Assembly: GCA_003554525.1 (NCBI GenBank)
Contig: PWGO01000133.1
Span: 1-36,863, forward strand
Direction of reading: 5' to 3'
Source of the DNA: Syntrophomonadaceae bacterium
GTDB taxonomy: Bacteria > Bacillota > Dethiobacteria > DTU022 > PWGO01
Length of the DNA stretch: 36,863 nucleotides
The translations under genes were made by a program, and so were the position numbers. Positions 1 to 36,863 of this stretch are shown here, piece after piece. The notes beneath the pieces are model-generated. The model was not told the DNA's origin. It did no database searches and worked only from the letters and a program-made list of their open reading frames with translations. Positions within the stretch are counted from its first letter, which is position 1. Each line of letters starts with the position of its first letter.

Positions 1-51
1 GGCATTTTTCTCATTTTCAAGATAAAATTCGTTAGCCGACGCTGCATTCAC
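1..51 (-). CDS. 5' end of a truncated CDS running off the left edge (VNAASANEFYLENEKNA...)
   Basis: Minus strand reads AGGAGGGTTTTAT-GTG followed by 17 open codons to the edge; good RBS, too short to identify. Confidence 0.35.
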   Translation of the reverse strand, partial: MNAASANEFYLENEKNA

Positions 52-496
52 ATAAAACCCTCCTTCAAAATATTTGTAGCAAAATATTTAAACTGCCCGG
101 TTCGGGCAAGATGAAAGGTGAACTTAACCCCTGTGCCAAAAACAAGATAATCACGATGTTGGAGTGCCACACATGTGTAACGAAAATTCAGAGGCAGCAC
201 AACGAAGGAAGTTTATCCCCTGGCACAAAAGAAAATGCCCGGTGAGTAGTTTCAAAAGGTGAACGAAATTAAACGACCTGCTACCACAATACTGGCAAGA
301 ATTCTTATTATAAATTATAAGCGGAGTAATCTTGATCTTCAAGAAAATTCGACTGTTTTTGTAAAAGGAGATCCAGATAAGAGGTGAGAAATAATGAAAA
401 TAATGGAGGAGGAAGAGGATAAGGTAATTAAAGCTGTAAGTAGTAGAATGGGAAAATACACAAGGAAGAATTGGGAAGGTACACGAGGAGGTGCAC

Positions 497-817
497 ATGG
501 AAAAATACAAGGTGCATGAAACTAAAGATACAAGCTACGATTACGAAGTTAAAAGGAAACCAGAAAACAACAACACCCTGGGTGTTATTTCACTGGTAAC
601 CGGCATTCTGGCTATTATTCTTTATTTCTGCTGTATAGGCCTGGATTTCCTGTTGGGCATCATTGCATTGATCACCGGGATAATTGGACATAAAGAAGGC
701 CAGGATTATGCCCTGGCCGGTATGATCCTGGGTATTGTGGTATTGTCATTATATCTTATGTTGTTTTTGGGTATTTTTGCCTTAACGGGGATTTCTACTA
801 TATTCGCCTTATTTTAA
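497..817 (+). CDS. Small membrane protein, DUF4190-like
   Basis: GAGGAGGTGCAC-ATG start; NTLGVISLVTGILAIIL...GIIALITGIIGHKEGQDYALAGMILGIV pattern typical of DUF4190. Confidence 0.75.
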   Translation: MEKYKVHETKDTSYDYEVKRKPENNNTLGVISLVTGILAIILYFCCIGLDFLLGIIALITGIIGHKEGQDYALAGMILGIVVLSLYLMLFLGIFALTGISTIFALF

Positions 818-844
818 TTATGTTTCAGAGCACCGGCCCTGTTA

Positions 845-2098
845 CTACACTGCTTCCTCCGACATGGAAGATAGCGTCTGGCGCAGCAAGTTTTCCAGTG
901 CCTCCGGCAGTCCCTGTATTCCCGCCTGCATGAAACCTTGAACCACTACGCTTACAGCTTCGTCCTTGTTAAATCCCCGGCTCATCAGGTATTCTACTAC
1001 TTCTTCACTTACCGGGCCTACCGCTGCTTCATGGGAAAGGTCCGCCTGAGGCGCACCTTCCACCCACAGCTCGGGCACCGCATTCATTTCCGATTCTTTG
1101 GACAGCAGCATTCCACGGCACTCCAGGTGCGCTTGAACATCGTTACTTCTGGCCTTTAAACGCCCACGCATCATCACCCGGGAACCATCGGTACTTAAAG
1201 CCCGGCTAATGGATTCTCCCCGGGTTCCCTGCCCATTCAACTCTATTACCGAACCGAGATCCAGCTCAGAATTTTCCTGCCCGTACACTATAGTATTAAA
1301 GCGGCTGCGGGAACGATCTCCCTCCAGCACGCAACGAGGGTAAGCCTGAATGGAACGAACCGGCTTTAGCAACAGGTAGTTGTTTACAAAAGTAGCGTCT
1401 TCCTCTACCTTCACCCCCGTGCGGGCGCGAACATCGAAATCTTCGGCCCAGTTATGCACCATGGTAAAAGTCAGGTGAGCACCCTTTTTAATAAAAAACT
1501 CCGAAACTCCCAGGTGAGAACCTTGCTTTACTTCCGGGCTTACAGTGCACCCGGTAATAATCTGGGCCTCGGAACCTTCTTCAGCCAAAATAATATTATG
1601 CACCCTCTGGCTGGCCCCGGCTTCGTCCAGCAAAAGGCAGGATTGAATGGGTTGATCCAGCCTGGCCCCCGGGAGTATTCGCATAAAATAACCGCCTTTT
1701 CCCCACAATTCCACGGCAGCTGTATATTTATCCATATCCACGGGCACCATACTCCACCAGTAATCCCACAGCCAGGGATACTCCTGCAGCGCATCTTCTA
1801 TACACATGATTTCAACTTTGCCCTCGTAAGCGTCCTGTACCCGGGCATAAATAGCAGAATCTCCCTTTTGAAAGTACGATCCCGATCTTTCTTTTTCCGC
1901 AGTGTTCATGCCCGCCAAAAGAGAGGCTTCCCTTATTCTCCTATCCAGGTTTTTTAGTGATTCCAAAGGGGCTTCTTCCACAGTAGAGACCTCAGAGGAG
2001 AGATCCAGGTCGGAACCATAAGCCGCCTTCTTATCTAAAGCCTGCCGCGCCTTATTCTGAAGCTTAGATTTTTTTTCTTCTATTCCGTGATTTGACAT
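845..2098 (-). CDS. sufB: SufB/SufD-family Fe-S cluster assembly protein
   Basis: SufBD core-like translation (ALSTDGSRVMMRGRLKARSNDVQAHLECRGMLLSKESEMNAVPEL); adjacent to sufC; ATG at 2098 better spaced from the RBS than GTG at 2107. Confidence 0.85.
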   Translation of the reverse strand: MSNHGIEEKKSKLQNKARQALDKKAAYGSDLDLSSEVSTVEEAPLESLKNLDRRIREASLLAGMNTAEKERSGSYFQKGDSAIYARVQDAYEGKVEIMCIEDALQEYPWLWDYWWSMVPVDMDKYTAAVELWGKGGYFMRILPGARLDQPIQSCLLLDEAGASQRVHNIILAEEGSEAQIITGCTVSPEVKQGSHLGVSEFFIKKGAHLTFTMVHNWAEDFDVRARTGVKVEEDATFVNNYLLLKPVRSIQAYPRCVLEGDRSRSRFNTIVYGQENSELDLGSVIELNGQGTRGESISRALSTDGSRVMMRGRLKARSNDVQAHLECRGMLLSKESEMNAVPELWVEGAPQADLSHEAAVGPVSEEVVEYLMSRGFNKDEAVSVVVQGFMQAGIQGLPEALENLLRQTLSSMSEEAV

Positions 2099-2811
2099 TC
2101 CAGGCACCCCTCAAATCCGTTTTGGTTAACTTCTTCAAAGAGATCACGCGGATTACCCGCACAGGTAATAGAGCCCCTCACCAGAACATAACCACGATCG
2201 GCATTCAAATAATCCATAATATGCCCGGTATGGGTGATGACCAGCGCAGCCCTTTTTTTCTCGATTTCCCGCGGTGATTTGAGCAGCCTTTTTAAAGCTT
2301 CCCCGATTATTACTATGTTATCCAGGTCTACCCCTGATTCCGGCTCATCCACTAAAACCACCTTGGGGTCCTGCACCAGCAGCTGCAGAAGCTCGGAACG
2401 CTTCATCTCTCCACCGGAAAAGTTTTCGTTTAAGCCGCGCTCCAGGAGGTAGCCGCAGTTTAAACTCTCAATTTTCTCCTCCATTTCATCGGTTCCATGC
2501 TTCTCCCCGGTTATTTGCAAAATTTCCTGCAGGGAAATCTCCGGAACCGCCGGCGATTTTTGAAGGGCGATGCCCATCCCCAGGCGGGCCCTCTCATCCA
2601 CGCTCAGGTCGGCAATATTCTGCCCGTCCAACAGGATTTCCCCTTCTACTTCGGCTCCACCCATACCCATAATAGCTTTAAGTAAAGTCGTTTTTCCCGA
2701 ACCGTTAGGCCCCAGCAGAATATGGGTTTCACCTCGAGGAATTACCAGGTTAATATTTTTTAAAATTACTTCACCTTCCACCTTAACTGTTACATCGCGA
2801 AGTTGCAGCAT
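2080..2811 (-). CDS. sufC: Fe-S cluster assembly ATPase SufC (ABC ATPase)
   Basis: Walker A GPNGSGKTTLLKAIMG; signature FSGGEMKRSELLQ; Walker B VVLVDEPESGVDLDN typical of SufC; ATG at 2811 behind GGAGG; overlaps the sufB start. Confidence 0.92.
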   Translation of the reverse strand: MLQLRDVTVKVEGEVILKNINLVIPRGETHILLGPNGSGKTTLLKAIMGMGGAEVEGEILLDGQNIADLSVDERARLGMGIALQKSPAVPEISLQEILQITGEKHGTDEMEEKIESLNCGYLLERGLNENFSGGEMKRSELLQLLVQDPKVVLVDEPESGVDLDNIVIIGEALKRLLKSPREIEKKRAALVITHTGHIMDYLNADRGYVLVRGSITCAGNPRDLFEEVNQNGFEGCLECQITE

Positions 2812-2861
2812 ATATATCAATTCCTCCCCGAATTTTATGGTAATACAACCAACCCGGCTCC

Positions 2862-4454
2862 TTACCAGTTTTCATCTTCTTCTTCAGTCTCCTCTTCCAG
2901 GGGAATATTGACGGCAGGAGAATCAATTAAATCTACAAGTTTATGCGAAGAGGTGACAAAATTTATATTCTGTATTTCTTCCCCAGGCATGGTCATATTA
3001 CTGATACCTATTACCACGCCCCGCTTGTTCAGAACCGGGCTACCGCTGCTGCCCGTAGATACAGGGGCAGTCATTTGAATGAATTCGCCCCAACCTTCCA
3101 GGTACCGGTTCTCGTAACTCACAATTCCATCAGACATGCTGTACTTCATACCCCCGGGATTACCAATAACAAAAACCTCCTGCCCTACCGTGACATCTCC
3201 CGAACGATCTAAGGGCAACTCGGGAAGATTCCAGGCATCAATTTTTATCAGGGCAAGATCCGTTCCCCGGTCGTAGTTAACAATTTTCTCCGCATCGTAG
3301 ACAGTACCGTCGTACAATTCTATTTCAATTTCCGTACCTCCTTCCACCAGGTGATAATTGGTGGCAATAACACCTTCTGAATCCACTACAAAACCTGTGC
3401 CATCTACCCGGTTGTCTACTTTCAAATAAACTACCGAAGGCGCCACTGATTCATATATCTGCTCCGCATGCATTTCTGTAGGCTCGTGGTAAACCATATT
3501 TTCCAGCTGATACTTTACCCTGGCACCCAGTGCCTGCTCACCGCCTAACAAACTTACCCGGTTTATAAGCGGCTTACGTTCTTCCAGGTACAGTTTCGGG
3601 TTCTCTTCCAGCTTACTGGTAGAAGTAAGTAACACAGGAGCTTCATTTTTCGCCGCCAGTACTGCACCGGTCAAGGAATCCGGAAACAGGTCGCTGCGGC
3701 TTATATAGTAATGCTCCGAGTTGGGAAAAAATTCGGAAGCCACTGCAACCGAGGTTCCTACAAAGTCAGTACCGGCTATACGGCGGGCTTCCGGCAGTTC
3801 TTCTAAAACCACCCCGGAAACGGATTCGCTGCTACCTACCACCAGGGTCTCTTCTATCTCCTGTTCTTCCAGGAAAGCCCGGGTAGACTCGGGAACTTCG
3901 TTTTGACGTGTTAACAAAACCGGGATTTCCTCCCTGGCGGCATAGGGAGCACTTACCAGTGCATCCTGGAAAGTAGTACCCGCGGCCACCACAGCTTTAT
4001 CGCTGCCCCCCAGAGTTTCTGCAATTTTTACTGCGGTTTCATAGCGGTCTTCCCCGCCGTACCGATCCACAGAAAGACCCATGGCTTCTACTTCCTCTTC
4101 CAGGTCAGTAGATAAAGCTTCTTCCCCGCCCAGAAAAACAGCATGCCGGGCCCCCAGACGGTTAATTTCCTGTTCCGTCAGGGGATTAAGACCTTCACCG
4201 GGGGTTAAAAGGACCGGTGCATCCAGCCGGTAGGCCAGCGGAGTACTTGATAGCGCATCCGGGAAATCATCCTGTCTGCTTATCAAAACATGATCACTGC
4301 GGTTCCACCCGCTCTGGCTAATGCGCACTGCTGTCTCGTAACGGGTTTCCCCGTAGACCCTTTCTACCAGGGAATCCGCTGATACAGTGCTGGAAAAAAT
4401 CACGGCCAGGGTTATTACGGACAACATTAATATTAAAACCAACCTGCACTTCAT
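2862..4454 (-). CDS. Secreted protein with three N-terminal CWB2 repeats and a C-terminal trypsin-like (HtrA/S1C-type) serine protease domain
   Basis: Signal peptide; CWB2 motifs (VYGETRYETAVRIS, YGGEDRYETAVKIA, VLLT..., LLGGEQAL); triad context NYHLVEGG (His), GTDLALIKID (Asp), GSSGSPV (Ser). Confidence 0.88.
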   Translation of the reverse strand: MKCRLVLILMLSVITLAVIFSSTVSADSLVERVYGETRYETAVRISQSGWNRSDHVLISRQDDFPDALSSTPLAYRLDAPVLLTPGEGLNPLTEQEINRLGARHAVFLGGEEALSTDLEEEVEAMGLSVDRYGGEDRYETAVKIAETLGGSDKAVVAAGTTFQDALVSAPYAAREEIPVLLTRQNEVPESTRAFLEEQEIEETLVVGSSESVSGVVLEELPEARRIAGTDFVGTSVAVASEFFPNSEHYYISRSDLFPDSLTGAVLAAKNEAPVLLTSTSKLEENPKLYLEERKPLINRVSLLGGEQALGARVKYQLENMVYHEPTEMHAEQIYESVAPSVVYLKVDNRVDGTGFVVDSEGVIATNYHLVEGGTEIEIELYDGTVYDAEKIVNYDRGTDLALIKIDAWNLPELPLDRSGDVTVGQEVFVIGNPGGMKYSMSDGIVSYENRYLEGWGEFIQMTAPVSTGSSGSPVLNKRGVVIGISNMTMPGEEIQNINFVTSSHKLVDLIDSPAVNIPLEEETEEEDENW

Positions 4455-4748
4455 AAAACCCCTCTCTCTCCTTGTCAGAAATTATGTAACTATCAATTCA
4501 ATAACTTTACACCATACCTTACAATTACCTGAATTTAATTGTCATGCCAAAAACACGGGTATTTTTTATACCTTGACCAGACTGCAACCGGACTGCCGTT
4601 TATGTTTACAGCGTTAATTTATAATATACACTATACACTGCTAACGCACCTCAGTCAAATTACAGATAAAAGCAGCAGCATCTTCCAGAAACATGTTTTC
4701 TCATTTATTTTCTTTCTTGTTAATTCTTTTAAAATCCCGGGTTAATGC

Positions 4749-4770
4749 AAAACCTGCCTGTCCAGGTTTT
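4749..4770 (-). terminator. Candidate rho-independent terminator of the 4769..5035 gene
   Basis: AAAACCTG-cctgtc-CAGGTTTT, 8-bp perfect stem directly after the stop codon on the minus strand. Confidence 0.5.
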
Positions 4771-5035
4771 AATCTTCTTCCGTTGGAGAAAAATCCATAA
4801 ACCAGCTTCCAAAATCCACTTTGACTACCTCCGGGCCTTCCCCCGGGGTCAATTCTACATATTTTATAACCTTATAACCAGGACCGTAATACTCCGCCGA
4901 ACCGCCGTCATCGTACTTTACCAGGGGAACTGCAAAAACAGGAGCTTTATCTCTTTGGGCCAGCATACAATCAACTGCCAGGACAGCCAAAAACACTACC
5001 AGTAATATAACTGCAGCTATTTTGATTTTTTTCAT
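4769..5035 (-). CDS. Small secreted or membrane-anchored hypothetical protein (88 aa)
   Basis: MKKIKIAAVILLVVFLAVLAV signal/TM followed by a soluble domain; RBS upstream. Confidence 0.65.
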   Translation of the reverse strand: MKKIKIAAVILLVVFLAVLAVDCMLAQRDKAPVFAVPLVKYDDGGSAEYYGPGYKVIKYVELTPGEGPEVVKVDFGSWFMDFSPTEED

Positions 5036-5095
5036 ATACCAGGAACCTCCCGGGTTGTCTTTCCACGGTTAATTATAATTATATCATGTCCCCAT

Positions 5096-5133
5096 TTAAA
5101 TAAAACGGCCGGAAAGTCCCACTTCCCGGCCGG
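5096..5133 (-). terminator. Rho-independent terminator downstream of the 5154..6110 lipoprotein
   Basis: CGGCCGG...CCGGCCG hairpin with inner AAGT/ACTT pairing, followed on the minus strand by TTTTATTT. Confidence 0.75.
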
Positions 5134-5153
5134 ATTCATTTTTCGGTTACTGG

Positions 5154-6110
5154 TCATTCAAGTCCCAGTGCTACTTTCACCAGGTCTTGCATCCTTCCAT
5201 CCCTGGGGCTTTCCGTGTACAACTCCAGCAGCATCTTTTCCCCGCTTTCAATCTCTTCAGGCACTTTTATTTCTTCCTCAAAATATCCCCAGTCACCCAT
5301 GGCACCACTGGTTATACCGCTTTTAATTTCTTTCTTGTCATCCTCCTTTAGTAGCAAGCGGTAATGCACCGTTCCTTCAAACACGTTGGCAACACCTTCC
5401 AGGTTAAACTCACGGGAAACCTCCGTCTCCGGCTCGGGAGAAAAAACCTTTATGCTGTTAGACTCTGCTACAGGCGGGAATAAAACCTCTATCCCTTTTA
5501 AGCCAGGCACATATTTCTCATCGCCTTTTGCCATAAAATCCACCGGCAGACCCGTGGCTTCCAGCTCTTTCAAGTCGTAGGGGCGGGTAATAACCTGAGT
5601 TACCGGCTGATCTTCAGCAGGAGCAGTAAATTCCGCGTAAACAGTAAGCCTATCTTCCCCTTCTACTACCTCGGTAATTTCCACCTCGTACCCACCGGTA
5701 TTCTTTTTCCCGTAGGTTACCAGTATATACAGCGTACCATTGTCCTCTACCGCCTGCCCCAGCCGGATATTACGCGAATAATCCACCCATTTGTCCACTT
5801 CAACAGGCAGGCCTTCTTCTTTTTGATCTCCGTCTAAATCTTCCCCGGTTTTATTATTATCTATTTCCTCTTTTTCCTTTTGTTCCCCTTCTTTATCCTC
5901 TTTATCCTCTTTATCCTCTTCTATCCGGTTATTTTCATCATCATTAACCGGGGGTATCAACTCGTTCTTTTCTTCCCTGTTTTCTTTATCTGATGGCCTT
6001 GTTTTTCCCGGGTCATCTTCTTCACATCCACCTGCTTCAAAACCCACTACTGCAACCAACAAAATCACTGACAGAGCAGTAAATAAAGTAAACAGCCTTG
6101 ATTTCAACAC
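5154..6110 (-). CDS. Lipoprotein with acidic/basic low-complexity linker, PrcB_C-like domain and C-terminal Gmad2-like domain
   Basis: Lipobox-like VVGFEAGGC; EDKEDKEDKE linker; ILVTYGKKNTGGYEVEITEVVEGEDRLTVYAEFTAPAEDQPVTQVITRPYDL resembles PrcB_C; IKVFSPEPETEVSREFNLEGVANVFEGTVHYRLL resembles Gmad2. Confidence 0.75.
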   Translation of the reverse strand: MLKSRLFTLFTALSVILLVAVVGFEAGGCEEDDPGKTRPSDKENREEKNELIPPVNDDENNRIEEDKEDKEDKEGEQKEKEEIDNNKTGEDLDGDQKEEGLPVEVDKWVDYSRNIRLGQAVEDNGTLYILVTYGKKNTGGYEVEITEVVEGEDRLTVYAEFTAPAEDQPVTQVITRPYDLKELEATGLPVDFMAKGDEKYVPGLKGIEVLFPPVAESNSIKVFSPEPETEVSREFNLEGVANVFEGTVHYRLLLKEDDKKEIKSGITSGAMGDWGYFEEEIKVPEEIESGEKMLLELYTESPRDGRMQDLVKVALGLE

Positions 6111-6262
6111 AGACCCTCCTAACTGTAACCTTGCTCTTAAAATTAATTTTAATTAACCAGAAAAATATTTTCAAGTTAATGAGCATATAATTCCTTTTTC
6201 CTGGCCTATCCTATAATTTAGAGTCTATTGTATCGGCTTTGGTTCCCTTGTAAATTAAAAGT

Positions 6263-6571
6263 TTACTTAACCGCCCGAAAAAATTCCGGGTTCTTTTTTA
6301 TGATTTTGTACACATTTTCCAGGAAGTCCCCGCCGGCATAACCCACCACCAGGGCCATGCTCAAAGGCATCTCTTCCATTTCTTCAAACACCGCCAGTCC
6401 TACATCCTGGGTTACCCAGGCGGAAGCAAAACCTATAATTCCGGATATTAAAACCATCCCCGCAAAATAGTAAGGCCTTATTTCTACATCCTTATAAGAC
6501 TGCATGTACTTTATAAGGCCCACCGCTCCCCTGCATATCCCGCCAATAAAACCCAATAAAAAAAATATCAT
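6263..6571 (-). CDS. Small membrane protein of unknown function
   Basis: Three hydrophobic segments; GTGGAGTTCC-ATG context; no overlapping better ORF. Confidence 0.55.
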   Translation of the reverse strand: MIFFLLGFIGGICRGAVGLIKYMQSYKDVEIRPYYFAGMVLISGIIGFASAWVTQDVGLAVFEEMEEMPLSMALVVGYAGGDFLENVYKIIKKNPEFFRAVK

Positions 6572-6837
6572 GGAACTCCACCTCCCGCCCGCTTTTAATT
6601 TTTCATAGTGTTAAATACACAGGTGTTGGTATAAATTTCTTTTTTTCTTTATTTTCTTTTTCGAGGGAGGGCCGTGTTTTCCCTTTTAATTATAGAAAAT
6701 TTGTAATTAATTTAAGAACATTAGTTAAAGTAAACATAATATACTTCCTTTAGCGCCAAAAATAGATTTACTACAGTTAAAGGAACTGGGGTTTAAGCGT
6801 AGAAATTAATATTACCGTTGTTTTAAGGAGGACCCAA

Positions 6838-8172
6838 ATGGCCGCTTTTCCTCTTAACCTGGAAAGGGCGCATAAAAACCTGTTAACCAACCTGACCGAA
6901 CTGGTGCGCATAGATACCAGCAACCCGCCAGGTAACGAAACCAGGGCGGCTCAATATATTCAACATATATTCCAGAGAGAAGGCATCTCCTGTAAACTGG
7001 CCGGGCCCGATCCGGACCGCTGCAGCGTCCTGGCCCGTATTAAAGGCGGAGACGATCCTCCACTTATGCTTTTATCTCACCTGGATGTAGTGCCGGCACG
7101 GGCCACAGAATGGAAATACCACCCCTTCGGCGGAGTTGACGCCGGCGGTAAAATATGGGGGCGCGGCGCCATGGATTGCAAAAACCTGGCTGCCCTGTGG
7201 GTGTCTTTGATGATCGAAATTAAAAGAGAAAATATCCCTTTAAAAAGGGACATAATATTTGCAGCCACGGCAGACGAAGAAATGGGCGGGGAAAAAGGTA
7301 TAAAGTGGCTACTGGAAAATCATCCCCGGGAAATGAATGCCGGTTTCTGCCTGAACGAAGGAGGTGGCTGGTCCTTCCAGGTTAATAACAGGGAATACCA
7401 CCTGCTCAATACTGCAGAAAAATCTGTGTGCTGGCTTAAATTAACTACACACGGCACCTCGGGGCATGCTTCAATCCCCACTTCCCGCAGTGCCATACTT
7501 GATCTCGCTTCCATATTAAATATAATTGGGAACACCTCCCTACCCATGCATCTGACTTCAACTGCGGAAGCATTTATAAAAGGATTGGCTCAAAAGCAAC
7601 CATTCCCCTTTTCTTCTATAATAAAACTTATCGGCAACCGTACCTTTTCTGAAAGAATGCTCAAGCAAAGCCTGGGAAATACTTACGAAGCAAGAGTCGT
7701 AAGAGCCATGCTGCGCAACACGGCCACTCCCACGAAGCTGAAAGCTGGTTATAAAAGCAACGTGATCCCTTCCTCTGCTTCCGCTGAGCTGGACGGACGC
7801 ATTTTACCCGGCCAATCCCCGGATAATTTCATAAAAGAAATACAGGAACTGGTAGGTGAAGAGGTGGAAATAGAAAAGATTAGATCGGGCACACCTTCGG
7901 AAACTTCCCCCCAATCGGTAATGTCTTCTATTATACGGGAGGCCCTGAGGGAATGCCGTGGAGAAACTGAGGTAGTTCCCTTCCTGCTTCCCGGGGCTAC
8001 CGATGCCCGCTACCTGCGTTCCCTGGGCATCGGCGTTTATGGTTTTTTCCCCATGCTCCCCGGTGAAGATTATCACCTGGCCCACGGTATCAACGAAAAC
8101 ATTTCCATCAAAACCCTGGATTTTGCGCTACAGGTAATGTGGAAAGTTCTGGACGGCTACTGTTTCGCTTAA
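6838..8172 (+). CDS. M20 family metallopeptidase (ArgE/DapE/CPG2-like)
   Basis: AAGGAGG RBS; LLSHLDVVPA, GRGAMDCKN, ADEEMGGEKG, LPGATDARYLR, HGINENISIK metal-ligand motifs. Confidence 0.9.
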   Translation: MAAFPLNLERAHKNLLTNLTELVRIDTSNPPGNETRAAQYIQHIFQREGISCKLAGPDPDRCSVLARIKGGDDPPLMLLSHLDVVPARATEWKYHPFGGVDAGGKIWGRGAMDCKNLAALWVSLMIEIKRENIPLKRDIIFAATADEEMGGEKGIKWLLENHPREMNAGFCLNEGGGWSFQVNNREYHLLNTAEKSVCWLKLTTHGTSGHASIPTSRSAILDLASILNIIGNTSLPMHLTSTAEAFIKGLAQKQPFPFSSIIKLIGNRTFSERMLKQSLGNTYEARVVRAMLRNTATPTKLKAGYKSNVIPSSASAELDGRILPGQSPDNFIKEIQELVGEEVEIEKIRSGTPSETSPQSVMSSIIREALRECRGETEVVPFLLPGATDARYLRSLGIGVYGFFPMLPGEDYHLAHGINENISIKTLDFALQVMWKVLDGYCFA

Positions 8173-8215
8173 ACGCACTAAATATGGTTTATTGCCTCTA
8201 CAGACCTCTACCATG

Positions 8216-8247
8216 AAAGACCAAAGACCAAAGACCAAAGACCAAAC
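8216..8247. repeat. Heptamer tandem repeat (GACCAAA)x4
   Basis: gaaaGACCAAAGACCAAAGACCAAAGACCAAActaa, intergenic. Confidence 0.9.
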
Positions 8248-8265
8248 TAAATAACCATCCCCGGC

Positions 8266-8285
8266 GGCTTGTATGGTTACAAGCC
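8266..8285. other. Hairpin in the convergent intergenic region (possible bidirectional terminator without a strong U-tract)
   Basis: GGCTTGTA-TGGT-TACAAGCC, 8-bp perfect stem. Confidence 0.5.
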
Positions 8286-8303
8286 CCAGCATTAATACTG
8301 AAC

Positions 8304-8483
8304 TTAACTATCCCATTTACTTATAAAATGCTCCAGTATCTTCTCATCAAGCTTCCGGGAAATTTGTAAAATTTCTTCAGTGACACCTCCTTCACGGAGA
8401 AAAGCTTTTTCCATTTCCCCTCTTAAATTGTTAATCTCACCGTCTAAATTTTGGTATTTACTCCTTTTAACCTTACTCATCAT
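8304..8483 (-). CDS. Spo0E-like aspartyl-phosphate phosphatase family protein
   Basis: Short helical protein with ISRKLDEKILEHF matching the SxxLDxxI motif; start placed at MSKVKR (approximate). Confidence 0.75.
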   Translation of the reverse strand: MMSKVKRSKYQNLDGEINNLRGEMEKAFLREGGVTEEILQISRKLDEKILEHFISKWDS

Positions 8484-8927
8484 TACCCCCAACCATTCTT
8501 TCCAGTATTGTTTTGCCCGGCACAGAACACAGCTCATGGTAAATATTGCCGCAATATACTATAAAGTGTCACTACCGGGTAATTTTTTGCACCTTGTGGT
8601 TATAAACAACCACTGTGCACTGGTTTACAACTATTTTTTCTACAAGTTACCATACTTATCCTTCCATGTAAATCAATTTGTTAAAACTGCTAACAATTTG
8701 CAAACAAATGCGGAAAAACCTGCACTGTATGCCTATGCTTAAAGCTTTATTTGTCATTTAATTTCGAATTTTTTCATGGCTCGCTACCCTGGTAAAACAC
8801 CCGGACTCCAAGGAAGCAGGGTGACAAGCTAAAGGTTTGTGTCATATGAATATGAAAGTAGTAAACCAGTCCAGGAGAAGAAATCAAAAAAAGGGTAAGA
8901 AAAAAAGAGCACCATTTGTAAAAAATA

Positions 8928-8949
8928 GGCCCGGGAAACAAGCCCGGGT
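8928..8949 (-). terminator. Rho-independent terminator after the FmdB-like gene
   Basis: CCCGGG-cttgttt-CCCGGG followed by ctaTTTTTT on the minus strand. Confidence 0.65.
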
Positions 8950-8993
8950 TGCTACTAAACAGCCTAAGATGGTTTGTTTACAGTTTTCATCGT

Positions 8994-9206
8994 TCAGCAG
9001 CTTTTGCAGCTGGAACTGCTGCAAGGGGCACATCCGCCACCCCCTGCTCCCGGCGAACTCTTCTCCCCGCCGGACATGCTAAAAGCAGAAAACACCTTGG
9101 GTGATAATGTAGAGCACCGGGGACAGGGTGCTTCTTTCTGCAGGGAACTCACCAGTTTTTCAAAACGTTGCCGGCATTCAGAACAGTAATATTCGTAAAG
9201 GGGCAT
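8994..9206 (-). CDS. FmdB family zinc-ribbon protein
   Basis: MPLYEYYCSECRQRFEKLVSS...CPRCSTLSPKVFSAFSMSGG...CAPCSSSSCKSC; the ORF-track start is 20 codons upstream of this likely ATG. Confidence 0.88.
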   Translation of the reverse strand: MPLYEYYCSECRQRFEKLVSSLQKEAPCPRCSTLSPKVFSAFSMSGGEKSSPGAGGGGCAPCSSSSCKSC

Positions 9207-9329
9207 ACTTAATAATCCCTCCTCCCGCTTTTTGTTGTTTTTGTTTAGTAGTAACTTCCCAGGCACTGGTTATAGTAAGGCCTGTTCCTCCCTGCCTGCG
9301 TGGTCACTTTTTAGCCACTTATTTCTAAC

Positions 9330-10937
9330 TTATTTCTTCGTGGGATCCTTTAAATCCCTTTCTTTAAGCTCCACAAAGTTGGTTTCTATAATTCCTTCCA
9401 GCTGGCTTACTTCTTGCTGTACTTTTTCCGTTACCGGGTCGTCCACCTGCAAAACCATAACCGCTTCACCACCGATTGACTTTCGCCCTACCTGCATTGT
9501 GGCAATATTTATGCTCCTGTCTCCCAAGAGTGAGCCTACCCTCCCGATAACCCCTGGCTTATCCTCATAGGTACATACCAACATATACCGGGAGGGAACC
9601 ACTTCAATACGATAGTCCCCTATCTGCACTATACGCATATCCTCCTGACTAAACAAGGTACCGGAAAGAACGCGCTCCTCTCCACTTTCAGTTACGATAA
9701 CCGTAATTAAATTGGCAAAGTTATCTACATCGCTGGAAAAAGTTTCTTTTATCCGTATTCCCCGGTTTTTAGCTATATACCCGGCATTAACGAAATTTAC
9801 CTGGTCTCCCATGATTACCTGCAGTAGGCCAATCAAAAAAGAGGTGGTAAGTGGCGTTACCTGTTTGCCGGCAATTTCACCGCTATACTGGACCTCTACC
9901 TCGTCTACGGCTCCTCCGTAAAGCTGCATGTAAAAGCTGCCCAGCATCCTCATTAAAGGCATAAACGGTCTTACCTCGCTAACTACTTCCGGCATCAGGG
10001 TTGGCATATTAACCGCCGTTACCGCCGATTCTCCTTCCAGGGCTTTTAAAACTTGTTCCGCTACCTGCACAGCCACGTTAACCTGCGCTTCTTCAGTGGA
10101 TGCACCAAGGTGAGGCGTCAGGACAACGCTGTCCAATTCCAGCAGGGGAATGTCCTGCGGGGGTTCTTCCTCAAACACATCCAGGGCCGCACCTGATATT
10201 TTTCCCTCTTTAAGGGCATGGTACAGGGCCTCTTCATCCAGGAGCCCACCCCTGGCACAGTTTATAATACGGGCCCCAGGCTTTATTATTTCCAGTTCTT
10301 CCCTGGATAAAAAGTGATACGTGGCGGAAACCAAAGGAAGGTGCAGGCTTACAAAATCCGACCGGCGTAAAAGATCCTCCCAGGAAGTTAATTCTACTCC
10401 TGTATTCTCAACTTTTTCTGGAGATACATAAGGGTCATAGGCCAGTATTTTCATGCCCATGGCCCGCGCCATTCTTGCTACTTCGCCACCTATACGCCCC
10501 AACCCCAACAAGCCGAGAACTTTCTGGTTAAGCTCTACTCCGGTAAAGCGCTTGCGTTCCCATTTTTTCTGTTTAACCGAATTGTCAGCTCCCGGTATGT
10601 TACGAGCCAGGGAAAACAACATGGCCAGGGTGTGCTCCGCCGCAGATATTGTATTTCCCTCGGGTGCATTAATTACCATGATCCCTTTTTCCGTAGCTTT
10701 TTCTACATCTATATTGTCCACCCCTACCCCGGCTCTACCAATTACCTGGAGGTTAACGCCTTTTTCTATAAGGGAAGCGGTTACCCGGGTTCCGCTGCGC
10801 ACAATAAGGGCATCGTAATCGCCAATAATTTCCTTCAGGCTGCTTTCATCTCTCCCCGTGCAAACATCCACATGGGCCTTTTTTTGCAAAACCTGCAAAC
10901 CCTCCTGGGAAAGGGGATCCGTTACCAGAATCTTCAC
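9330..10937 (-). CDS. serA: D-3-phosphoglycerate dehydrogenase
   Basis: GLGRIGGEVARMARAMGM Rossmann motif, NCARGGLLDEEAL, C-terminal ASB and ACT regions; GTG at 10937 follows GGAGGTG. Confidence 0.95.
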   Translation of the reverse strand: MKILVTDPLSQEGLQVLQKKAHVDVCTGRDESSLKEIIGDYDALIVRSGTRVTASLIEKGVNLQVIGRAGVGVDNIDVEKATEKGIMVINAPEGNTISAAEHTLAMLFSLARNIPGADNSVKQKKWERKRFTGVELNQKVLGLLGLGRIGGEVARMARAMGMKILAYDPYVSPEKVENTGVELTSWEDLLRRSDFVSLHLPLVSATYHFLSREELEIIKPGARIINCARGGLLDEEALYHALKEGKISGAALDVFEEEPPQDIPLLELDSVVLTPHLGASTEEAQVNVAVQVAEQVLKALEGESAVTAVNMPTLMPEVVSEVRPFMPLMRMLGSFYMQLYGGAVDEVEVQYSGEIAGKQVTPLTTSFLIGLLQVIMGDQVNFVNAGYIAKNRGIRIKETFSSDVDNFANLITVIVTESGEERVLSGTLFSQEDMRIVQIGDYRIEVVPSRYMLVCTYEDKPGVIGRVGSLLGDRSINIATMQVGRKSIGGEAVMVLQVDDPVTEKVQQEVSQLEGIIETNFVELKERDLKDPTKK

Positions 10938-11206
10938 CGCCTTCACCTCCACCAGAGCAATAAATTGTATATAAATTGTATATAAATTTTATTGTATATC
11001 ATTTGTTTATAAAAGAAAAGCCCCCGGGTCAAAAGGGAATACCAGTTATTTTAATCACTTATTTTATCTTATTCTACTTGTTTACTTTATTCTACTTAAC
11101 TTTTTCCACTACCTTCCCATGCTTCGCTGCTTTTTTCATTTTTAATAGAGTTTAATAGAGAATGAAGGGAAAACAGGAAAGAAAGGTCGAATAAATAAAA
11201 GGGGAG

Positions 11207-11704
11207 GTGTATCCCGTGGATATATGGACAATTACAGGCCTGCTGGTAGCAATTATTTTTTTTATCCTGGGACTGGTAGGAACCATTATTCCCATGCTGC
11301 CCAGCGCTCCCCTGATATGGGTGGGCATGCTTGCCTACGGTCTTATTGCCGGATTTGAAGATCTATCCCTTGCTTTTTTCTTATGGCAGGGCTTGCTGGT
11401 ACTGCTGGTGTTGCTGGTAGATTACATTACTACCGCCCTGGGAACCCATTATTTTGGAGGAACCCGTGCGGGGTTTTGGGGAGCTGTTCTGGGACTGCTG
11501 GTCGGGGTAATTTTTTTCAACCTGCCCGGGCTGCTTCTGGGAACATTCCTGGGAGCTGTAGCCGGTGAATTAATTGCCAGCCCGGACATTAAAAAAGCTC
11601 TTATTTCCGGTATAGGAGCTGTTATCGGGTTTCTGGGGGGAATACCTTTTAAGCTGCTGCTAGAAATAATAATGATAGCCTGGTTTTTTATAGTCATAAT
11701 TTAA
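11207..11704 (+). CDS. DUF456-like membrane protein
   Basis: GLVGTIIPMLPSAPLIWVGMLAYG and Gly-rich hydrophobic repeats; GGGGAGGTG RBS. Confidence 0.75.
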   Translation: MYPVDIWTITGLLVAIIFFILGLVGTIIPMLPSAPLIWVGMLAYGLIAGFEDLSLAFFLWQGLLVLLVLLVDYITTALGTHYFGGTRAGFWGAVLGLLVGVIFFNLPGLLLGTFLGAVAGELIASPDIKKALISGIGAVIGFLGGIPFKLLLEIIMIAWFFIVII

Positions 11705-11914
11705 ACCTGCTGTGCGTATAACCGTAACTTGTAGCAAGTTAATAATCCACTACATGCACCACATGTTATGATACAATAGTGGCAAAGGTTCACTTCAATA
11801 ATCTAACCAGCATAGCCGCGGGCACAAAAGCAGTTTAAACCGGGTAAAAGGAAATTGTAAAAAGAGGCAGGGCCGGTTTCACGGTAAAGGAATTTATTAA
11901 CCGGAGGTTAGCCA

Positions 11915-13846
11915 ATGGGGGAGAATATCAATAAAAGCAGTACAATTGACAGCTACAAAAGCTATACTTTTAACATTTTATCACACGTAACCCCGTTCAA
12001 CTACCTTGAAAAATCACAACTGGAAGAGCTATATTCCCAGTGCGAAATTAAAACTTTTCCGGTGGGGGATTTTATTTTTAAGCAGGGGGAAAGGTCACAC
12101 CAGTCACTGTACATCATACTGGAAGGAAGAGCCCGTATCTTAATGGAAGACGAAAAAGAAAGCATTAAAACGGCAGGGGAAAGAGCAGTTGCGGATTTTT
12201 TTGGCGAAACTGTACTTTTAACCGGGGAAAATTACCCGGCTTCGGTCACAGTCTTGGAAAAAATGGTGTGCCTGGTAATACCCCGCACTGTTTTTGAAAA
12301 AATGCTTTCCTTCAACCAGCAGGCTTCCGAAAGTTTCACCCGTTTGCTACTGGTCCGCCTGAAAGAAATGTATTACCAGATTGGGGAGCAAAAGAAAAGA
12401 GATATCTTATACGAAGAGCCGCTGCACAAAAAGGTAGAACAGGTAATGATCTCTCCCGTAATTACCTGCCTTCCGGGGCAGACCATAAAAAGGACCGCGC
12501 AACAAATGAGCCGGAATGGTATTACTTCTGTAGTAGTTGTAGCCCCCAACGGGAAGCCAGTGGGGATAGTTACCGATAAAGATCTGGTAGCCAAAGTGCT
12601 GGCTGAAGAAGCAGATGCCCCCCGCTACGTATTTCAAATCATGAGCCGCAATTTAAAAACTGTAAAAAGCAGCGACTTTGCATATCAGGCTTTCCTGGTA
12701 ATGGTTAAACACCATATAAACCACGTAATAATTGAGGAAAAGGGGCAGCTCCAGGGTATAGTAACCATGAAAGATCTGATCAAATCACGCGACTGGGGCA
12801 CCCTTTCTGCAGTTAATTCCATTGAAAATCACCGGGATATAGAATCTCTTGCCGAAACCATGGAGGAAATAGACCAGGTGCAACACGCCCTGCTTTTAGA
12901 AAGAGCCTATGCACGGGAAATCAGCGAGCTGGTAACTGAATTCTACGACCGGGTCACCCGCAAGATCTTGAGCCTGACCGAAGAACAAATGCAGGAGGAA
13001 GGATGGGGAAAACCCCCTGCGGGATACTGCTGGATCAGCATGGGAAGCTCGGGCCGCAGAGAGCAGTATTCCCGCACGGACCAGGATAACGGTATTATAT
13101 TTGAAGCTTCGGATACAAAGGAAAAAGACGAAGCCGCCCGTTCTTACTTTTTGAAGCTGGGAGAAAAAACTGTTAAAGGCCTGGAAACCTGCGGGTTCAG
13201 GAGGTGCCTGGGGGGTGTCATGGCCGAAAACTCCGCGTGGTGTAAAACCCTCCCGGAATGGAAAGACACGGTACACGATTGGATAAACCGGCTGGATCCG
13301 GATCATATACGCAACATGACTATATTCCTTGATTTCCGCTGCGTTTACGGCAGGGAGGATCTGGGCCAGCTTCTTAGAGACGAAGTAAGCCGGGCTTTCA
13401 AGAACTCCCCCGACACCCTGTACTTCCTGGCCAAGGACGACCTGCAACACAGAGTTCCCCTCAATTTTTTCCGGCAGATAATCACAGAAAAAGATGGAAA
13501 AATAAATTTAAAGAGTACCGCCACTGTCCATCTTATAGACTGCGTACGAATCTTTTGCCTGCGAGAGGGCATTAAGGAAACTTCTACTTTCCAGCGAATA
13601 AACCAGCTGCAAAAGAAAAACGTGTTTAACCAGGACCTGGCAGATACCATAAAGGAAGCGTTCGAAACTCTTTTAATGCTGCGTATAAAAAATTATTTGG
13701 CCTGCCTCAAGCAAGGACGGGAACCAGATAACTACATCTACCCTGCAAGGTTAAGCAAGAAAGAACGTACCAGGCTTAAAAAAGCCATGCAAGCCACCAA
13801 CTGGCTGCAGACCCTGGTATCTCAAAATATTGTAATGGGTTTATAG
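11915..13846 (+). CDS. Cyclic-nucleotide-binding/CBS/DUF294-type nucleotidyltransferase-like protein
   Basis: cNMP-binding fold (IFKQGERSHQSLYIILEGRARI), two CBS repeats, DUF294 motif GSSGRREQYSRTDQDNGIIFE. Confidence 0.92.
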   Translation: MGENINKSSTIDSYKSYTFNILSHVTPFNYLEKSQLEELYSQCEIKTFPVGDFIFKQGERSHQSLYIILEGRARILMEDEKESIKTAGERAVADFFGETVLLTGENYPASVTVLEKMVCLVIPRTVFEKMLSFNQQASESFTRLLLVRLKEMYYQIGEQKKRDILYEEPLHKKVEQVMISPVITCLPGQTIKRTAQQMSRNGITSVVVVAPNGKPVGIVTDKDLVAKVLAEEADAPRYVFQIMSRNLKTVKSSDFAYQAFLVMVKHHINHVIIEEKGQLQGIVTMKDLIKSRDWGTLSAVNSIENHRDIESLAETMEEIDQVQHALLLERAYAREISELVTEFYDRVTRKILSLTEEQMQEEGWGKPPAGYCWISMGSSGRREQYSRTDQDNGIIFEASDTKEKDEAARSYFLKLGEKTVKGLETCGFRRCLGGVMAENSAWCKTLPEWKDTVHDWINRLDPDHIRNMTIFLDFRCVYGREDLGQLLRDEVSRAFKNSPDTLYFLAKDDLQHRVPLNFFRQIITEKDGKINLKSTATVHLIDCVRIFCLREGIKETSTFQRINQLQKKNVFNQDLADTIKEAFETLLMLRIKNYLACLKQGREPDNYIYPARLSKKERTRLKKAMQATNWLQTLVSQNIVMGL

Positions 13847-14509
13847 CTCTTCAGATTCTTTTTCTTTGTTGTTTCCCTTACTTTTTATCACAAAAAACGC
13901 TGCCCCGCCTAAAATGGCAACTATTAATACTGCCAGCACGGCAATTACCGTGTAGTCAAGGTGCTCGTACCCGGCACTTATCTCGCTTTCTTCCAATAAA
14001 TCAATTTCCCAGCTAACAGTTTTGCCATCTACCTTATCAGCATTTTGGAAGGAAGGCTCCCGTGGAAGCTCCAGAAAAAGTTCCACATTTGTGTTTTTAT
14101 CCACATCGTCCTCCTCCTGACGATCGATAAACACTTCCACCAGCCCTTCTTCTTTTAGCAGGTTCCCTCCCATTTCTATATCAATTTCACCCCTGAACTG
14201 CTCTTCACCCGGGACAGTTATTTCTTCCAGCTGCTCATAGTGTTCATAATGCCGGGATATTTTTACGCCTTCCTGGCCTTCCCTGGTTATTTTTTCTGTC
14301 TCGTATCCGTCCTTTTCAGCTTCTTCTTTTATTCCTGACCAGATATCCCCAAACTGCTCCCCTTCATCAGTATCCCTTAAAAAATACTGTTCCACATCTA
14401 CACTGCCATCCTCGCAGAGAGAAAGCCTTATTTCAAAATCATCCACACAACCCACCAGCATCATTGAAACTACACAAACCAGGACAAAGCCCACCGCTTT
14501 TATTTTCAC
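13841..14509 (-). CDS. Membrane-anchored lipoprotein with C-terminal TM helix, LppM/DUF3153-like
   Basis: Lipobox MMLVGC; FEIRLSLCEDGSVDVEQYFL; C-terminal TM TVIAVLAVLIVAILGGAAFFVI and basic tail. Confidence 0.65.
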   Translation of the reverse strand: MKIKAVGFVLVCVVSMMLVGCVDDFEIRLSLCEDGSVDVEQYFLRDTDEGEQFGDIWSGIKEEAEKDGYETEKITREGQEGVKISRHYEHYEQLEEITVPGEEQFRGEIDIEMGGNLLKEEGLVEVFIDRQEEDDVDKNTNVELFLELPREPSFQNADKVDGKTVSWEIDLLEESEISAGYEHLDYTVIAVLAVLIVAILGGAAFFVIKSKGNNKEKESEEL

Positions 14510-14724
14510 CCGGCATCACTCTCCCTTGCTAAATATTTCGACAAAATTGGACAAATTTCTTTATGCTATTATACCATAATAACCCTTAAGCTGGTTAATT
14601 TTTTTTACCGGACTGGAGGACCTCCCGGTGGTAGAACCCACGCACCTACATTGTTGCCTCGATATCTTCCTCCTCCCTGGTGCTAATCCAGTTACACACT
14701 TGACACCGGAGGTAAAGCTACACT

Positions 14725-14758
14725 CTTTGGGTTATTTTATACTTTGGGTTATTTTATA
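14725..14758. repeat. 17-bp direct duplication CTTTGGGTTATTTTATA x2
   Basis: Two adjacent identical copies. Confidence 0.95.
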
Positions 14759-14835
14759 CTTCCTTGCCGCGGGCTTCTTTCTTCCCCCCACCGGGGGGGA
14801 AGATTAAGATGGGGGGGATACCTTATTGGAGGTTG

Positions 14836-14891
14836 GAAGTTAGAGGTCAGAGGTCAGATTTCAGAGGTCGGAAGTCAGAAGTCAGAAGTAA
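14836..14891. repeat. Degenerate heptamer array, consensus GARGTCA, ~8 units
   Basis: gaagtta gaggtca gaggtca gatttca gaggtcg gaagtca gaagtca gaagtaa. Confidence 0.9.
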
Positions 14892-14978
14892 AAGACAAGA
14901 AAAGCAAAAAGACTCTTGCCGGTGTCAAGTGTGTAACTGGGTTAGCCTGGTGGGGGAGGAATTAAAGGTGGTAGGTAT

Positions 14979-15041
14979 CTTGCCTCTTGCTTCTTGCTTC
15001 TTGCTTCTTGCCTCTTGCCTCTTGCCTCTTGCTTCTTACTC
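14979..15041. repeat. Heptamer array CTTGCYT x8 plus one degenerate unit
   Basis: cttgcct cttgctt cttgctt cttgctt cttgcct cttgcct cttgcct cttgctt cttactc; only the sixth base varies in the first eight units. Confidence 0.95.
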
Positions 15042-15176
15042 AATGCTCGCTGCCGGTATAAACACAACCCTTTTGCTTACTGCACCACAGGACAAAGCTC
15101 GTTGCTCTTTCGTCTGGTATTAAGTAGCCCCCACATTGGCGTCACGACATCTTCTCCCCCCCCTTGAGTTAAAGCG

Positions 15177-16115
15177 TTACTTTATAAGCATGGATAAAAG
15201 TGCTTTCTGGGCATGCAGCCGGTTTTCGGCCTGATCAAAAACCACCGACTGCTCAGACTCGATGACCTGGTCAGTTATCTCTTCACCCCGATGCGCGGGG
15301 AGACAGTGCATGACCACCGCCCCCGGTTCGGCTTTATCCAGGAGGGCCCGGTTCAACTGGTAAGGCGCAAAGTGTTTTCGCTTTTCTTCTTTTTCGCTTT
15401 CCTGGCCCATGCTGGTCCAGACATCTGTATATACTACTTCGCAACCTTTTACCGCTTGTTCCGGGTCTTCCATCAAGACCAGTTCTCCTCCACTGGACCG
15501 GGCTTCTCGCCTGGCCAGTTCTACAATATCGCCATCCGGGGCATAGCCAGGAGGGTGGGCTACCCGGAGCTGCAAACCCAGTTTGCTGCATCCCAACATA
15601 AGGGAATGAGCCACGTTGTTCCCGTCCCCCAGGTACACAACTTTACGTTCCGGCGCCAGTTCGCCGCATTTTTCCCATACAGACATTAAATCCGCCAGGG
15701 CCTGGCAGGGATGAAATCTATCGGTAAGGCCGTTAATAACCGGAACAGAAGCATAACGGGCCAGCTCTTCTACTTCTTCCTGATCAAAAGTACGGATCAT
15801 GATACCGTCCACATAGCGTGAGAGTGTCCGGGCGGTATCTTTAACTGGTTCTCCTCGTCCCATCTGCAAATCGCCGACACTCAGGAAAAGCCCCCTGCCT
15901 CCCAGCTGTTCCATACCTACTTCAAAGGAAAGACGGGTGCGGGTGGATGATTTTTGAAATATCATAGCCAGGGTTCTACCCTCCAGGAAATTATGGGGCT
16001 GCCCTTCCTTCTGCTTATGCTTAAGCTTGAAACCCAGCTCCAATATGCTCCGTATTTCTTCCCCGCTGTAGTCAACCAGGCTCAGCAAGTTACGCCCCAC
16101 CAATTCTCGTGTCAT
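15177..16115 (-). CDS. argF: Ornithine carbamoyltransferase
   Basis: FQKSSTRTRLSFEVGMEQLGG (STRTR), FHPCQALADL, HCLPAHRGEEI. Confidence 0.96.
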   Translation of the reverse strand: MTRELVGRNLLSLVDYSGEEIRSILELGFKLKHKQKEGQPHNFLEGRTLAMIFQKSSTRTRLSFEVGMEQLGGRGLFLSVGDLQMGRGEPVKDTARTLSRYVDGIMIRTFDQEEVEELARYASVPVINGLTDRFHPCQALADLMSVWEKCGELAPERKVVYLGDGNNVAHSLMLGCSKLGLQLRVAHPPGYAPDGDIVELARREARSSGGELVLMEDPEQAVKGCEVVYTDVWTSMGQESEKEEKRKHFAPYQLNRALLDKAEPGAVVMHCLPAHRGEEITDQVIESEQSVVFDQAENRLHAQKALLSMLIK

Positions 16116-16121
16116 ACGCTC

Positions 16122-17327
16122 TCAACTCCCTGTAATTTCTTGTAGAGTTTCCATAAAAATCGAAGCAAACTGCTGCACATCTTGCTCGTCAATGATAAAC
16201 GGGGGTAAAATCCTTACCGTGCTTTCCCCAATAGCGTTAACCAACAGCCCCTTGCTCTGGCATCCCGCCTGGACTGCGGCAGCGTTTAAACCATCCAGCT
16301 CCATAGCCAGAATAAGCCCTTTACCCCTTACGCCCTTGACAACACCGGGCAACTGCTCCCGGATGCGCTTAATCTCTCCAAGTATAAATTCACTTTTGGC
16401 ATTTACTTCCTGCAAAAGCCCGTCGTCCAAAAGAACTTCCATTACCGCCAGCGCAGCGCTGCAGCTTACAGGGTTACCGCCAAAAGTAGAAGCGTGATCT
16501 CCCGGGCCCAGCGCTGAAGATATTTTCGGGTTGAAAATTGCAGCAGCAAGCGGCATGCCCCCTCCCAGAGCCTTGGCGGAAGTAATAATATCCGGCTCTA
16601 CACCGTAATCCTGGTAAGCCCACAATGTTCCGGTCCTTCCGACCCCGCACTGCACCTCGTCGAATATTAACAAAAGCCCGTTTTCATCACATATTCTCCG
16701 CAGCGCCCGGAGAAAATCTTTTTCAGCAACATGGACTCCACTTTCACCCTGGACCGGTTCCACCATGACCGCGCAGGTCTCTTCGTTTACGGCCCGTTCA
16801 AAAGCATCCGCATCGTTAAAAGGCGCATAAATAAAGCCGGCGGGAAGGGGATCAAAATCTTTCTGGTGATGCTCCTGCCCGGTAGCCGTTACCGTGGCCA
16901 GCGTCCGGCCATGAAAGGAACCCAACGCAGTTACAAATGTGTGCCTGTTTGCACTAATATTATTTTTGGCATATTTACGGGCCGCCTTGATAGCCGTTTC
17001 GTTTGCCTCCGCGCCGCTGTTGGCAAAGAAAACTTTCCCTCCCAGGGAATTTTCCGAAAGCCGGCAGGCCAGTTTTGCCTGCGGTTCAGTGTAATAAAGG
17101 TTAGAAGTATGGATCAGGGCTTCAGCCTGGTGCCGAATTGCCTCCACCACCCGGGGATGAGAATGACCCAGGGCATTAACCGCCAGCCCTCCTACAAAAT
17201 CCAGGTATTCCCCGCCCCTTTCGTCCCTTACACGGGCTCCTCTACCTTCTTTAATAACCAGGGTTTTCTGGGGATCCCTGCGATAGGTATTCATTACATA
17301 CTGTTCATACATGGTGGGAATGTCCAA
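16122..17327 (-). CDS. argD: Acetylornithine aminotransferase
   Basis: Class III aminotransferase; FANSGAEANETAIKAARKY, LLIFDEVQCGVGRTG, ITSAKALGGGMPLAA; operon context. Confidence 0.95.
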   Translation of the reverse strand: MDIPTMYEQYVMNTYRRDPQKTLVIKEGRGARVRDERGGEYLDFVGGLAVNALGHSHPRVVEAIRHQAEALIHTSNLYYTEPQAKLACRLSENSLGGKVFFANSGAEANETAIKAARKYAKNNISANRHTFVTALGSFHGRTLATVTATGQEHHQKDFDPLPAGFIYAPFNDADAFERAVNEETCAVMVEPVQGESGVHVAEKDFLRALRRICDENGLLLIFDEVQCGVGRTGTLWAYQDYGVEPDIITSAKALGGGMPLAAAIFNPKISSALGPGDHASTFGGNPVSCSAALAVMEVLLDDGLLQEVNAKSEFILGEIKRIREQLPGVVKGVRGKGLILAMELDGLNAAAVQAGCQSKGLLVNAIGESTVRILPPFIIDEQDVQQFASIFMETLQEITGS

Positions 17328-17450
17328 GACGGACCCACCTCCTTTCCTGTTTTAGCAATACCCGTTGGCACCGGGGGCGGTTGGTTTTTTTGTCCTGGCT
17401 TTAGTTGGCTACAAGGAAACTAAACCACCCCGGTCGCCTACAAACTTCCT

Positions 17451-17477
17451 TAATCTGTTTAATCTGTTTAATCTGTT
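17451..17477. repeat. 9-bp tandem repeat TAATCTGTT x3
   Basis: Three adjacent perfect copies in the argB-argD gap. Confidence 0.95.
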
Positions 17478-17484
17478 CACTTAC

Positions 17485-18405
17485 TCAGGCGGAATCTTCT
17501 TTTACTACCATGGTGCCAATACCTCTGTCAGTAAATATCTCCAGCAGTAAGGAATGCTGGATTTTGCCGTTTATTATGTGTGTCCGGGTAACCCCCTTAT
17601 CCAGCGCTTTCAAGCAAGACTCCACCTTGGGTATCATGCCTTCGTTTATCATGTTTTCGCGGATCAGTCTTCGCGAGTTTTCTTCCGTCAGCGTTGAAAT
17701 AAGGCTTGATGGATCTTCAGGATTTTCCATTATTCCCTCTACGTCAGTAAGCAATATCAGTTTTTCCGCATTCAGAGCCGAAGCTATCTCCCCGGCCACG
17801 TAATCTGCGTTGATATTCAGGCCGTCGGCCTCACCTTCTTCCTCGTAATACTTGCCTATAGAAGAAACCACGGGTATATAATTCTGATGTACCAGGGTAT
17901 CCAACAACGCCGGGTTTACTTTTTCTACTTCGCCTACAAAACCCAGGTCTACCGTTTCCTCCACCCCGTTAACTTCCACCTGACGCGGGGGAACTTTACG
18001 GGCTATCAGCAGATCGGAATCTTTACCGCTTAACCCAACCGCCTTGCCCCCGAAGCGGTTTATCATGCTTACTATTTGTCGGTTTACCTTACCTACCAGC
18101 ACCATTTCTGCAAGCTCCATGGTATCTTTGTCGGTTATGCGTAGTCCTTGCGAAAACGCGGGTTTTTTCCCTATCTTGTTCATCCAACGGTCAATTTCTT
18201 TTCCGCCCCCGTGCACCAGGATAGGATTAATACCAATATATTTCAGCAAAACTACATCCAGTATTACTGTTTTTTTCAGCTCCTCGTCTACCATGGCGTG
18301 TCCGCCGTATTTTATTACAAATGTCCTGCCTGCAAAGTTTCGGATATAAGGGAGAGATTCTATCAGTATTTCCGCCTTGGCTATAAGGCTTTTCATTTCT
18401 TCCAT
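17485..18405 (-). CDS. argB: Acetylglutamate kinase
   Basis: FVIKYGGHAMVDEELKK, NPILVHGGGKEIDRWM, GLNINADYVAGEIASAL; ATG behind GAGGTG. Confidence 0.96.
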   Translation of the reverse strand: MEEMKSLIAKAEILIESLPYIRNFAGRTFVIKYGGHAMVDEELKKTVILDVVLLKYIGINPILVHGGGKEIDRWMNKIGKKPAFSQGLRITDKDTMELAEMVLVGKVNRQIVSMINRFGGKAVGLSGKDSDLLIARKVPPRQVEVNGVEETVDLGFVGEVEKVNPALLDTLVHQNYIPVVSSIGKYYEEEGEADGLNINADYVAGEIASALNAEKLILLTDVEGIMENPEDPSSLISTLTEENSRRLIRENMINEGMIPKVESCLKALDKGVTRTHIINGKIQHSLLLEIFTDRGIGTMVVKEDSA

Positions 18406-18449
18406 AATCAATACCACCTCTTTTACTGCTTTTTCTTTTTTATTACCAT

Positions 18450-19661
18450 TTACGACCGGTAGGAACCGTTTATTGATACATAATCGTGGCTGAGGTCGGT
18501 ACCCCAGGCTAATAACTCTTCCTGCCCCATATTTAAGTCCAGGGTGACCGGAACTTCCCGGCAGCGCAACACTGCGGCGGCTTCTTCTTCAGAAAAAGAT
18601 AGGCCGCGGCCCTGTGCGGCTACCTGAACTGCCCCTATAAACAGGTCCACTTTTTCCGGGTTAAAATCCACTCCGGCATTACCCAGGGCCATAAATATGC
18701 GCCCCCAGTTGGCGTCCTCTCCATAAAAAGCAGTTTTCACCAGCACAGAATTTAAAATAGCCCTTGCCACAGTACGTGCAGTTCCCCGGTCCGGTGCACC
18801 TTTTACACGTAGTGCGATTACCTTGGTAACTCCTTCGCCATCATCTACTATACGGTACGATAGCTCGCGGCACGCTTCCTGAAGCACGCTGCAAAAACGC
18901 TGGTAAGCAGGACCTTCCCTATTTATTTTTATTCCCGAAGCACCGTTTGCCATTACTATAACCATGTCATTGGTGGAATTGTCACCGTCCACGGTTATAA
19001 GGTTAAAAGTTTGATCTGCCGCGTGCTGAAGGGCTGGCTGTAACAACTCCCGGTCTATTTGCACATCAGTAGTCAAAAAAGCCAGCATGGTAGCCATATT
19101 GGGACAGATCATTCCCGCACCTTTTGCCATTCCACCCACCAGGTAAGAACCGCCTTCTTCTTCCACCTGCATTGCTACTTGCTTGGCCGCGGTATCCGTG
19201 GTAAGGATAGCGTTTGCCGCGTCGATGCCACCTTCCGGGGAGAGTTCCCCTGCTGCCCGGGCCATACCTGCCTTTACATTTTCCATGGGGAGTGCCTGGC
19301 CGATAACTCCCGTGGAAGCTACCAGCACAGATTCTTCGGGAACTCTCAGGTGTTCCGCCGCCAGAAAGGCCATTTCCCGGACATCCTTGTATCCCTGTTC
19401 GCCCATACAAGCGTTGGCGTTTCCGCTGTTTACCACCTGTGCATGTACCCGGTTTGCTATCCTTTCACGGCTGAGCTTAACCGTGGGAGAAGCAAAAAGA
19501 TTACTGGTAAATACACCCCCCGCTGTTCCCGGCAGCTCCGTGTACAACAGTCCCAGATCTCTTCCACTTTCCTTTATACCACAAGCTACCCCGGAAGCAT
19601 TCCACCCCTGTGGTGAAGCCACCCCTCCCTGCGGTAGTTTTTTATAGTAATCGTTTTCCAC
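18450..19661 (-). CDS. argJ: Bifunctional glutamate N-acetyltransferase / N-acetylglutamate synthase
   Basis: GMAKGAGMICPNMATMLAFLTTD autocleavage-site region; VDGDNSTNDMV; operon context. Confidence 0.96.
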   Translation of the reverse strand: MENDYYKKLPQGGVASPQGWNASGVACGIKESGRDLGLLYTELPGTAGGVFTSNLFASPTVKLSRERIANRVHAQVVNSGNANACMGEQGYKDVREMAFLAAEHLRVPEESVLVASTGVIGQALPMENVKAGMARAAGELSPEGGIDAANAILTTDTAAKQVAMQVEEEGGSYLVGGMAKGAGMICPNMATMLAFLTTDVQIDRELLQPALQHAADQTFNLITVDGDNSTNDMVIVMANGASGIKINREGPAYQRFCSVLQEACRELSYRIVDDGEGVTKVIALRVKGAPDRGTARTVARAILNSVLVKTAFYGEDANWGRIFMALGNAGVDFNPEKVDLFIGAVQVAAQGRGLSFSEEEAAAVLRCREVPVTLDLNMGQEELLAWGTDLSHDYVSINGSYRS

Positions 19662-19700
19662 GTGTTTTTCCCCCTTTCCTTCCTACAAATATCTATAGAG

Positions 19701-19730
19701 AACTACAGGGAACTACAGAAAACTACAGAT
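19701..19730. repeat. 10-bp tandem repeat, consensus AACTACAGRR, 3 units
   Basis: aactacaggg aactacagaa aactacagat. Confidence 0.85.
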
Positions 19731-19747
19731 ACTCTAACTGCAGATTT

Positions 19748-20788
19748 TTAAGGTACTATCGCAGCCTGGCTCAAGCCTGTATTTTCTTCAAAATCAAGCA
19801 TCAGGTTCATGTTCTGCACCGCCTGCCCGGCGGCCCCTTTCACCAGGTTATCTATAGCTGAAATCACTACCACAGTTCCAGTTCTTTCATCCAGGGTTAA
19901 ATTTATATGGCAGAAGTTGCTTCCCCTTACCCACCTGGTTTCCGGAAACATCCCAGGCTCCAGGATTTTCACAAAACCGGCATGCCGGTAATAAGAGTGG
20001 TAAATTTCCCTTAGTTCCTCTTCGTCGCTTCTTCCCGCCAGGTTTACATAACAAGTGCTGATTATGCCCCGGTTCACCGGGATAAGGTGGGGAGTAAAAA
20101 TCAGGCGAACCCCGGAACCCTGGACCAGGGAGAGGAGCTGTTCCATCTCCGGTGTATGCTGGTGTGAGGCAATACGATACGCTTTAAAACTCTCGCTGCA
20201 TTCCGGAAAATGAAACGCCTGTTTCGGGGAGCGCCCCGCCCCGGATACTCCCGACTTGGAATCTATTATCAACCCCCCGCCCGACAGCAAACCTTTATCC
20301 GCCAGCGGAAGCAGGCCCAGCAGTACTGAAGTAGGATAGCAGCCGGGGTTTGCTACCAGCCAGGCACTTTTTATCAATTTCCTGTTTACCTCCGGCAGTC
20401 CATAAACCGCTTCCGGAAGGAGCTCAGGAACCGTATGGGTAATACCGTACCAATCCCGATAAAGGGAAGGCTCTTCCAGGCGGAAATCTGCGCTTAAATC
20501 TATGGTGCGGAGTCCCCTGCCTTTTAGTTTTTTTACTACTTCCGCCGAATGTCCATGAGGAAGCGAACAAAAAACTATATCCGTATCCCCGGGGACTTCT
20601 TCCGGGTCCAGGGCAGACAGTACCGGGATTGGTTTCCCGGTAAACTGAGGATGTACCTGGGAAAGCTCCCTGCCCTGGTGTGATTCTGAAGAAAGGTAAG
20701 ATATGTTCACTGCCGGGTGAAGCAGAAGAAGCCTTACCAGCTCTATGCCCGTATATCCTGTAGCTCCCAGCACAGCTGCTTTTTTCAA
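19748..20788 (-). CDS. argC: N-acetyl-gamma-glutamyl-phosphate reductase
   Basis: AAVLGATGYTGIELVRLL, VANPGCYPTSVLLGLLPL, SGVSGAGR. Confidence 0.96.
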   Translation of the reverse strand: MKKAAVLGATGYTGIELVRLLLLHPAVNISYLSSESHQGRELSQVHPQFTGKPIPVLSALDPEEVPGDTDIVFCSLPHGHSAEVVKKLKGRGLRTIDLSADFRLEEPSLYRDWYGITHTVPELLPEAVYGLPEVNRKLIKSAWLVANPGCYPTSVLLGLLPLADKGLLSGGGLIIDSKSGVSGAGRSPKQAFHFPECSESFKAYRIASHQHTPEMEQLLSLVQGSGVRLIFTPHLIPVNRGIISTCYVNLAGRSDEEELREIYHSYYRHAGFVKILEPGMFPETRWVRGSNFCHINLTLDERTGTVVVISAIDNLVKGAAGQAVQNMNLMLDFEENTGLSQAAIVP

Positions 20789-20834
20789 TTTAAATCCCCC
20801 TTGCCGGTAGAAAATAATTCCCGAATCAATTTAA

Positions 20835-21112
20835 GCCCCCCATCCCAAAGGACGAGAGGCATTCTCGCGTTACCACCTTTCTTGCTCCCGAGCCCGGGAG
20901 CCACCTCAGAGCGCCCGGCCATGCGGCACGGACGAAACTTTGATAACGGAAAGCCCGAACCCGCCTACCCACAACCTGCATGGAAAAATACTTCCTGTTA
21001 TTACAGATAGCTTCAGCGGATTTCCTCCGGGGTGCGCTTCACCTGACGGCTCATGACCCGCCGGGCTTCCACCATCCCCGGCTCGCTAATATCAACTCCG
21101 TCAAACTACTCT
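20835..21112 (-). promoter_or_regulatory. T-box leader upstream of argC, probable Arg specifier (CGC, plus-strand 21034-21036)
   Basis: Minus strand has GCGAGCCGGGGATGGTGGAAGCCCGGC (stem I base), GTGAAG-CGC-ACC specifier loop, T-box motif AAAGGTGGTAACGCG (20866-20880), and GCCTCTCGTCC-TTT-GGGATGGGGGGC terminator hairpin before argC. Confidence 0.9.
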
Positions 21113-21176
21113 CCCCATCTCAGGATATTAACCTATAAGTTTTACAAAAATACAACTCATCAACTTGTTAAAATAC

Positions 21177-21204
21177 ATTTTATCATTTAAAGCCGTGTTG
21201 TCAA
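21177..21204 (-). promoter_or_regulatory. Sigma-A-type promoter for the T-box/arg transcript
   Basis: Minus strand TTGACA-N16-TAAAAT. Confidence 0.6.
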
Positions 21205-21403
21205 TATGTTTCAAGCTCAATCTTGACATATTATGCATTATTGAAGTTATAATAAGTTTTAAATATTTTAAATCTCTTTCTATATTTCTTTCTTTAATAC
21301 TTTACGTTTACCTCCTGCTCTTCAAGCTTTTCAATTATTTCTTTTTCTTGCCTTGGCATAAACACCACCCAGATTTATTATACTGGTAGATATATAGTTT
21401 GAT

Positions 21404-21432
21404 CAAGACAAAAGAACCGTCCCCATGTCTTG
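21404..21432. repeat. REP-like hairpin element CAAGACA-aaagaaccgtcccca-TGTCTTG
   Basis: 7-bp perfect terminal inverted repeat around GAACCGTCCCC; related cores at 35901-35927 and 36006-36027. Confidence 0.6.
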
Positions 21433-21466
21433 CCGTCAACCCTGAGGAGGAGGAGTAGTCACTTCA

Positions 21467-21895
21467 TTACTTCCTTATGCGTTCCTTTACCCATTCCCCC
21501 ACCAGCGGCAGCTCAAACTCGTCCCCCTGGTAAGCTTTAAGCATAAGCATTACCCACAAAACCAGCCCGGCCAGCAGCACCAGGGTATACATTATGTCCA
21601 GCACCCGGGCGCCACCAAAAGGTAAGCGAATAAACAAAAGAAGCAGGGCAATACTGCTAAACGTAACTATGGACTGAAGGGCATGAAAACGGATGTACCG
21701 GTCCTCTTTTTCCAGAAGGTAAAATATTATCCCGGTAATAAAAAAACCAAGGTAGCAAATAAACCCGCCCATCTGCGAATTCATCCCTCTAAAATTGCTT
21801 CCTCCCCCGGAAAAAACTACAGGTACCATACCACTACAACCGCCACATTTCCTGGACTTCCCGTCAAGTTCGTTTCTGCAGTAGGGACAGAGCAT
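21467..21895 (-). CDS. Zinc-ribbon plus DUF4870-like membrane protein
   Basis: CPYC...CGGC zinc ribbon; GFICYLGFFITGIIFYLLEKEDRYIRFHALQSI. Confidence 0.8.
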   Translation of the reverse strand: MLCPYCRNELDGKSRKCGGCSGMVPVVFSGGGSNFRGMNSQMGGFICYLGFFITGIIFYLLEKEDRYIRFHALQSIVTFSSIALLLLFIRLPFGGARVLDIMYTLVLLAGLVLWVMLMLKAYQGDEFELPLVGEWVKERIRK

Positions 21896-21934
21896 GTTAA
21901 ATTCAACTCCTTTATCTTAATACACGCCTTATAC

Positions 21935-23485
21935 CTATAACGGCATGTTACCGTGCTTACGCGGAAGCCTTTTTTCACGCTTGCTATAAATAGCTTCCAG
22001 GGAACGCAGAAGGTGATAGCGGGTATCCCGGGGATCAATTACATCATCTATCCAGCCGCGCGAAGCAGCGATATAAGGGTTGGCATACTTTTCACGGTAT
22101 TCGCTGGTAAGCCTTTCCTTTTCCTTTTCCGGGTCCCCGGAGTTCTCAATTTCTTTCCGGTTAATAATATTTACCGCTCCTTCCGGTCCCATAACCGCAA
22201 TTTCCGCCGTGGGCCAGGCCAGGGAAATATCCGCACGCATGGCCCTGGAATTCATGGCCAGGTAAGCCCCGCCGTAGGCCTTACGCAAAATAACCGTCAC
22301 CTGGGGCACGGTTGCTTCCGCGTAGGCGTATAATAGCTTGGCGCCGTGCCGGATAATACCCCCCCATTCCTGGTTAACCCCGGGAAGGTAGCCGGGAACA
22401 TCAACGAAAGTAACCAGGGGTATATGGAAACTGTCACAAAACCTTACAAAGCGGGATATCTTGTCGGAAGAATCAATATCAAGGCACCCTGCCATTACTG
22501 AAGGCTGGTTCCCTATAACCCCGACCGGCTGTCCACCCAGGTGGGCAAAACCTACTACCGCGTTGGCAGCGTATTTTTCCTGTACTTCAAAAAAGCGGCT
22601 TCCGTCTACCACTCTCTTTATAATATCCCTTACATCGTATCCCTTGTTGCTGCCCTCGGGCACCAGGTTGACCAGCTCTTCCCGGTCTAAACGGGGTTCT
22701 TCCGGCTCCGCCGGCGGAGGATCTTCAACATTATTGGGAGGAAGATAGTCCAGTAGAGTTTTAACCCTTTCCAGGCAGTCATCTTCGTTTTCGTCCATGA
22801 AATGGGCCACCCCGCTGGACTGGTTATGTGACAAGGCCCCACCCAGTTCTTCCTGGGTTACTTCTTCTCCCGTAACTGCTTTGATAACCTGGGGGCCAGT
22901 TATAAACATGAGACCCGTTTCTTCCACCATAAATACAAAATCAGTTAAAGCCGGGGAATAAACCGCCCCACCGGCACAAGGCCCCATGATAACCGATATC
23001 TGGGGTATTACCCCGGAGTATATGGTGTTGCGGTAAAATATCTCTCCGTAGCCGTTAAGGGCATGAACCCCTTCTTGAATCCGGGCACCCCCGGAATCGT
23101 TTATGCCTACCAGGGGAGCACCGCTTTGGGCCGCCAGGTCCATTGCCCGGCAGATTTTTTCTGCATGTCTTTCCCCCAGGGAGCCGCCGGCCACGGTAAA
23201 ATCCTGGGCGTAAACGTATACTTTTTTGCCGTTAACGGTGCCATAACCGGTAACTACACCTTCTCCCGGGTTTTCAATATCCAGTGAGCTGGCCTCCTCC
23301 ATATCGGTCTGAACAAAAACACCTATTTCTACAAAACTTTCCGGATCGAGCAGTTGCTCCAACCTTTCCCGCGCCGTTTTTTTACCTTTTTCTTTTTGTT
23401 TTTGTTGTTTTTCTTCCCCGCCGCCCAAAAGCGTTTTTTCCCGCCTCTGTTGTAAATGAGACAGCTTTTTTTCCATAATTGCCAT
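21935..23485 (-). CDS. Acyl-CoA carboxylase / methylmalonyl-CoA decarboxylase carboxyltransferase subunit
   Basis: KKTARERLEQLLDPESFVEIG; GGARIQEGV; GPCAGGAVYSPALTDF; VDVPGYLPG; cluster context suggests propionyl-/methylmalonyl-CoA specificity. Confidence 0.9.
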   Translation of the reverse strand: MAIMEKKLSHLQQRREKTLLGGGEEKQQKQKEKGKKTARERLEQLLDPESFVEIGVFVQTDMEEASSLDIENPGEGVVTGYGTVNGKKVYVYAQDFTVAGGSLGERHAEKICRAMDLAAQSGAPLVGINDSGGARIQEGVHALNGYGEIFYRNTIYSGVIPQISVIMGPCAGGAVYSPALTDFVFMVEETGLMFITGPQVIKAVTGEEVTQEELGGALSHNQSSGVAHFMDENEDDCLERVKTLLDYLPPNNVEDPPPAEPEEPRLDREELVNLVPEGSNKGYDVRDIIKRVVDGSRFFEVQEKYAANAVVGFAHLGGQPVGVIGNQPSVMAGCLDIDSSDKISRFVRFCDSFHIPLVTFVDVPGYLPGVNQEWGGIIRHGAKLLYAYAEATVPQVTVILRKAYGGAYLAMNSRAMRADISLAWPTAEIAVMGPEGAVNIINRKEIENSGDPEKEKERLTSEYREKYANPYIAASRGWIDDVIDPRDTRYHLLRSLEAIYSKREKRLPRKHGNMPL

Positions 23486-23562
23486 ACCTCCCCGCTAAAG
23501 CATTAATTACTTCCGCAATAAACTACAACCGGCTTCTGCCGGTCTTTTGCTGCTTTCTCTGC

Positions 23563-23958
23563 CTACCTCTCGCACAGTTCCAGCAGCACTCCCCCGGTGG
23601 AACGGGGATGCACAAACGCTATGTTTGCTCCTCCTGCACCGGCGCGGGGTTCTTCATCTATCAGGCTAACCCCTTTTTCTTTTAATTCATTTAGCTTCTG
23701 CTGCAGGTTATCCACCCTCAGGGCAATATGCTGAATTCCTTCCCCTTTTGCATCAATATATTTGGCAACCGGGCCTTTTGGGTCCGTAGATTCCAGCAGC
23801 TCTATCTTGCTATCACCTACAGGTAAGAAAGCTACCCTTACTTTCTGTTCTTCTACTTCTTCCCGGCCAGTTTCATTCAACCCCAGCTGGTCCCGGTAAA
23901 ATTTTAAAGACTGTTCCAGGTCCCGAACCGCTATGCCTATATGATCTATTCTCTCCAA
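23563..23958 (-). CDS. mce: Methylmalonyl-CoA epimerase
   Basis: IDHIGIAVRDLEQSLKFYRDQLGL; VAFLPVGDSKIELLE; GEGIQHIALRVDN; vicinal oxygen chelate fold. Confidence 0.92.
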   Translation of the reverse strand: MERIDHIGIAVRDLEQSLKFYRDQLGLNETGREEVEEQKVRVAFLPVGDSKIELLESTDPKGPVAKYIDAKGEGIQHIALRVDNLQQKLNELKEKGVSLIDEEPRAGAGGANIAFVHPRSTGGVLLELCER

Positions 23959-23973
23959 ATCTTCAACCTCCTT

Positions 23974-24390
23974 TTAAACCTGGGAATTTTCTTCCATACC
24001 AAAACGATTTTTTATAAAACTTACTATTTCGCTTACCGGGGTTCCCGGGGTAAATACTTCCGCAACCCCCGCTTCTTTTAAGTAAGGTATTTCTTCATCG
24101 GGTATTACTCCACCGGCTATTACCAGGATATCCCCCGCTTCATTCTCCCTCAGCAGCTCCACCACGGGGGGTATCAACTGCATGTGGGCCCCCGAAAGAA
24201 TACTTATTCCCACTACCTGGACATCTTCCTGCATGGCTGCTTCCACTATCTTTTCCGGGGTCTGGCGCAACCCGGTATAAATTACCTCCATCCCGGCATC
24301 CCGCAGTGCACGGGCTATGACTTTAGCACCGCGGTCATGCCCGTCCAACCCTACTTTACCAATTAAAACGCGAACTGTCTTAGAAGACAT
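23974..24390 (-). CDS. Methylmalonyl-CoA mutase, C-terminal B12-binding subunit
   Basis: [41 protein letters not shown], the DxHxxG cobalamin motif. Confidence 0.95.
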
Positions 24391-24415
24391 TACTTTTCAC
24401 TCCTTCCCGGAATCA

Positions 24416-26092
24416 TCACAGCAGAACATCTGAATGATATTCACCAAATACTTCTCTTAAAACACCACATATTTCTCCCATTGTAGCATAAGCTTTTACC
24501 GCTTCCAATATGGGTGGTATCAGGTTATCTTCCCCCCGGGCTGCACTGCGCAGGTTTTGCAGCGTTTCTGATACCTTGCGCTGTTCCCGGTTGTGCCTGG
24601 TTTCTTTAAGCCTTTCTACCTGCCTTTCCGCCACGGAAGGATCCACCTTCAACAGGTCCATCGGGGGCTCTTCCTCGCTTACAAAGCGGTTTACACCCAC
24701 TACTATTTTCTCTTCCCTTTCAATATCTTTTTGATACCGGTACGCGCTTTCCTGGATTTGTTTCTGCACGTATCCTTTTTCTATGGCCGCAATAGCTCCA
24801 CCCATGTTATCTATACGCTCCAGGTATTCTTCGATCTGCTCCTCTAACCGGTCAGTTAATTCTTCCAGGTAATAAGAGCCTCCCAGGGGATCTACGGCAT
24901 CTGTCACCCCGGTCTCGTAGCCTATTACCTGTTGGGTGCGCAGGGCCAGCAAGGCAGCTTCTTCGCTGGGCAGGGCCAGTGCTTCATCCCGCGAGTTGGT
25001 ATGCAGCGACTGTGTCCCGCCCAAAACCGCACTTAAAGCCTGGAAAGCCACCCTTACCACGTTCACTTCAGGCTGTTGAGCCGTGAGGCTGCAGCCTGCG
25101 GTCTGGGTATGGAAACGGAGCATCATGGAGCGGGGATTTTCGGCACCAAAACGCTCTTTCATTATACGGGCCCAGATGCGCCGCGCCGCCCTAAATTTGG
25201 CAATTTCCTCCAGGAAGTTTACGTGGGCGTTAAAGAAGAAAGAAAGGCGCGGGGCAAATTCGTCCACTTTTAATCCAGCATCCAGCGCCGCCTGCACGTA
25301 AGCAACTCCGTTGGCCAGGGTAAAAGCAATCTCCTGTGCCGCGGTGGAACCCGCTTCGCGGATATGGTAACCGCTAATGCTTATGGTATTCCACTGGGGT
25401 ATATTTTCCCGGGCAAAAGCAAAGGTATCCACTACCAGGCGCATGGATTCCCGGGGCGGGTAAATATAAGTGCCGCGGGCCACGTATTCCTTGAGTATGT
25501 CGTTCTGAATAGTTCCGTTAAGCTTGCTCCAGGGAATGCCCTGTTTTTCCGCTACCGCCAGGTACATGGCCAGTAAAATGGCCGCCGGGGCATTGATAGT
25601 CATGGAGGTGCTGACCTTGTCCAGCGGAATCTGGTCCATTAAAATCTCCATGTCCTTTAGAGAATCCACCGCTACGCCTACCTTGCCGACTTCACCGCGG
25701 GCCATGGGATGGTCGGAATCGTAACCAATCTGGGTAGGAAGGTCAAAAGCCGCGCTTAAACCGGTCTGCCCCTGCTCCAGGAGGTAACGAAAACGCTGGT
25801 TGGTTTCTTCAGCGGCACCAAACCCGGCATACTGCCGCATGGTCCACAGGCGCCCGCGGTACATGGTAGGCTGTATTCCACGGGTAAAAGGATACTCCCC
25901 GGGAAAACCCAGCTTCTTTAGGTAGTCCCAGTTTTCCAGGTCCAGGGGGGTATAAAGCCGTTCCACTTCTATCCCCGTATCCAGGGTAAAATCATCCTTA
26001 CGCTCGGGGCGCTTTTCCAGGGTTTTTTGCACCTTTTTGTCCCACTCTTTTTTTTCCTCTTTAAGGCGGGATAATTTTTGAGGATCAAACAT
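24416..26092 (-). CDS. Methylmalonyl-CoA mutase large subunit
   Basis: [71 protein letters not shown]. Confidence 0.95.
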
Positions 26093-26278
26093 ATACTTTA
26101 CCTCCTACAGATTTAAATTCTCCGATCTTCCTGCATCAAGTGTATAATAGCTCCGGGGGAAAAATTTCCCAACCCGTTACTACTCAGGCTCCAGGTGGAT
26201 AATAGTAACTTGATACCAGGTCCTGCTCCCCATTACTCCCCATGTGGAGGAGCTTTTATATTCATATTTCGCCCGGAG

Positions 26279-27154
26279 CTACGATTGCCCCAGCGCCTGT
26301 TCTACCAGGCCAGGTATCCGGGGCGGCAAATCCGCCACCTGGGCGCCGCATTCCCTCAGCGCCTCTTCTTTGCTGGCAAAACTGCCCCTTCCCCTTTCTA
26401 TTATGGCCCCCGCGTGCCCCATCCTCTTACCGGAAGGCGCACTTTTGCCTGCAATATATGCCACTACTGGCTTGGTTACATTTTCTTTAATAAAAGCGGC
26501 AGCTTCTTCTTCCGCACTACCTCCTATTTCTCCCACCAGGACCACCGCCCCGGTCTGGGGATCTTCTTCAAACTCCTTTAGAACCTCTATAAAATTCAGT
26601 CCTACCACCCGATCTCCACCCATTCCCACTACTGTGGAAGTACCCATGCCCTTCTCCATCAGCTGCGCCACTATCTCGTAGCACAGGGTTCCGCTTCGCG
26701 ACACCACTCCTACAGGGCCGGGAACAAAAAAGCGGTTGGGCATAATACCCGCCTTGCATTTGCCGGAGGAAACTACACCAAACGTATTGGGGCCAATAAC
26801 AACCGCTCCCCGGTACCTGGCAAACGCCATTATTTCCATAGCGTCAATAAGGGGAATGTGCTCTGGAACCAGTACCAGGGTTTTAATCCCCGCCTCCAGG
26901 GCTTCCAGCGCCGCATCTTTTGCATAAGGGGCGGGGGTAAAAAGAATGCTGGCTTCTGCCGGGTGCTCCCTTACCGCTGAAAACACCGTATTGTAAACGG
27001 GAACACCCTCTATTTCCCGGCCTTTTTTACCCGGGGTAACCCCGGCCACAACCCTGGTCCCGTATTCCAGCATCTGGCCCGTGTGAAAAGCCCCCTGGTT
27101 CCCAGTAATTCCCTGCACAATAACCCGGGTATTTTCATTAACATATATGGCCAT
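26279..27154 (-). CDS. sucD: Succinyl-CoA synthetase alpha subunit
   Basis: VQGITGNQGAFHTGQMLEYGT; KPVVAYIAGKSAPSGKRMGHAGAI, active-site His region. Confidence 0.95.
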   Translation of the reverse strand: MAIYVNENTRVIVQGITGNQGAFHTGQMLEYGTRVVAGVTPGKKGREIEGVPVYNTVFSAVREHPAEASILFTPAPYAKDAALEALEAGIKTLVLVPEHIPLIDAMEIMAFARYRGAVVIGPNTFGVVSSGKCKAGIMPNRFFVPGPVGVVSRSGTLCYEIVAQLMEKGMGTSTVVGMGGDRVVGLNFIEVLKEFEEDPQTGAVVLVGEIGGSAEEEAAAFIKENVTKPVVAYIAGKSAPSGKRMGHAGAIIERGRGSFASKEEALRECGAQVADLPPRIPGLVEQALGQS

Positions 27155-27156
27155 TT

Positions 27157-28281
27157 TTAAAACCCTCCCCCTGCATTATTCTTTGAGGCTTCTACAGCAC
27201 GCTGCACGGCTTCTTCCATGGACTGAAAAACTTCTACCCCAGCATCATGTAAAACGCGGCGGCCTTCCGCCTCGTTGGTTCCCACCAGGCGGAAAAAAAA
27301 CGGTATGGATATTCCCTGTTTTTCTTTTACCGACACAAAAGCACGGGCTACCACGTCACAACGCGTTATCCCCCCAAATATATTTATCAATATCACCCGG
27401 GGATCGGTCCCTAAAAGCAGTTCCAACGCCCCGGAGGTCTTTTCCTCTCCGGCGCCACCCCCAAAATCCAGGAAGTTTGCAGGGGTGCCACCAAAATGCT
27501 GTACCAGGTCCAGGGTAGCCATGGTTATACCCGCCCCGTTTGCCATTACCGCCACGTCCCCTCCCAGGTCCACGTAAGCCAGGCCCATCTCCTGGGCCTT
27601 TTTTTCCAGCGAAGTCTTTTCTTCCACCCTGGGGATCTCTTTTTGGCGGTACAGGGCGTCATCGTCTATTACTACTTTAGAATCCAGGGCCAAAAACTCT
27701 TCCCCGGAAAGAGCCAGCGGGTTTATCTCAACCAGCTCGGCATCTTTTTCCCGGAACAACCTGTAGAGGCTCTCCAGGACAGCCGCAAAAGACCGGACCA
27801 CTTTCCCTTCCAGCCCCAGGCGGTCACCAATTTCCCGGGCTATATAAGGGCTGTATCCCGTTAAAACCTCTACCGGGTATTTTACTATATGTTCTTCCGG
27901 AACTTCCTCTATATCCATACCACCGTAGAGAGATGCCAGTACAACCGGTTGCCGCGCTTCAGCCTCTACAGTTATAGCCAGGTAGAGTTCCCTTTCCAGG
28001 GGAAGCTTTTCTTCTACCAACAGACGCTCAACTTTTTCCCCGCCTACTTCCATCTGCAGCAGCCGTGAAGCTTCTTCCTCCGCCTGACTGGGGTTGTCTG
28101 CAAAAGATATGGCCCCGGCTTTTCCCCTTTTCCCGGTTAAAACCTGGGCTTTTAACACCACGCCGCCCAGTTCTTCCGCCGCCCGGGCCGCCTCATGAGC
28201 TTCCTGCACCACCCGCCCGCCGGGAAGCGGAACCCGGTAACCATCAAATAGTTCCTTTCCCATGTACTCGTAGAGTTTCAT
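27157..28281 (-). CDS. sucC: Succinyl-CoA synthetase beta subunit
   Basis: ATP-grasp; VEINPLALSG; ANGAGITMATLDLVQHFGGTPANFLDFGGGA; likely start MKLYEYMGKELFDGY behind GGAGG. Confidence 0.95.
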   Translation of the reverse strand: MKLYEYMGKELFDGYRVPLPGGRVVQEAHEAARAAEELGGVVLKAQVLTGKRGKAGAISFADNPSQAEEEASRLLQMEVGGEKVERLLVEEKLPLERELYLAITVEAEARQPVVLASLYGGMDIEEVPEEHIVKYPVEVLTGYSPYIAREIGDRLGLEGKVVRSFAAVLESLYRLFREKDAELVEINPLALSGEEFLALDSKVVIDDDALYRQKEIPRVEEKTSLEKKAQEMGLAYVDLGGDVAVMANGAGITMATLDLVQHFGGTPANFLDFGGGAGEEKTSGALELLLGTDPRVILINIFGGITRCDVVARAFVSVKEKQGISIPFFFRLVGTNEAEGRRVLHDAGVEVFQSMEEAVQRAVEASKNNAGGGF

Positions 28282-28403
28282 AATTACCTCCTTAAAAATT
28301 ATATTATACTTTGTAAACAAGAATTGCAGTGTAAAAGTTTATAAGTGTTACATACAACAGTAACCTCCTGTACGGTTACTTCACCATCACAACTTGCAGC
28401 TGC

Positions 28404-30104
28404 TTACGAATGCACCTGGTATTTCTTTAACTTGTTGTAGAGGGTAGCCAGGGATATGTTTAACGCTTTTGCCGCTTTCTTCTTCCCCTCCAGGTTTTCT
28501 CCAAAATGGGCCAGCGCAGATTTAAGCATCATCTCTTCCATCTTATCCAGGGGAATTATTTCAGCCGCCCCCGGTGAAGTAACCGCCGGCCTGGTTATAT
28601 ACGGATCAAGGTGCTCCGGTTTTATAACATGCCCTTCTGTGCTTATCGCCGCCCTTTCTATTACGTTCCACAGCTCGGGAATATTCCCGGGCCATTCGTA
28701 TTCCAGAAGGTGCTGAAGAGCCTGGGGCGATGCTCCTCTTATATTTTTCCCCAGTTTCCGGTTAAGCTGGTTTATAAAGCTGTCCACTATAAGGGGAATA
28801 TCCTCGACTCTCTGTCGCAGCGGGGGCAAGTTAAGTTCAAAATTATTCAGGGCCAGGTACAGGTCTTCCCTGAATTTGCCCTGCCGAACCAGCCGTTTAA
28901 GCCCCCGGTAAGAAGAAACTACCAGGCGAACCTCAACCCTGACCGGTTCTTCACCGCCTATACGGCAAAAACTTCCTTCCCGGAGGCACTGCAACAATTT
29001 CTCCTGCAAATAGTGGTTAAGCTGGCACACCCCTTCTATATACAGTGTTCCTCCACGCGCAATTTCTATTTTTCCCAGGCGGGTCCGCACCTTCCCGGGG
29101 TAGGCATCTTTTTCACAGCCAAACAGCTCCATTTCCAGCAGGCTTTCCGGCACAGAACTGGTATCCAGCTTGATAAACGGGTGCATTTGCCGTGAGCTGT
29201 TCCGGTGTATAGACTGGGCCAACACTTCCTTGCCGGTTCCCGGTTCTCCTTCTATTACCACCGGCTTATCGCTGCGTGAAGCTTTACGGGCCATTTCTAC
29301 CACCGGCTTAAAATTTTTGCTTTTTCCTACCATTTCTTCAAAAGACCAGTTAACTCCGGAAATACGGTTAATCTGGGCATAAAGATTTTCAATAATTGTA
29401 TTGCTGTGTTCTAGCTTTTCCATAAGCTTTAATATGTCCGTAACCGGCTGAAACACTACTACGGCCCCCTCTATTTCCCCGTCCACCACTATAGGAGAAG
29501 CGTTGGAAATTACTTCTACATCAGAGCCCCCCACTATAGTGCGGTACCCGGTAACCGGCTTCTGGTAAATAAGCGAACTGGCCAGGGCACCGTGTGGAGA
29601 AACCTCAAATATATTTGCCCCTACCCTTTGGGCTTCGGGTATGCCTGTAACACGGGTAAAAGCCGGGTTTATATACTTTATTACTCCCTCCCTGTCCGCA
29701 ACCTCGATAGCGTCCTGAACAGAATTTAATATGGCCCAGAGTTCACCTTTAAGCCGCTTTGCCTCTATTAATTCTTCCTTGGCCCGGAAAAGAGTTCTAA
29801 AAAAAGTGCTTTTTCCCGGGGTTATTACTTCTACCCCCGGGGGCACACTATCATTCAGCCGCTGCACCGTTTCTTCATCTTCTACTGCAATTATTACCGC
29901 GCTTATTCCCGTTAAAGAAGAAACCTCTTCCGGGCGGGAAGCAAGGTAACAGCTTTCTTTTTCTCCAGGAGACAGCAACGTAAATTCACCGGAAATATCT
30001 ATTACCGCAGTTATCTCAAAATAGTTCTCTACCTCCCGTAGGATACGTAAAATAGAATCGTCTTCTTCACCATTTACTACCAGGGCTACTCGCTCAGGAG
30101 CCAT
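28404..30104 (-). CDS. PAS + degenerate AAA+ (sigma-54 activator-like) + Fis HTH transcriptional regulator
   Basis: PAS (ILNSVQDAIEVADREGVIKYINPAFTRVTG); Walker A GEPGTGKE; ELFGCEKDAYPGKV instead of ELFGHEKGAFTGA; C-terminal KKKAAKALNISLATLYNKLKKY HTH. Confidence 0.9.
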   Translation of the reverse strand: MAPERVALVVNGEEDDSILRILREVENYFEITAVIDISGEFTLLSPGEKESCYLASRPEEVSSLTGISAVIIAVEDEETVQRLNDSVPPGVEVITPGKSTFFRTLFRAKEELIEAKRLKGELWAILNSVQDAIEVADREGVIKYINPAFTRVTGIPEAQRVGANIFEVSPHGALASSLIYQKPVTGYRTIVGGSDVEVISNASPIVVDGEIEGAVVVFQPVTDILKLMEKLEHSNTIIENLYAQINRISGVNWSFEEMVGKSKNFKPVVEMARKASRSDKPVVIEGEPGTGKEVLAQSIHRNSSRQMHPFIKLDTSSVPESLLEMELFGCEKDAYPGKVRTRLGKIEIARGGTLYIEGVCQLNHYLQEKLLQCLREGSFCRIGGEEPVRVEVRLVVSSYRGLKRLVRQGKFREDLYLALNNFELNLPPLRQRVEDIPLIVDSFINQLNRKLGKNIRGASPQALQHLLEYEWPGNIPELWNVIERAAISTEGHVIKPEHLDPYITRPAVTSPGAAEIIPLDKMEEMMLKSALAHFGENLEGKKKAAKALNISLATLYNKLKKYQVHS

Positions 30105-30342
30105 AAAAAAGCCTCCCCAAATTAGAAGTTAAATTCCTTACCTTAGAATATTCGTAAATCTTAGAAGGATTTCCTGCCACTTCATGTTTATTTTTTATTT
30201 GTCATAAGATTTAAACAAATTCTGCTTTATTGAAATTCATATGGAACCCAATATTTCAAAGGAATATTTCCCCCTGTTGAAGAATAAGTAATAAATAGAG
30301 GCATATAAAATAAGCAGGGGGATAATAAAATAGTATCTTGTC

Positions 30343-30379
30343 ACCAATATTGGTACTATCTGGTGCCAGTATTAATACT
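30343..30379. promoter_or_regulatory. Two perfect 12-bp palindromes, centres 25 bp apart, upstream of 30399
   Basis: ACCAATATTGGT (30343-30354) and AGTATTAATACT (30368-30379). Confidence 0.6.
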
Positions 30380-30398
30380 TTAAGGGGATGATTAAAGT

Positions 30399-31322
30399 AT
30401 GATAGTATACGCATTTACAGGCCCCAGCGGAACAGGGAAAAGCCACCACGCCCCCTTTTACGCTTACAACAACAATATCCAGGTAATTATTGATGACGGG
30501 CTGTTAATAAAAAATAACCAGGCAATAGCGGGAATATCAGCCAAACGGGAAAGAACCCGTTTTGGAGCTGTTAAGAGGGCCATCTTTAAAGATCCGGAGC
30601 ACGCGGAAACAGTAAAAGAGAAAATAAGCGAGCTAAAACCGGAAAAAATAATGATTATAGCCACTTCAAAGCGCATGAGCCAGAGAATTGCCCAAAGGCT
30701 GGAGCTACCCTACCCGCAGCACTATATAAATATTAACGATTTTATTCCCGAAGAAAATATACAAAAAGCCCTGGAAATCAGGGAAAAACAAAACCAGCAT
30801 GTAATTCCCCTGCCTACTTTTGCCATAAAAAAGGATTTCCCTGGCTACCTGATAGCCCCACTAAGGTCTTTTTACACCAGAGCAGCTACCGATCATAAAA
30901 ACGTCCCCCTGGAACGCACTATCATGCGCCCTATCTACAGCTCAATGGGGGACTTCTTTATCAACGAAAATGTAATAAAACAGCTATGCCAGCATATCAG
31001 CGAAACCATCCCCGGAGTGCACCAGTGCAATAAAACCCAAACATATTCCGACGACAGCGGTGTCACTGTGGAACTACAGCTTACCATGATTTACGGCCAT
31101 GACCTGAAAAACCTGCTTATTATAACTCAAAAAGAAGTAAAAGAAAAAATAGAGCACCTCACTGGATTCTACCTGAAAAACGTTTACGTTATAGCAAAGC
31201 ACCTGCACGTGCCCGAACACCGTAAACCCCCAAGCCTCGCCGGGAAGCACCAGGAGGAGGCTCCCGATGCCTCTACCGGCATAATTGTAAATGCAAAAAA
31301 AACCGGCGCAGAAAACCGGTAG
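30399..31322 (+). CDS. P-loop NTPase fused to a C-terminal Asp23/Gls24-like domain
   Basis: Walker A AFTGPSGTGKSHHA; C-terminal GDFFINENVIKQLCQHISETIPGVHQ...VTVELQLTMIYGHDLKNLLIITQKEVKEKIEHLTGFYLKNVYVIAKHL resembles Asp23. Confidence 0.75.
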   Translation: MIVYAFTGPSGTGKSHHAPFYAYNNNIQVIIDDGLLIKNNQAIAGISAKRERTRFGAVKRAIFKDPEHAETVKEKISELKPEKIMIIATSKRMSQRIAQRLELPYPQHYININDFIPEENIQKALEIREKQNQHVIPLPTFAIKKDFPGYLIAPLRSFYTRAATDHKNVPLERTIMRPIYSSMGDFFINENVIKQLCQHISETIPGVHQCNKTQTYSDDSGVTVELQLTMIYGHDLKNLLIITQKEVKEKIEHLTGFYLKNVYVIAKHLHVPEHRKPPSLAGKHQEEAPDASTGIIVNAKKTGAENR

Positions 31323-31370
31323 CAGCACCTTTTGTTCAAGTAATAGCATAGTAACTACTCCGGCTCTATG

Positions 31371-31402
31371 TGGATAGCTCTATTTGGGTAGCTCTATTTG
31401 GA
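31371..31402. repeat. Imperfect ~16-bp tandem repeat TGGRTAGCTCTATTTGG
   Basis: gtggatagctctatttgggtagctctatttggata. Confidence 0.7.
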
Positions 31403-31545
31403 TAATGTAAATAATGGGTAGCTTGGCACCACCAGGCATGTGGGCCTTTTATTCTCTAAGCTTTCACCCTGTGAATAGACACCTAGCCTAAACTTCTTCG
31501 CCGCAAATCCACCGCGTGGACCATATTACATCAACCGTCCAGCCT

Positions 31546-32343
31546 TTACCCCTCCCCGGCAATCCTGTCCTGCCGGGTATATACTGTCATGCGACTGCCC
31601 CGGGTAAACCCTACCAGGGTAAGTCCTACGGTGTCGGCCATTTCCACGGCAAGAGAAGTGGGAGCCGCGCGGGAAACCAGCACCGGTATTTGTAGTCTGG
31701 CCGTTTTTACTAGCATCTCCGAAGACAATCTCCCGCTGCAGACCAGCACCTTGTTGTTTAGCGTGATCTCCCGGTCCAGGCACTCCCCCACTATTTTATC
31801 CAGTGCGTTATGTCTACCCACGTCCTCGCAAAAAAATACTACTTCTTCGCTGCTACATAAAGCGGCACTGTGCACACCCCCGGTTTGTTTATACAATTCA
31901 GAATTCTCCTGAAGGGACCGCATGTGGCGCTGCAGGGAGGAGGGGCTTATTTTCAGGTTACTTTCTATAGTCTGTGTCTTAAAGGAATCCCAGGCGCTGT
32001 AAAACACGGTTCCTTTTCCACAACCTGTAGTAAGGGTCCTTTTACCATACAGCCGGTCGGACAAAAACGGCTCCTTTGAAGTCTCTACATACACTATCCC
32101 TTTTTCTCCCTCAAACCAGAGATTCTCTAACTCCTTTTTCCCTTCCAGAAAGCCTTCCGAGTGCAGAAACCCCAGGGCAAGGTATTCCAGTTTTTCCGGG
32201 GTACACAAGAGAGTTATTATCTCCCTGCCATTAAGAAAAATGGTTACCGGGTACTCCACGGCAACCATGTCTTCAAATTCCCTGGCTTCCTCTTCTTTTA
32301 ACATCATTACTTTTTTTCTTTCTAACACTTCACGTTTCTGCAT
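31546..32343 (-). CDS. fdhD: Formate dehydrogenase accessory sulfurtransferase FdhD
   Basis: VTIFLNGREIITLLCTPEKLEYLALGFLHSEG; GGVHSAALCSS; FCEDVGRHNALDKIVGECL; SGRLSSEMLVKTARLQIPVLVSRAAPTSLAV. Confidence 0.95.
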   Translation of the reverse strand: MQKREVLERKKVMMLKEEEAREFEDMVAVEYPVTIFLNGREIITLLCTPEKLEYLALGFLHSEGFLEGKKELENLWFEGEKGIVYVETSKEPFLSDRLYGKRTLTTGCGKGTVFYSAWDSFKTQTIESNLKISPSSLQRHMRSLQENSELYKQTGGVHSAALCSSEEVVFFCEDVGRHNALDKIVGECLDREITLNNKVLVCSGRLSSEMLVKTARLQIPVLVSRAAPTSLAVEMADTVGLTLVGFTRGSRMTVYTRQDRIAGEG

Positions 32344-32380
32344 GGCCCGCCTCTCCTTAAATCAATAAATAATGGGCAAC

Positions 32381-33433
32381 CTAATTAACTTCCTCCACCC
32401 CGTTTTCCCCAAGTGTTCCCATGATATCATTATAGTGATCTTCGCTGTAAGGATTGTCACTCACATTAATCCTGTGCAGGTTTTCTATCTCTAAAAGCGG
32501 GGAAAGATCGCTTATCCGGTTGTTTTGCACCATCAAGTATTCCAGGCCTTCCAGCCCCACCAGCGGGGAAAGGTCCTCAACCCTGTTGGAATTTAAATAT
32601 GCAATTCTTAAACGCTCCAGCTCCGCAAGGGTGGAAATATCATCAACCCGGTTGTTGGAAACATGTAATATTTTCAGGTTCTTTAACCCCGATAGAGGAG
32701 ATAAATCCTCTATCTCGTTGCTGTTTAACCACAAAACTTGAAGATTCTCCAGGCCAGACAACGGCTGTAAGCTGCTGATTTCATTGTTGCGCAGTACAAG
32801 TGTTTCCAGGTTTACCAGGTCTTCCAGGAAAGATATATCTTTGATCCGGTTTTCCCTGAGAATCAGTTCTTCAAGGTTTTTCAACCCGGTAAGCGGTTCC
32901 GTACTTCTAATTTCGTTCTCCCCCAGGTGGAGAAAATAAAGATTTTCCAACCCCGAAAGGGACGAAATATCACTTATCCGGTTATCACTCAAATCAAGTT
33001 CCTGCAACTTCTCCATTCCGGTAAGGGGAGAAAGCTCCTCTATTTCGTTAACGCCAAGCACAAGCTCTTCCAGGTTTTCCAGCTCCGAAAGGGGAGACAG
33101 GTCGCTAACATTGTTATCCGTCAAATCAAGCTTCCGTAAATTTTGGGCGTATTCCAGCCCCGTTAAATCTTCAACTTTTTCTACTCTCCTCTTATCTCTT
33201 TCGCCGTATTTCAGTTCTTCTATCTCCATTAAATGTCTGGCTCTTATTTCTTCCCCTTCTTCCATATCTTGTTTTTCCCACACCAGCTTCCTTAAATTTT
33301 CATCAGGCATTTCCACCACTTCTTCCGGATCTACCGTATCACCCGGGCATCCCGCCAAAATAACAACCGCTGTTAACACAAATGCACCAACCAGGACACT
33401 ACCAACAAACAACGGTTTTCTCATTAACAACAA
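32381..33433 (-). CDS. Leucine-rich-repeat lipoprotein (internalin/SDS22-type, 11 x 22-aa repeats)
   Basis: Lipobox VILAGC; repeating LSPLxxLxNLExLxLxxNxIxD with exact 22-residue period. Confidence 0.92.
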   Translation of the reverse strand: MLLMRKPLFVGSVLVGAFVLTAVVILAGCPGDTVDPEEVVEMPDENLRKLVWEKQDMEEGEEIRARHLMEIEELKYGERDKRRVEKVEDLTGLEYAQNLRKLDLTDNNVSDLSPLSELENLEELVLGVNEIEELSPLTGMEKLQELDLSDNRISDISSLSGLENLYFLHLGENEIRSTEPLTGLKNLEELILRENRIKDISFLEDLVNLETLVLRNNEISSLQPLSGLENLQVLWLNSNEIEDLSPLSGLKNLKILHVSNNRVDDISTLAELERLRIAYLNSNRVEDLSPLVGLEGLEYLMVQNNRISDLSPLLEIENLHRINVSDNPYSEDHYNDIMGTLGENGVEEVN

Positions 33434-33594
33434 TCTCCCCTCTTTTTTGTTTTTCCTTTATTGTGCTGTTTCTTTTAATAATTTTTATTTGCCGTTTACA
33501 CCTTGTATTATAGTTTAATTTATCTTTATCATGCAACACCCAAACCTCTACTATTGTAAATTATCTCCTGGATTAATCCCCGCCAAAAAAGCAG

Positions 33595-33624
33595 TTGACT
33601 TAACCGGATTCCCGCATTTATAAT
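33595..33624 (+). promoter_or_regulatory. Candidate sigma-A promoter upstream of the M-box region
   Basis: TTGACT-N18-TATAAT. Confidence 0.55.
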
Positions 33625-33714
33625 TAAAATGTTGAGATAGATAAAGGTAGGTAAAAACACAATAACAAGGAACTACTTTAATTCAGGCGATTAAGTAAGC
33701 CAAACAAAAACAAG

Positions 33715-33740
33715 ATCGAGCTGCGGTATCGAGCTGCGGT
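33715..33740. repeat. 13-bp tandem duplication ATCGAGCTGCGGT x2
   Basis: Perfect adjacent copies. Confidence 0.95.
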
Positions 33741-33839
33741 AACGGTTCGCTCTATTATATTATTAAACTGCCGCTCCAGTAAAGTAAAGGTGAATGAGTT
33801 AGTTGTTAAAACAAAATAAAGCGGTGTTTTTGATTATAG

Positions 33840-34012
33840 AAGGCACTCGTTAGGTGAGGCTCCTAAATGAACACAGGCTGCTGCCCAGAAACGTCCAGAG
33901 ACGCCAACGGGTATAACAGGCAAGATCGGATTAAGGTCTGCCTAAAGCAGCTGATTCTTGCAAGTCAAGAATCTACGTCATTTAGTGCCAAATCCAGGAC
34001 GAGGAGTCGCTG
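33840..34012 (+). promoter_or_regulatory. M-box (ykoK) Mg2+ riboswitch aptamer
   Basis: CTCGTTAGGTGAGGCTCCTAAATGAACACAGGCTGCTGCCCAGAAACGTCCAGAGACGCCAACGGGTATAACAGG ... TAGTGCCAAATCCAGGACGAGGAG matches M-box conserved blocks; located upstream of mgtE. Confidence 0.95.
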
Positions 34013-34067
34013 CAGTATGCGGTATATTGAATATTATATTAAATATACCGGGCAAACAGTTGATGCT

Positions 34068-34096
34068 AGCGGCTCCTGTGGGAGCCGCTTTTAATT
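34068..34096 (+). terminator. Rho-independent terminator of the M-box expression platform
   Basis: AGCGGCTCC-TGTG-GGAGCCGCT followed by TTTTAATTT. Confidence 0.92.
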
Positions 34097-34215
34097 TGTT
34101 TATAACAAATTAAAAAATCTATTAAACAAGCAAATTAATTTAGTAGCTGGCTGCGCCGGGAAAAAATTCACCCGGCATTGCATCTGCTGGCTTGCTCAAA
34201 AAGGGGGTGATGTCC

Positions 34216-34389
34216 GTGAAAGAACCTGATAGTAGTAGTTCAACTCTTTTAATCCAAAGCAAGTATATTTTTGTTTTGCAGGTAAATAAAAAAAATAACA
34301 CGGGCATCACGGGGGCTGTAAGTAAGATCATACAGGAGCAACTATCCAGGCCCCATTATGAAAATTTTTGTACCTACTCAGGTTATTGA
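34216..34389 (+). CDS. Candidate 57-aa small ORF between M-box terminator and mgtE
   Basis: AAGGGGGTGAT-gtcc-GTG; VKEPDSSSSTLLIQSKYIFVLQVNKKNNTGITGAVSKIIQEQLSRPHYENFCTYSGY; no recognised domain. Confidence 0.45.
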   Translation: MKEPDSSSSTLLIQSKYIFVLQVNKKNNTGITGAVSKIIQEQLSRPHYENFCTYSGY

Positions 34390-34446
34390 GAAGCTCTAGT
34401 AATTACATTGAACTTGTGTATTTAAATGCCCACTGGAGGTGAAACC

Positions 34447-35814
34447 ATGACCCTTTTTGAGCAGGTAAAAAACAACCTGGATAACAAAAACATGGAAGCA
34501 CTCAAATCCCTGATAAACGAAGCCGATATTTTAGAAGTTGTCGAATTAATTAAAGAGCTTCCTTCCGAGGAAAAAGTAATAGTCTTTCGCCTTTTAAATA
34601 AAGAAAAAGCCCTGGAAGTTTTTGAGCAGCTGGATGTTGAGCTACAGCAAAAGTTAATATCTTCTTTTAAAGAAGACCGGGCCATAGAACTTATATCCGG
34701 AATGGAGCCCGATGACCGGGTGAGGCTTCTGGACGAACTGCCAGCCCGCGTGGCCAAAAAGTTGCTTTCTTCCCTTTCCCTGGAAGAAAGAGAAAAAACT
34801 AACGAACTGATGGGCTATTCCCCCAGGACTGCTGGCAGAATTATGACCCCCGAATACGTGCGCATAAAAAGAGAAGACACGGTAAAGGACGCCCTGGAAA
34901 CAGTTAGAAAAAACGGTCAGGAAAAAGAGACCGTCTACCTGCTCTATGTAACCGACAATACCAGAAAGCTAGAGGGAGTAGTTTCTTTAAGGGAACTGGT
35001 AATGGCTTCCCCACAGCAAAAAGTAGAAGATATAATGACCCAAAACCTGGCCAACGTTAGCATAGATACCGATCAGGAAGAAGTAGCACGGCTGCTGCAG
35101 GACCTGGATCTTTTAGCCGTCCCCGTGGTAGACCGGGAAAACCGCCTGGTTGGTATTATTACCGTTGATGACGCCATGGATATCATTGATGAAGAAACCA
35201 CCGACGATATCTTCGACAAGGCGGGATTAACCGCCCTGGCCGGTCAAGAAACCGGCAGGAGCCTGCGCCTGGTAACCGGTTCCATGTGGCAGGTATGGCT
35301 GGTGAGGCTTCCTTTCCTGGTTATCACCCTTATAGGAGGTTTGACCGCGGGTGCGGTAATCGATGTTTATGAAGACACCCTGGGTGCCATACCTTACCTG
35401 GCCATTTTTATCCCGGTAATTATGGACATGGGCGGCAACGTGGGAACCCAGTCTTCTACCATCTTTACCCGGGCGTACGTGCTGGGCCACATAAGCATAA
35501 AACATTTCTTTCGGCACTGGCTGCGGGAAATAGGTATAGGTTTGAGCATAGGGGTGATTATGGGATTGGTCACCGGTATTATCGCTTCCGTATGGCAGCA
35601 AAAACCGGAGCTTGGCCTAACGGTGGGCATTGCACTGGCCATCACCGTAACCCTGGCTACCACCCTGGGCTTCCTGGTTCCCTTTACCCTGGTCCGGCTC
35701 GGGTTTGACCAGGCCGCCGGATCCGACCCGTTTATTACTACCATAAAAGATATTGTCAGCCTCATGGTGTACTTCTACCTGGTTACTGTATTTATGGGGC
35801 ACCTGATTTACTAA
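34447..35814 (+). CDS. mgtE: Magnesium transporter MgtE
   Basis: GGAGGTGAAACC-ATG; N-terminal MgtE domain, CBS pair, TM domain with PVIMDMGGNVGTQSSTIFTRA. Confidence 0.97.
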   Translation: MTLFEQVKNNLDNKNMEALKSLINEADILEVVELIKELPSEEKVIVFRLLNKEKALEVFEQLDVELQQKLISSFKEDRAIELISGMEPDDRVRLLDELPARVAKKLLSSLSLEEREKTNELMGYSPRTAGRIMTPEYVRIKREDTVKDALETVRKNGQEKETVYLLYVTDNTRKLEGVVSLRELVMASPQQKVEDIMTQNLANVSIDTDQEEVARLLQDLDLLAVPVVDRENRLVGIITVDDAMDIIDEETTDDIFDKAGLTALAGQETGRSLRLVTGSMWQVWLVRLPFLVITLIGGLTAGAVIDVYEDTLGAIPYLAIFIPVIMDMGGNVGTQSSTIFTRAYVLGHISIKHFFRHWLREIGIGLSIGVIMGLVTGIIASVWQQKPELGLTVGIALAITVTLATTLGFLVPFTLVRLGFDQAAGSDPFITTIKDIVSLMVYFYLVTVFMGHLIY

Positions 35815-35842
35815 AGAAAGCTTCACCCTGTTTTTTAAACTC

Positions 35843-35912
35843 CTGCCGCTGCTGCCTGCCAGGATGGCAGCAGCGGCACAGCGGCAGCAGGCGAAGAATA
35901 AAAAAAACTGTC
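35843..35912 (+). terminator. Hairpin/terminator after mgtE, with three GCAGCAGCGG-type arms
   Basis: GCCGCTGCTGCC-tgccaggat-GGCAGCAGCGGC, then a further agcggcagcagg copy and an A-rich tract. Confidence 0.6.
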
Positions 35913-36100
35913 CCCTGCCTGTCATCACCTTCTATAATATCAATCAGATGTTAAGATTAAGAGGTGGGTTCTTTTACGCACAAAACTTCCGAATGATCCC
36001 AATACGAACCGTCCCCTGTCACGTCTCAAATGGGTCTACAAAAACAAGAGAGTCTATGTTAAAATAATGATGAAGGTTCGTTATCAAAGGAGGGGATTAA

Positions 36101-36274
36101 ATGGCTACTTCATCTTTTAACAAAGACTTCACCCTGGATAGCGAAAAAGCTTTAAGGTCGTTTGAAAAAATCTTATCTACTCCGGCCAAGAGCGTAAAAA
36201 TAGATAGGAGTTTAACAGCACCTGCAAAAGTTGTTCGGGGTGAGAAAAAATTAAAACAAATGTTATCGCGTTAA
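36101..36274 (+). CDS. 57-aa ORF, candidate antitoxin of a GNAT-type toxin-antitoxin pair
   Basis: AAAGGAGGGGATTAA-ATG; MATSSFNKDFTLDSEKALRSFEKILSTPAKSVKIDRSLTAPAKVVRGEKKLKQMLSR*; absent from the supplied track, apparently because it is shorter than 60 aa. Confidence 0.75.
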   Translation: MATSSFNKDFTLDSEKALRSFEKILSTPAKSVKIDRSLTAPAKVVRGEKKLKQMLSR

Positions 36275-36279
36275 AGAAA

Positions 36280-36855
36280 TTGATAGAAATAAGTGATGAG
36301 CAAAAAGCTCAGGAGCTTATTTCTTCTTTTATTTGCAGCAAAGACCACGATGTAGAAATGTTTTTAAAGCACAAAGCCGTTTCCTTTGAAAAATCAGGAA
36401 AAAGCCGGACTTTTTTTATCTTCGATGAAGACGCAGAAAGTTTTAATGTTTTAGCTTACTATACCCTGGCACTGCAGGTTTTAAAAGTCCCTTCTTCCTT
36501 CTCTAATCGAGAAGTCAAAAAATTAGATGGGTTCAGTGCAAAAATACGTGGAGAACGTATTACAGCAGTTCCTGCAATTTTAATTGGACAAGTTGGTAAA
36601 AATGATCTGTACCAAGAGAGCTTAACAGGGTTTAAACTGATGCAGTACTGTTTAAGCACCCTTTTTGACGGACAAGCGCACTTGGGTGGAAGAGTTGTAA
36701 TGCTGGAATGTAAAGATATACCCTACCTGATCGATTTTTATAAACAGTTCGGTTTTATTAAGCTGGAAAGAGACTGTCAAGAGGATGAGCTGGTGCAGCT
36801 TATTAAAACCCTGCGGGAAGATGAATTGATTGAAAAGACAGAGCTCCAGCAATAG
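36280..36855 (+). CDS. GNAT-family acetyltransferase-like protein, candidate toxin
   Basis: VEMFLKHKAVSFEKSGKSRTFFIFDED...LAYYTLAL...AILIGQVGKNDLYQESLTGFKLMQYCLSTLF...GGRVVMLECKDIPYLIDFYKQFGFIKL; start five bases after the upstream stop; exact start codon uncertain (TTG). Confidence 0.8.
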   Translation: MIEISDEQKAQELISSFICSKDHDVEMFLKHKAVSFEKSGKSRTFFIFDEDAESFNVLAYYTLALQVLKVPSSFSNREVKKLDGFSAKIRGERITAVPAILIGQVGKNDLYQESLTGFKLMQYCLSTLFDGQAHLGGRVVMLECKDIPYLIDFYKQFGFIKLERDCQEDELVQLIKTLREDELIEKTELQQ

Positions 36856-36863
36856 GGCCGTCA

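Follow-up and report, generated by a model that had tools for sequence, protein, structure and literature searches.

Asp23 proteins are widespread, and two of them, YqhY and YloU, were long listed as essential. The described systems with which the gene analysed here is best compared are the YqhY branch of this family (PF03780), AmaP (NF033218), which is the membrane anchor of Asp23, and the gluconate and shikimate kinases. In B. subtilis, the gene for YqhY belongs to accBC-yqhY, and when it is lost, mutations are selected in every acetyl-CoA carboxylase subunit, a result that has been read as the loss of a restraint on the enzyme (PMC5437119). The window, which is the whole stretch of 36,863 nucleotides analysed in this work, carries a complete gene with an ATG start (30399–31322, + strand), whose 307-aa product joins a kinase-like P-loop domain to an Asp23 domain through a conserved linker.

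This fusion protein shares features with each of these systems and yet differs from all of them: (i) As with YqhY, it has an Asp23 domain and is associated with a biotin-dependent acyl-CoA carboxylase, but it carries in addition a P-loop domain, and its carboxyltransferase is of the MmdA/PccB type, not AccA/AccD. Nor is the fusion found at the locus of the YqhY orthologues, spoIIIA-(accBC)-yqhY-nusB, which is occupied by a separate YqhY-like gene. The genome of the window has both a YqhY-like and an AmaP-like gene of its own (locus L211, 4234–5240, in the order spoIIIAD-AH, YqhY, AmaP, nusB); the two are flanked by the spoIIIAH-like and the nusB-like gene and, in contrast to B. subtilis, accBC is missing from the interval. 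(ii) AmaP also ends in an Asp23-like C-terminal domain, but the fusion has no transmembrane helices, scores 12.8 bits against the NF033218 cut-off of 55, and coexists with a separate AmaP. (iii) Gluconate and shikimate kinases have the N-terminal Walker A, the acidic end of strand 2 and a similar first half of the fold. However, the fusion reaches a TM of just 0.46 and has no acid after strand 3, and its S90/M93 and H134-P137 motifs are specific to its own family.

The original prediction had read the N-terminal half as a P-loop NTPase with a GPSGTGKS Walker A and a kinase-like VIIDDGLLIKN stretch, the C-terminal half as Asp23-like, and the gene as divergent from a regulator. All of this is borne out: the Walker A occupies residues 8–15, VIIDDGLLIKN is present, AlphaFold supports both domains, and the regulator (28404–30104, − strand) lies across a shared upstream region of 294 bp (30105–30398), in which neither a sigma-70-like site nor a convincing sigma-54 site was found upstream of the fusion gene. 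The AlphaFold model, built on an alignment of 43 sequences, comprises two confident domains, the P-loop (residues 1–131) and Asp23 (190–270), with pLDDT mostly >90. The first half, modelled again on its own, agreed with the full model, with residues 139–166 modelled without confidence.

Constraint is stronger on the P-loop half of the fusion protein, with a mean column identity of 59% vs 30% in the Asp23 half. Across 147 sequences the Walker A (30420–30443, + strand) fits the pattern GxxxxGK[ST] without exception, as G8-x(4)-G13-K14-S15, with G8, G11, G13, K14 and S15 identical in 147/147. The same invariance holds for D32-D33-G34 at the end of strand 2 (30492–30500), for K49 in the S47-A48-K49 motif (30537–30545), for S90 and M93 after strand 3 (30666–30677), and for R128, H134 and P137 in the R128...H134-x-x-P137-x-P139 motif (30780–30815), all on the + strand, as well as for G45, A61, A124, P178 and G184. 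Both the alignment and the model place the acidic pair D32-D33 at the close of strand 2, and strand 3 closes on ATS/GTS, where no acidic Walker B is seen. Since so many conserved residues lie outside the Walker A, the sequence suggests an enzyme or a sensor, with these residues serving catalysis or the sensing of a ligand, and not a loose add-on switch.

No Pfam or NCBIfam model reaches its cut-off on the P-loop half. In a fold search of the PDB, gluconate kinase came first (E 1.7e-3, TM 0.46, a weak match), followed mainly by thymidylate, cytidylate, shikimate and adenylate kinases. In a profile comparison with a shikimate kinase, residues 3–45 were aligned and DDG fell on DLDG. When the full profile was run against PDB sequences, only weak matches to P-loop and designed proteins came up. 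Homology with MiaA/IPT, to which part of the family shows weak Pfam/NCBIfam matches, was set aside, the fold search having pointed to the NMP, gluconate and shikimate kinases. The P-loop half appears to be a divergent kinase-like domain that lacks a close relative of solved structure. A metabolic kinase, whose P-loop half would phosphorylate a small molecule while the Asp23 half would serve only to bring the protein to the membrane or into an Asp23/AmaP mesh, would fit the fold, the DDG motif, the many invariant polar residues outside the Walker A, and the presence in the genome of both a YqhY-like and an AmaP-like protein. Weighing the missing Walker-B-type acid after strand 3, the short core, the weak fold matches and the genomic context discussed below, we find such a role rather unlikely.

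The second domain (residues 190–270; 30966–31208, + strand) has a predicted alpha-beta-beta-alpha-beta topology and is identified by Pfam, hhalign and AlphaFold. Its PF03780 match (residues 218–265) barely passes the cut-off, with 28.7 bits against 28 (E 1.9e-6). The match is not due to chance, because PF03780 is found in all 43 of the 43 homologues tested (best E 4.8e-15) and because hhalign pairs the C-terminal profile with the YqhY-like protein of the same genome at 98.6% (E 6e-16). The same domain matches the C-terminal domain of the AmaP-like protein of that genome at 97%. In the structure comparison it also came near the C-terminal domain of cation diffusion facilitators such as MamM (TM ~0.8 on target), a resemblance that may be one of analogy. 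Between the two domains lies the linker (residues 135–185; 30801–30953, + strand), which is conserved in sequence (HVIPxPTxxIKKxFxGYLxDPL, ExSxVRPxFSxLG) with pLDDT < 50 and is a candidate ligand- or partner-binding segment. The protein ends in a variable tail (residues 271–307; 31209–31319, + strand), mostly modelled at low confidence and not conserved. A terminator-like hairpin on the − strand (31302–31320) lies inside the 3' end of the gene, positioned to terminate transcription of the convergent fdhD-like gene (31546–32343).

The switch-like form suggested in the original prediction would be an Asp23 protein of the envelope-stress type whose oligomerisation at the membrane is controlled by ATP binding. 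The Asp23 domain itself, the 97% match to AmaP and the invariant Walker A are in line with this. However, no transmembrane stretch exists in the 307 aa (maximum 19-aa hydropathy 0.84), it is the Asp23 half that varies, and the genomic context is metabolic or replicative, except for a GH18/copper-amine-oxidase-like neighbour in some lineages; we therefore regard the envelope switch as very unlikely.

The fusion is an ancient family and not a one-off. It was found at full length in 168 of the 399 genomes sampled from the phylum (~40%), distributed among 61 families, always as a single copy except in one MAG that has two; named carriers include a Bacillota MAG (L001) and Monoglobus pectinilyticus. 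The profile of the P-loop half alone identified 170 genomes, the extras being an ABC ATPase and a 30-residue remnant. The P-loop half was never found without Asp23: the listed open frames of the true members are all of at least 269 aa, and the shorter ones were weak matches to other P-loop proteins and one 44-aa remnant. Conversely, the small stand-alone form typical of the Asp23 family was not seen among the members, which always carry the P-loop half. Candidate stand-alone P-loop relatives were discarded: the weak extra matches proved to be ABC ATPases, a shikimate kinase and the 30-residue remnant. A phage or defence origin was likewise rejected, with no PHROG, PADLOC, phage or viral-contig match. 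The architecture is thus common, and it is not already characterised in the open literature searched, where no paper on the family was found. The protein of M. pectinilyticus (WP_158648977.1), a full-length member of this family with 39% identity over residues 1–271, is called 'Asp23/Gls24 family envelope stress response protein' in RefSeq, a name that rests on the Asp23 half alone and ignores the P-loop domain. Given an ancient, common architecture in which the P-loop half is better conserved than Asp23, and given that no P-loop half turned up without Asp23, the view that an Asp23 protein acquired a switch module probably has the order reversed. The idea of a regulated form stands as our best guess, and it does so because of the carboxyltransferase link described below, not because of the fusion alone.

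The distribution also bears on sporulation. Many carriers are spore formers, and SpoVS or YmdB genes adjoin the fusion in two loci of family f33 (L058 and L066). However, all 10 of the 10 genomes sampled from f33 have the fusion and none has a spoIVA match; the same applies to genomes G186, G351, G071 and G109, and many genomes with spoIVA lack the fusion. The gene is not restricted to genomes with core spore genes, and a role as a sporulation protein, which this distribution rejects, is extremely improbable.

In the window, a set of genes on the − strand comprises an MmdA/PccB-type biotin-dependent carboxyltransferase (21935–23485), which is the recurrent genomic partner of the fusion, the large subunit of methylmalonyl-CoA mutase (24416–26092), the alpha and beta subunits of succinate-CoA ligase (sucD, 26279–27154; sucC, 27157–28320) and the regulator, after which the fusion follows on the opposite strand. 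Domain matches identify this regulator as a PAS, sigma-54-activator AAA+ and Fis HTH protein. It was discarded as a general partner, its close relatives adjoining the fusion only in families f1 and f4, and is a local feature of the window's class. FdhD was excluded in the same way, the neighbourhood being confined to f1–f4 with no phylum-wide co-occurrence. The window also has two riboregulators: a T-box leader (RF00230; 20845–21130, − strand, 96.3 bits) just upstream of an argC-like gene (19748–20788) that heads an arginine-biosynthesis run, and an M-box magnesium riboswitch (RF00380; 33839–34013, + strand, 141.7 bits) ~400 bp upstream of a CBS-domain membrane protein (34426–35814) that by eye looks like an MgtE-type magnesium transporter. 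Between the fusion and the M-box, a lipoprotein-like protein (32381–33433, − strand) is made up of numerous short leucine-rich repeats that follow the pattern 'NLEEL.L..N.I.DLSPL'.

We took a census of the neighbours of the fusion at 147 loci from 55 families, clustering the neighbouring proteins; loci near contig ends are cut, so that adjacency is undercounted. An MmdA/PccB-type carboxyltransferase lies within ~8 kb of the fusion in 20 loci, in several orientations, and most loci have none within 8 kb. These neighbours are 57–73% identical to the window's copy, and their adjacency requires 12 changes on the gene tree (FastTree, unrooted). They come from 11 of the 55 families; with ~1.3 carboxyltransferases per genome and a chance rate that we ourselves estimate at ~1% per locus, this corresponds to P ~1e-10, which serves as a guide only, families being not fully independent. 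The arrangements vary. The carboxyltransferase follows the fusion without a gap in L200; in L210 the fusion and the carboxyltransferase are followed by OAD gamma, a biotin carrier and OAD beta, that is, a sodium-pumping decarboxylase operon; in L182 fab genes, carboxyltransferase, biotin carrier and an arcC-like gene precede the fusion; and in L173 the fusion is followed by sucC, sucD, a mutase, the carboxyltransferase and a biotin carboxylase. Locus L201 (4079–10872) holds the run panB-panC-panD-birA-bioY-fusion-carboxyltransferase, in which genes for the supply of CoA and biotin stand with the fusion and with an enzyme that needs both cofactors. This panBCD-birA-bioY context, seen in one lineage, would also suit the metabolic kinase, but the pathway context is not constant across lineages.

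The two genes also occur together across genomes. With presence called at E <= 1e-100, the carboxyltransferase was detected in 153/168 genomes with the fusion vs 73/232 without it and, by family, in 58/61 vs 27/80, phylum-wide figures that shared ancestry inflates, neither genomes nor families being independent. Within the five families in which both genes vary, 17 co-occurrences were observed vs 13.4 expected (P = 0.008). A subset of 80 genomes gave 29/32 with the fusion vs 17/48 without it (odds ratio 17.6), and in these same genomes the control genes showed little or no association: FdhD 18/32 vs 30/48 (odds ratio 0.8) and CO dehydrogenase 15/32 vs 12/48 (odds ratio 2.6). In three families (f55, f124 and f138) the fusion is retained and no MmdA/PccB-type carboxyltransferase was detected, and 27 families possess the enzyme but not the fusion.

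Because of this carboxyltransferase link, and because YqhY is reported to restrain acetyl-CoA carboxylase, we consider the best explanation to be that the fusion regulates biotin-dependent acyl-CoA carboxylases or decarboxylases in a nucleotide-dependent and perhaps metabolite-dependent way, with a probability of about 0.42. The protein would be soluble and two-domained, its N-terminal half a divergent P-loop NTPase resembling small-molecule kinases. ATP or another NTP would be bound through G8–S15, with D32/D33 as metal or substrate ligands, and a small metabolite, perhaps tied to biotin, CoA or acyl-CoA, would probably bind near K49/R128/H134. The conserved linker would relay the bound state to the Asp23 domain, making the P-loop half the sensor or kinase and the Asp23 half the effector. 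Much like the restraint reported for YqhY, the Asp23 domain would then hold down or release, perhaps by direct contact, a biotin-dependent acyl-CoA carboxylase or decarboxylase of the propionyl-CoA/methylmalonyl-CoA type.

A second association has to be weighed against the carboxyltransferase. A protein with a DnaD/DnaB_2 domain is encoded near the fusion in 44 loci from 16 families, directly adjoining it in most, and beyond it a DnaI-like helicase-loader ATPase is present in 40 loci from 15 families, both identified with Pfam/NCBIfam (examples of the pair are L045, L057, L059, L068 and ~40 others). The DnaD-like gene is co-directional with the fusion in 13 loci (in f11, f55 and f79 the gap ranges from −37 to 31 nt), divergent in 30, which form a single 30-row clade, and convergent in one (L186). 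The number of families and the several orientations speak for an NTP-dependent partner of the DnaD-like protein and the DnaI/DnaC-like loader in the initiation or restart of replication, a process that it would perhaps tie to the membrane or to the state of the lipids. However, the DnaD-like adjacency requires only four changes on the gene tree, which fall in two large clades, so that the signal is partly one of shared descent; the pair is absent near the fusion in the window's class; and the papers searched tie no Asp23 protein to replication. DnaD and DnaI are expected to serve genomes without the fusion as well, so that the fusion could not be a core loader. The helicase-loader link, an equally frequent neighbour, is the main rival of the carboxyltransferase link, although we judge a primosome role in itself quite unlikely. 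Both links could reflect one role, that of matching membrane-lipid supply and growth to replication.

To return to the regulator of acyl-CoA carboxylases and decarboxylases, its most specific form would be a nucleotide- or metabolite-gated controller that acts, in deep-branching Bacillota, both on biotin-dependent acyl-CoA carboxylases and on Na+-pumping decarboxylases of the methylmalonyl-CoA type. PII-AccB control is known elsewhere, and the fusion would be its Asp23-based counterpart; in this extended form we hold the proposal to be unlikely. Behind the automatic name 'envelope stress response protein' stands a conserved P-loop family, which ~40% of the genomes sampled from the phylum carry. 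With one half that is putatively catalytic or ligand-binding and a repeated tie to acyl-CoA carboxylases, a two-domain version of Asp23 offers a handle on how Asp23 acts, through its ligand, its partner and point mutations. If the protein does control acyl-CoA carboxylases or decarboxylases, it would provide a biochemical logic for the Asp23 family.
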